Assembly: GCA_012735405.1 (NCBI GenBank)
Contig: JAAYHM010000152.1
Location: 1 to 57,499 of the forward strand
Direction: 5' to 3'
DNA length: 57,499 nt
From: Tissierellia bacterium
GTDB taxonomy: Bacteria; Bacillota; Clostridia; Tissierellales; Tepidimicrobiaceae
The notes beneath the pieces were generated by a model. The model saw nothing but the letters and a program-made list of their open reading frames with translations, was not told the origin of the DNA and did not search any database. The first letter of the stretch is position 1; each line of letters starts with the position of its first letter. Below are positions 1-57,499 of this stretch, piece by piece. A program made the translations under genes and the position numbers.

Positions 1-123
1 ACATTTCATATATGGCATTTTTATCTTTAATCAATACATTCAATATATTTCTAACGAGTATATGCATGATGCTGACATTAATTTCCTCTTTTATTTTAAA
101 AATATTTATTGCTATTTACAAAC
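1..123. other. Unassigned sequence at the window edge
   Basis: No gene can be supported here. One minus-strand frame is open from about 107 off the left edge and contains an ATG at 65-67, but no ribosome binding site sits at the right distance. It could be the start of a gene mostly outside the window, or simply AT-rich intergenic DNA. Confidence 0.2.
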
Positions 124-125
124 AT

Positions 126-184
126 TAAAAAGAACCTCTATGGTTTATCGATAATTTCATTAAACCAAAAGAGGTTCTTTTTTT
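126..184. terminator. Two-part bidirectional hairpin terminator
   Basis: Nine-base arms at 131-139 and 170-178 enclose a second stem at 141-147/161-167. Runs of T follow on the plus strand and runs of A precede it, so it can end transcription from both sides, including the minus-strand tRNA-Leu transcript. Confidence 0.8.
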
Positions 185-329
185 CGTTAATCAAAATTTA
201 CCATATCAACTGGCAATTATTGTTCTGTTTTAACGTTAATGCTCATGATATAGGTCTTTAATTTTTACTGCACACTTTGCAAATTTGTGCCAGCTTCAAA
301 CTAGCAATTTCAACACATTTAAAATTTTC

Positions 330-418
330 TGGTGCCGAAGGCGGGAGTCGAACCCGCACGGGGTTTAAGCCCCACTGGATTTTGAGTCCAGCGCGTCTGC
401 CAATTCCACCACTTCGGC
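330..418 (-). tRNA. tRNA-Leu, anticodon CAA
   Basis: Read on the minus strand, the sequence folds as a class II tRNA with a long variable arm. The acceptor stem is GCCGAAG/CTTCGGC, the T arm contains GGTTCGACTCC, and the anticodon loop CTCAAAA gives anticodon CAA, which reads UUG. The 3' CCA is encoded at 330-332. Confidence 0.95.
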
Positions 419-435
419 TTATTGGTAGCATAAAA

Positions 436-464
436 ATAATAACATAATTTAATAAAATAATCAA
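436..464 (-). promoter_or_regulatory. Probable promoter of tRNA-Leu(CAA)
   Basis: On the minus strand, TTGATT (459-464) and TATTAT (436-441) are separated by 17 bases, a good sigma-A pattern ending about 18 bases before the tRNA 5' end. Confidence 0.6.
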
Positions 465-479
465 GCATTATTTAAATTA

Positions 480-508
480 TTTACGTGCACTTCTATTTAA
501 GGTATACT
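480..508 (+). promoter_or_regulatory. Possible polA promoter
   Basis: TTTACG (480-485) and TATACT (503-508) are 17 bases apart and lie about 40 bases before the polA start. The -35 box matches only moderately. Confidence 0.45.
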
Positions 509-549
509 TTAAATATATATGGGTACTTTTAAAACGAGGAGGAGATTTT

Positions 550-3225
550 ATGGAAAATAATAAAACTTTAATGGTTATAGATGGCAGCAGTTTAATACAT
601 AGGGCTTTTTATGCCTTACCTCTATTATCTACTAAAAGTGGATTATATACTAATGGAGTTTATGGATTTTTAACTATGTTATATAAAATTCAGGAGGATT
701 ATGACATAGATTATATATGTGTTGTTTTTGACAAAAAAGGTCCAACTTTTAGACATGAAATATTTGAGTCATATAAAGGGCATAGAGAATCTACCCCTGA
801 TGAGTTAGCACTTCAGTTTCCAATTGCAAAGAAGATACTTTCTATAATGAATATAGTCCAATTAGAATTAGAGGGCTATGAGGCAGATGATATTGCAGGA
901 ACCTTATCTAAACTTGGAGAAGACAATGGATTGAATGTAATCTTAGTTACAGGTGATAAGGACTATTTGCAACTAGTTTCAGATAAGACCAAGGTGTTAA
1001 TTACCAGAAAAGGTATTACTGATATAGTTGAATACAATGAAGAAATTTTCATTAAAGAATATGGTATAACTCCAACACAGTTCATAGACTTAAAAGGACT
1101 AATGGGAGATAAGTCAGATAATATTCCAGGAGTACCAGGAATTGGAGAGAAAACTGGAATTAAATTATTAAAAGAATTTGGTACTATAGAGAATCTTTAT
1201 GACAATATAGATAAAATAAATGGGAAAAAGAGAAAGGAAACCTTGCTGGAAAATAAGCAATTGGCTTTCTTAAGTAAAAAGCTTTCAAAAATAATAAGAA
1301 ATGTTCCTTTAGATATATCCCTTGAGGAATTAAAGGTTAAGGAACCAGATTTTGAGAAGCTTGTAGAGGTATATAAAAAGCTAGAGTTTAATAGTTTATT
1401 ATCTAAGCTACCTAATATAGAAGATGTAGATACTTATGATGAAGATATAAAACTAGAATATGAAATTATTGAAAACAGTAATTTTACCAAAATTACTGAT
1501 GAAATTGAACAATACAAAAAGTTATATTTTAAATTTTTATTTGAAGATGATCATTATATAAAAAGTAAATTAATTGGAATAGGGCTTAAGACAGATAATA
1601 ACTTTACATATTATGTTGATTTTAGCAATAATGATATAGAAAAGTTTAAGAATACATTTAAGAAATATTTTGAATCTAGTGAAATAGAAAAATATGGGCA
1701 TGCAATCAAGATGGATATATATGCACTACTAACTTTAGGTATAGATATACAAAATATAGCCTTTGACACTATGATAGGCCAATACCTTATTAATCCTTCC
1801 CAATCAAGTTACTCTATAAATGAGCTTGGCAAAGAGTATTTGAACTACTATGGTATAGAAATTGAAAAGCTATTAGGTAAGGGGAAGAAGAAAAAATCTT
1901 TCAAAGACATATCCTTAGATAAGAGGGCTGAATATATGTCATCTTTTCTTAATATAGTTTACAAGGTAGTCCATCCAATAATGGATTTATTAGAAAAGCA
2001 AAATATGGTTCAATTATATTATGATGTTGAACTGCCCTTAACACAAGTATTGGCAGATATGGAGTTTAATGGATTTAAGGTTGATTTAGATGTGTTAAAT
2101 AGATTGAAAAAGGATTATGAAATGGAAATTTCAGATCTTACTGAAGAAATATATGAATTGGCTGGAGAAAGGTTTAATATAAATTCTACTAAGCAATTGG
2201 GAGAAATACTTTTTGATAAATTAAATTTGCCTGTTATAAAAAGGACAAAAACTGGATATTCAACTGATGCAGAAGTACTGGATAAATTAAGAGGCCACCA
2301 TGAAATAATAGATAAATTATTAAGATATAGGCAAATTGTAAAACTTATGTCAACATATATTGAAGGTTTAATCAATGCAATAGATAAGAATACAGGAAAA
2401 ATTCATTCTACTTTTAACCAAACTGTTACTAATACAGGGCGAATAAGTAGCACAGAGCCAAATCTTCAAAATATACCTATAAAAACAGAAGAAGGAAGGG
2501 AAATAAGAAAAGCATTTGTAGCTGAAGCAGGGTATGTGTTAGTTGATGCAGACTATTCTCAAATAGAATTAAGAGTACTAGCCCATATTTCACAAGACCC
2601 TAAGCTTATAGAAGCTTTTTATGAGGATGAAGATATTCATACTAAAACTGCATCAGAAGTGTTTAAAGTTCCAAAGGAGGAAGTCACTCCTCTATTGAGA
2701 AATAGAGCAAAAGCTGTAAATTTTGGAATTATATATGGAATTAGTGACTATGGCCTTTCAAGGGATCTAAATATATCCAGGAAAGAAGCAAAAGAGTATA
2801 TAGACAACTATCTTGATAATTATAAGATGGTAAAAAAATATATGGAAGACATAGTCAAAAAGGGAAGAGATGAAGGGTTTGTAGAGACTATTTTAAATAG
2901 AAGAAGATATATTCCAGAGCTTAAATCTAGAAATTTTAATGTTAGAAGTTTTGGGGAAAGAGTTGCTATGAATACACCTATTCAAGGTAGTGCTGCAGAT
3001 ATAATCAAGGTGGCAATGGTTAAGGTATATAAGGAGTTAAAAAGGAGAAATCTAAAATCTAAATTGATATTACAGGTACATGATGAATTAATTATTCAGG
3101 CTCATAGAGATGAAGTAGACTTGGTGGTAAATATTGTAAAAGATATAATGGAAAGCTCCGTAAAACTTGACATCCCCTTAAAAGTAGACCTAAAAGTAGG
3201 TGAAAATTGGTATGGTTCAAATTAA
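550..3225 (+). CDS. polA: DNA polymerase I
   Basis: Polymerase that fills gaps and removes primers in repair and Okazaki-fragment maturation. The 891 residues match the family length. The N-terminal 5'-3' exonuclease/FEN domain occupies about residues 1-290. Family A motifs follow: motif A DYSQIELR near residue 665, motif B with RNRAKAVNFG near 717, motif C VHDEL near 843. The middle 3'-5' exonuclease domain is degenerate: the usual FDTE motif near residue 330 reads FLFE, and the late YxxxD motif lacks its Asp. Proofreading is therefore probably lost, as in the Bacillus and Thermus enzymes. The start follows a strong AGGAGG site. coaE overlaps its end, so the two are probably cotranscribed. 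Confidence 0.97.
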   Translation: MENNKTLMVIDGSSLIHRAFYALPLLSTKSGLYTNGVYGFLTMLYKIQEDYDIDYICVVFDKKGPTFRHEIFESYKGHRESTPDELALQFPIAKKILSIMNIVQLELEGYEADDIAGTLSKLGEDNGLNVILVTGDKDYLQLVSDKTKVLITRKGITDIVEYNEEIFIKEYGITPTQFIDLKGLMGDKSDNIPGVPGIGEKTGIKLLKEFGTIENLYDNIDKINGKKRKETLLENKQLAFLSKKLSKIIRNVPLDISLEELKVKEPDFEKLVEVYKKLEFNSLLSKLPNIEDVDTYDEDIKLEYEIIENSNFTKITDEIEQYKKLYFKFLFEDDHYIKSKLIGIGLKTDNNFTYYVDFSNNDIEKFKNTFKKYFESSEIEKYGHAIKMDIYALLTLGIDIQNIAFDTMIGQYLINPSQSSYSINELGKEYLNYYGIEIEKLLGKGKKKKSFKDISLDKRAEYMSSFLNIVYKVVHPIMDLLEKQNMVQLYYDVELPLTQVLADMEFNGFKVDLDVLNRLKKDYEMEISDLTEEIYELAGERFNINSTKQLGEILFDKLNLPVIKRTKTGYSTDAEVLDKLRGHHEIIDKLLRYRQIVKLMSTYIEGLINAIDKNTGKIHSTFNQTVTNTGRISSTEPNLQNIPIKTEEGREIRKAFVAEAGYVLVDADYSQIELRVLAHISQDPKLIEAFYEDEDIHTKTASEVFKVPKEEVTPLLRNRAKAVNFGIIYGISDYGLSRDLNISRKEAKEYIDNYLDNYKMVKKYMEDIVKKGRDEGFVETILNRRRYIPELKSRNFNVRSFGERVAMNTPIQGSAADIIKVAMVKVYKELKRRNLKSKLILQVHDELIIQAHRDEVDLVVNIVKDIMESSVKLDIPLKVDLKVGENWYGSN

Positions 3226-3826
3226 ACAAAAAATAATTGGATTAACTGGAGGTATAGCTTCTGGCAAATCTACAGTGTCTAATATAATTAAAAGCTTGGG
3301 ATATAGAGTTATAGATGCAGATATTATATCTAGAGAGGTTGTAGAAAAAGGTAAGGCTGCATATTTAGGGGTTGTAGAACATTTTGGACAAGATATTTTA
3401 GATGAAGATGGTAATATTGATAGAAAAAAGTTAGGAAACATTATATTTAATAATCCTGTTGAAAGGGAAAAGCTTAATTCTATTGTTCATCCCTATATAC
3501 TAGATTCAATTAAGGATTGTATAAAAAAAGATAAAAAAAGTACATTAATATTTGTAGATATACCTTTACTTATTGAAGTGCTTGATAGCTTAAAAATAAA
3601 GGGAATAGAGTTTGATGAAATTTGGTTAGTCTATGTTGATGAAAAAACTCAATTAGAAAGATTAATAAAAAGAGATAATATTACTAAGGAAGAAGCAATA
3701 AAGAAGATAAGAGCACAAATGTCTATGGATGCTAAAATAAAATATGCAACTAGGGTGATTAACAATACGGGAACTAAAGAAGCATTAGAATTTCAGGTAA
3801 AAAAAATGGTTAGGGAAGTCATATAA
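3212..3826 (+). CDS. coaE: Dephospho-CoA kinase
   Basis: Catalyses the last step of coenzyme A synthesis, ATP-dependent phosphorylation of dephospho-CoA. The P-loop GGIASGKST lies at the N terminus, followed by the DAD motif of the CoA-binding region. About 204 residues is normal for the family. I chose ATG 3212, which follows AGGTG by nine bases; GTG 3200 would add four residues. The start lies inside the end of polA, suggesting translational coupling. Confidence 0.95.
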   Translation: MVQIKQKIIGLTGGIASGKSTVSNIIKSLGYRVIDADIISREVVEKGKAAYLGVVEHFGQDILDEDGNIDRKKLGNIIFNNPVEREKLNSIVHPYILDSIKDCIKKDKKSTLIFVDIPLLIEVLDSLKIKGIEFDEIWLVYVDEKTQLERLIKRDNITKEEAIKKIRAQMSMDAKIKYATRVINNTGTKEALEFQVKKMVREVI

Positions 3827-3842
3827 ATTTGGAGGGTTTATT

Positions 3843-4499
3843 TTGTACTATATAACTGGCAAAGGTTTCAAGAGACTTATTATATTTTTTCTAATAGTTT
3901 TAATATCTATTTTTACAATTTACTCATATTTTTTAATTAACTACCCATTAAGCTACCAGATATATATTAGCAAGTATTCAAAGGAGTTTAATGTAGATCC
4001 TTATTTAATTGCAGCTATAATTAATGTAGAAAGCAAATATGATAAATATGCAATGTCTAGTAAAGAAGCTAGGGGGCTTATGCAAATTGCACCAATTACA
4101 GGGAAATGGGCAAGTGAAGAGTTAAACATAGAAGATTTTACATTAGAAGATTTATTTGACCCTGAGTTAAATATAATGGTAGGAGCCTGGTATTTAAATA
4201 TTTTAAGTAAAGAGTTTGATAACAATCTTCAGCTAATTTTAGCTGCATATAATGCGGGGAGTGGAAATGTAGTTAAATGGCTTCAAAATGAAATATATTC
4301 GGAAGATGGGAAAACTCTAAAAGAAATACCTTTTACTGAAACTCAGGAGTATGTGAAAAAGGTTGAAAACAATATCAAAATATATAGGCTTCTTTATGAA
4401 AATGAATTTAAAGATTATGTATCTTATAATGAAAACTATTTAATTATACTTGTTAATAATTTAAAAAAGGTACTAAAAAGCTTTGTAATGTATAAATAG
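3843..4499 (+). CDS. Membrane-anchored lytic transglycosylase (SLT family)
   Basis: Cleaves the MurNAc-GlcNAc bond of peptidoglycan outside the membrane. An N-terminal transmembrane segment (about residues 9-31) is followed by a single SLT/goose-lysozyme-like domain with the catalytic Glu in NVESKYD, then the family motifs GLMQI and AYNAGSGNV. The 218-residue length is usual for these small clostridial enzymes. The start is TTG behind GGAGGG. It is 16 bases after coaE and closely followed by a peptide-binding lipoprotein, a pairing that may reflect wall-fragment recycling (inference). Confidence 0.9.
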   Translation: MYYITGKGFKRLIIFFLIVLISIFTIYSYFLINYPLSYQIYISKYSKEFNVDPYLIAAIINVESKYDKYAMSSKEARGLMQIAPITGKWASEELNIEDFTLEDLFDPELNIMVGAWYLNILSKEFDNNLQLILAAYNAGSGNVVKWLQNEIYSEDGKTLKEIPFTETQEYVKKVENNIKIYRLLYENEFKDYVSYNENYLIILVNNLKKVLKSFVMYK

Positions 4500-4514
4500 T
4501 AGGAGGGACGGTTG

Positions 4515-6263
4515 TTGAAAAGTAGAAAAATATTAGGAATATCAATTGTACTACTAATTTTAATATTGCTTACTGGATGTGAAGGTAATATGGAAAATCT
4601 TCAAGGAAGCTATGAAACTAATTTAGATGATATAGACCAATATGAACCAGAGTATGGGGGAGAAATTGTTCTACCTGTTACAAATATTAATTCCTTAAAC
4701 CCTCTCATAGTTAATAATAAAAGTTATTACTATTTTAGCAAGCTTATATTTGAAAGTTTATTTGAATATGATGAAAATTTTAATATTGTAAACCAATTAG
4801 TAGAAAGCTATTCTTTCAAAAATAATAATACAATAAATATAAAATTAAAGGATAATATTCATTGGCATGATGGTGAGAAATTAACAGCTTATGATGTAGC
4901 TTTTACCATTAATGCCATTAAATATTCAGATGATAATTCAACTTACAAAAGGCTCTGGAAGGCATATGTTGGTAATTTTAATGGATATAATTTAAATAAT
5001 TTTATGGAACCTATTGTAATAGATGAATTAACCCTAGACATAGTTTTTGGATTTGAATTTAGCCATATGTTAGATGTATTAACTTTTCCAGTTATACCTA
5101 GACATATTTTTGTAGATAATGCTGAAAATAAGAAAGCTTATGAAAGGGCATTGGATGTAGATGACTATGTTCCTATTGGTACTGGACCTTATAAATTTGT
5201 AAGTTATGAAAAGTATAAAAAAATTCAATTAGAAGCTAATGAAAATTATAGAGAAGGAAGACCATATATAGATACTGTAATTGGGATGATTTTAGACGAT
5301 AAAGAATTAGCCTTAATCGCCTTTGAAACAGGAAGAATAGATTTAGCTTTTTCTGAAGGTGTTGATTGGGAAAAGTATGCCCAAAATAAACAAATAAACA
5401 TAGTTGAATATATATCCCAAAATTATGAATTCTTAGGCTTTAATTTTTCTAGTGAAGCTTTTTCCAAATATGGACGAAGATTAAGAAGGGCTATTGCTTA
5501 TGGTATTAATAGGCAAGAAATAATAGAAAATGTATATTTAGGACATGCTACACAAATAGATGTACCAATACACCCTAATTGCTGGCTTCTTTCTGATGAA
5601 GCAAATATTTATGGTTATAATATTGATATGGCAAAAAAAGAACTTGAAAATATGGGATGGAAGGACGTAGATTCTGATGGCTATTATGAAAATGCAGAAG
5701 GTAATGATGTTGTATTAGCCCTTACAACTAATTCCTACAACAATTTAAGGCTTAAAACAGCAGATATTATTGTGGAAAATTTGAAAGAAGTAGGAATTCA
5801 AGTTATAAAGGATTATGAAGAAAATATACCGGATAATTTAACTGAAGAAGATAAAGAAAATCAATGGATAGAATTAAATGAAAAACTAGGGCAGGGAGAC
5901 TTTGATATGGTATTGTTAGGCTGGAATTTATCCCCAATTCCAGAATTATCTTTTGCTTTTCACTCATCCCAAATTGAATCAAATACTAACTTTATAAGAT
6001 ATAGTAGTGAGAAAATGGATAAGGCTTTATTTGAAGCGTATACCGCTTCAAATTTAGAGGACAAGCTTAATGCTTACAAGGACATTCAAGGGATTTTTCT
6101 TGAAGAATTGCCTTATGTAAGTTTATATTTTAAAAATGAAGCATTGCTTATAAATAGCAAAATAAAGGGTGATATAGATCCAACTTTTTATGATTTATAC
6201 AGAAATATTGAAAAATGGTATATACCCAAGGATTTACAGCAAGAAAAAGTTGATAATAAATAG
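4515..6263 (+). CDS. Oligopeptide ABC transporter substrate-binding lipoprotein (family 5)
   Basis: Extracytoplasmic solute-binding protein of the OppA/DppA type. The signal peptide ends in the lipobox LTGC, so the protein should be lipid-anchored outside the membrane. The body has the SBP_bac_5 pattern, including the conserved stretch GTGPYKF and a late region with LRRAIAYGINR. About 582 residues is typical. The start is TTG 4515, seven bases after AGGAGGG; TTG 4512 is also possible. No permease or ATPase gene is nearby, so it either serves a transporter encoded elsewhere or acts alone as a sensor. tRNA-Leu follows. Confidence 0.9.
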   Translation: MKSRKILGISIVLLILILLTGCEGNMENLQGSYETNLDDIDQYEPEYGGEIVLPVTNINSLNPLIVNNKSYYYFSKLIFESLFEYDENFNIVNQLVESYSFKNNNTINIKLKDNIHWHDGEKLTAYDVAFTINAIKYSDDNSTYKRLWKAYVGNFNGYNLNNFMEPIVIDELTLDIVFGFEFSHMLDVLTFPVIPRHIFVDNAENKKAYERALDVDDYVPIGTGPYKFVSYEKYKKIQLEANENYREGRPYIDTVIGMILDDKELALIAFETGRIDLAFSEGVDWEKYAQNKQINIVEYISQNYEFLGFNFSSEAFSKYGRRLRRAIAYGINRQEIIENVYLGHATQIDVPIHPNCWLLSDEANIYGYNIDMAKKELENMGWKDVDSDGYYENAEGNDVVLALTTNSYNNLRLKTADIIVENLKEVGIQVIKDYEENIPDNLTEEDKENQWIELNEKLGQGDFDMVLLGWNLSPIPELSFAFHSSQIESNTNFIRYSSEKMDKALFEAYTASNLEDKLNAYKDIQGIFLEELPYVSLYFKNEALLINSKIKGDIDPTFYDLYRNIEKWYIPKDLQQEKVDNK

Positions 6264-6307
6264 AATTTAATTTATAATATATATCGGAGAAGAAAATAAG
6301 ATAAGAT

Positions 6308-6395
6308 GCAGGGGTGGTGGAACAGGTAGACACGCATGTTTGAGGGGCATGTGCTTGTATAAAGCGTGAGGGTTCGAATCCCTTCCCCTGCACCA
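6308..6395 (+). tRNA. tRNA-Leu, anticodon GAG
   Basis: Acceptor stem GCAGGGG/CCCCTGC, long variable arm, T arm GGTTCGAATCC, anticodon stem CATGT/GCATG with loop TTGAGGG giving GAG, which reads CUC and CUU. CCA is encoded (6393-6395) and is followed by a second CCA. Confidence 0.95.
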
Positions 6396-6397
6396 CC

Positions 6398-6431
6398 ATA
6401 TCATATACAGTCTTGTATATGATATTTTTTT
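6398..6431 (+). terminator. Rho-independent terminator after tRNA-Leu
   Basis: Eleven-base arms at 6398-6408 and 6415-6425 form a perfect stem with a six-base loop, followed by seven T. dinB begins only 20 bases later, so dinB is probably expressed by read-through. Confidence 0.75.
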
Positions 6432-6451
6432 GTTTAAGAAGGTGAAATTTA

Positions 6452-7498
6452 ATGAGTAGATCAATTATTCATATAGATATGGATGCATTCTATGCATCTA
6501 TAGAACAGAGGGATAATCCTAATTTAAAAAATAAACCTGTAATTATTGGAGGAAATAGTAAAAGATCAGTTGTATGCACTGCTTCTTATGAAGCACGAAA
6601 GTATGGTATACATTCAGCTATGCCTATTGCAAAGGCAAAAAGACTATGTCCTAAGGGTATTTATTTGCCAGTTAACATGGACAAATATAAAAAGGAATCA
6701 AGAAAAATTATGAATATACTAAGAAGGTATTCAAGTATAATTGAACCATTGTCTATCGATGAAGCTTTTATGGATGTAAGTGGAAAGGATGCCCTCTATA
6801 TAGCGAAAAAAATTAAAGAGGATGTAAAAAATGAACTTCAGCTAACAGCATCTGTAGGTATATCAATAAATAAATTTGTGGCAAAACTAGCTTCTGATGT
6901 GAAAAAGCCAGATGGATTGACTATTATAAAAAAGGAAGATATAATTGACTTTCTTAAGCCTTTGCCTGTTTCCCGGCTTTGGGGAGTAGGACCTAGAATG
7001 GAAAGAGAACTTAACAAACTAGGCATATACACAATAGGAAATTTACAAAAGTACAATTTGGATATTTTAATAAATAAGTTTGGGAAAAGGGGAAAGGAAA
7101 TTTATCTTTTTTCCTTTGGAATAGACAACAGACCCGTTGAAACTCAATTAATCAGTCAATCAATAGGAGAAGAAGAAACATTTTTGGAGGATTTAAATGA
7201 TATTGATGTTTTATGTAGAAAACTTAAGTTATTTGCAAGAAATTTGTCAAACAAGCTAGTAAAAAAGGGTTTTCTTGTTAAGACCGTAACAGTAAAAGTA
7301 AAGTATTCAGATTTTATAGTAGAGACTAGAAGTTTTACCTTTAGCATTCCAACCTATGATTACAATATTATTTACGAAACCGGTAAATACTTATTAATTA
7401 ACAAATTTGATCTTAAAAAAAGTATAAGACTATTAGGCCTTAGTGTTTCAAATTTAATATATCCCAATGACCCAATACAATTAAGTTTTAAAATTTAA
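6452..7498 (+). CDS. dinB: DNA polymerase IV (Y family)
   Basis: Error-prone translesion polymerase. Catalytic motifs are clear: HIDMDAFYASIE at the N terminus and SIDEAFMDVS near residue 102, supplying the metal-binding acids. The little-finger domain fills the C-terminal third. The protein ends in QLSFKI, resembling the QLxLF sliding-clamp binding motif expected at a DinB C terminus. The 348-residue length is normal. The ribosome site AAGGTGA precedes ATG. No SOS box was recognised upstream; the gene follows the tRNA-Leu terminator directly. Confidence 0.95.
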   Translation: MSRSIIHIDMDAFYASIEQRDNPNLKNKPVIIGGNSKRSVVCTASYEARKYGIHSAMPIAKAKRLCPKGIYLPVNMDKYKKESRKIMNILRRYSSIIEPLSIDEAFMDVSGKDALYIAKKIKEDVKNELQLTASVGISINKFVAKLASDVKKPDGLTIIKKEDIIDFLKPLPVSRLWGVGPRMERELNKLGIYTIGNLQKYNLDILINKFGKRGKEIYLFSFGIDNRPVETQLISQSIGEEETFLEDLNDIDVLCRKLKLFARNLSNKLVKKGFLVKTVTVKVKYSDFIVETRSFTFSIPTYDYNIIYETGKYLLINKFDLKKSIRLLGLSVSNLIYPNDPIQLSFKI

Positions 7499-7518
7499 AT
7501 TAAAAAAAATTGTCAATC

Positions 7519-7536
7519 GCGTTAAAATAATAACAA
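7519..7536. promoter_or_regulatory. Weak Rex-like operator upstream of rnf
   Basis: GCGTTAAAATAATAACAA matches 11 of 14 fixed positions of the clostridial Rex consensus TTGTTAA-N4-TTAACAA. Rex represses redox genes when NADH is low. In AT-rich DNA this could be chance. The rest of 7499-7704 is AT-rich leader with a TATAAT at 7573-7578 but no convincing -35 box. Confidence 0.3.
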
Positions 7537-7581
7537 TAGCCCTAGGGGGTATACTTATAGGGAAATTAATGATATAATAAC

Positions 7582-7675
7582 TTATAAATTGTAATGCAAT
7601 ATTTTTAATATATAAATATAGTAGTCTATTATATTTAATAATTATTATTTTTATTTTAATTTTATAAATTGTAAT
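7582..7675. repeat. 14-bp direct repeat in the rnf leader
   Basis: TTATAAATTGTAAT occurs at 7582-7595 and again at 7662-7675, 80 bases apart, in the AT-rich region before rnfC. It may be a protein-binding repeat or composition-driven coincidence. Confidence 0.5.
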
Positions 7676-7704
7676 TAGAAATTATAAAAAAGAGGTGGAA
7701 AAGA

Positions 7705-9033
7705 ATGAAGTTAGAAAATCTCACTTTTAAGGGTGGGGTAAATGTACCACATTATAAGGAATTAACTGAGGGTCTTTCCATAGAAAAAGCAAAAGAACCG
7801 GAAATAGTCTATATTCCCCTACATCAACATACTGGTGCGCCTTGCGAACCCATTGTTAAAGTAGGAGATTCTGTAAAAGTAGGACAAAAAATTGGACAAT
7901 CTGAAGCCTTTGTATCAGCTCCTGTACATTCTTCAGTTTCAGGAGTGGTAAAAAGTATTGAAAATATGCCAACTCCAACAGCACAAAATGTAAAGTGTGT
8001 AGTGATTGAATCAGATGGCAAGAATGAACTACATGAATCTGTTAAACCAAAGGGAGATTTGGAAAATTTAACTCAGAAAGAAATTCTTGAAATTATAAAG
8101 GAAGCAGGAATAACTGGAATGGGTGGTGCTGGTTTTCCAGCTCATGTGAAGTTGTCTCCTCCCCAAGATAAGAAAATTGACACTATTTTAATTAACGGTG
8201 CAGAATGTGAACCTTATATTACTGCTGATCACAGGATTATGGTTGAATATCCAGAAAAAATAGTGTTTGGACTAAAAGCAATAATGAAGTCTGTTGGAGT
8301 AGATAGAGGAATTATAGGTATTGAAAAGAATAAACCTGATGCAATTTTAGCTATAAAAGAAGCAATCAAGAATAAACCAAATATACAAGTTGCAACACTA
8401 AAGGTAAAATATCCACAAGGTGATGAAAAAAGGCTCATAAATGCTATTTTAGGCAGGGTAGTTCCTTCTGGAGGACTACCAATGGATGTTGGGACAATTG
8501 TATGTAATGTATCAACTACAAAAGCAATTGCAGAAGCAGTTTTAGAAGGAAAACCTTTATATGAAAGGGTCGTAACTGTTACAGGCAAGGGAGTTAAAGA
8601 ACCAAAGAATTTATTAGTAAAAATAGGTACACCATTTAAAGATTTAATTGAACAATGTGGTGGTTTTGCAGCAACTCCAGGCAAGATTATATCTGGTGGT
8701 CCTATGATGGGAATTAGCCAGTATACAATGGATGTGCCCATCATAAAGGGTACAAACGCTATTTTAGTTATGACAGAGGAAGAAGCTAAACCAGAAAAAG
8801 TATATCCATGTATTAAATGTGGTAAATGCTTAGAAGTATGCCCTGTTAGACTGCAACCGCTATATGTTGGAGGATATGCTATTAAAAAGAACTTTGATAA
8901 AGCAGAAGCATATAATGCCCTTGATTGTGTTGAATGTGGAGCATGTTCATATATTTGTCCTGCTAAAAGACCTTTAGCTGAGTCCATTAGGTTAGCAAAA
9001 AGAGAAATAATTGCTAAAAGGAAATCAAAATGA
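7705..9033 (+). CDS. rnfC: Rnf complex subunit C (NADH-binding, iron-sulfur)
   Basis: Peripheral subunit of the ferredoxin:NAD+ oxidoreductase that couples electron transfer to ion export across the membrane. The nucleotide/FMN region carries GMGGAGFPAH near residue 138. Two 4Fe-4S motifs follow near residues 369 (CIKCGKCLEVCP) and 408 (CVECGACSYICP). The 442-residue length is normal. The start follows AGAGGTGG. It is the first gene of rnfCDGEAB, the gene order found in Clostridia. The biotinyl/lipoyl-like N-terminal fold is also present (residues about 40-95). Confidence 0.96.
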   Translation: MKLENLTFKGGVNVPHYKELTEGLSIEKAKEPEIVYIPLHQHTGAPCEPIVKVGDSVKVGQKIGQSEAFVSAPVHSSVSGVVKSIENMPTPTAQNVKCVVIESDGKNELHESVKPKGDLENLTQKEILEIIKEAGITGMGGAGFPAHVKLSPPQDKKIDTILINGAECEPYITADHRIMVEYPEKIVFGLKAIMKSVGVDRGIIGIEKNKPDAILAIKEAIKNKPNIQVATLKVKYPQGDEKRLINAILGRVVPSGGLPMDVGTIVCNVSTTKAIAEAVLEGKPLYERVVTVTGKGVKEPKNLLVKIGTPFKDLIEQCGGFAATPGKIISGGPMMGISQYTMDVPIIKGTNAILVMTEEEAKPEKVYPCIKCGKCLEVCPVRLQPLYVGGYAIKKNFDKAEAYNALDCVECGACSYICPAKRPLAESIRLAKREIIAKRKSK

Positions 9034-9047
9034 TAGGAGGAAATGAA

Positions 9048-10109
9048 ATGGATGGAAAAGTAGTAGATACTTCTAAAGCTTATGAAGTTGCTTTGGAAAA
9101 TGAATTATTAGTTACCTCATCTCCTCATATTAGATCAGGTGAAACTGTACAGAGGATAATGCTAGATGTAATAATAGCCCTTACTCCAGCTATTATAGGA
9201 AGTGTTTACTTTTTTGGGATTAACGCTTTAAAATTAATATTGATATCGGTAGCATCCAGTGTGTTTTTTGAAGCACTTATTCAAAAGATGTTGAAAAAGC
9301 CTATTACTATTGATGATTTATCAGCAGTGATCACTGGAATATTACTGGCATTTAATTTACCGGCAAGTGCACCATGGTGGTTGCCAATTATGGGATCCGC
9401 TTTTGCAATTATAGTAGTTAAGCAATTATTTGGGGGCCTAGGTTCTAATTTTATGAATCCAGCTTTAGCTGGAAGAGCTATGCTACTTACATCATGGCCA
9501 GCCCATATGTCTACATTTACTGGAACAAGACCGGATGTTGTAGCTACAGCTACACCTCTTGCAATAATGAAATATGGAATGAGTCCAGATGGTGCTGCAT
9601 CTGCCACAGCATCTGCAACTACATCTGCAACTATTGAGGCAGTAACATCAGCAACAAGTGCTCAAGGAGCAGAATTACCGGAATTAATTGATATGTTTAT
9701 TGGTAATATTCCAGGGGCTATTGGAGAGACATCAGCCTTATTATTGCTAATAGGAGCAGCTTATTTGATTATTAGGAAGGTTATTGATTGGAAAATACCA
9801 GTATTTTATATTGCTACTACCTTTGTATGTTTGGTGTTATTTGGTGTAGAATCTGAATTTTTACCATACCATATATTAGGTGGTGGATTAATCCTAGGTG
9901 CATTTTATATGGCAACAGATTATGCATCATCTCCTGTAACCCCTATAGGAAGAATTGTATTTGCTATAGGCGCAGGCTTTTTAACTGCCCTTATAAGGGT
10001 TAAAGGAGGCTATCCAGAAGGAGTGTCTTATTCAATATTGTTAATGAATGTTGCAACTCCATTGATTGAAAAATTTACAAAGCCTAGAGTTTTTGGAGGT
10101 GCTAAGTAG
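9048..10109 (+). CDS. rnfD: Rnf complex subunit D (membrane, covalent FMN)
   Basis: Integral membrane subunit of the Rnf pump with several hydrophobic helices. The flavin attachment motif is ATATPLA, with Thr169 the expected FMN-bearing residue (family knowledge). Right after it sits an unusual loop of about 35 residues rich in Ser-Ala-Thr (about residues 179-214), encoded partly by three 12-base repeats at 9597-9632; most relatives have only a short loop there. The start was placed at ATG 9048, seven bases after AGGAGG; the longer frame from 9030 would place that ribosome site inside the gene. The rnfC stop lies just upstream. Confidence 0.95.
   Translation: MDGKVVDTSKAYEVALENELLVTSSPHIRSGETVQRIMLDVIIALTPAIIGSVYFFGINALKLILISVASSVFFEALIQKMLKKPITIDDLSAVITGILLAFNLPASAPWWLPIMGSAFAIIVVKQLFGGLGSNFMNPALAGRAMLLTSWPAHMSTFTGTRPDVVATATPLAIMKYGMSPDGAASATASATTSATIEAVTSATSAQGAELPELIDMFIGNIPGAIGETSALLLLIGAAYLIIRKVIDWKIPVFYIATTFVCLVLFGVESEFLPYHILGGGLILGAFYMATDYASSPVTPIGRIVFAIGAGFLTALIRVKGGYPEGVSYSILLMNVATPLIEKFTKPRVFGGAK
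9597..9632 (+). repeat. Three tandem 12-bp repeats within rnfD
   Basis: GCATCTGCCACA, GCATCTGCAACT and ACATCTGCAACT lie end to end and encode (A/T)SAT units. A fourth, diverged SAT follows at about 9645. Unit length keeps the frame, so copy number can change without breaking the gene. Confidence 0.85.
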
Positions 10110-10688
10110 ATGAATGAAATTGTTAAGTTAGGATTGACATTGTTTATAATAACTACTATTGCTGCAGGATTATTAAGCGTTTCTAATGCCATAACTGCAG
10201 ATAGAATAGCAGAGTTAGATAAAATAATAAATAAATTAGCTATGCAAGAAGTATTGGAAGATGCTGAAGAATTTAAACCACTGGATGAAGATAAGTTTAA
10301 TGATTTTAAAAGTGCAAATTCTAATGTTATAGAAGTAAATGAAGGATATGATTCAAGTTCAAATCTTGTAGGACATACCATTAAAGCTAATACTAGAGGC
10401 TTTGGCGGAGAAATTGTCTTTATGATAGGTATATCCACTGATGGAGATATTACAGGAATTAAGATATTAACACATGAAGAGACACCAGGACTTGGTGCAA
10501 ATGCAGAGAAAAAATATTTCACAGACTCTTTTAAAGGTAAACCAGTATCTACACAATTAGTAGCAGCAAAAAATCCGCAAGCAGAAAACGAAGTTCAAGC
10601 AATTACCAGCGCTACAGTAACTACAAATGGTATAGTTAATGGTGTAAATAGTGTTCTTGAAGCATATAATACTACATTTTCTAATTAG
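10110..10688 (+). CDS. rnfG: Rnf complex subunit G (FMN-binding)
   Basis: Outward-facing flavoprotein subunit anchored by one N-terminal helix (about residues 6-26). It has the FMN_bind domain, with attachment motif AITSATVTT near the C terminus, where Thr169 is the expected flavinylated residue. The Asp that commonly precedes this motif reads Gln here. The 192-residue length is usual. ATG follows the rnfD stop directly, with GGAGGTG inside the end of rnfD. ApbE at 23811 is the likely flavin transferase. Confidence 0.94.
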   Translation: MNEIVKLGLTLFIITTIAAGLLSVSNAITADRIAELDKIINKLAMQEVLEDAEEFKPLDEDKFNDFKSANSNVIEVNEGYDSSSNLVGHTIKANTRGFGGEIVFMIGISTDGDITGIKILTHEETPGLGANAEKKYFTDSFKGKPVSTQLVAAKNPQAENEVQAITSATVTTNGIVNGVNSVLEAYNTTFSN

Positions 10689-10708
10689 TCGTGCAGGAGG
10701 TGTGAAAA

Positions 10709-11353
10709 TTGAAATTATCTAAAGTATTTTACAATGGGCTTATAAGGGAAAATACTATATTTGTTCAGGCAATTGGTTTGTGTGGTCTATTAGCCGTAAC
10801 TACTTCAGCAATAAATGGTTTAGCCATGGGTATAGCAGTTATAGCTGTTACTGTTGGTTCAAATTTTGTTATTTCATTGTTAAGAAAGGTAATACCGGAT
10901 AAAATTCGTATTCCAGCATTTATAGTTGTTATAGCAACATTTGTAACTGTAGTACAGATGTTTATGAAGGCATATACACCAGATTTAGATAGAGCTTTAG
11001 GTATATTCATTCCCCTTATAGTAGTTAACTGTATGATATTGGGTAGGGCTGAAGCTTTTGCATCAAAATATGGCATTTTACCTTCAATAGTCGATGGATT
11101 AGGAATGGGTTTAGGTTATACATTAGCAACTACTACATTAGGAATTATAAGAGAGGTAATAGGTGCAGGAAGTCTATTTGGAATACAACTTTTTGGACCA
11201 AATTTTGAGCCAGCCTTAATTTTTATAATGCCACCCGGAGCATTTATCATACTTGGAATACTTATGGGATTTTTTAATTATTTTAGAAGGAAAAAAGAAT
11301 CTGAAGGTATAAAGGGGGCAACTCTAGATGAATTTATTTACAATATTGATTAG
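10709..11353 (+). CDS. rnfE: Rnf complex subunit E
   Basis: Six-helix membrane subunit, a paralogue of RnfA with inverted topology; the pair forms the ion path and shares a membrane-embedded iron-sulfur centre. The family signature is seen in VVNCMILGRAEAFA and in the late GxGxGYT-like stretch. The 214-residue length is normal. It starts at TTG, eight bases after AGGAGG. Its 3' end overlaps rnfA by 26 bases, indicating coupled translation. Confidence 0.95.
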   Translation: MKLSKVFYNGLIRENTIFVQAIGLCGLLAVTTSAINGLAMGIAVIAVTVGSNFVISLLRKVIPDKIRIPAFIVVIATFVTVVQMFMKAYTPDLDRALGIFIPLIVVNCMILGRAEAFASKYGILPSIVDGLGMGLGYTLATTTLGIIREVIGAGSLFGIQLFGPNFEPALIFIMPPGAFIILGILMGFFNYFRRKKESEGIKGATLDEFIYNID

Positions 11354-11900
11354 TACCATTTTTATAAATAACTATGTGTTTGCACAATTCTTAGGTATAT
11401 GTCCATTTCTTGGAGTTTCAAATAAAACAGAAACTGCTGCAGGAATGGGTGTTGCAGTTACCTTTGTTGTAACTCTGGCCTCAGTTATTACCTATGTTAT
11501 TCATCACTATATATTAGCAAAGCTTGGACTTGAATACTTACAAACAATAGTATTCATATTGGTTATTGCTGCCCTGGTTCAACTTGTAGAGATGTTTCTT
11601 AAAAAGAGCAGTCCTGGATTATATAGGGCATTAGGTGTTTACCTACCACTTATAACAACTAATTGTATTGTTTTAGGAGTTGCTATTTTAAATATTGACA
11701 TGAATTATAATATTATTGAAACCATAGTAAATGCACTCGGTGCATCTATTGGATTTGCCATAGCTTTACTTCTTATGGCAGGCGTTAGAGAAAACTTTGA
11801 GTTAGCTGATATACCAAAACCATTACAAGGTTTTCCAATCTCATTAATAACTGCTGGTCTTATGTCTATAGCCTTTTTAGGCTTTAGTGGACTTGTATAG
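11328..11900 (+). CDS. rnfA: Rnf complex subunit A
   Basis: Integral membrane subunit of the Rnf pump and partner of RnfE. The family pattern includes NNYVFAQFLGICPFLGVS near the N terminus, with the Cys that ligates the membrane iron-sulfur centre, and TTNCIVLG in the middle, with the second Cys. The 190-residue length is standard. The start lies within rnfE behind AAAGGGGG. Confidence 0.95.
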   Translation: MNLFTILISTIFINNYVFAQFLGICPFLGVSNKTETAAGMGVAVTFVVTLASVITYVIHHYILAKLGLEYLQTIVFILVIAALVQLVEMFLKKSSPGLYRALGVYLPLITTNCIVLGVAILNIDMNYNIIETIVNALGASIGFAIALLLMAGVRENFELADIPKPLQGFPISLITAGLMSIAFLGFSGLV

Positions 11901-11911
11901 GAGGCGATAGT

Positions 11912-12727
11912 ATGACTGCAATTTTATATCCAATCGTTGTATTAGGAGGATTAGGACTTTTATTTGGAGTAAGCTTAGGTTTTGCATCTAAGGTTTTTGC
12001 TGTTGAGACAAACCCATTGGTAGAGGCTATTAGGGAAGTATTACCAGGAGCAAACTGTGGTGCTTGTGGATATCCTGGATGTGATGGTTGTGCAGTTGCT
12101 ATGGTAGAAGGGAAAGCACCCGCTAGTGCATGTAGTGTTGGAGGACAATCAGTAGCAGAAAAGGTGGCTAGTATTTTAGGAGTTGAGGTAGGCGAAATAA
12201 ATAGGCAAGTTGCCACTGTATTATGTCAAGGAGATTGTAGCAAGGCAAAGAATAAATATAAGTTTGCTGGATTAAGGGATTGTAGGTCACAAAATATATT
12301 GGCTGGAGGAAGCAAATCTTGCTCATATGGTTGTTTAGGATGTGGTACTTGCGTAGATGTATGTGATTATGATGCTATACATATAGTAGAAGGAGTTGCT
12401 ATAGTAGACAAAGAAAAATGTGTTGCATGCAAGGCCTGTATAGATGTGTGTCCAAAGAATATTATCGAACTTGTTCCTTATGAGAGTGAAGTAATAGTAA
12501 AATGTAAAAGCAATGATCCTGGTAAAGTTGTTAGAGCAAATTGTAGCATTGGCTGTATAGGATGCAAGATTTGTGTAAAGAATTGTCCTGAAGATGCATT
12601 TTCCTTTGAAAACTTCTTGGCAAAAATTAACTATGAAAAATGCACTAACTGTGGAATATGTGTTGAAAAATGCCCAACAAAAGCTATTTTTTCAGATATT
12701 GAAAAGGTTAGTTTAAAAGCACAGTAA
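11912..12727 (+). CDS. rnfB: Rnf complex subunit B (ferredoxin-accepting, poly-ferredoxin)
   Basis: Electron-entry subunit that accepts electrons from reduced ferredoxin. One N-terminal transmembrane helix is followed by the Fe-S domain motif CGACGYPGCDGC, then four ferredoxin-type 4Fe-4S motifs: CLGCGTCVDVC, CVACKACIDVCP, CIGCKICVKNCP and CTNCGICVEKCP. The 271-residue length is within the clostridial range. The start follows AGGAGGCG. A strong terminator directly after the stop closes the rnf operon. Confidence 0.95.
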   Translation: MTAILYPIVVLGGLGLLFGVSLGFASKVFAVETNPLVEAIREVLPGANCGACGYPGCDGCAVAMVEGKAPASACSVGGQSVAEKVASILGVEVGEINRQVATVLCQGDCSKAKNKYKFAGLRDCRSQNILAGGSKSCSYGCLGCGTCVDVCDYDAIHIVEGVAIVDKEKCVACKACIDVCPKNIIELVPYESEVIVKCKSNDPGKVVRANCSIGCIGCKICVKNCPEDAFSFENFLAKINYEKCTNCGICVEKCPTKAIFSDIEKVSLKAQ

Positions 12728-12757
12728 AAGAGCCTAAATTTGGGCTCTTTTATTTTT
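12727..12757 (+). terminator. Terminator of the rnf operon
   Basis: AAAGAGCC (12727-12734) pairs with GGCTCTTT (12743-12750) and is followed by a T-rich tract. It overlaps the rnfB stop codon. Confidence 0.85.
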
Positions 12758-12877
12758 TTATAGATTATTTTATAATATATAGAGTAATTAATCCACTAAA
12801 TTGTAACTTGTAAATGAAAAGTAATAATGATAAACTTATTATGATGTAAAGAAGTAACTTGTTTGAGGGGGAAAAAT

Positions 12878-13258
12878 TTGACTAAAGGTGATAAGATATT
12901 AATTTTTACTGTTCTTATAGTCAATATTTTGATATTGATATTTATAAATCCATCACTATTTAATTATGAAGAAAAATATATTAGTATACAAGTTAATGGT
13001 GAAGAAATAAAAACCATATTTTTTGACGATGACATGATAGGAAAAACTATACCAATAGAAACAGAATTTGGATACAATCTTATTGAAATTGGAGATGGCA
13101 AGGTAAGAGTAATTGAAGCGGATTGCCCTGACAAGCTTGATGTTAAACAAGGTTATATATCAGAAGTTGGAGAGGTTATTGTATGTTTGCCTAATAGGTT
13201 AGTTATAGAAATAAAGGGCACTGGTGTAGAGACTGAAATTGATGGTATTAGTAGGTAG
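12878..13258 (+). CDS. NusG domain II-containing membrane protein
   Basis: Small protein with one N-terminal transmembrane helix (about residues 5-25) and an outside NusG domain II-like beta domain. The family signature is usually CPDKxC...CLPN; here it reads CPDKLDVK, so the second Cys is Asp, while VCLPN is kept. About 126 residues. The start is TTG 12878, six bases after GAGGGGG; the longer frame from 12863 would include the ribosome site. This family commonly precedes a Gx transporter gene, as here, and its role is not established. Confidence 0.85.
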   Translation: MTKGDKILIFTVLIVNILILIFINPSLFNYEEKYISIQVNGEEIKTIFFDDDMIGKTIPIETEFGYNLIEIGDGKVRVIEADCPDKLDVKQGYISEVGEVIVCLPNRLVIEIKGTGVETEIDGISR

Positions 13259-13270
13259 AGAGGAATAGAT

Positions 13271-13786
13271 ATGAAAGGATTAAGAAGATTAATTTTTTTA
13301 GCATTATTAGTGGCAATAGGATTGGTGTTGGGTATTGTAGAGTCAATGATGCCTTTACCCTTTATTGCACCAGGAGCAAAACTAGGCCTATCTAACATCG
13401 TGATACTTATAACCTTAGTAGTATTTAGTTATAGGGATGCTTTGGTTACTGGTATGTTAAAATCTATATTATTTACCCTAGTTACAGGTAGTGTTACCAG
13501 TTTATTCTATAGTTTATCTGGTTCTATATTAAGTTTAATGACCATGTATCTTATCTATACCTATTTTTCAAATATATTCAGTTTAATTGGTGTCAGTATA
13601 TTTGGTGCAATGGCTCACAATTTTGCACAGGTGTTGGTAGCAAGTTTAATGTTAGGAAATATAAAGATTTTTTCCTATCTTCCTATTTTGCAATTAACAA
13701 GTATATTTACAGGATATTTTGTGGGTCTTACTTCAAATTATGTGGTTAAACATATGCAAAAATCAATAGATAAGATATTTCATTAA
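13271..13786 (+). CDS. Gx transporter family protein (heptaprenyl diphosphate synthase component I-like)
   Basis: Hydrophobic protein of 171 residues with about five membrane helices and the family stretch MPLPFIAPGAKLGLSNI. Such proteins have been annotated as component I of heptaprenyl diphosphate synthase but look like the membrane (S) component of a small-molecule transporter. It lies 12 bases after the NusG-II gene and 17 bases before maf. ATG is preceded by GAGAGGAA. Confidence 0.85.
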   Translation: MKGLRRLIFLALLVAIGLVLGIVESMMPLPFIAPGAKLGLSNIVILITLVVFSYRDALVTGMLKSILFTLVTGSVTSLFYSLSGSILSLMTMYLIYTYFSNIFSLIGVSIFGAMAHNFAQVLVASLMLGNIKIFSYLPILQLTSIFTGYFVGLTSNYVVKHMQKSIDKIFH

Positions 13787-13803
13787 AAAGTTAAGGTGAT
13801 ATC

Positions 13804-14385
13804 ATGGTTAAAATAGTTCTTGCATCATCTTCCCCAAGACGAAAGGAATTGTTACTTAAATACAATATTGATCCAATCATAGTTAAGGCAAATATAAAAG
13901 AAAAGACTTATGAAGAGGAAAAACCAGAACAGGTAGTCATGGCATTAGCCTTTGAAAAAGCTAATGATGTTGCAAAAAGATTTAATAATGGAGAGATTGT
14001 ATTAGGTGCAGATACTGTTGTTGCTTGTGAGGGGAAAATTCTTGGCAAGCCTGAAGACGAATATGATGGAATTAGAATGATTGAATTTTTAAATAACAGA
14101 GAACATGAGGTAATTACAGGTATATGCCTTATAAAGGCTGGAACCAATATAAAAATAATTGATTATGAAAAGACTATTGTAAAGTTTAGGAATTTATCTG
14201 ATAAAAAAATAAAAAAATACATTGAGACAGGTGAATATATAGATAAAGCTGGAGCATATGGTATTCAAGGATTTGGAAGTTTACTTATAGAATATATACA
14301 TGGATGCTATTTTAATGTTGTAGGGCTTCCAGTCAGCAAGCTTGATTTTTTATTGGAAAAGCACTTTAATATGAGTTTATTATAA
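13804..14385 (+). CDS. maf: Maf-like nucleotide pyrophosphatase
   Basis: House-cleaning pyrophosphatase that hydrolyses non-canonical or dTTP/UTP-type nucleotides. The signature ASSSPRRKELL starts at residue 6, GADTVV lies near residue 68, and YxIQGxGxxL-type motif appears as YGIQGFGSLL. The 193-residue length is standard. AAGGTGAT precedes the ATG. It lies in the maf-radC-mreBCD order known from Bacillus, where Maf affects septum formation. Confidence 0.94.
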   Translation: MVKIVLASSSPRRKELLLKYNIDPIIVKANIKEKTYEEEKPEQVVMALAFEKANDVAKRFNNGEIVLGADTVVACEGKILGKPEDEYDGIRMIEFLNNREHEVITGICLIKAGTNIKIIDYEKTIVKFRNLSDKKIKKYIETGEYIDKAGAYGIQGFGSLLIEYIHGCYFNVVGLPVSKLDFLLEKHFNMSLL

Positions 14386-14402
14386 TTATATAGGTGATTA
14401 TA

Positions 14403-15110
14403 GTGGATATGAATGATAATGCTTATAAAAGCTATACTATTAAAGATTTACCCTTAGAAGAAAGACCAAGAGAAAAGTTGGTGAAGTATGGTGTTGGGGC
14501 ATTATCTAATGCTGAACTAATTGCTATTATTATCAGAACTGGTTACAAAGAAGATACAGCTATAGACCTAGCTAACAGACTACTAAGTATAGATTGTACA
14601 GGCATAAAGTTTTTATCTCAAGCTACTGTAGAAGAACTAACAAAAATTAAAGGGATTGGCTATTGTAAAGCAGCCCAGATAATTGCTGCCATAGAATTAG
14701 GGAAAAGGATATCTAGTTATGGAGTAGGCTCTAAACTTAAGGTTGATTCGCCCCAAGTTGTAGTGGAACTTCTTATGGATGAGATGAAATATTTTAATAA
14801 AGAGCATTTTAGAATAGTTCTATTAAACACCAAAAATCAAATAATAAGTATTGAGGAGATATCAGTTGGAAATTTAAATTCATCTATTGTACATCCGAGA
14901 GAAGTTTTTAATATTGCTATTAGGAGAAGTGCAAATTCCATAATATTAGTTCATAATCATCCTAGTGGAGATTCTACCCCCAGTAAGGAAGATATAAATA
15001 TAACCTATAGACTTGTAGAAGTAGGTAATATTATAGGAATAAAAGTATTAGACCATATAATTATTGGTGATAATAATTATATGAGTTTTAGAGACAAAAA
15101 TATAATATAA
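14403..15110 (+). CDS. radC: RadC family protein (JAB/MPN domain)
   Basis: The N-terminal helix-hairpin-helix region (residues about 20-100, LTKIKGIGYCKAAQI) is followed by a JAB metalloprotease-like domain with metal ligands in HNHPSGDSTPSKED. Despite its name, a repair role is not firmly shown for this family. About 235 residues. I chose GTG 14403, five bases after AGGTGA; the longer frame from 14394 begins inside that site. It links maf to the mre genes. Confidence 0.93.
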   Translation: MDMNDNAYKSYTIKDLPLEERPREKLVKYGVGALSNAELIAIIIRTGYKEDTAIDLANRLLSIDCTGIKFLSQATVEELTKIKGIGYCKAAQIIAAIELGKRISSYGVGSKLKVDSPQVVVELLMDEMKYFNKEHFRIVLLNTKNQIISIEEISVGNLNSSIVHPREVFNIAIRRSANSIILVHNHPSGDSTPSKEDINITYRLVEVGNIIGIKVLDHIIIGDNNYMSFRDKNII

Positions 15111-15143
15111 GCAATACTTTAGCTGTAGAAAGGAGCAAATTAC

Positions 15144-16178
15144 ATGGGAATCTTTGGTATGTTTTCAAAAGATCTAGGTATAGATTTAGGGACTGCAAAT
15201 ACATTGGTATACATTAAAGGGAAAGGAATAGTTATAAGAGAACCTTCAGTAGTTGCTATTCAAACTGAGACAAAAAAAGTTTTGGCTGTTGGTGAAGAGG
15301 CTAAAAGAATGATAGGAAGAACTCCAGGAAATATAGTAGCAATTAGACCATTGAAAGATGGCGTTATTGCTGATTTTGATATTACTCAAAATATGCTCAA
15401 ATATTTTATAAAAAAAGCTCTTTCAAACCGTTTTTTATTCCAACCAAGAGTAGTTATATGTGTACCAAGTGGAGTAACTGAGGTTGAAAAAAGGGCTGTA
15501 GAAGAAGCAGCTATTAATGCAGGGGCAAAAGATGCTTATTTAATTGAGGAGCCCATGGCTGCAGCCATAGGTGCAGGATTGCCTGTGCAGGAACCAACTG
15601 GAAGTTTAGTAGTTGATGTTGGTGGAGGGACAACAGAAGTTGCTGTAATATCTTTAGGAGGTATAGTTACTAGTAAATCCATAAGGGTAGGTGGAGATGA
15701 ATTAGATGAATCAATTATTAACTATGTAAAAAAGGAGTATAGTCTCATGATTGGGGAAAGGACTGCAGAAGAGGTTAAGATAACAATTGGCTCAGCAAAT
15801 GAAAACAATAAGGAAACAAAGATGAATATAAGGGGTAGGGATTTAGTTAGCGGCCTTCCTAAGACAATTGAAATATCATCAAAGGAAATTAGAGAGGCCA
15901 TGAAAGAGCAAATATATGGAATATTAGAAGCTATAAAATCAACCTTAGAAAAAACACCACCTGAGTTAGCTGCTGATATAATGGAATCAGGTATAATGCT
16001 AACTGGGGGAGGAGCTTTGCTTGATGGATTAGATAAATTAATTGCTAAAGAGACTGGAATGCCTGTTAATATTGCAGATAATCCATTAGATTGTGTTGCA
16101 ATAGGAACTGGGAAAGCACTTGATAGTATTGATATATTAAGAAAAACTATTGCACCTGGTAAAAAACGAATTGGATAA
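15144..16178 (+). CDS. mreB: Rod shape-determining actin homologue MreB
   Basis: Bacterial actin that organises side-wall synthesis in rods. Actin-fold nucleotide motifs are visible: [14 protein letters not shown] at the N terminus, [13 protein letters not shown] near residue 158 and [11 protein letters not shown] near 283. The 344-residue length is standard. AGGAG precedes the start. mreC, mreD and a PBP2 follow with short spacings, forming one shape operon. Confidence 0.97.
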
Positions 16179-16191
16179 GTGGTGGTAATTT

Positions 16192-17028
16192 ATGCTCTTT
16201 TTTAAAAAGTACAAAAATAGAATGATAGTATCTTTGATTGCTATCATTCTTATTGTTATTATAGGGGTTACAAATAGTGAAAGATTGAAACTAACAGCTA
16301 TGGAAAGGTTTTTGGGAAATGCATTTTCACCTATACAAAAGTTTATATTTAGTATAGGTAGGAATGTTTATGAATTTTTTGGCTCAATTAAAAATATATC
16401 TAATCTTATGGAAGAAAATGAAGAACTTAAGTTAAAAGTAGCAAAATTAGAGGAAGAAAATAGGAGGTATGAAGATTTAATAGGTAAAAGCGAATATATA
16501 ATTAATGAAAAAAAATTACTAGAAAGCACCAATTATAAATTGATTCCAGCACAAGTTGCAGGAAAAGAACCTGGTAATTGGTTTAATAGATTTACTATTG
16601 ACAAGGGTTCAAATGATGGAATTGAAAAAGGAGATACTGTAATACAGGCAGTAGAGGTAGATGAAGAAATAGTCTTAGAAGGTGTAGTTGGCAGAGTTGT
16701 TGAAGTAGGTGATAATTGGTCAAAAGTAATATCTATAATAGATGAAAATAACAATATTTCTTTTAAAGTGATTAGAACCCAAGATGGCGGTATTGTTTCC
16801 GGCAGTCTTGATGGTAATTTAAATGGATATTTATTTGATAGTAAAGCAGATGTAATGAAGGGAGACAAGCTATTCAGCTCCGGACTTGGAGGAGTCTATT
16901 TGCCTGATTTGTATATAGGAGAAATTACTGATGTTATTAAAGAGGATGAAGATTTAACAAAAAAAATTAAAGTTAAGCCAGCTGTAGACTTCAAAAAATT
17001 ATATAAAGTTTATGTAATTTTAGATTGA
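16192..17028 (+). CDS. mreC: Rod shape-determining protein MreC
   Basis: Bitopic protein that links MreB to external wall synthases. It has an N-terminal transmembrane helix (residues about 12-29), a coiled coil (about 70-105, rich in Glu/Lys/Leu: EENEELKLKVAKLEEENRR), then the periplasm-side beta domain with NWFNRFTIDKGSNDGI. The 278-residue length is normal. Start follows GTGGTGG. Confidence 0.95.
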   Translation: MLFFKKYKNRMIVSLIAIILIVIIGVTNSERLKLTAMERFLGNAFSPIQKFIFSIGRNVYEFFGSIKNISNLMEENEELKLKVAKLEEENRRYEDLIGKSEYIINEKKLLESTNYKLIPAQVAGKEPGNWFNRFTIDKGSNDGIEKGDTVIQAVEVDEEIVLEGVVGRVVEVGDNWSKVISIIDENNNISFKVIRTQDGGIVSGSLDGNLNGYLFDSKADVMKGDKLFSSGLGGVYLPDLYIGEITDVIKEDEDLTKKIKVKPAVDFKKLYKVYVILD

Positions 17029-17044
17029 TGATAGAGGGATTGAA

Positions 17045-17545
17045 TTGAGTGTACTGACAATAAGTATAATTATTATAATAAATTTCATATTACAGTCTAC
17101 TATTGTACCTTATTTTGACATTTTTAATGTTGTTCCAAATACTAGTCTTATCGTGGTAGTTGTAATTGCAATATCAAATGGCAAAATTGTCGGAGCAATT
17201 TCAGGGCTTATAGTTGGACTACTTAGTGATGTAATATTTAGTGTTCCAATTGGAATAAATTCTTTTATATACTTTTTTATAGGCTACTTAGTTGGAATGA
17301 CAGAAAATAAGCTGTCCAGGGAAAGTATATTGCTACCAATAAGTATGACAATATTGTCTACAGTAGGATATCATCTATTATACTATCTTTTCACTTTCTT
17401 CTTAGGTTATGAAATTTCCATAAGGTATATAATGAAAAATATTGTTATATTTGAAACTATTTATAATGCTTTATTGTCAGTTATATTATCTAAGTTACTT
17501 GCTAGATTTATTAAAGCTCCTTCCATTAGATTTAGTAAGAAATAG
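17045..17545 (+). CDS. mreD: Rod shape-determining protein MreD
   Basis: Polytopic membrane protein of 166 residues with about five helices, placed between mreC and PBP2 as expected. The family stretch GLLSDVIFSVPIG is visible. It starts at TTG behind AGAGGGA. Confidence 0.93.
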   Translation: MSVLTISIIIIINFILQSTIVPYFDIFNVVPNTSLIVVVVIAISNGKIVGAISGLIVGLLSDVIFSVPIGINSFIYFFIGYLVGMTENKLSRESILLPISMTILSTVGYHLLYYLFTFFLGYEISIRYIMKNIVIFETIYNALLSVILSKLLARFIKAPSIRFSKK

Positions 17546-17557
17546 AGGTGTTTCGCT

Positions 17558-20500
17558 TTGAAATTTATTGAGAAAATTAAGGATAGATATAATATATTAA
17601 TTATAATATTAAGTATTTGTATGATACTACTTTCCTTTAGATTAGCTATTTTAACTATTGTAGAAGGAGATTATTATAGAGATATATCTGACAATAAAAG
17701 GTTAAAGGAAATATATATAACTGCACCCAGAGGTGAAATTAGGGACAGATATGGCAGGCTTTTAGCTGGAAACAAGCTTAGTTTTACGGTGCAGCTATTG
17801 AAAGATGAAATAAATACATTAACTAGAGAAGAAAAAAATAATACTCTTTTACAATTAGCAAGGTTATTGGAAGAAGATGGGGTCAGTTATGTTGATGAAT
17901 TCCCAATTAATTTTAATGTATTTGAGTATTCCAGTGAAGAAATTTACGATATGGAAAGCTTATCCCCTCTGGAGAAAGTTATAGAAATTATTATTTCCAA
18001 CAATTTGTTACCTGAAATATTGGATACTTATTTTATTTACCCAGGCTATGAAGAGCATTTTAAATTTATAACTATCAATAGGGCAATTGATGCATTAGAA
18101 AACAAGGATATAAATGTACCCATAGTAGCTAATATAATAAATGGCGAACTTGTGGTGCAATTTGATGAAAATGAGGATATAACTAAGTGGAAGGCTGATA
18201 ACGGAATAAGTTCAAATGCAACAGCGAAGGATGCCATTATTACAATTATTAACAATGATAAAAATATTATTAGAAAAATATTAGACCATCCCATTTCAAG
18301 ACAATTAGTATTTAACATAATAGAGGAAAAAAATCTAAATACCTTTTCTATCAATAAAATGGGAGAAAAAAATATTAATGGAAACATAGTTTTGAAGAAG
18401 TATTCATTATCATATGATGAAGAATACCTAAATATAAAAAGATCTTTTATAGATTCTTTTAGTAGCATAACCTTTGAAACAAGTGCAAAAGAAGATTTTG
18501 TAGAAATTGTTACTAATACATCCTTAGTTGATTTACTTTTTAAAGTTGTTGAACAAGAGGATGAAAATGGAAATATTACTAAAATTATACCTGGTAAGGT
18601 TCTAATTGATATGATCAAGGAAAAAGGATTAGAATCACCAGTAATAATTGAAATTAATGAAGAAGATAATTCAGTCATATATAGTTATAAGGAAAAAGGG
18701 GATTCAACTGAAAAGCTTCCTATAGATACCCTTATAAGTTTTGCACAGCAAAATAATATATTAGAAGATTTTATTACCCATGAAAAGATAAAAACTATAG
18801 CGCAAGAAATAATACTTTCCAATGGCTATAATCCCAGAATATCTATTTCAAAATGGGAATATGTACCTTTGATAGATAAGGAAAGTTGGTATGGTAAGTT
18901 TAATATACCCCCTGAATATGATGCAGAAGAAGCCTTTAATTATTTAAAGGAACATTATGATCTAGATCCAAATTTAAGCCCATATGAAGCTAGAGTCATA
19001 ATGTCCTTGTATGATCAGCTTGACAAACAAGGCCAAAGAGCATATCAACCTATTAATATTGCCTATGGAATAAAAGATGCTACTGTAGCAAAAATTGAAG
19101 AAGGATTTATAGAACATTCGGGAGTGCAGGTTTCTATTGAACCTGTTAGGTATTATCCTGAAGGGAAAACTGCAGCCCATATATTAGGGTATTTAGGTAA
19201 AATATCCCAAAGTAATGAAATACAAAAATATGTCGTAGAAAACAACTATTCACCTAATGATATAATAGGCAAGACTGGAGTGGAGGAAAAATTTGAACTA
19301 TTATTAAAGGGTAAAAATGGCGTTAAAAGGGTTGAAGTAGATGTATTAGGTAATAGAACTAATATTATTGATGAAGAAGAAGCAGTTCCAGGGAACAATA
19401 TTTATTTGACAATAGATTTAAATTTACAAAAGGCTGCGGAAAAATATCTTGAATATGGTCTTGAAAAGATTAGAGAAGCTGGAGTTTTTGAGAGCCAATG
19501 GGGAAACTACAAATATGGGATTAGTAGCTCTAAAAAAAGGCCTTATATTAATGCCACTTCAGGTGCAGTAGTTGTTACTTCTGTAAAAACTGGAGAAATA
19601 TTAGCTTTAGCAAATTTTCCTGCTTATGATCCAAATCTATTTTCAACAGGTATATCTAAATCTGATTGGGAAAGTTTATTTCCTGAACATGAAGAAGATT
19701 TATTAGCACCAAGACCCTTATATAATATTGCAATACAGACAGCTATACAGCCTGGTTCTGTTTTCAAGATGGTCACTGCTTTAGCAGCTTTAGAAAAAGG
19801 AATGGACCCTTATAAGACAATTAGGGATATGGGATATGTACAATTTGGGGGCAAGTCAATTGGTTGTTGGTATTGGAATTCCTATAGAAGAACCCATGGT
19901 GCAACCAATCTATACGATGCTATTAGAGATTCATGCAATTATTATTTTTACTCCCTAGCTTTAGGATATAATCAAAAAACTGGGGAATCTGTAGGTGTAA
20001 CTTTAACTATAGATGACATAGCTGATATGGCCAAAAAACTAGGTTTAAATGATAGAACTGGTATAGAGATAGATATACCAAGAGAGGCATCAGGAGGCGT
20101 GCCCAATCCTCAAAGTAAAATAATGATAACTCAAGTTTTACTAAGAAACTATTTAAAAACTTACATTAGGGATTATATAAAAGAAGGAGAAGAATTTACT
20201 GATAAAGAAATTGAAGAGAAAATAGAAACTATTGTAAGCTGGGTTGAAAAAGAGAATGCTTTATCTAGAAATGAAGTTATTAAAAGACTTGATGAAATGG
20301 GGATTGAGCCAGAAAAACCTCTTCCAGGAGAAAGAGAAGGTTTAGCTGATAAGATTAAGTATACCTATTTAAACTATGCAGGTTGGAATATTACAGATAC
20401 TATTTATATAACTATTGGTCAAGGACAAAGTTCCTATACTCCAGTACAAATAGCAAATTATATAGCTACTATAGCAAATGGAGGATACAAAAACCAGTTA

Positions 20501-20935
20501 ACTGTGATAGATAGTATAAAAAATTATGATAATACTAAGACCATATATGAACGAGAAGTACAATCAGAAAGAATAGAGTTAAATAATTATGAAAATTTGG
20601 AACATGTTAAGAGAGGAATGCGAAAAGTAGTTACAGAAGGAAGCGTTAGGAGTGTATTTAAAGATTTTCCTATATCAGTAGCTGCTAAAACTGGTACTGC
20701 TCAAAGGGATGGTATAAATCCTGTTACTGGTGATACCTATGATGATTATGCTTGGTTTGTAGCCTTTGCTCCTTATGAAGATCCGGAAATTGCAATTTCA
20801 ATTGTACTTTTCCAGGGAGGTACTGGTGGAAATGCTGCACCTATAGCAAGAGAAATTATTGCTGAATATTTTGGATTGAATGATATTTATGTAGAGGAGC
20901 AATTACCATTTGAAAATGAATTGGAAAGTAGATAA
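17558..20935 (+). CDS. mrdA: Penicillin-binding protein 2 (elongasome transpeptidase), unusually long
   Basis: Class B transpeptidase that cross-links side-wall peptidoglycan. One N-terminal transmembrane helix (about 14-33) is followed by the dimerisation motif APRGEIRDRYGRLLAG. Transpeptidase motifs are intact: S734-x-x-K737 (PGSVFK), S792-C-N, and KTG at 1044-1046. The 1125 residues are far above the usual 600-750. Most of the excess lies in the pedestal region, about residues 130-430, which seems to hold two similar alpha/beta units; about 70 more residues are inserted in the transpeptidase domain near 865-935. It starts at TTG behind AGAGGTG, and the stop lies in the loop of the terminator. 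Confidence 0.93.
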   Translation: MKFIEKIKDRYNILIIILSICMILLSFRLAILTIVEGDYYRDISDNKRLKEIYITAPRGEIRDRYGRLLAGNKLSFTVQLLKDEINTLTREEKNNTLLQLARLLEEDGVSYVDEFPINFNVFEYSSEEIYDMESLSPLEKVIEIIISNNLLPEILDTYFIYPGYEEHFKFITINRAIDALENKDINVPIVANIINGELVVQFDENEDITKWKADNGISSNATAKDAIITIINNDKNIIRKILDHPISRQLVFNIIEEKNLNTFSINKMGEKNINGNIVLKKYSLSYDEEYLNIKRSFIDSFSSITFETSAKEDFVEIVTNTSLVDLLFKVVEQEDENGNITKIIPGKVLIDMIKEKGLESPVIIEINEEDNSVIYSYKEKGDSTEKLPIDTLISFAQQNNILEDFITHEKIKTIAQEIILSNGYNPRISISKWEYVPLIDKESWYGKFNIPPEYDAEEAFNYLKEHYDLDPNLSPYEARVIMSLYDQLDKQGQRAYQPINIAYGIKDATVAKIEEGFIEHSGVQVSIEPVRYYPEGKTAAHILGYLGKISQSNEIQKYVVENNYSPNDIIGKTGVEEKFELLLKGKNGVKRVEVDVLGNRTNIIDEEEAVPGNNIYLTIDLNLQKAAEKYLEYGLEKIREAGVFESQWGNYKYGISSSKKRPYINATSGAVVVTSVKTGEILALANFPAYDPNLFSTGISKSDWESLFPEHEEDLLAPRPLYNIAIQTAIQPGSVFKMVTALAALEKGMDPYKTIRDMGYVQFGGKSIGCWYWNSYRRTHGATNLYDAIRDSCNYYFYSLALGYNQKTGESVGVTLTIDDIADMAKKLGLNDRTGIEIDIPREASGGVPNPQSKIMITQVLLRNYLKTYIRDYIKEGEEFTDKEIEEKIETIVSWVEKENALSRNEVIKRLDEMGIEPEKPLPGEREGLADKIKYTYLNYAGWNITDTIYITIGQGQSSYTPVQIANYIATIANGGYKNQLTVIDSIKNYDNTKTIYEREVQSERIELNNYENLEHVKRGMRKVVTEGSVRSVFKDFPISVAAKTGTAQRDGINPVTGDTYDDYAWFVAFAPYEDPEIAISIVLFQGGTGGNAAPIAREIIAEYFGLNDIYVEEQLPFENELESR

Positions 20936-20953
20936 ACTTTCCAATTCATTTTT
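20913..20953 (+). terminator. Terminator of the mre-PBP2 operon, stop codon in its loop
   Basis: A perfect 17-base inverted repeat (20913-20929 with 20936-20952) has a six-base loop that contains the PBP2 stop codon (20933-20935). The stem ends in TTTTT. Confidence 0.8.
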
Positions 20954-21020
20954 AAAATAAAGAAGGAATTTATAAATAAATAGAGAATATATAAGTAGAT
21001 GTTATCTGGAGGTAATATTA

Positions 21021-21635
21021 GTGAGAGAGGGATTGGTTAGCTTTAAAGGTATAAATGGAGGAATTTATATAAATATCAAAGATGGAGAATTTAATACAAT
21101 ATTGAAAGAGCTTGAAAACAAACTTGAAAAATCTATAGATTTTTTTAAGGATGCTAAAATTATAGGTATAAAAGGGGACAGTATAACTAAAGAAGAGAAA
21201 AATGAACTATTGAATGTGATTAAATACAAATATGAGCTTAATATAACAGAAGACTTAGAGTCTCATTTTAAGGAAGATATATTTGAAGGAATTGAAGAGG
21301 GCATGACTAGGTTTATAAATTCTACAATTAGATCTGGACAAGTTGTTGAATATGAGGGAAATATTGTAATAATTGGTGATGTAAATCCAGGCGCACTTAT
21401 TAAAGCTAGGGGAAATATTGTTATTTTAGGAAGCTTAAAGGGAGTTGCCCATGCTGGCGTGGATGGTAACACACAGGCTTTTATTGCTGCCTATGACTTA
21501 CGACCAACCCAGCTTAGAATTGGTAGTATTATTAGCAGAAAACCTGATGGCAATATGGATTTTATTGGCATACCTGAGGTAGCTAGGGTTTATAATAAAG
21601 AAATTATTATTGAACCTTATTTACCAAGAAAATAA
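21021..21635 (+). CDS. minC: Septum site-determining protein MinC
   Basis: Inhibitor of FtsZ ring formation at the poles. The N-terminal FtsZ-inhibiting domain is followed by the C-terminal beta-helix MinC domain with RSGQVVEYEGNIVIIGDVNPGA and the run GNIVILGSLKGVAHAG. The 204-residue length is normal. The start is GTG behind GGAGGT. It lies first in minCDE. Confidence 0.95.
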   Translation: MREGLVSFKGINGGIYINIKDGEFNTILKELENKLEKSIDFFKDAKIIGIKGDSITKEEKNELLNVIKYKYELNITEDLESHFKEDIFEGIEEGMTRFINSTIRSGQVVEYEGNIVIIGDVNPGALIKARGNIVILGSLKGVAHAGVDGNTQAFIAAYDLRPTQLRIGSIISRKPDGNMDFIGIPEVARVYNKEIIIEPYLPRK

Positions 21636-21654
21636 ATGATGGGAGGAAAGCATT

Positions 21655-22455
21655 ATGGGAATAGGCAAAGCAATTGTAATAACATCTGGAAAAGGTGGAG
21701 TTGGTAAGACTACTACAACTGCAAATATAGGAACTGGTCTTGCCATGCATGGCTATAATGTAGTAGTTGTTGATACTGATATAGGTTTAAGGAATCTTGA
21801 TGTAGTTATGGGTTTAGAAAATAGAATAGTTTATGATATAGTTGATGTTGTAGATGGCAATTGTAGATTGAAACAAGGTTTAATTAGGGATAAAAGATTT
21901 GATGGATTATATCTTTTACCTGCAGCTCAAACCAAGGACAAAACTGCTATAAAACCTGAGCAAATGGTTGAACTTGTTTCAAAACTTAAGGAAGAATTTG
22001 ATTATATTATAATAGATTCACCTGCTGGTATTGAACAGGGATTTAAAAATTCTATTGCAGGTGCTGACGAAGCTTACATAGTAACTACTCCTGAAATATC
22101 GGCTGTAAGAGATGCAGATAGGGTTATCGGATTGTTAGAAGCATATGGAATTAGCAATCCTAAGTTGATTATCAATAGAATTAGATATGATATGGTAAAA
22201 AGAGGAGATATGATGAATGTAGAAGATATAGTAGATATATTAGCAATAGACTTGTTAGGAATTATTCCTGATGATGAAGCTATAGTAATTTCTACAAATA
22301 AAGGGGAGCCAGTAGTAGCTGAAGAAAAGCCTTTATCAGCAAAAGCATATAGGAATATCTGCAATAGAATACTTGGTAAAGAAGTTGAGTTGCTAGATTT
22401 AGAGAATAATGAAGGGAAATTAAGTAAGATATTAAAATTGTTGTTTAGTAAGTAA
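21655..22455 (+). CDS. minD: Septum site-determining ATPase MinD
   Basis: Membrane-cycling ATPase that recruits MinC and is displaced by MinE. It has the deviant Walker A motif GKGGVGKTTT at residue 10, DTDIGLRNLD in switch I, and DSPAGIE in switch II. A C-terminal amphipathic helix (GKLSKILKLLFSK) is the membrane-targeting sequence. The 266 residues match the family. AGGAGGAAAG-like ribosome site precedes ATG. Confidence 0.97.
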   Translation: MGIGKAIVITSGKGGVGKTTTTANIGTGLAMHGYNVVVVDTDIGLRNLDVVMGLENRIVYDIVDVVDGNCRLKQGLIRDKRFDGLYLLPAAQTKDKTAIKPEQMVELVSKLKEEFDYIIIDSPAGIEQGFKNSIAGADEAYIVTTPEISAVRDADRVIGLLEAYGISNPKLIINRIRYDMVKRGDMMNVEDIVDILAIDLLGIIPDDEAIVISTNKGEPVVAEEKPLSAKAYRNICNRILGKEVELLDLENNEGKLSKILKLLFSK

Positions 22456-22468
22456 AGGGGGTATAACC

Positions 22469-22750
22469 TTGGATTTGTTTAAAATGTTTGGGAAAAACAA
22501 GACAAAAAGCAAAAATGTAGCAAAAGAGCGATTGAAACTAGTACTAGTTCATGATAGATCAGATTTATCTCCTAAATTTTTGGAGATGATTAAGGGAGAT
22601 ATTATTAGGGTAGTTAAAGAATACGCAGAAATAGATCAGGATGGATTAGATATAAAGTTTACTAGAATGAAAAGAGATTATGATAATACACCTGTTTCTG
22701 CCTTGGTAGCAAATATACCTATTATTAAGGTTAAAGATAATTGCAGGTAA
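22469..22750 (+). CDS. minE: Cell division topological specificity factor MinE
   Basis: Stimulates MinD ATPase and gives the Min system its oscillation in species that have it. The MinD-binding segment AKERLKLVLVHDRSDLSP is clear, followed by the beta dimerisation region. The 93-residue length is usual. TTG start behind AAAGGGGG. Presence of MinE, rather than DivIVA/MinJ alone, is a clostridial trait. Confidence 0.95.
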   Translation: MDLFKMFGKNKTKSKNVAKERLKLVLVHDRSDLSPKFLEMIKGDIIRVVKEYAEIDQDGLDIKFTRMKRDYDNTPVSALVANIPIIKVKDNCR

Positions 22751-22763
22751 ATAATAGTAATTG

Positions 22764-22781
22764 TTGTGTATTTATTAACAA
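22764..22781. promoter_or_regulatory. Rex-like operator upstream of the FMN lipoprotein gene
   Basis: TTGTGTATTTATTAACAA matches 12 of 14 fixed positions of the clostridial Rex consensus TTGTTAA-N4-TTAACAA. It ends three bases before the -35 box of the promoter below, where a repressor would block transcription. Confidence 0.45.
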
Positions 22782-22784
22782 TTG

Positions 22785-22813
22785 TTGATATAAATATTTT
22801 AATTTGCTATAAT
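22785..22813 (+). promoter_or_regulatory. Promoter of the FMN lipoprotein-apbE unit
   Basis: TTGATA (22785-22790) and TATAAT (22808-22813) have a 17-base spacer, placing the start of transcription near 22820 and about 55 bases before the gene. Confidence 0.75.
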
Positions 22814-22874
22814 CGAATTGCTAATAAATTATACAGTTTTACAATTAAGACAAAAGATATGCGGAGGTGTACAA

Positions 22875-23744
22875 ATGAAAAGAAAATTAGGCTTTAGTAT
22901 TTTGTCCATAGTATTAGTATTAGTTTTACTAGTAGGTTGTAGTGGACAAGGTACTGAGACTAGTACTGATGAAAACGATAGCCAAAGTGAAACCAGCGGA
23001 GAACTTGTTGATGGTACTTATTTAGTTAAAGATCCTGTAAGTGATAGAGGAAACTATCCAATGGCAATAATGGAAGTAGTAGATGGAGAAATATCTTCAT
23101 TCGAGTATGTTGAGATTTTAGCCGATTTAGGTGAAGAAAAAAATGAAAGCAATTATAACTACGCTGAAGGATTAGCTGTAATTGCTAATCTAAATGAACA
23201 GTTTAATGAAAAAAAGGATATTAACCAAGTTGATTTTGATGCAGTGACAGGTGCAACTCATACTAAAGAAAACTTTAAGAGAATAGTTAACGAATTATTG
23301 GACAAGGCTGCAAAAGGAGAAGCATATGAACCAGTTTATAAAGATGGAGTGTATACAGCAACTGCTGAGGAACCTAGCCATGGTTGGTTAGGAGAAGTAA
23401 AAATAGTTGTAAAACATGGACAAATTGTAGGGTTAGACTATTATGAATATGCTGTAGAAGACATGGAAGGAAGCAGGGTTGTATTTGATGAAGATGATAA
23501 ACCTGTTACAGGAGATGATGGAAAACCTGTGACTGAAGAAGTGCAAATTTCCGCTGGAGACAGGAAATCAAAAGAAAATTATGCATATTTAGACTCATTA
23601 GAAGTTATGAAGAAAATGCAAAAATTAATTATAGATAATAATGGATTAGATAATTTAGATGTTGACAGTGTAACTGGTGCAACAAGTACAAGAACTACAA
23701 TTATTGAGCTAGTTGAAAAAGCATTAGATGGTGCTAAATTATAA
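22875..23744 (+). CDS. Lipoprotein with two FMN-binding domains
   Basis: A signal peptide ending in lipobox LVGC anchors the protein outside the membrane. Two FMN_bind domains follow, each with the full flavinylation motif: DAVTGAT (Thr128) and DSVTGAT (Thr270). Such proteins carry covalent FMN and serve in extracytosolic electron transfer (family knowledge). About 289 residues. ATG 22875 was chosen, seven bases after GGAGG; the open frame extends upstream but lacks a ribosome site. apbE is next, and the upstream Rex-like site suggests redox control. The electron donor and acceptor cannot be told from sequence. Confidence 0.92.
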   Translation: MKRKLGFSILSIVLVLVLLVGCSGQGTETSTDENDSQSETSGELVDGTYLVKDPVSDRGNYPMAIMEVVDGEISSFEYVEILADLGEEKNESNYNYAEGLAVIANLNEQFNEKKDINQVDFDAVTGATHTKENFKRIVNELLDKAAKGEAYEPVYKDGVYTATAEEPSHGWLGEVKIVVKHGQIVGLDYYEYAVEDMEGSRVVFDEDDKPVTGDDGKPVTEEVQISAGDRKSKENYAYLDSLEVMKKMQKLIIDNNGLDNLDVDSVTGATSTRTTIIELVEKALDGAKL

Positions 23745-23758
23745 AATATTAGTACATA

Positions 23759-23785
23759 GAAACCCTAACATTATGTTAGGGTTTC
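23759..23785 (+). promoter_or_regulatory. Strong hairpin between the FMN lipoprotein gene and apbE
   Basis: A perfect 12-base stem (23759-23770 with 23774-23785) with a three-base loop. There is no T-run after it, so it looks like an mRNA-processing or attenuation hairpin that could set a higher level of lipoprotein than of ApbE. Confidence 0.55.
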
Positions 23786-23810
23786 TAAATATTTAGAGAG
23801 AGGAATTAAC

Positions 23811-24857
23811 ATGGATAAAAAGAAAATTATACTTACGATATTTATAATAGTAATATTACTAAATACTGTTGCCTGCCAACCTAAATCAAAGGAACCTTTA
23901 TCCAGATCTGCATTTATGATGGATACTGTTATAAATTTAAGAATATATGATAAGACTGACGAGGATATAATGAATCAGGCAATGGATAGACTAAAAGAAA
24001 TTGAGGATAGAATGAGCATAACTTTAGAGGATAGTGATATTAGCTTAATCAATAAAAATGCTGGTATTAAACCTGTTCAAGTCCATGATGATGTATATTA
24101 TGTACTTGAGATAGCAAAGTATTATGCTAATTTAAGTAATGGCGCCTATGACCCTACTATAGGACCTTTGGTTGAGCTTTGGGATGTAAATGATAAGGAA
24201 ATAGAAAGAGATACAATACCAAGCGATGCGGATATAAAAAAGGCGTTGGAATTAGTAGATTATAATGATTTAGAACTTATGGAGAATAATTATGTATATT
24301 TAAAGAGAGAAGGCATGAAGCTGGATTTAGGAGGTATTGCCAAAGGATATGCTGCAGATGAGGTTAAGAAGATACTTAAAGAAAATGGTGTTGAATCTGC
24401 AATTATTGATTTAGGTGGCAATATATATGTGGTGGGAGACAAAGGGGAAGGTAATCCTTGGAGAATAGGAATTACTAATCCTTTTGAACCAACTGGGAGG
24501 TTTACAGGGCTTTTAGAGCTTATAGATAGCTCTGTAATTACTTCTGGAGATTATGAAAGATATTTCATATATGAAGGTAAAAAGTATCATCATATATTAG
24601 ATTCAAAAACTGGGTATCCCTCTGATAGTGGAATTAGGGGTGTAAGTATCGTTTCTGAAAAAGGTATCGATGGTGATGCTTTGTCAACTACTTTATTTGT
24701 GCTAGGGTTAGATAAAGGTTTAGAGCTTGTAGATAAATTAGAAGGAATAGAGGCTATTTTTATTACTTCGGATAAAGAGGTAATTGTTACTGATGGATTG
24801 AAAGATAAATTTATTATGGATAATCCTGAATTCAAATTAATAAATAATGAGAATTAA
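23811..24857 (+). CDS. apbE: FAD:protein FMN transferase (lipoprotein)
   Basis: Transfers FMN from FAD to Thr or Ser of target proteins. The N-terminal signal peptide ends in lipobox TVAC, so it works outside the membrane. Family motifs include MMDTVINLRIY, LDLGGIAKGYAAD and the late GDALSTTLFVLG. The 348-residue length is standard. Likely substrates in this window are RnfD, RnfG and the lipoprotein encoded just upstream. GAGAGGAA precedes the start. Confidence 0.95.
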   Translation: MDKKKIILTIFIIVILLNTVACQPKSKEPLSRSAFMMDTVINLRIYDKTDEDIMNQAMDRLKEIEDRMSITLEDSDISLINKNAGIKPVQVHDDVYYVLEIAKYYANLSNGAYDPTIGPLVELWDVNDKEIERDTIPSDADIKKALELVDYNDLELMENNYVYLKREGMKLDLGGIAKGYAADEVKKILKENGVESAIIDLGGNIYVVGDKGEGNPWRIGITNPFEPTGRFTGLLELIDSSVITSGDYERYFIYEGKKYHHILDSKTGYPSDSGIRGVSIVSEKGIDGDALSTTLFVLGLDKGLELVDKLEGIEAIFITSDKEVIVTDGLKDKFIMDNPEFKLINNEN

Positions 24858-24868
24858 TATGTAATAAA

Positions 24869-24910
24869 ACCCACCTTGTATAAATATCATATAAATAGGA
24901 TAAGGTGGGT
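24869..24910 (+). promoter_or_regulatory. Inverted repeat covering the ribosome site of the LytM gene
   Basis: ACCCACCTT (24869-24877) is a perfect complement of AAGGTGGGT (24902-24910), which contains the ribosome binding site for the next gene. The loop is 24 bases, AT-rich. When paired, the site is hidden; no T-run follows, so termination is unlikely. Confidence 0.6.
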
Positions 24911-24916
24911 GAATTT

Positions 24917-25594
24917 ATGAATAGGAGAATATATAAAAGAAAATATAGGGGAATTATAGATTTTTTGAGGATTAGATTTAATATAAAAAGGCAACTAATA
25001 AATATAATTGGTGTAATTATAATATTGATATTATTATTACTTTTAAAAATACTTAACAATAGCATTTCTAATAATATAATACAAATAATTAATAAGGGAC
25101 TTAATTATGAATTTAGCTTGAAAGAGGATGGAAAGGCTATATTAGACTATAGCAGGCATGCTCTTACATTTCCAGAAAGGGCTTTAACAGTATTTAATTT
25201 TACAGATACTATTAAATATGATCCGCCTATCAAAGGTACTGTATATAAGCCTTTTGGAGAAATTAGATATATAGATGGAAGAATTGATTATAATAACGGA
25301 ATAGATATTATTCCAAAGGAAGAAAAAGAACCAGTTACTATAGAAAAAGGTATAGTTGAAAAAATAGAAGATAAAGATACAAAAGGTTATTTTATAACAG
25401 TAAACCACGAAGGTTTTAAAACTGTATATGGATATTTAACAAAGCTTTATGTAAAAGAGGGAGAAGAATTAAATCGTGGAACTAAGGTTGGGTCATTGGG
25501 CACAAGCAAAGATGGAAATATGTATCTTCACTTTGAATTATGGGTTGATGGTAATCCAGTAAATCCTTTAGATTATCTAAATTTTGGAAACTAA
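24917..25594 (+). CDS. LytM/M23-fold membrane protein, probably non-catalytic (SpoIVFA-like)
   Basis: An N-terminal basic stretch and one transmembrane helix (about residues 27-47) precede a C-terminal M23/LytM domain. The metal-binding set is broken: the HxGxD motif reads NNGID (His to Asn126, Asp130 kept) and HLH reads YLH (His to Tyr203, His205 kept), so hydrolysis is unlikely. Location after min genes and before rplU matches spoIVFA of Bacillus, also a degenerate LytM protein; the partner protease gene spoIVFB is absent here. ATG 24917 was preferred to the longer frame at 24905, which starts inside the ribosome site. About 225 residues. Confidence 0.8.
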   Translation: MNRRIYKRKYRGIIDFLRIRFNIKRQLINIIGVIIILILLLLLKILNNSISNNIIQIINKGLNYEFSLKEDGKAILDYSRHALTFPERALTVFNFTDTIKYDPPIKGTVYKPFGEIRYIDGRIDYNNGIDIIPKEEKEPVTIEKGIVEKIEDKDTKGYFITVNHEGFKTVYGYLTKLYVKEGEELNRGTKVGSLGTSKDGNMYLHFELWVDGNPVNPLDYLNFGN

Positions 25595-25626
25595 ATTAAA
25601 ACTGTCTTAGACAGTTTTAATTTTTT
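25595..25626 (+). terminator. Rho-independent terminator
   Basis: Twelve-base arms at 25595-25606 and 25610-25621 with a three-base loop, followed by six T. Confidence 0.85.
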
Positions 25627-25688
25627 ATACAAAAAATATAAAAATAATGTTAATATAGTATTTAGTACAAAAGAAAAGGTGGTATGAA

Positions 25689-27530
25689 ATGATTAATAGG
25701 ATTAGTTTTGATAGAGTATTAAAAAAAGTTGAAAAGCCAGCAAGATATATAGGTATGGAAAAAAATTCTATAAAAAAGGATTTAAGTAAAGTTGATATAA
25801 AATTTGCTTTTGCATTTCCAGATGTTTATGAAGTGGGAATGTCACATTTAGGGCTTCATATATTGTATAATTTGCTAAACAATGAAGATTATATAGCCTG
25901 TGAAAGAGTATTTGCTCCGTGGATAGACATGGAAGAAGAAATGAAAAGGGAAGGTATCCCTCTATTTACTTTAGAAAATAAAGAACCTATAAACAATTTT
26001 GACTTTTTAGGATTTACTCTTCAATATGAGATGAGTTACACAAATATAATAAATATGCTGGATTTAGGTAATGTCCCCATATTTTCCAAGGATAGGAAAG
26101 AGGAGGACCCTCTAGTTATTGCAGGAGGACCTTGCGCATATAACCCTGAACCTATTGCAGATTTTATAGATTTTTTTGTAATAGGAGAAGGGGAAGAAGT
26201 TGTGTTGGAAATAATGAAAATTTATAGGGAATTTAAATTAAAAGGATATAAGAGAGATGAGTTTTTGAAAGAAGTAAGCAAAATTGAAGGTGTTTATGTA
26301 CCTAAATTTTATGAAGTATATTATAAAGAAGACAATACTATAGAAAGAATGGAACCTGAAATTGATGGAATTCCTAGGGTTATAAATAAAAGAATTATAA
26401 AGGATATAGACAATTCTTATTATCCGGATAAAATTATAGTTCCTTTTATAGAAACAGTTCATGATAGAATTCCATTGGAAATTTTTAGAGGATGTACTAG
26501 AGGTTGCAGATTTTGTCAAGCTGGAATGATATATAGACCAGTAAGGGAAAAAAAAGTTGAAACCTTATTAGAATTAGCTGAAAAATTAGTAAATAACACA
26601 GGTTATGCTGATATATCATTGACAAGCCTTAGTTCATGTGATTATTCCCAACTACAATTTTTAATTTCAAAGCTAATTAATAAGTATGGTGAAAAACAGA
26701 TTGGAGTATCACTTCCATCCTTAAGATTGGATTCCTTTAGTATAGATATCCTTAAAGAAATAGAAAAAGTAAGAAAAACAGGACTTACTTTTGCTCCTGA
26801 AGCAGGTAGTCAAAGATTAAGAGATGTTATAAATAAGGGTGTTACAGAAAAAGATTTAGAAACAGCAGTAACATATGCTTTTGAAGAAGGCTGGTCAACC
26901 ATTAAGCTTTATTTTATGATTGGTTTACCAACCGAAACTGAAGAGGATTTATTAGGAATCAGGGATCTAGGATACAAGGTAAAAAATATATTTTTCAATT
27001 TTCCAAAAGATAAAAGGAAGGGTAATTTAAAAATAACCTTAAGTGCTTCCTGTTTTGTACCAAAACCTTTTACGCCATTCCAATGGGTAGGACAGAATTC
27101 TTTAGAAGAATTCAATGAAAAAATTAACCTGCTTAGAAATGAAATAAGAGACAGAAAAATTACATTTAATTATCATGATCCAAAATTAAGTTATCTTGAA
27201 GCAGTACTGGCAAGGGGAGATAGAAGGTTGTCAAAAGTAATAGCTAGAGCATGGGAATTAGGATGCAAATTCGACGGCTGGTCTGAAATATTTGATTATA
27301 ATAAATGGATGAAGGCTTTTAAAGAAACTGGCATTTGTGCTGATTTTTATGCACTAAGGGAAAGAAAATATGATGAAGTATTGCCTTGGGATTTCATAAA
27401 TATAGGTGTTGATAAAAGTTTTCTTTATTCTGAGTACAAAAAAGCTACAAAAGGCATACCTACAAAGGATTGTAGAGAAGGCTGTAACAATTGTGGTATT
27501 AATAGAAGCTTTATAGGTGGTGTATGTTGA
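25689..27530 (+). CDS. B12-binding-type radical SAM protein (TIGR03960 family)
   Basis: The radical SAM cluster motif is CTRGCRFC within RGCTRGCRFCQAGMIY (about residue 265-280). The N-terminal part looks like the cobalamin-binding-like domain of such enzymes (FPDVYEVGMSHLG). A C-terminal Cys-rich tail (CREGCNNC) may bind a further cluster or metal. The 613-residue length fits the family, whose substrate is unknown. It overlaps the next gene, its regular TIGR03936 partner, and the pair regularly sits just before RNase G and rplU in Clostridia. Confidence 0.92.
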   Translation: MINRISFDRVLKKVEKPARYIGMEKNSIKKDLSKVDIKFAFAFPDVYEVGMSHLGLHILYNLLNNEDYIACERVFAPWIDMEEEMKREGIPLFTLENKEPINNFDFLGFTLQYEMSYTNIINMLDLGNVPIFSKDRKEEDPLVIAGGPCAYNPEPIADFIDFFVIGEGEEVVLEIMKIYREFKLKGYKRDEFLKEVSKIEGVYVPKFYEVYYKEDNTIERMEPEIDGIPRVINKRIIKDIDNSYYPDKIIVPFIETVHDRIPLEIFRGCTRGCRFCQAGMIYRPVREKKVETLLELAEKLVNNTGYADISLTSLSSCDYSQLQFLISKLINKYGEKQIGVSLPSLRLDSFSIDILKEIEKVRKTGLTFAPEAGSQRLRDVINKGVTEKDLETAVTYAFEEGWSTIKLYFMIGLPTETEEDLLGIRDLGYKVKNIFFNFPKDKRKGNLKITLSASCFVPKPFTPFQWVGQNSLEEFNEKINLLRNEIRDRKITFNYHDPKLSYLEAVLARGDRRLSKVIARAWELGCKFDGWSEIFDYNKWMKAFKETGICADFYALRERKYDEVLPWDFINIGVDKSFLYSEYKKATKGIPTKDCREGCNNCGINRSFIGGVC

Positions 27531-28249
27531 TGAATTTACGGATTAAGTTTACAAAAAAAGGATATTTAAAGTACATTTCACATCTAGATACAATGAGATT
27601 ATTTCAGAGAGCTTTTAGAAGAGGAAATATACCAATAAAATATTCCCAAGGATTTAATCCACAGCCTAAAATGTCAATTGCAAATCCATTAGCTTTGGGT
27701 ATTGAATCTGAAGAGGAATTTATGGACATAGAGTTATTAAAAAAAATTTCAGAGCAAGAATTTATTGAAATAATAAATAATCAGCTTCCTGATGGAATTA
27801 AAATACTAGATGCCAAGTATGTAAATGATGATAAGTCATTACCATCAACAGTTAGATGGAGTTATTATGAAATAAATGTTAAAACTAAAAATATGATGGA
27901 TAAAAATCTATTAGAAGAAAAAATTAATGAATGGCTAAATAAAAAAGAAATAATGTTTGAGAGAAGAAGATATAAAAAAGGTAAGGAAATAAAAGATGTT
28001 AAAAATATTAGACCTCTTATTGGAAATATTAGTCTTGTAAAAGACAATAAAAATATCAATGATGATGCAAAATATATAATAAGGATTCGTTGTTTGCTAA
28101 AATCAGGGGACAATGGAAGCTTAAAACCTACAGACTTTCTTGAAGCCCTTGACAGTTACCTAAGTTTAAATATGGAAATTGAAATGGCAGATATTAAAAG
28201 ATTAAATATATTCACAGAGGTAGATGGGAAGATTCAATCACCAATGTAA
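27530..28249 (+). CDS. DUF2344 / TIGR03936 family protein
   Basis: About 239 residues, beginning LRIKFTKKGYLKYISHLD, the typical start of this family. It contains the conserved segment IKYSQGFNPQPKMS. Always found with, or fused to, the radical SAM protein encoded upstream, so it is probably its partner or substrate-handling subunit; the reaction is unknown. ATG 27530 is nine bases after AGGTGG; ATG 27524 is too close to the site. Confidence 0.9.
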   Translation: MNLRIKFTKKGYLKYISHLDTMRLFQRAFRRGNIPIKYSQGFNPQPKMSIANPLALGIESEEEFMDIELLKKISEQEFIEIINNQLPDGIKILDAKYVNDDKSLPSTVRWSYYEINVKTKNMMDKNLLEEKINEWLNKKEIMFERRRYKKGKEIKDVKNIRPLIGNISLVKDNKNINDDAKYIIRIRCLLKSGDNGSLKPTDFLEALDSYLSLNMEIEMADIKRLNIFTEVDGKIQSPM

Positions 28250-28265
28250 ATTTGGGAGAGATTAT

Positions 28266-29519
28266 ATGAACTATATATTTATTGATAAAAAAGATGGAGT
28301 AGAAAAGGTAGGAATAGTTGAAAACAATAAGCTTGTTGAGTTTTATATTGATTATGATAAAGAACAAAAGTTAGTTGGCAATATATACAGGGGACGTGTA
28401 GTAAATGTGCTATCTGGGATGGATGCTGCTTTTGTTGATATAGGTGAGGGAAAGAATGCTTACCTGTACATTAAAAATGCAATTCCTAAAGGTAGTAGAT
28501 ATATAAAAGGTTCTGTCAATATAAATGATTTAATAAAAAATGGGCAAGAGATTATAGTGCAAGTTATTAAGGAACCTTCAGAGAACAAAGGAGCTAAGGT
28601 TACAAGGCATATAACTTTACCTGGAAGATTTATAGTTTTAACCCCTTTTTCAAAAAAAATAAGTGTATCTAGAAAAATAGAAGATGCTGAAGAAAGAGAA
28701 AGGCTAATAAGTATGGGGCGAAAAATACAAATTGAAGACATGGGTATGGTTTTTAGAACCAGATCTGAAAAAATCAATGAAGATATATTAAGTCAAGAAT
28801 ATCATAGGTTAATATCCACATATAAAAAAATTGAAAGAGAAAAAAATTTCCTGCCTTGTCCAAAATTGATATATAAAGAGATGGATTTATCCTATAAAAT
28901 TATAAGAGATGGCTTTAGTGAAAAAATAGAAAAGATAATAGCAAATGATAAAGATAAATATAATAGCCTATTAGAATATATAAATATAATCTGTCCTTAT
29001 TTAAAAGATAGATTATATTATGATGAGGACTTTGATATTATATATGATAAAACAATAATGAAGGGTATAAATACAGCATTAAGTAGGAAAGTACATCTTA
29101 AAAGTGGTGGTTATATTGTAATTGATGAGACAGAAGCTTTGACTGCAGTTGATGTTAACACAGGGAAATTTGTTGGTAAAAAAAATCTGGAAGATACTAT
29201 AGTAAAAACAAATTTAGAGGCTTGTGAGGAAATTGCACGTCAAATAAGGTTAAGAGATATTAGTGGTATAATTATTATTGATTTTATCGACATGAAAAAG
29301 GATTCTGATATAGCTTTAGTACTAGAAAACCTTGAAAAAAATTTAAAATGTGATAGAAATAGAGCAAATATAGTAGATATTACTAAACTTGGACTTGTTG
29401 AATTAACCAGAAAAAAAATTAGAAATAGTCTAAGTTCAAATTTTATAAAGAAGTGTACAAATTGTGATGGAAGAGGGAAATTATTAGAAAGTTTTATTGA
29501 CAAAAGCTTAAATATCTGA
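28266..29519 (+). CDS. rng: Ribonuclease G/E family
   Basis: Endoribonuclease of RNA processing and decay. The N-terminal S1-like domain (about 35-120) is followed by the catalytic DNase I-like part with [10 protein letters not shown] and IIIIDFIDM, supplying the metal-binding Asp residues. The CTNCDGRG motif near the C terminus is the zinc link that joins dimers. About 417 residues, the RNase G size. ATG 28266 follows GGGAGAG; the longer frame overlaps the previous gene without a site. Confidence 0.93.
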
Positions 29520-29529
29520 TAAAATTAGA

Positions 29530-29600
29530 CTTCGTAAGTGGCCACTCAGTGCTGGTTTAAAGCAGAGCCACCAGACACTGGTGAGACTGGTTAGAGGAGG
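29530..29600 (+). promoter_or_regulatory. L21 leader (autoregulatory mRNA structure)
   Basis: The region between rng and rplU folds: CAGTG (29547-29551) pairs with CACTG (29576-29580) and TGGT (29553-29556) with ACCA (29570-29573). Position and shape fit the L21 leader class, thought to be bound by L21 to control the rplU operon. Confidence 0.65.
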
Positions 29601-29610
29601 TGTAAATGCA

Positions 29611-29922
29611 ATGTATGCTATAATAGAAACAGGTGGAAAACAGTATAGAGTTGAAGAAGGAGATATTCTATTTGTTGAAAAATTAAACGTAGAAGAAGGA
29701 GAAAAGGTTGATTTGTCAAAAGTTCTTCTTATTTCAAATGAAGATGGAATAAAAGTAGGAAAGCCATATATTGAAGGAGCAAAGGTAGAAGCAACAGCTT
29801 TAGAACATGGAAAAGGAAAGAAAATTGTGGTATTCAAATACAAGCCTAAGAAGAACTACAGAAAGAAGCAAGGGCATCGTCAACCTTATACAAAATTAAA
29901 AATTGAAAAGATAGTTGGTTAG
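29611..29922 (+). CDS. rplU: 50S ribosomal protein L21
   Basis: Starts [18 protein letters not shown], the family signature, and ends with [21 protein letters not shown], the rRNA-binding tail. ATG 29611 gives 103 residues, the standard length; the longer frame from 29581 would run through the leader and the ribosome site AGAGGAGG. First gene of rplU-prp-rpmA. Confidence 0.97.
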
Positions 29923-29925
29923 AAA

Positions 29926-30273
29926 ATGACTAAAGTTACTATTTATAAGAATGACAAAGGTTATATTTTAAGATATAAAGTTTTAGGTCATTCAGGTTAT
30001 GATGTTAAAGGTAAGGATATAGTTTGTGCGGCAGTTTCATGCCTTAGCCAAACTGCTTTAATAGCCTTGGTGGAAGTTTTGAATATTAGAGAAGAAGATA
30101 TTGACTATTTTATAGATGAAGATATGGGACTTTTGGATGTTAAAATTCCCCAAAACATGCCTAGTGAAAAATTAGAAAAGATAAACATAGTTCTTAGGAC
30201 CTTTGAAGTGGGAATTAAATCCATTATAGAAAGCTATCCAGGGTATGTTACTCTTTTATACGAGGAGGTGTAG
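29926..30273 (+). CDS. prp: Ribosomal-processing cysteine protease Prp
   Basis: Removes the N-terminal extension of L27. The catalytic pair is His22 and Cys34 within [18 protein letters not shown], the same positions as in the Staphylococcus aureus enzyme. The 115-residue length is usual. It lies between rplU and rpmA, as in other Firmicutes (ysxB in Bacillus). The target site is visible in the next gene. Confidence 0.95.
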
Positions 30274-30275
30274 AC

Positions 30276-30566
30276 ATGATTAGACTAAATTTACAATTAT
30301 TTGCTTCTAAAAAAGGAGTAGGTAGTTCAAAAAACGGTAGAGATAGTGAATCTAAGAGACTTGGTGTAAAAAGAGGAGATGGACAATTCGTTTTAGCTGG
30401 CAATATTCTTGTAAGGCAAAGAGGTACAAAAATTCATCCTGGAAACAATGTTGGTAGAGGTGGAGATGATACCCTATTTGCCAAGGTAGATGGAATTGTC
30501 AAATTCGAAAGAAAAGGTAGAGATAAAAAGCAAGTAAGTGTTTATCCAGTAGAAGAATTAGCATAA
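30276..30566 (+). CDS. rpmA: 50S ribosomal protein L27 with Prp-cleaved N-terminal extension
   Basis: The 96-residue protein begins [14 protein letters not shown]. The extension LNLQLF is the Prp recognition site, with cleavage expected between Phe9 and Ala10 (known from S. aureus). The mature N terminus reaches the peptidyl-transferase centre. The rest is canonical ([21 protein letters not shown]). Three bases after prp, with AGGAGGTG overlapping the prp end. Confidence 0.97.
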
Positions 30567-30573
30567 AGAATTA

Positions 30574-30602
30574 AAGCTTACCATTGAGGTAGGCTTTTTT
30601 TT
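30574..30602 (+). terminator. Terminator after rpmA
   Basis: Nine-base stem (30574-30582 with 30588-30596, one G-T pair) and a run of eight T. Confidence 0.9.
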
Positions 30603-30646
30603 CTGAAACATAATAGAAATTGCTACCGGTTATAATAATCTATATA

Positions 30647-30674
30647 TTGACAGGTTAGCATTAGTTGATATAAT
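30647..30674 (+). promoter_or_regulatory. Strong sigma-A promoter of obg
   Basis: Perfect TTGACA (30647-30652) and TATAAT (30669-30674) with a 16-base spacer, 31 bases before the obg start. Confidence 0.85.
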
Positions 30675-30704
30675 AAAATTACCAAATTATAGAGGATGAT
30701 GGTA

Positions 30705-31979
30705 ATGTTTGTTGATGTTGCAAAAATTCATTTAAAAGCAGGAAAAGGTGGAGATGGTGCAGTAGCTTTTAGAAGAGAAAAGTATGAGCCTTCAGGTGGC
30801 CCCGATGGAGGGGATGGAGGCGATGGAGGCAGTATTATATTACAAGCTGATGAAGGAATAAGAACCCTTATGGATTTTAGATATAAAAGATCCTATAAAG
30901 CAGAAAATGGTGAAAATGGAAGGAACAAAAAACAATATGGCAAAAAAGGTCAAGATCTAATACTTAAAGTACCTGTAGGAACAATAGTAAAAGATGCTGA
31001 AACTGGTAAAGTAATAGCAGATATAAAAGAGCATAATCAACAGGTACTAATTGTTAAAGGTGGAAAAGGTGGTAGAGGCAATGCAAAGTTTGCTACTCCC
31101 ACTAGACGGGCACCAAGATTTGCTGAACCTGGAAGAAAAGGTGAAGAGAGAACAGTAATATTGGAATTAAAACTTTTGGCTGATGTTGGATTAGTAGGAT
31201 TTCCTAATGTGGGTAAATCAACTATATTATCTATTTTATCTGATGCCAAACCTAAAATTGCAAACTATCATTTTACTACATTAAAACCAAATTTAGGCGT
31301 TGTAAGAATTGATGATGAACAAAGTTTTGTTATTGCTGATATTCCTGGGCTTATAGAAGGAGCCCACAAAGGGGCAGGTTTAGGACTTGATTTTTTACGC
31401 CATGTTGAAAGAACTAGAGTTTTAGTCCATGTTTTAGATGCTTCTGGATTAGAAGGTAGAAATCCTATTGAAGATTTTTATAAGATTAATGATGAACTTT
31501 TCAAATATAATGAGAAATTAAAGGAAAAGAAGCAAATTATTGTAGCCAATAAGATGGATTTACCTAGTTCAAAAGAATGGCTAGTTAAAATAAAAGAAGA
31601 ATTTGAGCCTAAAGGATATGAGGTATATCCTATTTCGGCTGCAACTAGGGAGGGTATAGATAGGTTAAAATATGCAATGTGGGAGATGGTAAAAAGAATT
31701 GAAACAAATTACGAAACATTTGATGAAGAAATTGATATTACAGTGGAAGAGCCAAAGGAAGATCCTATAATTGTAAAAAAAGAAAATGGCAAATTTATTG
31801 TTGAAGGAAGCTTTGTTGAAAGGCTATTATATTCAATAAATTTTGACGATTTAGAATCAGTTAGATATTTCCAAAAAGTTATCAGGGACAAAGGTATTGT
31901 AGATAAGCTTATAGAATTAGGAATTGAAGAAAGTGACTCTGTATTTATATGTGGACATGAATTTGAGTTTTTCCAGTAG
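30705..31979 (+). CDS. obgE: Obg family GTPase
   Basis: Essential GTPase in 50S assembly and stress control. The glycine-rich OBG domain (residues 1-158, GGDGGDGGSI) is followed by the G domain with G1 GFPNVGKST, G3 DIPGLIEGA, and G4 NKMD, then the C-terminal OCT domain. About 424 residues is standard. ATG 30705 is nine bases after GAGG; the frame is open from 30696. Confidence 0.97.
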   Translation: MFVDVAKIHLKAGKGGDGAVAFRREKYEPSGGPDGGDGGDGGSIILQADEGIRTLMDFRYKRSYKAENGENGRNKKQYGKKGQDLILKVPVGTIVKDAETGKVIADIKEHNQQVLIVKGGKGGRGNAKFATPTRRAPRFAEPGRKGEERTVILELKLLADVGLVGFPNVGKSTILSILSDAKPKIANYHFTTLKPNLGVVRIDDEQSFVIADIPGLIEGAHKGAGLGLDFLRHVERTRVLVHVLDASGLEGRNPIEDFYKINDELFKYNEKLKEKKQIIVANKMDLPSSKEWLVKIKEEFEPKGYEVYPISAATREGIDRLKYAMWEMVKRIETNYETFDEEIDITVEEPKEDPIIVKKENGKFIVEGSFVERLLYSINFDDLESVRYFQKVIRDKGIVDKLIELGIEESDSVFICGHEFEFFQ

Positions 31980-32005
31980 ATTAAACAAGATTAAGGAGTG
32001 TAACA

Positions 32006-32296
32006 ATGTTAACAGGAAAACAAAGAAGTTATTTAAAAGGGATTGCTAATAGATTGGAACCAATTTTTCAAGTTGGAAAAAATGGAATTACAGAAAATTT
32101 TATTAAGCAAGTAGATGATGCTTTAGAAAAAAGGGAAATAATTAAGATTAAAGTTTTAAATAATAGTCTTCTTGATGCAAAGGAAGTGGCAAGTGAAGTA
32201 GCTAAAAAAACTAATGCTGAATTTGTACAAAGTATTGGAAATAAATTTGTACTATATAGGGAAAGCAAAAAAAATAAAAAAATTATATTACCATAA
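32006..32296 (+). CDS. yhbY: YhbY family CRM-domain RNA-binding protein
   Basis: A 96-residue single CRM domain with the start LTGKQRSYLKGIANRLEPIFQVGKNGIT. The family binds pre-50S particles. It follows obg and precedes nadD, the usual Firmicutes order. AAGGAG precedes the start. Confidence 0.94.
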   Translation: MLTGKQRSYLKGIANRLEPIFQVGKNGITENFIKQVDDALEKREIIKIKVLNNSLLDAKEVASEVAKKTNAEFVQSIGNKFVLYRESKKNKKIILP

Positions 32297-32299
32297 TTA

Positions 32300-32340
32300 A
32301 AATATAAACTTCAGACATAGCTTCTGAAGTTTATATTTTA
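32300..32340 (+). terminator. 16-base hairpin between yhbY and nadD
   Basis: Arms 32300-32315 and 32323-32338 pair perfectly. The 3' arm ends in TATATTTTA rather than a clean T-run, so it may terminate in part or act as an mRNA barrier. Confidence 0.6.
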
Positions 32341-32365
32341 TGTATACAGGAGGAAGGATGTTGAT

Positions 32366-32968
32366 ATGAAAAAAATTGGTATTATGGGAGGCACCTTTGA
32401 TCCAATACATAATGGTCATCTGCTCATAGCAGAATATGCGAGAGTTCATTTTAAATTAGATAAAATTTTGTTTATTCCTACCGGGAATCCTCCCCATAAA
32501 GAAAAGAGCCATATTACTTCAAATATGCACAGATATAACATGGTTTTATTGGCTATAAATTCAAATGAAAACTTTTTATTATCTACTTTAGAAATGGATA
32601 GAGAAGGTGTTACATATACAGTAGATACTATTAATACTTTAAAATCCATATATGAAAATACTGATTTTTATTTTATAATGGGTTCTGATTCTTTATTACA
32701 GATTCATACATGGAAGGAATATGAAAAACTACTTAAGTCGTGCAAATTTATAGTTGCTAAAAGGCCTGGATATACTAGTGACACTTTAGATAAGATTAAG
32801 GAAGATTTAAGCTTAAAATATAATAGTCAAATATACATATTAGAAGCACCTCTTCTAGATATTTCTTCATCTGAAATTAGACAAAAAATAAAAAAAGGTA
32901 TTTCAATTAAATACCTAGTACCAAAGCCAGTAGAAATATATATAAATAAGCACAATTTATATGGTTAA
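32366..32968 (+). CDS. nadD: Nicotinate-nucleotide adenylyltransferase
   Basis: Forms deamido-NAD+ from nicotinate mononucleotide and ATP in NAD synthesis. The nucleotidyltransferase motif GGTFDPIHNGHL is at residue 8, and ISSSEIR near residue 171 is the second family motif. The 200-residue length is standard. AGGAGGAAGG precedes ATG. It forms the nadD-yqeK pair. Confidence 0.96.
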   Translation: MKKIGIMGGTFDPIHNGHLLIAEYARVHFKLDKILFIPTGNPPHKEKSHITSNMHRYNMVLLAINSNENFLLSTLEMDREGVTYTVDTINTLKSIYENTDFYFIMGSDSLLQIHTWKEYEKLLKSCKFIVAKRPGYTSDTLDKIKEDLSLKYNSQIYILEAPLLDISSSEIRQKIKKGISIKYLVPKPVEIYINKHNLYG

Positions 32969-32982
32969 CAGGAGGATATGGA

Positions 32983-33555
32983 ATGATTAAGGATTGGTTT
33001 TATAAAAAGCTTAAAGAAGATATTGGTATAAAAAGATATGAGCACTCTTTAAGGGTAATGGAAACAAGTATTGAATTAGCTAAAAGATATAATTCTTCTA
33101 TAGAAAAAGCAGCTGTAGCAGGATTGCTCCATGATTGTGGTAAACTCAAAGGAGAAACAAATTTATTGAAAGTGTGTAGTGATTTTGGTATAATTCTAGA
33201 TGGTATGACTAAAATCAATAGTGAACTAATTCATAGCGTGTTGGGTGCAGCAATTGCAGAAAAGGAATATGGCATAAAAGATGAGGAAGTATTAAAAGCT
33301 ATTAAATATCACACTACTGGACGTGAAAATATGAGTCTATTGGAAAAAATAGTTTATATAGCCGATTTGATAGAACCAGGACGTAGTTTTGAAGGTGTAG
33401 ATAAATTAAGAAAGTTAGCTTTAGAGGATTTAGATAGATGCCTTATATATTCCCTGGATAATACGCTGAAGTTTTTAATTGAGAATAAGAAAATAATCCA
33501 CATAGATAGTATTAAGGCAAGAAACTATCTATTAATTCAGACAACAATGGAGTGA
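32983..33555 (+). CDS. yqeK: HD-domain hydrolase YqeK (probable diadenosine tetraphosphatase)
   Basis: HD-domain protein with metal ligands in RYEHSLRV, HDCGK (residues about 50-54) and YHTTGRENMSLLEKIVYIADLIEPGR. The family hydrolyses Ap4A to ADP in the studied members. The 190 residues and location after nadD match. The start follows AGGAGG. Confidence 0.93.
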   Translation: MIKDWFYKKLKEDIGIKRYEHSLRVMETSIELAKRYNSSIEKAAVAGLLHDCGKLKGETNLLKVCSDFGIILDGMTKINSELIHSVLGAAIAEKEYGIKDEEVLKAIKYHTTGRENMSLLEKIVYIADLIEPGRSFEGVDKLRKLALEDLDRCLIYSLDNTLKFLIENKKIIHIDSIKARNYLLIQTTME

Positions 33556-33559
33556 TAGC

Positions 33560-34495
33560 ATGAAAAAAAGATTTTTTAGGACTTTTTTTATTTCAGTTAT
33601 TTTGTTTACTGCATTATGGACAGGCTTTATATATAAAACTGTAATAATTGCAGAAGGTGAAAATGGAGTAGATTATGAGGAGGATAGCTTTTTTAACAGA
33701 CTTATAAAAGATAAAGATGATATTACTTTTCTTCTTATGGGTGTAGACTCATATGATGTTAAAAAAAGCTCTGGTACAAGAACTGATACTATGATAGTAT
33801 GCAAAGTTAATAAATCAACTGGAAAAATTTCAATGCTTTCTATTCCTAGGGATACAAAGGCAATAATTAGAGGTAGAAAGAATGAAGAAAAAATAAATCA
33901 TGCTCATGCTTATGGAGGTCCAGACTTAGCTGTAAAGGCAGTAAAGGACTTGCTAGGTATTGATTTAGAATATTATGTAAAAGTTGATTATAAAATAGTT
34001 AAAGAATTTGTTGATATAATTGGTGGAGTAGAAATAGATGTTCCTATGGACATGAAATATAGTGATCCTGTTGCTGATCCACCTCTTTATATTGATTTAA
34101 AAGCTGGTTTACAGGTACTAGATGGCGATAAGGCCCTTCAATTTTTAAGATTTAGGAAAGGCTATTCAGATCAGGATTTGGGAAGAATTCGTGCCCAACA
34201 ACAATTTATTAAAGCTACAATTAAGCAAACTTTAAAGGTTGAAAATATAGGTAAGATTCCTCAGCTGATTAAAACCTATTATAATAATGTTGAAACTAAT
34301 ATACCATTGGATTTAATATTAAAGTTTGCAGTTAATGTTAACAATTATAATGTGGAAGATATACAAATGGCTACATTACCTGGAGAACCTAAGTATATTG
34401 GCGGTGTATCTTATTATGTGCCAAATGATGAAGAAATGAAAACCCTAATAGATTCTATGTTTAATGACAACAATGAAGAATATAATAATAATTAA
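33560..34495 (+). CDS. LytR-CpsA-Psr (LCP) family wall-polymer transferase
   Basis: Attaches teichoic acids or other glycopolymers to peptidoglycan outside the membrane. An N-terminal transmembrane helix (about 6-26) is followed by the LCP domain with LLMGVDS, RTDTMIV, SIPRDTKA and LRFRKGYSDQDLGRIRAQQQ, including the Arg residues that bind the polyprenyl-pyrophosphate. The 311-residue length is usual. It sits between yqeK and rsfS, common in Clostridia. Confidence 0.93.
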   Translation: MKKRFFRTFFISVILFTALWTGFIYKTVIIAEGENGVDYEEDSFFNRLIKDKDDITFLLMGVDSYDVKKSSGTRTDTMIVCKVNKSTGKISMLSIPRDTKAIIRGRKNEEKINHAHAYGGPDLAVKAVKDLLGIDLEYYVKVDYKIVKEFVDIIGGVEIDVPMDMKYSDPVADPPLYIDLKAGLQVLDGDKALQFLRFRKGYSDQDLGRIRAQQQFIKATIKQTLKVENIGKIPQLIKTYYNNVETNIPLDLILKFAVNVNNYNVEDIQMATLPGEPKYIGGVSYYVPNDEEMKTLIDSMFNDNNEEYNNN

Positions 34496-34523
34496 TGTAT
34501 TCTATGAAATGGGAGGTAATTAA

Positions 34524-34877
34524 GTGAAGGATATTGAGGAAAAAATATCTGTTATAGTTAAAGCTTGTGCTGATAAGAAAGGTTTTAATATAAAGATATT
34601 GGACATAAGTGAACTTTCTACTGTTACTGACTATTTTGTAATTGTTAGTGGAAATTCACCTAACCAGGTTATGGCAATAGCAGATGAAATTGAAGACAAA
34701 ATGGATTTAGCCAGTTATGAACTATTAGGTAAGGAAGGATATAGAGAAGGTACTTGGATTTTACTTGATTATGGAGATATAGTTGTCCATATATTTAAAA
34801 AAGAAGAGAGAGAATTTTATGGTTTAGAAAAAGTTTGGGCAGATAGTCGTGAATTGACTATGGAAGATATAATTTAA
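34524..34877 (+). CDS. rsfS: Ribosome silencing factor RsfS
   Basis: Binds L14 and blocks subunit joining under starvation. Motifs TDYFVIVSGNSPNQVMAIAD and WILLDYGDIVVHIF are diagnostic. 117 residues, as usual. GTG start behind GGGAGGT. Confidence 0.96.
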   Translation: MKDIEEKISVIVKACADKKGFNIKILDISELSTVTDYFVIVSGNSPNQVMAIADEIEDKMDLASYELLGKEGYREGTWILLDYGDIVVHIFKKEEREFYGLEKVWADSRELTMEDII

Positions 34878-34909
34878 TATATATTATAAATTGTGAAGGA
34901 GTTGAGAAG

Positions 34910-35290
34910 ATGGAAAAAGAATTTATTGAAACTAAAAATGCTCCTGAGGCAGTTGGACCTTATTCACAAGGGGTAAAAGTAGGCAATATTATTTTTACAT
35001 CAGGTCAATTGCCAATAGTTCCTGAAACTGGTGATATGATAAAGGATGACATAAGGAAGGCAACAATACAGTCTCTAAACAATATGTTAGCAGTTATTGA
35101 AGCTGGTGGAGGCACATTAAAGGATATAGTTAAAGTAAATATTTATGTAAAAAACATGGATGATTTTGGGGTTATTAATGAGGAATATGATAAGTTCTTT
35201 AGTGGTCACAAACCTGCAAGGTCTTGTGTTGAAGCTTCAAGGCTTCCAAAGGATGGAATAATAGAAATTGAAGCAATTGCAGTATTATAA
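34910..35290 (+). CDS. ridA: RidA family reactive-intermediate deaminase
   Basis: Hydrolyses reactive enamine/imine intermediates of PLP enzymes. The signature PEAVGPYSQGVKVGN, the catalytic-site Arg in KPARSCVEASRLPKD, and the final IEIEAIAVL are typical. 126 residues. Ribosome site AAGGAG. A convergent terminator follows. Confidence 0.95.
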   Translation: MEKEFIETKNAPEAVGPYSQGVKVGNIIFTSGQLPIVPETGDMIKDDIRKATIQSLNNMLAVIEAGGGTLKDIVKVNIYVKNMDDFGVINEEYDKFFSGHKPARSCVEASRLPKDGIIEIEAIAVL

Positions 35291-35294
35291 TGAC

Positions 35295-35346
35295 TTATAT
35301 TATTAAAAGAATCTTGCTATATGGCAAGATTCTTTTAATAATATAA
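35295..35346. terminator. Convergent bidirectional terminator, 23-base perfect stem
   Basis: TTATATTATTAAAAGAATCTTGC at 35295-35317 has its exact complement at 35324-35346 with a six-base loop. It serves ridA on plus and dacA on minus, and overlaps the dacA stop. Confidence 0.9.
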
Positions 35347-36603
35347 ACTACTTGTATCATAATAAGAATGTCGTCTTCTTCTTTTCTTTTTATTAAAAAT
35401 AATAAAAAGTCTCAATAAAATATATCCAAATATTAATATTAAGTACCATTTATTTAAAATTCTTTCTATAAGGGATGGAGATGGTAATTCATCGATATCA
35501 TAAGTAGAAATTATATTTGCTGCTCCTAAATAATTATCTCCTAAATAATACTCTACTTTACCTAGTATATCCCCATGCTTAATTGGTGCCTTAATTTCAT
35601 CTTCTATTATTATTTTTTTTGTTATTTTTTCTATAGAATTAATTGGTATTGTAGAATACAAGTCTTCGCCTATAATACCTGCAACAACTGGAATTGTACC
35701 ATTGTCAACCTTAATATTATCCACAAACTGATTTTTCATGGCAATATTTGTTTTTTCAAAGTTATCAAAACCATAGTTGAGTAGTTTATGAATGTCTGTA
35801 AATACTTCTGTTCCATTGGATTTTAGTACTACTGCAATAAGACTTTCATTTTCTCTTGTAGCTGATGCGACTAGACAATTACCTGCTTCTGGTGTATATC
35901 CAGTTTTTACTCCCGTTATTCCTTCGTATTTAATAGGAACTACTTTTCCATCAACTGAGATAGTATTATAACTATATAATAATCTATTTGAGGACCATAA
36001 AACCCTCTCCTCATTTTTTTTGTTTGTCGTAGGAATAACATATGTATAATTGGAAACAATCTCTCTGAATATTTCATTTTTCATAGCATATTTAGCAATT
36101 AAACTTAAATCGTATGCAGTTGAATAATGATTTTCAACACTAAGCCCATTTGGATTTACAAAATTAGAGTTTAAAGCACCTAATTCTTTAGCCTTTTTGT
36201 TCATAAGTTTTGCAAATTCTTCAATACTTCCTGAAACATGTTTTGCTAAAGCAAGTGCTGCATCATTTGCAGATTCCACTAATAGAGCATAAAGTAGATC
36301 TTTAACTGTCAATTGCTCTCCAGGTTCTAAGGCAATATGGGAACCTTTAGTAAGAGATACTACTTCCTCATCGACTGTCACAATTTCATCTAGATTTGCA
36401 TTTTCTAAAACTAAAATTGCTGTAAGAATTTTTGTTGTACTTGCTGGATGTAATTTATCATGGGCTTTTTTTTCATATAAGACTTGTCCAGTTTCTGCAT
36501 CAATTAAAATAGCACTTTCTCCTGTAATATTCAAGCTATCAGCAAAGGATATACTATTAGTGATTAGAATTAGTAGTAGAACAATTATAATTATTTTGTT
36601 CAA
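35335..36603 (-). CDS. dacA: D-alanyl-D-alanine carboxypeptidase (PBP5 type)
   Basis: Trims the terminal D-Ala of stem peptides. A signal peptide (MNKIIIIVLLLILITNS, cut near ADS) leads to the peptidase S11 domain with SxxK in HPASTTKI, SxN in ESANDAAL and KTG in GVKTGYTPEAG. The PBP5 C-terminal beta domain follows, then a transmembrane helix and a very basic tail (KKKRRRRHS). Other DacA proteins use an amphipathic helix instead of a true transmembrane segment. 422 residues. TTG start behind AGGAGGG on the minus strand. This is the only minus-strand protein gene of the window. Confidence 0.95.
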   Translation of the reverse strand: MNKIIIIVLLLILITNSISFADSLNITGESAILIDAETGQVLYEKKAHDKLHPASTTKILTAILVLENANLDEIVTVDEEVVSLTKGSHIALEPGEQLTVKDLLYALLVESANDAALALAKHVSGSIEEFAKLMNKKAKELGALNSNFVNPNGLSVENHYSTAYDLSLIAKYAMKNEIFREIVSNYTYVIPTTNKKNEERVLWSSNRLLYSYNTISVDGKVVPIKYEGITGVKTGYTPEAGNCLVASATRENESLIAVVLKSNGTEVFTDIHKLLNYGFDNFEKTNIAMKNQFVDNIKVDNGTIPVVAGIIGEDLYSTIPINSIEKITKKIIIEDEIKAPIKHGDILGKVEYYLGDNYLGAANIISTYDIDELPSPSLIERILNKWYLILIFGYILLRLFIIFNKKKRRRRHSYYDTSSLYY

Positions 36604-36665
36604 AAGTTACCCTCCTTTCTCAATTAATAAATAGTATATCAGAAACATACTTTAAGATTAAGAGG

Positions 36666-36697
36666 AAATCCTTTTTTCAAAAAAAAGGATTTTGACA
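36666..36697 (+). promoter_or_regulatory. AT-rich hairpin joined to a TTGACA box before comEA
   Basis: AAATCCTTTTTT (36666-36677) pairs with AAAAAAGGATTT (36681-36692), and TTGACA follows at 36692-36697. A matching -10 box is weak (ATTAAT at a 15-base spacing). It lies between divergent dacA and comEA and could terminate or control either. Confidence 0.4.
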
Positions 36698-36745
36698 GAA
36701 AATGGCGAATATATTAATGGATAATTTTGAAAGGGTGATAAAGTT

Positions 36746-37354
36746 ATGCTTTTCTTTTCAAAAAAAGAACAAATTATACTAGTCTTTTTAGTTGTAATAG
36801 TTGTTTCAATATCCTTATTTAATTTTTTGAATAAAGAAAAACCTGAGCTTTTAGATGATGAAACATTAGTTGAAGATTACATAAATGGATTAAATGAATT
36901 AGATGAAGAAAATAGTGAAGAGCCCAGTGAAATAATGGTGCATATTAGCGGACAAGTATATAATCCTGGACTTGTTATATTAGAAGCTGGTTCTAGATTG
37001 ATAGATGCAGTTGAATTGGCTGGTGGATTGAAAAAAGATGCAGATTTAGATAAAATAAATTTAGCAAAGAAACTATCAGATGAAGAAAAGATCTATATTC
37101 CTAAAATTGGAGAAGAATATATAGAAGAAGTTTATAAATCAAGTAATTCTAGCACAACTTCAGGAAAAATAAATATAAATACCTGTACCAAAGAAGAGCT
37201 TATGTCCTTGCCTGGCATAGGAGAGGTATTAGCTGATAGAATAATGAAGTATAGAAGTGAAAATAAATTTCAAACTATAGAGGATATTAAAAATGTATCA
37301 GGTATAGGGGAAAAGAGGTTTGAAGATATTAAAGACCTTATAATAGTAAAATAA
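36746..37354 (+). CDS. comEA: ComEA-type DNA-binding protein
   Basis: Membrane-anchored double-stranded DNA receptor of competence systems. It has an N-terminal helix (about 8-27), an SLBB domain (about 65-125, HISGQVYNPGLVILEAGS), then a C-terminal helix-hairpin-helix domain (ININTCTKEELMSLPGIGEVLADRI). 202 residues. No comEB or comEC follows; the next gene is selD. The ribosome site is AAGGGTGAT. Confidence 0.92.
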   Translation: MLFFSKKEQIILVFLVVIVVSISLFNFLNKEKPELLDDETLVEDYINGLNELDEENSEEPSEIMVHISGQVYNPGLVILEAGSRLIDAVELAGGLKKDADLDKINLAKKLSDEEKIYIPKIGEEYIEEVYKSSNSSTTSGKININTCTKEELMSLPGIGEVLADRIMKYRSENKFQTIEDIKNVSGIGEKRFEDIKDLIIVK

Positions 37355-37366
37355 AGGAGTGTAAAT

Positions 37367-38398
37367 ATGGATATTAAATTAACTCAATATGCAAAAACAT
37401 CTGGCTGAGCAGCTAAAGTCGGTCCTGACATTTTGGCACAGGTCTTGTGCCACTTACCAAAAATAGAGGATGAAAATCTAATAGTTGGCTTAGAGACTTC
37501 TGATGATGCGGCAGTTTATAAGATAAATGATAAATTGGCTTTAATTCAGACCCTTGATTTTTTTACACCAATAGTGGATGATCCATATGAATTTGGCCAA
37601 ATAGCTGCTGCTAATTCTTTAAGCGATGTATATGCTATGGGCGGAGAGCCTAGCCTAGCTATGAATATAGTGTGTTTTCCTAATTGTTTAAGTCCAGATG
37701 TATTAGTTGATATATTAAGAGGAGGTTTTGATAAGGTTAAAGAAGCAGGGGCCTTGCTTATTGGAGGCCATACTGTAGAAGATGATGAACCTAAATACGG
37801 CTTATCTGTTGCAGGATTTGTAGACCCAAGTAAAGTATGGACAAATAGTAATGCAAAAGCTGGAGATTATCTAGTCTTAACAAAACCCTTAGGAGTTGGT
37901 ATAATAAATACTGCAATAAAAGGCGGCTTAGCAGATGAGAAAACTTATAAAGAAGCAGTCAAAACCATGGCAACCCTTAACAAATATGCAAAGGAAGCAT
38001 TAGAGGGTATTAAAGTAAACAGTGTTACCGATATAACTGGATTTGGTCTTTTAGGCCATGCTTTAGAAATGGCTGAAGGTAGTTCAGTTACTATTGTTAT
38101 TGAACACAAAAATATCCCAATTATAGATAAAACTTTAGAATTTGCCAGAATGGGCTTAGTCCCTGCAGGTGCTTATGCTAATAGAAAGTTTGTTGGTGAT
38201 AAGGTAGAGTTTTCAGAAGATGTGCCTGAGGAAGTTCAAGATGTTCTTTATGATCCTCAAACTTCTGGAGGATTACTAATTTCTTTACCTAAAGAAAATG
38301 TAGATTTGCTGCTTAAAAATCTTAAAAATACTCCAACAAAGTATGCAGTAGTTGGGGAAGTAATAGAAAAGGAAGATAAATATATAATAGTTAAATGA
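37367..38398 (+). CDS. selD: Selenide, water dikinase - a selenoprotein with in-frame UGA
   Basis: Makes selenophosphate, the selenium donor for selenocysteine and selenouridine, from selenide and ATP. Reading from ATG 37367, behind AAAGGAGTG, codon 14 is TGA (37406-37408) in the context TSG-U-AAKVG, exactly where SelD has its catalytic Cys or Sec, preceding the essential Lys. The open frame continues to 38398 for 343 residues, the standard length. Ordinary gene finding would start at 37433 or later and lose the active site. An SECIS-like hairpin follows the [18 protein letters not shown] and the late DPQTSGGLL are family motifs. selA and selB follow directly. Confidence 0.96.
37434..37452 (+). 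promoter_or_regulatory. Bacterial SECIS element of selD
   Basis: TGGCACA (37434-37440) pairs with TGTGCCA (37446-37452) around the loop GGTCT, which holds the G and U needed for SelB. The apical loop starts 32 bases after the UGA, inside the usual 16-37 range. Confidence 0.85.
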
Positions 38399-38411
38399 AA
38401 AGAGGGATTAT

Positions 38412-39842
38412 ATGGAAAACAATAAAAACCTTTTTAGACATATTCCAAAAGTTGATGAAATACTTGAAGATACTGAAGTTAAAGAAAAACTTAATAGTGT
38501 GCCCAGAAAAATAGTATTAAATTCCATTAGGGAAGAGTTAGATTTATTTAGAGAGGAAATAAAAAACAATTTATTAAGTGAAGAGGAAGTTATTGAAAAA
38601 AGGGAAAATATCGTTAGAAATATATTAATTAGAATAGAAGATAAAAATACCTATGCTTTAAGAAGGGTTATAAATGGAACAGGAGTAGTAATCCATACTA
38701 ATATTGGCCGTTCTCTGATAAGCAGGGAAGTAATGGACAATGTATATGAAATAGCTACTAATTATTCAAATTTAGAGTATGATTTAAGTACCGGAGAAAG
38801 GGGATCAAGATATAGCCATCTTAAAGAGATTATATCTGAAATTACTGGAGCAGAGGATGCTATGGTTGTAAACAACAATGCAGCAGCTGTTATGCTGGTT
38901 TTAAGTACTATAGCAAAGGGAAGAGAAGTTATTGTGTCTAGGGGAGAATTAATAGAAATAGGAGGATCTTTTAGAATTCCTGATGTAATGGAGGAAAGCG
39001 GTGCAATTCTTAAGGCTGTAGGTACTACAAACAAGACCCATTTATATGATTATGAAAATGCAATAAATGAGAACACTGCAGCTTTATTAAAGGTCCATAC
39101 CAGTAACTACAGAATATTAGGCTTTACATCCCAAGTTACAGCAGAAGAACTTTATCCATTAAAAGTAAAATATAATTTACCACTAGTTGAGGATTTGGGA
39201 AGTGGAGTTTTAATAGATCTTTCAAAGTTTGGTTTAGAATACGAGCCTACAGTTCAGGATTCTATAAAAAAAGGTATTGATATTGTAACCTTTAGCGGTG
39301 ATAAACTGCTAGGGGGTCCTCAAGCTGGTATTATAGTCGGGAAAAAGGAATATATAGATAAGATGAAAAAAAATCCATTGACAAGGGCCTTTAGGGTTGA
39401 TAAATTTACAATTTCAGCTTTAGAGGCAACCATGAGACTTTATTTAGATGAAGATATTGCCATAGAAAAAATACCTACTTTAAAGATGCTTTCTTTGAAA
39501 GTTGATGAGTTAGAAAAAAGAGCAAACATGTTATTAAGTATGTTAAATGAGATAATAGATGGTGATTCTTGTAATGTAGAAATAGTAGATAGTTACTCAG
39601 AAGTAGGAGGAGGAAGCCTTCCTCTTGAAAGAATACCTACAAAGTGTATTTCTATTGATTTTGGTGATAAGAATATTGCTGAATTTGAAAGATCACTAAG
39701 GGAATTTAGAATTCCTATTATTTCAAGGGTTTATAAGAATAGGCTATACTTAGATTTAAGGACTATTAGGGAAGATGAATACAAAATTGTAGTAGAGGGT
39801 ATAGAATATGGCCTTGAAAGAATGAAAGGGTGCATTAAATGA
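38412..39842 (+). CDS. selA: L-seryl-tRNA(Sec) selenium transferase
   Basis: PLP enzyme that converts Ser-tRNA(Sec) to Sec-tRNA(Sec) using selenophosphate. The PLP Lys is in FSGDKLLGGPQAG, and INGTGVVIHTNIGRS near residue 84 is the family hallmark. 476 residues, standard. It is 13 bases after selD and shares ATGA with selB. Confidence 0.97.
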   Translation: MENNKNLFRHIPKVDEILEDTEVKEKLNSVPRKIVLNSIREELDLFREEIKNNLLSEEEVIEKRENIVRNILIRIEDKNTYALRRVINGTGVVIHTNIGRSLISREVMDNVYEIATNYSNLEYDLSTGERGSRYSHLKEIISEITGAEDAMVVNNNAAAVMLVLSTIAKGREVIVSRGELIEIGGSFRIPDVMEESGAILKAVGTTNKTHLYDYENAINENTAALLKVHTSNYRILGFTSQVTAEELYPLKVKYNLPLVEDLGSGVLIDLSKFGLEYEPTVQDSIKKGIDIVTFSGDKLLGGPQAGIIVGKKEYIDKMKKNPLTRAFRVDKFTISALEATMRLYLDEDIAIEKIPTLKMLSLKVDELEKRANMLLSMLNEIIDGDSCNVEIVDSYSEVGGGSLPLERIPTKCISIDFGDKNIAEFERSLREFRIPIISRVYKNRLYLDLRTIREDEYKIVVEGIEYGLERMKGCIK

Positions 39843-41752
39843 AACATATTATAGTTGGAACTGCAGGACATATAGATCATGGAAAAACAACTTTAATAAA
39901 GGCATTGACAGGAAGAAATACTGATAGGTTAAAAGAAGAGCAAAAGCGTGGGATTTCCATTGAATTAGGTTTTACCTATTTTGATTTACCTAGTGGTAAA
40001 AGGGTAGGAATTATAGACGTTCCAGGACATGAGAAATTTATAAAAAATATGTTAGCAGGAGTAGCAGGTATAGATATAGTACTTTTAGTTATTGCAGCAG
40101 ATGAAGGAATTATGCCCCAGACAACTGAACACTTAGCCATATTAGATTTAATTGGGGTGGAAAAAGGATTTGTTGTATTAACGAAAATTGATCTAGTTGA
40201 TGAAGAATGGTTAAGTTTGGTTACAGAGGACATTAAGGAAAATCTAGTAGGTACATTTTTAGAAGGCGCACCAATAATACCTGTATCGTCAGTTAAAAAG
40301 ACTGGAATTGATAAAGTTGTTAACCTAATAGAAGAAATGTCAAAAGAAATCGAAGATAGGCAAGTAGATGATATGCCAAGACTTTGTATAGATAGAGTAT
40401 TTTCTATTCAAGGATTTGGCACTGTTGTTACAGGAACTTTGTTATCAGGTTCTTTAAACTTAGGTGATGAGGTAGAAATATTTCCCAAAGGGAAAACTGG
40501 ACGCGTAAGATCATTACAAGTTCATGGAAGCAGCACAGATACTGCATTTGCAGGGCAAAGGGTTGCGGTAAACTTAGCAGGGATTAAGACTGAGGAAATA
40601 GACAGAGGAGATGTGCTTGCGCCAATAAACTCAATGAAGCCTACATCTATGTTGGATGTTAAAGTAAAAATTATTGACGGCATTGATAGAATTATAAAAA
40701 ACAGAACCAGGGTAAGACTCTATATAGGTACAAAAGAAGTATTAGCTAGAATGGTTTTGTTAGATAGGGAAGAATTAGCCCCTGGAGAAGAGGGGTATGC
40801 ACAATTGAGGTTAGAAGAAACAATTGTAGCTAAGCGGGAAGACAGATTTATATTAAGATTTTATTCACCTATGTTTACAATAGGTGGAGGAAAAATATTA
40901 GAGCCAAATCCTAGAAAGAAAAAAAGATATGATAAAAAAGTTATTGAAGAGCTAAGGCTAAAGGATAAAGGGGATCCAAAAGATGTAATAGAAAAGATAA
41001 TATTAGATAATAGCAAGACTTTCCCAACAATTAAAGAAATATCTCAATTAACAGCAATGCTGGAGGGCAAAGTAAAGGAATATGTTATGGATTTGAAAGA
41101 GGAAGAAAAGGTAATTATATTTTATCTAACAAAAGATTTACATGTAATACACGTAAATTACTACAATGATTTAAAATCTAGAATAATAGATCATCTTAAG
41201 TTATATCATAAAAAGTATCCATTAAGGTATGGGGTGCTAAAAGAAGAAATACGTAGCAAATATCTAGGTAATGTAAAACCTTTAATTGGTGAAAGATTTA
41301 TAGATTTGTTGATTGACGAAGGACATGTTAAACAACATAAAGAAAGTATATGCTTAAAAGATTTTGAAGTTAAGTATAATGAAAACCAAATTGCCATAAA
41401 AGATGAAATAATAAATGCCCTAAAGAAATATAGTTTTATGCCACCTAAGATAAATGAATTAATAAAAAGCATAGACTATGAAGAGAAAGAAGTGGTAGAA
41501 GTTTTCCAATCCTTAGTAAACAATGATGAAATAATAAAATTAAATGAGGATATTAGTCTATATAAAGAAACTTTAGAAGAAGCAATTAATCTAATCAAAG
41601 ATTATCTTAATAAAAATGCTTATATAACAATAGCTGAATTTAGGGATTTATTGAGTACAAATAGAAAGACTGCCTTAGCTTTATTGGAATATTTTGATCA
41701 AATCAAAATTACAAAGAGGGAAGGGGATAAAAGATCATTATTTTCAAGCTGA
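39839..41752 (+). CDS. selB: Selenocysteine-specific elongation factor
   Basis: EF-Tu-like GTPase that brings Sec-tRNA to UGA by binding SECIS RNA. G1 GHIDHGKTT at residue 8, G3 DVPGHE, and G4 TKID are followed by three beta domains and C-terminal winged helices (about 380-637) that contact the SECIS. 637 residues. selC (tRNA-Sec), which often follows selB, is not seen downstream in this window. Confidence 0.97.
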   Translation: MKHIIVGTAGHIDHGKTTLIKALTGRNTDRLKEEQKRGISIELGFTYFDLPSGKRVGIIDVPGHEKFIKNMLAGVAGIDIVLLVIAADEGIMPQTTEHLAILDLIGVEKGFVVLTKIDLVDEEWLSLVTEDIKENLVGTFLEGAPIIPVSSVKKTGIDKVVNLIEEMSKEIEDRQVDDMPRLCIDRVFSIQGFGTVVTGTLLSGSLNLGDEVEIFPKGKTGRVRSLQVHGSSTDTAFAGQRVAVNLAGIKTEEIDRGDVLAPINSMKPTSMLDVKVKIIDGIDRIIKNRTRVRLYIGTKEVLARMVLLDREELAPGEEGYAQLRLEETIVAKREDRFILRFYSPMFTIGGGKILEPNPRKKKRYDKKVIEELRLKDKGDPKDVIEKIILDNSKTFPTIKEISQLTAMLEGKVKEYVMDLKEEEKVIIFYLTKDLHVIHVNYYNDLKSRIIDHLKLYHKKYPLRYGVLKEEIRSKYLGNVKPLIGERFIDLLIDEGHVKQHKESICLKDFEVKYNENQIAIKDEIINALKKYSFMPPKINELIKSIDYEEKEVVEVFQSLVNNDEIIKLNEDISLYKETLEEAINLIKDYLNKNAYITIAEFRDLLSTNRKTALALLEYFDQIKITKREGDKRSLFSS

Positions 41753-41781
41753 TGATGCTAACTTAGTATGGGGTGTGACAA

Positions 41782-42492
41782 ATGACTACAAATGTTATAG
41801 TTATCAATAAAGATACATCCTTAATAAAAGGATTGAAATATAGTTTAGAACAAGAGAATTTTACTGTTGATACTGCTTTATGTATAAAAGATGCAACAGA
41901 CATGCTAAAGAAAAAAGAATTTGATTTAATAATAATGGACATACTGCTGCCTGATGGAAATGGCTTGTTGCTTTTGAAAACTATAAGAGAGTATTCACAA
42001 GTTCCTATAATAGTGTTAACTGACAAAAAAGAAGAATTAACTGAAATATTAGCTTTAGAATATGGAGCAGATGATTATATAACTAATCCTGTGAATTTAA
42101 TGGTATTAAAGGCGAAACTAAAAGCCATACTTAGAAGGGTTAATATGAATAATCTAGAAATGGATAATCATACAGTTAAGATAGATAATTTTTTAATAAA
42201 TACAGTTGGTAGAAGAATAAGTATTAATGGTAGAAGTGTTATATTAACCGGTAAAGAATTTGATTTGTTTTATCTTTTAATTACAAATCCAGGTAAAGTA
42301 TTTACCCGTGAAGAGATATTGAAAACTGTATGGGGATATGATTACTATGGAGATTTAAGAACAGTAGATGTACACATAAGAAGGCTTAGGGAAAAAATAG
42401 AAGATGATTCAAGTAATGTAGAATATATTCATACAAAATGGGGAGAAGGTTATTATTTCAAGAAAAAAGATAAAAGTGTATCTATTGAATAA
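41782..42492 (+). CDS. OmpR-type response regulator with an altered receiver domain
   Basis: The receiver domain (1-120) is joined to a winged-helix DNA-binding domain (about 135-230, RTVDVHIRRLREKIEDD, WGEGYYF). The phosphoacceptor Asp53 is present (MDILLPDG), but the Mg-binding acidic pair reads N9-K10-D11, and the invariant Lys reads Asn102 (YITNP). Canonical phosphorylation switching is therefore doubtful. 236 residues. No histidine kinase gene lies beside it. It follows selB by 29 bases and precedes the ylxM-ffh unit with its own promoter. Targets are unknown. Confidence 0.9.
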   Translation: MTTNVIVINKDTSLIKGLKYSLEQENFTVDTALCIKDATDMLKKKEFDLIIMDILLPDGNGLLLLKTIREYSQVPIIVLTDKKEELTEILALEYGADDYITNPVNLMVLKAKLKAILRRVNMNNLEMDNHTVKIDNFLINTVGRRISINGRSVILTGKEFDLFYLLITNPGKVFTREEILKTVWGYDYYGDLRTVDVHIRRLREKIEDDSSNVEYIHTKWGEGYYFKKKDKSVSIE

Positions 42493-42502
42493 TAATTTTT
42501 TG

Positions 42503-42531
42503 TTGACAAGGAAAAATATTTATATTAAAAT
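42503..42531 (+). promoter_or_regulatory. Strong promoter of the ylxM-ffh operon
   Basis: TTGACA (42503-42508) and TAAAAT (42526-42531) are 17 bases apart, giving a transcript start near 42538. Confidence 0.85.
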
Positions 42532-42566
42532 AGTACTGTCAAGTTTTTAGCTTGACAGTACTTTTG
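42532..42566 (+). terminator. Hairpin overlapping the ylxM-ffh transcript start
   Basis: AGTACTGTCAAG (42532-42543) pairs with CTTGACAGTACT (42551-42562), loop TTTTTAG, then TTTT. It can end the response-regulator transcript. Transcripts from the promoter above begin inside its 5' arm, so they would carry only a shortened stem. Confidence 0.7.
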
Positions 42567-42577
42567 TTGGTGATATT

Positions 42578-42958
42578 ATGGTTGATAAGTTAGTGGAAAT
42601 AGGTATCCTTTTTGATTTTTATGGAAAGTTGTTGAGCAAAAAACAATATTCTGTTGTTGAACTATATTATCTGCATGATTTATCATTAGCCGAAATAGGA
42701 GAAGAACTAGATATTAGTAGGCAAGGGGTATATGACATTTTAAAAAGGGCAGAAGAAAATTTATATCAGTATGAAGAAAGACTAAATTTAGTAAAAAAAT
42801 TTTATAAAAATGAAAAGACCCTTGAAGAAATATATAAACTAGCCCAAGATATAGAAGAAGAAACTAGGAAAATAGATAATAGAGAGTTACAAGGCAAAGT
42901 TAATGACCTAATAGATAAGATTAGGAAAATAATTGATATTAACCAGGAGGGTTTTTAA
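42578..42958 (+). CDS. ylxM: YlxM family SRP-associated HTH protein
   Basis: Sigma-70 region 4-like helix-turn-helix ([28 protein letters not shown]) with a helical C-terminal part. Homologues regulate or assist the signal recognition particle. 126 residues. The start follows GGTGAT. Its stop overlaps the ffh ATG, suggesting strict coupling. Confidence 0.93.
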
Positions 42959-44298
42959 TGGTTTTTGAGAGTTTATCTGAGAAGCTGCAAAATGCTTTGG
43001 GTAAATTAAAAGGAAAAGGGAAGCTTTCAGAAAAAGATGTAGACACTGCTATGAGAGAAGTAAGACTTGCTCTTTTAGAAGCAGATGTAAATTTTAAAGT
43101 TGTTAAGGATTTCATAAAGAAGGTAAAAGAAAGAGCTATTGGTAGCGAAGTAATGGAAAGTTTAACTCCTGGGCAACAAGTAATTAAAATTGTTAATGAA
43201 GAGTTAACTAAATTAATGGGAGAAAAAGAAGCTAAATTAAATATAGCATCTTCTCCGCCAACAATAGTATTAATGTGTGGGTTACAAGGTTCTGGAAAAA
43301 CTACAACATCGGCCAAATTAGCATTAAACCAATTAAAAAAGAATAAAAGACCTTTGCTTGTTGCATGTGATGTGTATAGACCTGCTGCTATAAAACAGTT
43401 GCAGGTTGTTGGTGAAAAGGTTGGAGTTCCTGTTTTTACAATGGGAGATAAGGTTAGTCCAGTTGATATAGCAAAAGCCGCTGTTGAACATGGTAAGAAA
43501 AACAACAATGATTTGATAATTATAGACACTGCTGGTAGACTCCATATAGATGAAGAATTAATGGAGGAGATTGCAAATATTAAAGAGGCTGTAAATCCAG
43601 ATGAAATATTATTAGTTGTAGATGCAATGACAGGTCAGGATGCAGTAAATGTAGCAGATGCATTTAATAGCAGATTAGATATTACAGGTGTTGTCTTAAC
43701 AAAACTTGATGGGGATGCTAGAGGTGGAGCTGCATTATCAATTAGAGCAGTAACAAATAAGCCTATTAAATTTGTTGGTATGGGTGAAAAACTTGACCAA
43801 TTAGAGCCATTTCATCCAGACAGGATGGCTTCAAGAATTTTAGGTATGGGTGATGTTTTAAGCCTCATAGAAAAAGCTCAAGCCTCAATAGATGAAAAGA
43901 AAGCCTTTGAACTGGAAAAGAAGATTCGTTCCCAACAGTTTACATTAGAAGATTTTTTAGATCAAATAGATCAGGTGAAAAACTTAGGACCATTAGATGA
44001 AATATTAGGTATGATTCCTGGTATCAACAATAAAGCATTGAAAAATTTGGACATAGATGAAAAAGAAATAGTTAGAATTCAAGCTATAATCCAATCTATG
44101 ACACCTGAGGAAAGGGCTAATCCATCAATAATTAATAGCAGTAGAAGAAAAAGAATAGCCTCAGGTAGCGGTACAAGTGTTCAGGAAGTAAATAAATTAT
44201 TAAAACAATTTAGAGAAACTAAAAAAATGATGAAAAGATTTACTGATATGGAAAAATCAATGAAGAAAAAAGGGAAAAGAAAATTCCCCTTTTTCTAG
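42958..44298 (+). CDS. ffh: Signal recognition particle protein (54 kDa homologue)
   Basis: GTPase that binds signal peptides and 4.5S/6S RNA and docks at FtsY. The NG domain has [10 protein letters not shown] (about residue 107), DTAGRLH and [10 protein letters not shown]; the C-terminal methionine-rich M domain holds the RNA-binding [17 protein letters not shown]. 446 residues. Start is in TAATG after AGGAGGG. Confidence 0.97.
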
Positions 44299-44328
44299 AT
44301 AGATATTAACAATAGAGGAGGTGCAAGA

Positions 44329-44598
44329 ATGGCTGTAAAAATTAGATTAAAAAGAATGGGTGCTAAAAAGAGACCTTTTTATAGAATAGTTGTAGCTGAT
44401 TCACGTTCACCAAGAGATGGACGTTTTATTGAAGAGATAGGCTACTACAATCCTTTAACTGAGCCTAAAACAGTTAAAATAGATGATGAAAAAGCTATTA
44501 AATGGCTTAACAATGGCGCAAAGCCAACTGATACTGTAGACAGATTATTTAGAGAAAGTGGTATTTACGAAAAAGGCAAAGAAAATACAGAGGAGTAA
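44329..44598 (+). CDS. rpsP: 30S ribosomal protein S16
   Basis: 89 residues beginning [33 protein letters not shown] in form, the family signature (first residues quoted by motif: KIRLKRMG and RIVVADSR). GAGGAGGTG ribosome site. In the conserved order ffh-rpsP-khpA-rimM-trmD-rplS. Confidence 0.97.
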
Positions 44599-44616
44599 TT
44601 TCTAGGAGGTGCCAAT

Positions 44617-44847
44617 ATGGGAGAACTAGTAGAGATGATAGCCAAAGCACTTGTAGACAATCCTGAAGAAGTAGAGGTAAATGAAATCGAAGGTACTCAA
44701 TCAGTAATAATTGAGCTAAAAGTAGCAGAAGAAGATATGGGAAAGGTAATAGGTAAACAAGGTAGAATTGCCAAAGCCATAAGAACAGTTGTTAAAGCAG
44801 CTGCAATTAAAGAAAACAAAAGAGTAGTAGTAGAAATTATCCAATAA
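44617..44847 (+). CDS. khpA: KH-domain RNA-binding protein KhpA
   Basis: 76-residue single KH domain with the GKQGRIAKAIR loop (GxxG form). KhpA with KhpB affects cell-length and RNA control in Firmicutes. Behind TAGGAGGTG. Confidence 0.94.
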   Translation: MGELVEMIAKALVDNPEEVEVNEIEGTQSVIIELKVAEEDMGKVIGKQGRIAKAIRTVVKAAAIKENKRVVVEIIQ

Positions 44848-44851
44848 TTAA

Positions 44852-44880
44852 GTACCTAAGGGGTGCCTTTTTAGGTACCC
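44852..44880 (+). promoter_or_regulatory. Two alternative hairpins between khpA and rimM
   Basis: GTACCTAA (44852-44859) can pair with TTAGGTAC (44871-44878), while GGGTGCCT (44861-44868) can pair with AGGTACCC (44873-44880, one G-T pair). The two share the 3' segment and exclude each other. No T-run follows. Confidence 0.5.
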
Positions 44881-44903
44881 TCAGATAGGTAGTAGGTGAG
44901 TAT

Positions 44904-45407
44904 ATGGATTATATAAAAGTAGGGAAAATTATAAATACTCATGGAATTAAAGGGGAAGTAAAAGTTTTTCCACTAACAGATAACATTGAAAGATTTGATG
45001 CTTTAAAAAAAGTTTATTTAGGAGAAAATAAAATAGAAATTGAAATTGAAAATGTCAAGTATCATAAAGGTTTAGCCATATTAAAGTTTAAAGAATTTAA
45101 TAATATTAATGACGTATTAAATTTTAAGGACCATTTTATATATATTGATGAAAAAGATAAGGTAGAGTTACCTAAGGACCACTATTTTGTTTTTGATTTA
45201 GTAGGTTGTATTGTATACAATACTAAAGGAGAAAAAATAGGCATAGTAGATGAAGTGCTTCAATACGCAGCAAACGATGTATATGTTGTAAAAGATGAAG
45301 AAAAAAATAAAAACTATTTAATCCCTGCAGTAAAAGAATTTGTAATTAAAGTGGATATAAATAATAAGGAGATTATTATTGATCCTATTGAAGGAATGAT
45401 TGAATGA
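44904..45407 (+). CDS. rimM: Ribosome maturation factor RimM
   Basis: Assists 30S head assembly by binding S19. The N-terminal RimM domain (KVGKIINTHGIKGEVKVFPLTD) precedes the PRC barrel (YFVFDLVGCIVYNTKGEKIG, LIPAVKEFVIKVD). 167 residues. ATGA overlap with trmD. Confidence 0.95.
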   Translation: MDYIKVGKIINTHGIKGEVKVFPLTDNIERFDALKKVYLGENKIEIEIENVKYHKGLAILKFKEFNNINDVLNFKDHFIYIDEKDKVELPKDHYFVFDLVGCIVYNTKGEKIGIVDEVLQYAANDVYVVKDEEKNKNYLIPAVKEFVIKVDINNKEIIIDPIEGMIE

Positions 45408-46129
45408 AAATTGATATACTAACATTGTTTCCTGAATTCTTTCAAGCTTTAACAAATTTTAGCATTATAGGCAGGGCTATAGAAAAGGGGTTATTTTCCT
45501 TTAATACAGTAAATATCAGAGACTTTTCCAAGGATAAGCATAAGAGAGTAGATGATTATCCTTTTGGTGGTGGTCCTGGAATGGTAATGAAACCTGAACC
45601 CATTTATGACGCTTTATTAAGTGTAAAGGATAATGATTCATTTGTAATATATTTATCTCCTCAGGGCATTTTATATAATCAGGAAGTGGCTAAAAAATTA
45701 GCTAGCAAAAAACATTTAATACTGATATGTGGCCATTATGAAGGTATTGACAATAGAATCGTAGAAAACTATGTAGACATGGAACTTTCTATAGGTGACT
45801 ATGTATTAACTGGTGGGGAAATTCCGGCAATGGTTGTTGTAGATTCTATTGTAAGACTTATACCAGGTGTATTAAGTAGCCAAGAAGCATATATGGATGA
45901 ATCACATTATAATGGATTATTGGAATATCCCCAATATACCAGACCTCGAGAGTTTAATGAATTTAAAGTACCAGAAGTTCTATTGTCAGGCAATCATGAA
46001 GAAATTAGAAAGTGGCGTAAATATCAGTCTCTTAAGAATACTTATATAAAGAGGCCAGACTTATTGGAGAAAAGAAAATTATCTAAAGAAGAAATAGCCA
46101 TGCTAGAGGAGATAAAAAAGTTAATTTGA
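45404..46129 (+). CDS. trmD: tRNA (guanine37-N1) methyltransferase
   Basis: Makes m1G37 in tRNAs for Leu, Pro and Arg, preventing frameshifts. Motifs: MKIDILTLFPEFF start, DDYPFGGGPGMVMKPEP, ICGHYEGIDNRI and SIGDYVLTGGE around the trefoil-knot AdoMet site. 241 residues, standard. Confidence 0.97.
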   Translation: MKIDILTLFPEFFQALTNFSIIGRAIEKGLFSFNTVNIRDFSKDKHKRVDDYPFGGGPGMVMKPEPIYDALLSVKDNDSFVIYLSPQGILYNQEVAKKLASKKHLILICGHYEGIDNRIVENYVDMELSIGDYVLTGGEIPAMVVVDSIVRLIPGVLSSQEAYMDESHYNGLLEYPQYTRPREFNEFKVPEVLLSGNHEEIRKWRKYQSLKNTYIKRPDLLEKRKLSKEEIAMLEEIKKLI

Positions 46130-46132
46130 AAG

Positions 46133-46161
46133 TTGTATTTTACACATCTATATGTTATAAT
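46133..46161 (+). promoter_or_regulatory. Promoter of rplS
   Basis: TTGTAT (46133-46138) and TATAAT (46156-46161) with a 17-base spacer, placing the transcript start near 46168. Confidence 0.7.
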
Positions 46162-46167
46162 ACACAA

Positions 46168-46225
46168 AGTGTCAACTACGGATGGTCCTCTGCCGTTTAA
46201 ATCGGTAAAGAACATCTATGTAGAA
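46168..46225 (+). promoter_or_regulatory. L19 leader structure
   Basis: CTAC (46176-46179) and GATG (46181-46184) pair with GTAG (46220-46223) and CATC (46213-46216); inside, TGCCG (46191-46195) pairs with CGGTA (46203-46207). Position just before rplS fits the L19 leader class of ribosomal-protein autoregulation. Confidence 0.6.
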
Positions 46226-46239
46226 GGGAGGTTTTAACA

Positions 46240-46587
46240 ATGAATATAATAAAGGCTTTAGAAGAAGAGCAAATGAAAAAAGATCTACCAGAATTTAATG
46301 TAGGTGATACTATACAAGTTCACTACAGGATTAAGGAAGGCAATAGAGAAAGAATCCAAGTATTTGAAGGTACAGTACTAAAAAGACAAGGTGGAGGAAT
46401 TAGAGAAACTTTTACTGTAAGAAGAATTTCTTATGGAGTAGGTGTTGAAAGGACATTCCCTCTACATTCTCCAAGAGTTGAGAAGATAGTAGTTACAAGA
46501 AGAGGAAAGGTAAGAAGAGCTAAACTTTACTACTTAAGAGAAAGACAGGGTAAAGCAGCCAAAGTTAAAGAAAAGACTAGATATTAA
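46240..46587 (+). CDS. rplS: 50S ribosomal protein L19
   Basis: 115 residues with [18 protein letters not shown] and the basic tail [18 protein letters not shown], at the subunit interface. GAAGGGAGG ribosome site. Own promoter, leader and terminator. Confidence 0.97.
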
Positions 46588-46588
46588 T

Positions 46589-46612
46589 AGGGACTTAATA
46601 GTCCCTTTTTAT
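46589..46612 (+). terminator. Terminator after rplS
   Basis: GGGACT (46590-46595) pairs with AGTCCC (46600-46605), loop of four, then TTTTT. Confidence 0.8.
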
Positions 46613-46634
46613 TTACTTTAAAGTAGGTGATTTT

Positions 46635-47486
46635 ATGAATATTAATTGGTATCCAGGTCATATGAAAAAAACTAAAGAGTCTATAAAGAAAAACCTGACC
46701 TTAGTAGATATAGTATACGAATTAGTAGATGCAAGAATACCCATAAGCAGTCAAAATCCAGATATAGATGAAATTATAGGTGAAAAGCCAAGAATTAAGT
46801 TGCTAAATAAATCGGATCTAGCTGACCAAAATTTTAATTTAGAATGGCAAAACTATTTTAAAGAAAAAGGGATTCATTCTGTTCTAATTGATGCTGTACA
46901 TAGCAAAGGTTTAAAAGAACTTTTAGATTTAACATATAAACTAACAGAAAACAAGAGAAAACAACTATTAAGAAAGGGCATAAAAAAGAGACCTATAAGA
47001 ATTATGATATTAGGGATACCAAATGTGGGAAAATCTACTCTCATAAATAGCCTATCTAAGAGGAAAGGTGCAAAAGTAGGGAATAAACCTGGTGTTACAA
47101 AAGCAAATCAATGGATAAAGATTAAAGGGGACTTGGAGCTTCTGGATACACCAGGAATACTTTGGCCTAAATTTGAAGACAAAGAAGTAGGACTTAATTT
47201 AGCTTTTACTGGAGCTATAAAGGATGAACTATTAGATATTGACAGTTTGGCAGTTAAACTGGTAGAAAGGTTAAACCTGATATCTTCAGAATATATTAAA
47301 AATCGCTATAAAGTTGAAGTTGATGGTAAAGATCCTCATGATATAATAATGGAAATTGGTAAGAAAAGAGGGGCTATGATATCTGGTGGGGAAGTAGATT
47401 TTAGTAGAGTTAGTAGTATTATTATAGATGAATTTAGGAAAGGGAAAATAGGAAGAATTACATTGGAAAGGCCAGTGGATTTATAG
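46635..47486 (+). CDS. rbgA: Ribosome biogenesis GTPase RbgA (YlqF)
   Basis: Circularly permuted GTPase for late 50S assembly. INWYPGHMKKT starts the protein; the G4 motif NKSDL comes before G1 GIPNVGKST and G3 DTPGILWP, the permuted order. A C-terminal RNA-binding domain completes the 283 residues. AAAGTAGGTGA ribosome site. Confidence 0.97.
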   Translation: MNINWYPGHMKKTKESIKKNLTLVDIVYELVDARIPISSQNPDIDEIIGEKPRIKLLNKSDLADQNFNLEWQNYFKEKGIHSVLIDAVHSKGLKELLDLTYKLTENKRKQLLRKGIKKRPIRIMILGIPNVGKSTLINSLSKRKGAKVGNKPGVTKANQWIKIKGDLELLDTPGILWPKFEDKEVGLNLAFTGAIKDELLDIDSLAVKLVERLNLISSEYIKNRYKVEVDGKDPHDIIMEIGKKRGAMISGGEVDFSRVSSIIIDEFRKGKIGRITLERPVDL

Positions 47487-47498
47487 GAGGGTATAAGT

Positions 47499-48110
47499 TT
47501 GTTAGAAATTGAAAGAAAATTATATAGTGAGGGATATAGAAATATTGTATGTGTAGATGAAGTTGGTAGAGGCTGTCTAGCAGGAGATGTGGTAGCTTGT
47601 GCCATAATCATGCCTATAGATAAGCCTATTGAGGGTGTAAAGGATTCTAAGAAACTTTCTGTGAAAAAAAGGGAAGAATTATACGATAAAATTGTTGATA
47701 AGGCTATTGCAATTGGAATAGGGCAAGTAAGTTCTAAAGTTATAGATGATATCAATATTAAAGAAAGCACAAAACTAGCTATGAAATTAGCTGTATTGAA
47801 CTTAAAAACTAAAGAAGGAAATAAAATTATTCCTGACTATTTAATAGTTGATGCAGAAAGGATTCCTATTGATATACCCCAGTTAAACATTGTAAAAGGT
47901 GATGAAAAAGTGTATGGCATCTCCTGTGCATCAATAGTGGCAAAAGTTTATAGAGATAGATTATGCTTAGAATGGGAAGAAAAATTTAAGGGATATAACA
48001 TAGGAAAAAATAAAGGCTATGGAACAAAGGAACATAGAGAGGCTATAAAAAAACTAGGTCCTTCACCAATACACAGGCTAACCTTCTTAAAAAATATTTT
48101 AAAAGCTTAG
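47499..48110 (+). CDS. rnhB: Ribonuclease HII
   Basis: Cuts RNA in RNA-DNA hybrids, including single ribonucleotides. The catalytic CVDEVGRGCLAGDVVACA (Asp-Glu pair) and the later Asp in YLIVDAERI are present; GYGTKEHREAIKKLGPSPIHR is the C-terminal motif. In the first motif Pro residues usual in the family are Cys and Asp. 203 residues. TTG start after AGGAGGG. The ylqF-rnhB-ylqG-ylqH order matches Bacillus. Confidence 0.95.
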   Translation: MLEIERKLYSEGYRNIVCVDEVGRGCLAGDVVACAIIMPIDKPIEGVKDSKKLSVKKREELYDKIVDKAIAIGIGQVSSKVIDDINIKESTKLAMKLAVLNLKTKEGNKIIPDYLIVDAERIPIDIPQLNIVKGDEKVYGISCASIVAKVYRDRLCLEWEEKFKGYNIGKNKGYGTKEHREAIKKLGPSPIHRLTFLKNILKA

Positions 48111-48117
48111 TAAGGCT

Positions 48118-49347
48118 GTGATAAAAGTGAGAGTAGATAAAAATGAAAATATTTTACTCCCTAGTAGTAATTACAATAAGATAATAAAAAAAGGTGATAT
48201 ATTAACAGGTAAAATTTTAGATATTAGGGGTAAAATGGTTTTTCTTCATATTACTGGATTGGGAACTCTAAAGGCATTGAGTAATACAGAAGTAAAACCC
48301 TATTTAGGAAAAGAAATAAGATTTGTTGTAGAATCATTTAATAATAAGATTTTGAAAATAAAGCCAGATATAAAAAATGAAGTATTTGACCAAGAGGCTT
48401 CTTTTAAAAAAGAAGAATATGCAGATAATGTATTCAGCCAATTTAATATTGAAAAAACTCCACTTAATGAAGAATTTGTAAAAAGTCTTATAGAATATAA
48501 TGTTAAGCTTAATGAGGAAAACCTTATACAAGGCATAGGTTTAATTAAGTCCATTAAAAATATATTGTCAAAGGATAATGAGTATAACTCCACAGTAAAA
48601 TATTTTTTAGAGGATAAAGGTATAGAACTACTTCCAAAAGTAGTAGCCTTTTTTATAAAACATAATATTAAACCTACATTTAATAATATTGTATATTTCA
48701 TAGAATTGAATACAGACTTGGAACTTTTTTCAAAAGATTATGAAATATTAAAAGATTTTATCAATAAAGAGTTTACAAATTACTTTAAAAATATTATTAT
48801 AAGTAGTGAAGCTTCACAAAGTATTATAGAAAAAAGCAAAGCCATTTATTTTTATCATATAAAACAAATATTAAAATTTGCAAAGGATGAGAAACATAAG
48901 TCCGGCAAAGAAATCTACAGTACTATAAGAAGGTTTGAAGAAAAACTAGAGCTAATAAAGGAACTAAACAATAATTTAACCTTCATATTTCTACCAATAG
49001 ATTTGAGAAAAGATATAAATAGCATTATAGCCTTGGTTAAAAAGAAAAGACATAAATATGATTATCAGGATGCTATAAATGTATTTATTAATTTAAAAAC
49101 AAAAAATTTGGGTAAAGTAGAAATTTCCATAAATGTAATTAATACGGATATGAATATAGTGTTTAGTAATTTAAATGAAGAAGACAGAAAATATTTCATA
49201 ACAAAAGAAGAAGATCTAAAATCGGTACTTAAATATATGGGTTACAATGTTACTTCAGTCAAATATGTAGATAAAAAGGCTTTGAATATACTTGATACTT
49301 TAGCTGTTAATCCAAATCCATTATATTGTTTAGATATTAAGGTGTAA
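48118..49347 (+). CDS. FliK-like protein of unknown function (YlqG position)
   Basis: A 409-residue protein with no signal peptide. The N-terminal part (about 15-85, GDILTGKILDIRGKMVFLHI) is beta-rich; the middle is helical; the C-terminal part (about 325-409) resembles the C-terminal domain of flagellar hook-length protein FliK. Position between rnhB and an FlhB C-terminal-like gene matches ylqG of Bacillus. No flagellar genes are in the window. GTG start with a weak AAGG site, so the start is uncertain. Confidence 0.7.
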   Translation: MIKVRVDKNENILLPSSNYNKIIKKGDILTGKILDIRGKMVFLHITGLGTLKALSNTEVKPYLGKEIRFVVESFNNKILKIKPDIKNEVFDQEASFKKEEYADNVFSQFNIEKTPLNEEFVKSLIEYNVKLNEENLIQGIGLIKSIKNILSKDNEYNSTVKYFLEDKGIELLPKVVAFFIKHNIKPTFNNIVYFIELNTDLELFSKDYEILKDFINKEFTNYFKNIIISSEASQSIIEKSKAIYFYHIKQILKFAKDEKHKSGKEIYSTIRRFEEKLELIKELNNNLTFIFLPIDLRKDINSIIALVKKKRHKYDYQDAINVFINLKTKNLGKVEISINVINTDMNIVFSNLNEEDRKYFITKEEDLKSVLKYMGYNVTSVKYVDKKALNILDTLAVNPNPLYCLDIKV

Positions 49348-49350
49348 GAA

Positions 49351-49641
49351 ATGAAAGAACATAGGAAAACAAAAATTAACAAAGCAGTTGCCCTTTCTTA
49401 TAAAAAGGGATACAATGCACCAAAAGTTCTAGCAAAAGGTAGAGGGGAAGTTGCTGATAATATAGTAAAAATTGCAGAGAAAAGCCAAGTAAAGATTTTT
49501 AAAGATGAAAACCTTGTAGAAGAGCTAATTAAACTGGATATATATGAAGAAATTCCTCCTAGTTTATATGAAGCAGTAGCTAATATTATTTATTTTGTTT
49601 ATAAATTAGATAGAGAAAAGGAAGAGCAGTATGCGAAATAA
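49351..49641 (+). CDS. FlhB C-terminal-like protein (YlqH/EscU-YscU family)
   Basis: 96 residues matching the cytoplasmic domain of the export switch FlhB: KAVALSYKKGYNAPKVLAKGRG and EDIPP-like EEIPPSLYEAVANII. The autocleavage motif NPTH of full FlhB is absent; the sequence reads INKAVALSY. No transmembrane part is present. It follows the FliK-like gene by three bases and overlaps yraN by 11 bases, so both are probably translated together. In flagella FliK acts on FlhB; here the pair stands alone. Confidence 0.85.
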   Translation: MKEHRKTKINKAVALSYKKGYNAPKVLAKGRGEVADNIVKIAEKSQVKIFKDENLVEELIKLDIYEEIPPSLYEAVANIIYFVYKLDREKEEQYAK

Positions 49642-49987
49642 TAGAAATAAAGGCATAATTGGAGAAAATTTAGCAGTAGAACATCTTGTAAATAAGGGAT
49701 ATGGAATATTAGAAAGGAACTATAGAACCAAAATTGGGGAAATCGATATAATTGCTATAAAAAATAATACACTAATATTTGTTGAAGTAAAAACTAGAAC
49801 TAGTGCAAACTTTGGTTTTCCTTATGAAGCAGTTAATAAGAGGAAATTTCATAAGATTTTAAAAACTTCCCTTGTTTATATAAAACAAAAGGGCTATAAA
49901 GGATATCAGGTAAGATATGATATTATTGAGGTGTTTTTGTCTAATAAGAGAAAAATAAATCATATAGAAAATGTTTTTTGTTTATAA
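49631..49987 (+). CDS. yraN: YraN family endonuclease-like protein
   Basis: UPF0102 protein of 118 residues with a restriction-endonuclease-like core: GENLAVEHLVNKGYGILERNYRTKIGEIDIIA and FVEVKTRT, giving the E...D...ExK pattern. Function unproved. Found beside competence genes comM and dprA. Confidence 0.92.
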   Translation: MRNNRNKGIIGENLAVEHLVNKGYGILERNYRTKIGEIDIIAIKNNTLIFVEVKTRTSANFGFPYEAVNKRKFHKILKTSLVYIKQKGYKGYQVRYDIIEVFLSNKRKINHIENVFCL

Positions 49988-50001
49988 AAATCATAAAATG
50001 T

Positions 50002-50027
50002 TATAATTTAGGTATTACCCAGGTAAT
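50002..50027 (+). promoter_or_regulatory. -10 box with a palindrome just downstream, before comM
   Basis: TATAAT at 50002-50007 is followed by ATTACC-CA-GGTAAT at 50014-50027, a perfect six-base inverted repeat centred near the expected transcript start. A -35 box is poor (TTGTTT, 18 bases upstream). Confidence 0.45.
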
Positions 50028-50050
50028 GGGAAATTTTAAAGGGGGAAAAT

Positions 50051-51580
50051 ATGTATTCAAAAGTTAGGACTTGTGTTTTGCAGGGGCTAAATGGATATAT
50101 AGTTGAAGTGGAAACTGATCTTTCTAAAGGGCTACCGGTATTTAATATTGTAGGATTGCCCGATACATCAATTAAAGAATCAAAAGAAAGGGTTAGAACT
50201 GCTATTAAAAATAGTGGTTTTGAATTTCCTTTATCAAGAATTACTGTGAATCTTGCTCCAGCTAATTTGAAAAAAGAAGGATCACAATTAGACTTAGCAA
50301 TTGCTGTAGGTATATTAAAAGCTAGTGATATTATTAAAGATAATATTCATGATAGCATAGTCTTTTTAGGCGAACTTTCCCTAGATGGAAGAATAAATAC
50401 CATTGAAGGTGCACTCCCTATGATTATTTCAATGAGGGAAAACAATATCAAAAAATGTATAGTACCATATGGAAATAAAGATGAGTGTGCTGTAGTTGAG
50501 GATGTTGAAATAATACCAGTGGAAAGTTTAAATCAGGTTGTAAATTTTTTGAATGGAAGTGAAAATATATCTCCTTATAAATGTAAAAATTCCCCCATGT
50601 TAGATGAGGAGGGAATTTTTGATGTGGATTTCAGCGATATAAAGGGGCAGGAGGGTTTAAAACGAGCCTTAGAAGTGGCTGCTGCTGGAAGTCATAATAT
50701 ACTTATTATTGGACCTCCAGGAGCTGGGAAAACAATGGCTGCTAAAAGACTTCCTACAATACTACCAAAGCTTACATTTGATGAAGCTATTGAAGTTACC
50801 AAAATATATAGTATCTCTGGGCTTTTGGATTCCAATTCCTTAATAAGAAAAAGACCCTTTAGAGCTCCACATCATACATCTTCACAAGTATCTTTAATTG
50901 GTGGTGGTAGGATACCCAAACCAGGAGAAGTATCTTTAGCCCATAATGGGGTTCTTTTTTTGGATGAAATATTGGAGTTTAATAAAAATGTGTTAGAAGT
51001 TTTAAGGCAGCCTATGGAGGATGGTGTTGTTACCATCTCAAGAGCTAATGCAAGCATTACTTATCCTAGCAAATTCATGTTAGTTGCAAGTATGAATCCA
51101 TGTCCGTGCGGATATTATGGAGATCCATACCATGAATGTACCTGTTCGCAAAACAGTATTGATAGATATTTAAGTAAATTAAGCAGCCCTTTGTTAGACA
51201 GAATAGATATACATGTGGAAGTAATGCCTGTAAATTATAAAGATTTAAATAATGATACAAATGTAGAAACTTCAAAAGATATAAGGGAAAGAGTTAATTT
51301 AGCAAGAGAGATACAGATTAGAAGATATAAAAAGGATAAAATATATAGCAATTCACAATTAAATCCAAGAAATATAAAAAAATATTGTAAACTTACTAAA
51401 GAAGCTGAATTAGTATTAAAAGAGGCATTTAACAAATATAAATTTAGCGCAAGAACCTATAATAAGATATTAAAAGTAAGTAGAACAATTGCTGATTTAG
51501 ATGCTGAAGAGAAGATTTTAGAAGGCCATGTATTGGAAGCTGTTAGATACAGAAGTTTGGATAAAAAATATTGGGGGTAA
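50051..51580 (+). CDS. comM: ComM/YifB family Mg-chelatase-like AAA ATPase
   Basis: 509 residues: N-terminal Lon-like S5 domain (about 1-165, IVGLPDTSIKESKERVR), central AAA ATPase with Walker A GPPGAGKTM and Walker B LFLDEI, and a C-terminal magnesium-chelatase-like part. A Cys-rich loop (CPCGYYGDPYHECTC) is typical. In Gram-negatives ComM is a branch-migration helicase for transformation; in Firmicutes its role is less clear. dprA overlaps or follows closely. Confidence 0.94.
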   Translation: MYSKVRTCVLQGLNGYIVEVETDLSKGLPVFNIVGLPDTSIKESKERVRTAIKNSGFEFPLSRITVNLAPANLKKEGSQLDLAIAVGILKASDIIKDNIHDSIVFLGELSLDGRINTIEGALPMIISMRENNIKKCIVPYGNKDECAVVEDVEIIPVESLNQVVNFLNGSENISPYKCKNSPMLDEEGIFDVDFSDIKGQEGLKRALEVAAAGSHNILIIGPPGAGKTMAAKRLPTILPKLTFDEAIEVTKIYSISGLLDSNSLIRKRPFRAPHHTSSQVSLIGGGRIPKPGEVSLAHNGVLFLDEILEFNKNVLEVLRQPMEDGVVTISRANASITYPSKFMLVASMNPCPCGYYGDPYHECTCSQNSIDRYLSKLSSPLLDRIDIHVEVMPVNYKDLNNDTNVETSKDIRERVNLAREIQIRRYKKDKIYSNSQLNPRNIKKYCKLTKEAELVLKEAFNKYKFSARTYNKILKVSRTIADLDAEEKILEGHVLEAVRYRSLDKKYWG

Positions 51581-51585
51581 ATAGC

Positions 51586-52683
51586 TTGATTGAAGTTTCT
51601 AAAAGAAATATATTAATATGGCTAAGCAGCTTAAATATTGGCAATAAAAATATAGAAAAAATATATAACCAACTTGATGATTTAAGAAATCTTTGGTATA
51701 TGTCTGTAAATAATATTAACAAGCTAAACAATATAGGTTCACAGGTAAAAGAAAAAATAATTAAGAATAGAAATGAAGAATATTTGAAGAATGTATTAAA
51801 TATTTTGGAAGAAAAAAATGTAGATGTAATTACAATTTACGACAAAAATTACCCTGAGTATCTAAAAAATATATATGACAGGCCTTATGTACTATATACG
51901 AAAGGCAGCATTATAAAAGATGATGAATTTGCAGTTGCAGTAGTTGGGTCAAGGAAATCTACAGCTTATGGGAAATGGGTTACAGAGAAATTAGTAAAAG
52001 ACCTTACTAAATTTGGTATTACCATTGTTAGCGGATTAGCTGCAGGAATAGATAGTATTGCTCATAAAGCAGCCATAGAATCAAATGGAAGAACTATTGC
52101 AGTATTAGGAAATGGCTTAGATGTTATATATCCTAAAAGAAATAAAGAACTTTACAGAGAAATTGAAAAAAAAGGCGCAATTGTTACAGAGTATTTTCTA
52201 GGTGTTGAACCATATAAATATAATTTTCCTCAAAGGAATAGAATTATTAGTGGTTTATCCCTGGGCGTTATCATAGTTGAAGCTAAAGAAAAAAGTGGTT
52301 CCCTTATAACTTGTCACCATGCTTTAGAACAAGGCAAAGAAGTATTTGCAGTTCCAGGAAATATTAACAGTATATTTAGCAGGGGCACAAATAAGTTGAT
52401 TAAAGAAGGGGCAAAATTAGTAATGGATGTAGAGGATATATTAGAAGAATTATATGTCCTTCAAGAAAGGGTAAGGGAAGTTAAAAAGGAAAACATTGAT
52501 TATTCTAATTTAAGCCAAATGGAGATAAAAGTGGTTGAATTAATAAAAGAGGGTCCAGTACATTGTGATATTATAGTATATAAGACTGGTATGAATATTT
52601 CTACTATAAACAGCATACTCACAATATTAGAACTAAAGGGAATTATAAAAGAAATAGGTGGAGGATATTTTGCCCTTTTATAG
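51586..52683 (+). CDS. dprA: DNA-processing protein DprA
   Basis: Loads RecA on incoming single-stranded DNA in transformation. An N-terminal helical domain, then the Rossmann-like core with VVGSRKSTAYGKW, GITIVSGLAAGIDSIAH and KSGSLITCHHALEQGKEVFAVPGN in parts, then a winged helix (about 305-365). TTG 51586 is eight bases after GGGGGT; the frame is open from 51571 inside comM. About 365 residues. Confidence 0.94.
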   Translation: MIEVSKRNILIWLSSLNIGNKNIEKIYNQLDDLRNLWYMSVNNINKLNNIGSQVKEKIIKNRNEEYLKNVLNILEEKNVDVITIYDKNYPEYLKNIYDRPYVLYTKGSIIKDDEFAVAVVGSRKSTAYGKWVTEKLVKDLTKFGITIVSGLAAGIDSIAHKAAIESNGRTIAVLGNGLDVIYPKRNKELYREIEKKGAIVTEYFLGVEPYKYNFPQRNRIISGLSLGVIIVEAKEKSGSLITCHHALEQGKEVFAVPGNINSIFSRGTNKLIKEGAKLVMDVEDILEELYVLQERVREVKKENIDYSNLSQMEIKVVELIKEGPVHCDIIVYKTGMNISTINSILTILELKGIIKEIGGGYFALL

Positions 52684-52707
52684 ACAGTAAATGTGGAGGT
52701 GAAATTG

Positions 52708-54789
52708 TTGCAAAAAAATCTAGTCATAGTTGAATCTCCAGCAAAAGCCAAGACTATTAGCAAATTGCTAGGGAAAAAATACAAAGTAAAAGCATCTGTA
52801 GGTCATATTAGGGATTTGCCAAAAAGTAGCCTTGGGATTGATATAGAAAATAACTTTAATCCTAAATATATTACCATAAGAGGTAAAGGTCCTATTGTCC
52901 AAGAGTTAAAAAAGGAGGCTAAAAAGTCTGATAAAATTTATCTTGCTACTGACCCTGATAGGGAAGGTGAAGCTATATCTTGGCACTTAGCCCATATTCT
53001 TGGACTTGATGAAAAGGAACCTATAAGGATTGAATTTAACGAGATTACTAAAGAGGCAATACAAAGAGCCCTTAAAAAACCTAGGGAAATTGATAAAAAA
53101 TTAGTAGATGCACAGCAGGCAAGAAGAATACTAGATAGGCTGGTAGGATATAAAATAAGCCCTCTTCTCTGGAAAAAGATTAGAAAGGGGTTAAGTGCAG
53201 GCAGGGTACAGTCTGTTGCTGTTAAGCTAATATGTGATAGGGAAAAGGAAATTGAGAATTTTAAGCCTGAAGAATATTGGAGCATTACTGCATTGTTAGA
53301 GAAAGAGGATATAGTATTTGAATCAAGCTTTTATGGAGTTGTTAGAGATGGGAAAGAAGAAAAAATAGAACTTGCAAACAAGGAAGAAGTAGATAAGATA
53401 TTAAACTCCCTAAACAAGGATAATTTTCTTGTTAAAGAAGTAAAAAAAGGCAAGAAAAAAAGGAATCCTTTACCTCCTTACACTACAAGTACTTTACAGC
53501 AAGATGCTTCAAAAAAACTAGGTTTTTCATCAAAAAAGACAATGAAGATAGCTCAGGAGTTATATGAAGGTGTTGATATAAAAGGTGAAGGGATTGTTGG
53601 TCTAATTACATACATTAGAACTGATTCTATAAGGGTTTCAGACGAAGCTGTAAAATCAGCTAAGTCCTATATTATTAATGAATATGGTAAGGAATATACT
53701 AATGGAGGTAAAAAATATGGGAGGAAAAAAGAAGGAACACAGGATGCCCATGAGTGTATTAGACCAACATCAATAGATAGAAAACCTGATAAGATAAAAG
53801 ATTCATTGACAAGTGATCAATTTAAATTATATAACTTAATATGGCAAAGATTTATTGGTTCTCAAATGAGCCCAGCAGAATATGATACAATATCTATAAA
53901 GCTTATTTCAAATAGCAATTTATTTAGAGCTTCAGGTTCTAAATTAAGTTTTGATGGCTTTTTAAGAGTTTATACTTCTGAAGAAAATGATGATAAGGAA
54001 TCCAGTATTCCAGATTTAGAAGAAGGAGAACAAGTTAAAGTAAAAGATATTACTCCAAATCAACATTTTACTCAACCACCTCCAAGGTATACTGAAGCTT
54101 CACTTATAAAGACCATGGAGGAACTAGGCATAGGAAGGCCTAGTACTTATTCTCCAACTATATCCACTATATTGAATAGGGAATATGTAGTTCTTAAAAA
54201 CAAGTCTTTTGTGCCAACTGAATTAGGAATTCTAGTCAATAATCTTTTAGAGGAGTACTTTAAAGATATTGTAGATGAAAAGTTTACTGCAGAATTAGAG
54301 GAAAAGCTTGATAAAATTGCTGAAGGAGAATATAGTTGGCAATTTATAGTTAATGAATTTTATGAGCAATTTGAACAACTTCTAAAAACTGCTGAAAAGG
54401 AGATAAGTAAAATAGAAATAGAGGATGAAATAACCGATGAAAAATGTGAAAAATGTGGAAGGAATATGGTTATTAAACATGGACGTTATGGCAAATTTTT
54501 AGCTTGTCCTGGTTATCCTGAGTGTAAAAATACCAAACCAATATTGGAAAAAATTGGTGTTAAATGTCCTTTATGTGATGGTGAAATTATAAAAAGGAAA
54601 ACTAGCAAAGGCAGAGTTTTTTATGGATGCAGCAATTATCCAGAGTGTAATTTTGTTTCATGGGATGAACCTACAGAGGAGAAATGCCCTAATTGCGGTA
54701 AGATTCTGGTTAAGAAAGCCAACAAAAAAAGCATTGTTAAAAAGTGTATAGATAATGAGTGTGGGTATAGTAAAAAAGAAAATAAATAA
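52708..54789 (+). CDS. topA: DNA topoisomerase I
   Basis: Relaxes negative supercoils. TOPRIM motifs LVIVESPAKAKTI and DPDREGEAIS, catalytic Tyr302 in ITYIRTDS, and three C-terminal four-Cys zinc motifs (CEKCGR...CPGYPEC, CPLCDG...CSNYPEC, CPNCGK...CIDNEC). About 693 residues. TTG 52708 is eight bases after GGAGG; the longer frame would include the ribosome site. The dprA-topA order is general in Firmicutes. Confidence 0.96.
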   Translation: MQKNLVIVESPAKAKTISKLLGKKYKVKASVGHIRDLPKSSLGIDIENNFNPKYITIRGKGPIVQELKKEAKKSDKIYLATDPDREGEAISWHLAHILGLDEKEPIRIEFNEITKEAIQRALKKPREIDKKLVDAQQARRILDRLVGYKISPLLWKKIRKGLSAGRVQSVAVKLICDREKEIENFKPEEYWSITALLEKEDIVFESSFYGVVRDGKEEKIELANKEEVDKILNSLNKDNFLVKEVKKGKKKRNPLPPYTTSTLQQDASKKLGFSSKKTMKIAQELYEGVDIKGEGIVGLITYIRTDSIRVSDEAVKSAKSYIINEYGKEYTNGGKKYGRKKEGTQDAHECIRPTSIDRKPDKIKDSLTSDQFKLYNLIWQRFIGSQMSPAEYDTISIKLISNSNLFRASGSKLSFDGFLRVYTSEENDDKESSIPDLEEGEQVKVKDITPNQHFTQPPPRYTEASLIKTMEELGIGRPSTYSPTISTILNREYVVLKNKSFVPTELGILVNNLLEEYFKDIVDEKFTAELEEKLDKIAEGEYSWQFIVNEFYEQFEQLLKTAEKEISKIEIEDEITDEKCEKCGRNMVIKHGRYGKFLACPGYPECKNTKPILEKIGVKCPLCDGEIIKRKTSKGRVFYGCSNYPECNFVSWDEPTEEKCPNCGKILVKKANKKSIVKKCIDNECGYSKKENK

Positions 54790-54837
54790 GTCTGTACTTT
54801 TTGTGGAAAATATATTAATCTATTAATTAGATGATTA

Positions 54838-54852
54838 AATTTTCTGAAAAAT
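54838..54852. promoter_or_regulatory. CodY box before hslV-hslU-codY
   Basis: AATTTTCTGAAAAAT matches 14 of 15 positions of the CodY consensus AATTTTCWGAAAATT. It is 36 bases before the hslV start, upstream of the codY gene itself, suggesting autoregulation. No clear sigma-A promoter was settled in 54790-54887. Confidence 0.7.
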
Positions 54853-54887
54853 GTAAAATATATAAATAGTAGCATGAGGTGTTATAT

Positions 54888-55418
54888 ATGATGAAAGGAA
54901 CTACAATAGTTGCAGTAAAAAAAGATAATAAAACTGCCATAGCAGGTGATGGCCAAATAACTTTTGGTAATGAAACTATTATGAAATCTACAGCAAAAAA
55001 AGTTAGGAAAATTTTTAACAATAATGTTATAATAGGATTTGCTGGTTCTGTTGCAGATGCACTTACTCTAGCTGAAATATTAGAAGAAAAATTAGAACAA
55101 CACAATGGGAATCTTAAAAGAGCATCTGTAGAGCTGGCTAAAGAATGGAGAAGGGATAAGGGATTAAGGAAATTAGAGGCATTATTAGTTGCTGCAGATA
55201 AAGATAATTTACTTTTAGTTTCAGGCAATGGAGAGGTAATCGAACCAGAAGAAGGTGTACTAGCTATAGGATCCGGAGGTAATTACGCTTTAGCTTCTGC
55301 TAAGGCACTTCTTAAACATTCTAATTTAAGTGCAGAAGAAATTGCTAAAGAATCTATTTTAATCGCTTCTTCAATTTGCGTGTATACAAACAGCAACATT
55401 ACTTGCGAGGTAATCTAA
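54888..55418 (+). CDS. hslV: HslV (ClpQ) protease subunit
   Basis: Proteasome-like peptidase ring of HslUV. After removal of the first residues the catalytic Thr of GTTIVAV would be N-terminal. [14 protein letters not shown] and [12 protein letters not shown] are family motifs. ATG 54888 or 54891 follow TGAGGTG; the longer GTG frame begins in that site. About 176 residues, normal. A Thr here contrasts with the Ser of Bacillus ClpQ. Confidence 0.95.
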
Positions 55419-55431
55419 GGAGTGTGATTAT

Positions 55432-56817
55432 ATGGAAGAATTGACTCCAAAACAAATTGTGGAGGAGTTAGATAAATATATCATTGGACAGGATAATGCA
55501 AAAAAGGCAGTAGCAATATCCTTAAGAAATAGATATAGAAGAAATCTATTGCCTGAAGATATTAAAGAAGAAGTAAAACCAAAAAATATTCTTATGATAG
55601 GACCTACAGGAGTGGGTAAAACAGAAATAGCAAGAAGGGTTGCTAAACTTACTGATATGCCTTTTGTTAAAGTAGAAGCAACAAAATTTACTGAAGTTGG
55701 ATATGTAGGAAGAGATGTAGATTCTATGGTAAGAGACTTAGTAGAGGAATCAATTAGGATGATAAAAAATAAAAAAATAGAGGAAGTATATGAAAAGAGT
55801 AAAATACTTGCCGATGAGAAAATTGTTGACATTCTCTTGCCATATCCTTCAAGAAGAAAGACCAATTATCCCTTTGAAATGCTATTTGGCAGTATTAAGG
55901 ATGAAGAGATTCAAGATGAAGATAAAAAATCAGAAATTCAGAACAAGAGGAAAGAATTACTTGAAAAGCTTAGAAGAGGAGAGCTGGATGAAAAAATTAT
56001 AGAAATTGAAGTAGATGATTCATACAACTCAACTATAGGTCTATTTAGTGGTTTAGGTATGGAAGAGTTTAATATAAACATGGGAGATATATTTGGGGAT
56101 ATACTTCCAAAGAAGAAAAAAAAGAAGAAGGTAACTATTAAAGAAGCTAGAAAAATTATAAGTAATGAAGAAGCTGAAAAGTTAATTGATATGGATGAAG
56201 TTATAGAGTTAGGAATAAAAAGGGCAGAAGAAAATGGTATGATATTTATAGATGAAATTGATAAGATAGCAGGGAAAAATTATGGGGCTGGACCTGATGT
56301 GTCCAGAGAAGGTGTTCAAAGGGATATTCTTCCTATAGTTGAAGGTACAACTGTTATGACAAAATATGGCCCTGTAAAGACTGATCATATTTTATTTATT
56401 GCTGCAGGCGCCTTTCATGTATCAAAGGTAGAAGATTTGATTCCTGAGTTTCAAGGGAGATTTCCAGTTAGGGTAGAACTAGAAAGTCTGACAGAAGAGA
56501 ATTTTAGAGAAATATTGACTAAACCTAAAAATGCTTTAATCAAACAATATCAACATCTATTAAAAACAGAAGGTATTGATCTTAAATTCACAGAGGGCGC
56601 TATAAATCTAATTGCAAAAGCTGCTTTTTTAATTAATGAGCAGTCGGAAAATATTGGAGCTAGAAGATTAAATACAGTATTAGAAAAACTTCTAGAAGAC
56701 ATATCTTTTGAAGCACCAGAATTAGATTGCAAGGAAATTGTAATAGATGAAGAATATGTCAATAATAAATTAAAGATATTCACAGATGAAAAAGATATTA
56801 CCAAATATATTTTATAG
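55432..56817 (+). CDS. hslU: HslU (ClpY) ATPase subunit
   Basis: AAA+ unfoldase of HslUV. Walker [10 protein letters not shown] near residue 59, pore motif GYVGRD near residue 86, Walker B MIFIDEID near 270; the I domain lies between (about 110-240), and the C terminus KYIL is the tail that docks in HslV. 461 residues. 13 bases after hslV. Confidence 0.96.
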
Positions 56818-56832
56818 AATAGGAGGATTGAA

Positions 56833-57499
56833 ATGACAGAGACATTATTGCAAAAAACAAGGAGATTAAATAAAACATTACAAAGAACAGGTGGAAAGCC
56901 AGTTTCATTCCAAGAACTGAGCGAAATTTTAAGCGATATATTAGATGCTAATGTGTATATTGCTAGCAGAAAAGGAAGAGTATTAGGCTATGCTTTGAGC
57001 AATGGTAATGACTGTGATGTTATACAAGCTGAAATTGTAAAAGAAAAAAGATTCCCAAAAGAATATAATGATGAATTGTTGAAAATTAGTGAAACTAAAG
57101 AAAACTTTCAGGAAATTACTGAATGTGTATTTGATCATGAAACAGAATGCCCATATCCAGACAAAATTGTAACCATTATACCTATTAACAGTGGTGGTGA
57201 AAGGTTAGGTACACTAGTTATAGCACGATATGGAAGGGATTTTACAGAAGATGAATTGGTTTTGGCTGAATATAGTGCTACAATAGTTGGAATGGAAATA
57301 TTAAGGTCTAAGAATGAAGAGATAGAAGAAGAATCAAGAAAGAAAGCAGTTGTTCAAATGGCAATTGGCACCCTTTCTTATTCAGAACTGGAGGCTATGG
57401 AACATATATTTAAGGAATTAGATGGTGATGAAGGATTAATTGTAGCCAGCAAGGTAGCTGATAGAGTAGGTATTACCAGATCAGTTATTGTTAATGCCT
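56833..57499 (+). CDS. codY: GTP- and branched-chain amino acid-sensing repressor CodY (cut by the window edge)
   Basis: The 222 residues present cover the N-terminal GAF domain ([39 protein letters not shown]) and the first part of the winged helix ([22 protein letters not shown]); about 40 residues are missing past the edge. CodY represses nutrient-uptake and biosynthesis genes when GTP and Ile/Leu/Val are plentiful. ATG follows AGGAGG, 15 bases after hslU. The gene order hslV-hslU-codY equals clpQ-clpY-codY of Bacillus. Confidence 0.96.

What the first reader, a model, noticed from the sequence alone, without database searches (positions are those of the whole stretch)
48118..49641. Stand-alone FliK-like/FlhB-like pair in a housekeeping operon
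A FliK-like 409-residue protein is followed three bases later by an FlhB C-domain-like protein that lacks both the membrane part and the NPTH autocleavage motif. FliK acting on FlhB is the substrate-switch of flagellar export; the pair here is separated from any flagellar gene and sits among ribosome-assembly, RNase HII and competence genes. The same order (ylqG-ylqH) in Bacillus suggests long conservation of an undescribed function. This is my best candidate for a real unknown system.
Basis: partly seen in the sequence, partly recalled or inferred. Interest (0 to 1): 0.6.

Follow-up and report, generated by a model that had tools for sequence, protein, structure and literature searches.

The report
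FlhX spare export-gate domain with FliK-like partner
These two coupled genes encode a detached copy of the part of the flagellar export gate that receives hook proteins, plus its own FliK-like switch protein; the pair was found only in bacteria that have flagellar genes, so it is probably an accessory part of the flagellar export switch, not a new system.

Summary
A FliK-like protein (48118-49347; true start probably 48127) is followed three bases later by a 96-aa FlhB C-domain protein without membrane part or NPTH. The claim that it stands apart from flagella does not hold. In the order, 61 of the 63 listed genomes with the stand-alone domain also have full FlhB; the other two have flagellar rod/hook genes. 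In 199 phylum genomes only one lacks FlhA while keeping the domain, and it too has rod/hook genes. In relatives this gene block runs through codY straight into flgB; the window ends inside codY. The small protein is FlhX (H. pylori HP1575, the published 'spare part'), so it is already known. Less described: a FliK-like gene sits directly upstream of FlhX in most of 80 loci from many phyla. It keeps the FliK switch fold and FliK's switch-critical last five residues, but in the window and 40 other partners of 88 carries a folded S1-like domain where FliK has its ruler. FlhX keeps the early-substrate pocket of FlhB. Best reading: an accessory, exchangeable specificity-switch module of the flagellar exporter. 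The biochemistry is inferred, not shown.

The parts
48118..49347 (+). YlqG: FliK-family (T3S4-domain) protein, 409 aa as listed; start more likely GTG 48127
   Evidence: ORF; PF02120 314-382 E 3.6e-5; profile comparison with canonical FliK; fold
48169..48375 (+). N-terminal S1-like OB-fold domain of YlqG (model residues about 18-86)
   Evidence: AlphaFold strands 28-83; Foldseek/VIA matches to S1/eIF2alpha/exosome OB folds; absent from 30 canonical FliK proteins
48976..49269 (+). T3S4/FliK_C switch domain of YlqG (model residues 287-384)
   Evidence: AlphaFold; best PDB matches 5cuk PscP and 2rrl FliK_C
49330..49344 (+). C-terminal last-five-residue motif LDIKV-COOH
   Evidence: pattern [LIVFM][DNSE][LIVFM]x[VIALT]-COOH in 54/68 partners, 27/30 canonical FliK, 60/943 background ORFs
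49351..49641 (+). YlqH = FlhX: stand-alone FlhB_CC domain, 96 aa, no transmembrane part, no NPTH
49417..49422 (+). A23-P24 of FlhX = Salmonella FlhB A286-P287 of the early-substrate pocket (with A77 and I80 = A341 and L344)
   Evidence: alignment numbered from NPTH; pocket residues from PMC13344023
47499..48110 (+). rnhB, conserved upstream neighbour in the same tight gene run
49631..49987 (+). yraN (UPF0102), overlaps the end of FlhX by 11 bases
56833..57499 (+). codY (cut by the contig end): last gene before flgB-flgC-fliE-fliF... in relatives

Best explanation
The pair is an accessory module of the flagellar type III exporter. YlqH (FlhX) is a soluble, ready-cut copy of the FlhB C-terminal cleavage fragment. 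It keeps the pocket that docks rod and hook proteins and probably takes the place of, or competes with, the fragment that FliK ejects from the gate. YlqG is a FliK paralogue that keeps FliK's switch fold and switch-critical last five residues but has a folded S1-like domain and helices where FliK has its secreted ruler. It is probably a cytoplasmic partner that binds FlhX and delivers it to, or removes it from, the gate, so tuning or resetting the early/late export choice. Shown here: homologies, pocket and tail conservation, pair conservation, dependence on flagellar genes. Inferred: binding, delivery and the direction of the effect.
For: Order sample: of the 63 listed genomes with the stand-alone domain, 61 also have full FlhB and the other two have rod/hook genes. 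Phylum sample: about 130 of 170 FlhA-positive genomes have two or more flhB_rel matches; the one FlhA-negative genome with a match has rod/hook genes; Fisher p about 1e-15. A FliK-like gene lies directly upstream of FlhX: 46/69 by Pfam, 69/71 by leave-one-out profile, with gaps mostly -17 to +30 bases, i.e. likely translational coupling. Early-substrate pocket in 98 FlhX: A 93%, P 100%, A 91%, fourth position L/F/I in 89% (pocket from PMC13344023). Last-five motif shared with canonical FliK; in Salmonella these residues matter for switching and are proposed to eject FlhB_CCD (PMC10965912; PMC13344023). The YlqH-type protein HP1575 'acts as a spare part' when FlhB_CC is deleted (Wand 2006, title cited in PMC3040844; function of the cleaved domain in trans). 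T3S4 fold of YlqG. The host has its own FlhB, FlhA and FliK.
Against: No binding or phenotype data for YlqG or YlqH were found in the searched library. About a quarter of flagellated genomes lack the pair, so it is not essential. The fused AlphaFold model gave low confidence at the YlqG tail and the junction, and no confident YlqG:YlqH interface could be read from it. PF02120 is below its curated cut-off for YlqG.
Confidence: 0.6

Rival explanations
1. Pure backup: FlhX is a spare FlhB_CC and YlqG only stabilises it; no regulatory role in normal cells.
For: Published 'spare part' result for HP1575 (title); absence from about a quarter of flagellated genomes.
Against: A pure backup would not easily explain a conserved, distinct FliK paralogue, often with its own OB domain, and intact last-five motif, nor FlhX-specific fixed residues that differ from FlhB (KGxG for KGxD).
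Confidence: 0.2
2. A housekeeping or RNA-linked function unrelated to flagella: S1-like domain plus operon with RNase HII, YraN and ribosome genes.
For: N-terminal OB fold like S1/eIF2alpha; conserved rnhB and yraN neighbours.
Against: No genome lacking flagellar genes was found to keep the pair; elsewhere the pair sits beside chemotaxis or flagellar genes.
Confidence: 0.07
3. YlqG is the working hook-length ruler and the pair is the main switch of this organism.
For: T3S4 fold and tail motif.
Against: A canonical FliK sits before flgD in the same genome (C221); 77 of 120 order genomes have a FliK match over the cut-off; the YlqG N-terminal part is modelled as a folded OB domain plus helices, mostly at pLDDT 70-92, not as a disordered secreted ruler.
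Confidence: 0.05
4. Evolutionary relic held by linkage to the neighbouring fla/che operon, with little function.
For: Close linkage in this clade.
Against: FlhX is kept far from the flagellar genes in other genomes (for example G150 and G276) with the partner gene still next to it (L059, L061), and the pair is kept across phyla; invariant residues and pocket.
Confidence: 0.05

Closest known systems
FlhX (H. pylori HP1575/flhB2, C. jejuni Cj0848c, TIGR00789 flhB_rel)
   Same: Stand-alone FlhB_CC-sized protein, no NPTH, no membrane part, separate gene; listed as a flagellar export component
   Different: The window protein scores 94.8 bits against a TIGR00789 cut-off of 117.35, but only 1 of 199 phylum genomes passes that cut-off. 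The FliK-like partner, OB domain and tail motif are not part of the FlhX descriptions I could read; one paper names a 'flhX-fliK' pair in Campylobacterota.
FlhB / SctU export-gate switch protein
   Same: C-terminal CC subdomain: fold (Z 9.6 to 3b1s_D, rmsd 1.3 over 59 residues), pocket residues
   Different: No transmembrane domain, no NPTH autocleavage site, no strand before the cleavage site
FliK hook-length control protein (and PscP-type injectisome rulers)
   Same: C-terminal T3S4 fold, sequence profile, last five residues
   Different: N-terminal S1-like OB domain plus helical middle in place of the secreted ruler; outside the flagellar operon; partner is FlhX
ylqG-ylqH of Bacillus
   Same: FliK-like/FlhX order kept in the Bacillaceae-type loci of the scan; RNase HII is the commonest upstream neighbour over all loci
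   Different: Neighbour tallies include ATP-grasp/CoA-ligase genes (sucC-like) besides yraN; the gene names and the sucC position in B. subtilis itself are from memory

Membership tests
FlhX (stand-alone FlhB_CC homologue) | Homologous to FlhB from just after NPTH to the end | tested here: met
   PF01312 262-335, E 1.6e-17; alignment to FlhB_CC with only single-residue loop gaps; 3b1s_B hit E 5.2e-9
FlhX (stand-alone FlhB_CC homologue) | Separate gene without membrane domain and without NPTH | tested here: met
   96-aa ORF; NPTH in 0 of 98
FlhX (stand-alone FlhB_CC homologue) | Score over the curated TIGR00789 cut-off | tested here: not met
   94.8 against 117.35 bits; but 1 of 199 genomes passes, so the cut-off looks too strict for this phylum and I do not treat it as defining
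FlhX (stand-alone FlhB_CC homologue) | Replaces FlhB_CC in trans in flagellar export | not testable with these tools
   Needs genetics; reported for H. pylori HP1575 according to the cited title
FlhB | N-terminal transmembrane domain | tested here: not met
   96 aa, only the C-end of PF01312 matched; full FlhB is on contig C27
FlhB | NPTH autocleavage site | tested here: not met
FlhB | Early-substrate pocket A286/P287/A341/L344 | tested here: met
   A23, P24, A77, I80 in the window protein; conserved in 98 FlhX
FliK | C-terminal T3S4 switch domain | tested here: met
   PF02120 below cut-off but profile-profile probability 96.5 and top fold matches 5cuk and 2rrl (Z 6.3, weak on its own)
FliK | Conserved last five residues | tested here: met
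   LDIKV-COOH; 27/30 canonical FliK share the pattern
FliK | N-terminal secreted ruler region | tested here: inconclusive
   Model shows an OB domain and helices instead; the OB profile is found in 41/88 partners and 0/30 canonical FliK; secretion itself cannot be tested here
FliK | Encoded in the flagellar operon | tested here: not met
   Canonical FliK sits before flgD on C221; in relatives YlqG-YlqH lies 8 kb upstream of flgB

The most novel reading that the evidence does not exclude
FlhX and its FliK-like partner form a dedicated second specificity switch found across many phyla: an exchangeable gate domain plus a cytoplasmic T3S4 carrier that lets the exporter be reset from late to early mode. 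The shared last-five motif (L-D-I-K-V-COOH) resembles the FlhB strand left after autocleavage (A-D-V-I-I-T-N-COOH), so FliK-type tails may act by replacing that strand. The strand part is not supported so far: the AlphaFold fusion gave low confidence there.
Probability: 0.25. Interest if true: 0.75.

Novelty: new variant of a known kind. Interest (0 to 1): 0.45.

Why it matters
The flagellar switch is described as irreversible and as made of one FliK and one FlhB. A widespread, coupled pair made of just the two interacting halves (gate fragment and switch domain) suggests that many bacteria carry spare or regulatory copies of the switch. In 2026 the FlhB fragment was reported to be the inhibitory part that FliK ejects (PMC13344023), so a free copy of that fragment with its own FliK-like partner makes the question 'can the switch be reset?' directly testable in Bacillus.

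Tried and rejected
(1) Flagellum-independent function: rejected by co-occurrence. Three apparent exceptions (G141, G110, G064) proved to carry rod/hook genes. (2) YlqG tail as a strand donor to FlhX, tested by folding the natural in-frame read-through fusion (TAA read as Gly, alignment A6): tail and junction pLDDT under 50 in parts, only an isolated bridge at residue 409, and the VIA match covers 419-477 only: inconclusive, kept only as a hypothesis. (3) IS66 TnpB, DUF6240 and Csl4 hits to YlqG: E 0.012-0.025, below cut-offs. (4) A single origin of FlhX: tree of 112 rows on 97 columns not resolved. (6) A first fused alignment (A5) misplaced partner C-termini onto FlhX and was discarded.

Full report
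What is there. The window encodes rplS-rbgA-rnhB-[48118-49347]-[49351-49641]-yraN-comM-dprA-topA-hslV-hslU-codY on the + strand. The two genes of the finding are as described: 409 aa (GTG) and 96 aa, three bases apart; the second overlaps yraN by 11 bases. The AAGG at 48112 favours a start at 48127 for the first gene (406 aa; inference).

Identity of the small protein. It matches FlhB/SctU only from just after the autocleavage site to the end (PF01312 262-335, E 1.6e-17; TIGR00789 flhB_rel 94.8 bits). Its closest solved relatives are the cleaved FlhB_CC chains (3b1s_B, E 5.2e-9; VIA Z 9.6, rmsd 1.3 over 59 residues to 3b1s_D). In an alignment of 31 FlhB and 98 stand-alone proteins none of the stand-alone ones has NPTH. 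The four residues of the Salmonella early-substrate pocket (A286, P287, A341, L344; PMC13344023) correspond to A 93%, P 100%, A 91% and L/F/I in 89%. In the window protein they are A23, P24, A77 and I80. This is FlhX, named in flagellar gene surveys (PMC10746217, PMC9321776, PMC4894983) and studied in H. pylori as HP1575, reported as a 'spare part' that permits flagellar export when the FlhB_CC domain is deleted (Wand et al. 2006; read only as title, and as cited for function in trans).

Identity of the large protein. Pfam FliK (PF02120) hits residues 314-382 with E 3.6e-5 but under the curated cut-off. The family profile aligns with canonical FliK proteins of the same order at probability 96.5 over 74 columns. 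An AlphaFold model of the C-terminal 131 residues (pLDDT 80) has as its two top Foldseek matches the PscP switch domain (5cuk) and the FliK C-domain (2rrl) (E-values weak), and 2rrl is first by VIA (Z 6.3). That Z alone is modest; its weight comes from the agreement with the sequence evidence. The N-terminal part is modelled as an S1-like OB fold followed by helices (OB matches). A profile of this N-domain is found in 41 of 88 partners but in none of 30 canonical FliK proteins, so YlqG is a FliK paralogue with a different front end.

The tail. The last five residues follow a pattern, hydrophobic-[DNSE]-hydrophobic-x-[VIALT]-COOH: LDIKV here, 54 of 68 partners, 27 of 30 canonical FliK, against 60 of 943 background ORFs, which include some partners themselves. 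In Salmonella the last five residues of FliK are important for switching (PMC10965912) and were proposed in 2026 to act on and eject the cleaved FlhB domain (PMC13344023). YlqG therefore keeps both known switch elements of FliK.

Is it tied to flagella? The window's own genome has full FlhB, FlhA and a canonical FliK next to flgD. In 120 genomes of the order, the stand-alone domain is listed in 63; 61 also have full FlhB, and the two others (fragmented assemblies) have flagellar rod/hook genes. In 199 genomes of the phylum, 170 have FlhA; about 130 of these have two or more flhB_rel matches (taken as stand-alone plus full FlhB, since the match list was cut), and the single FlhA-negative genome with a match, G141, has six rod/hook-type matches. 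Fisher p values are about 2e-17 and 1e-15 (species are not independent, so these overstate). No flagellum-free carrier was found. About a quarter of flagellated genomes lack the pair.

Where it sits. In this clade the order continues ...hslU-codY-flgB-flgC-fliE-fliF-fliG-fliH-fliI-fliJ; in L037 flgB starts 8.3 kb after FlhX on the same strand. The window simply ends inside codY. In another family of the order the pair lies next to cheR/cheW/cheA, and fliT, ycgR (PilZN) and flgE/F/G-type genes are among the neighbours in other loci of the wide scan. In other lineages it is far from the main operon, so linkage is common but not universal.

How widely is the pair kept? One genome-collection scan gave 80 loci from Bacillota, Campylobacterota, Aquificota, Nitrospirota, Thermodesulfobacteriota and other delta-type groups, Omnitrophota and beta-/gamma-proteobacteria. 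Nearly all are stand-alone domains. In 68 of them a candidate partner lies directly upstream; of these 68 plus the window and two order-level loci, 69 of 71 were recognised as the YlqG family by profiles trained without them or their near copies (46 of 69 by Pfam). Gaps are mostly -17 to +30 bases, which suggests translational coupling.

Mechanism proposed. Shown: homology, pocket and tail conservation, pair conservation, dependence on flagellar genes. Inferred: FlhX acts as a free FlhB_CC that can dock rod/hook substrates and take the place of the fragment ejected by FliK, and YlqG is its cytoplasmic FliK-like partner that loads or removes it. The alternatives (pure backup, housekeeping, main ruler, relic) are weighed in the rivals. 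A structural idea, that the FliK-type tail imitates the FlhB strand A-D-V-I-I-T-N left after autocleavage, was not supported by the fused model (low confidence) and stays a hypothesis.

Verdict. Observation correct; interpretation as an unknown flagellum-independent system not supported. FlhX is known; the conserved, distinct FliK-paralogue partner and its retained switch elements are the less described part.

Noticed in passing
L218:2299-4668 (- strand; genome G063): A third FliK-domain protein of 789 aa lies next to a flagellin gene; similar ORFs of about 790-810 aa with a FliK domain occur in several genomes of the window's family and nearby families, but no third match was found in the window's own genome.
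   Followed up: partly
L042:15736-17752 (- strand; genome G043): Both genes of the pair are split by frameshifts in this genome; it may be sequencing error or decay.
   Followed up: partly
Genomes G005, G010, G027, G040: Each has two stand-alone FlhB C-domain matches, i.e. two FlhX copies in one genome.
   Followed up: no
L113:1136-2497: In an Aquificales contig full-length FlhB is directly followed by FlhX (gap 39 bases), without a FliK-like gene between.
   Followed up: no
L146, L151, L158, L174, L176, L178, L185: In Nitrosomonas-type and Vogesella loci the FliK-like partner lacks the five-residue tail motif (ends such as VQHDDSE).
   Followed up: no
window 48112-48129: Start of the FliK-like gene is probably GTG 48127 rather than 48118.
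   Followed up: partly
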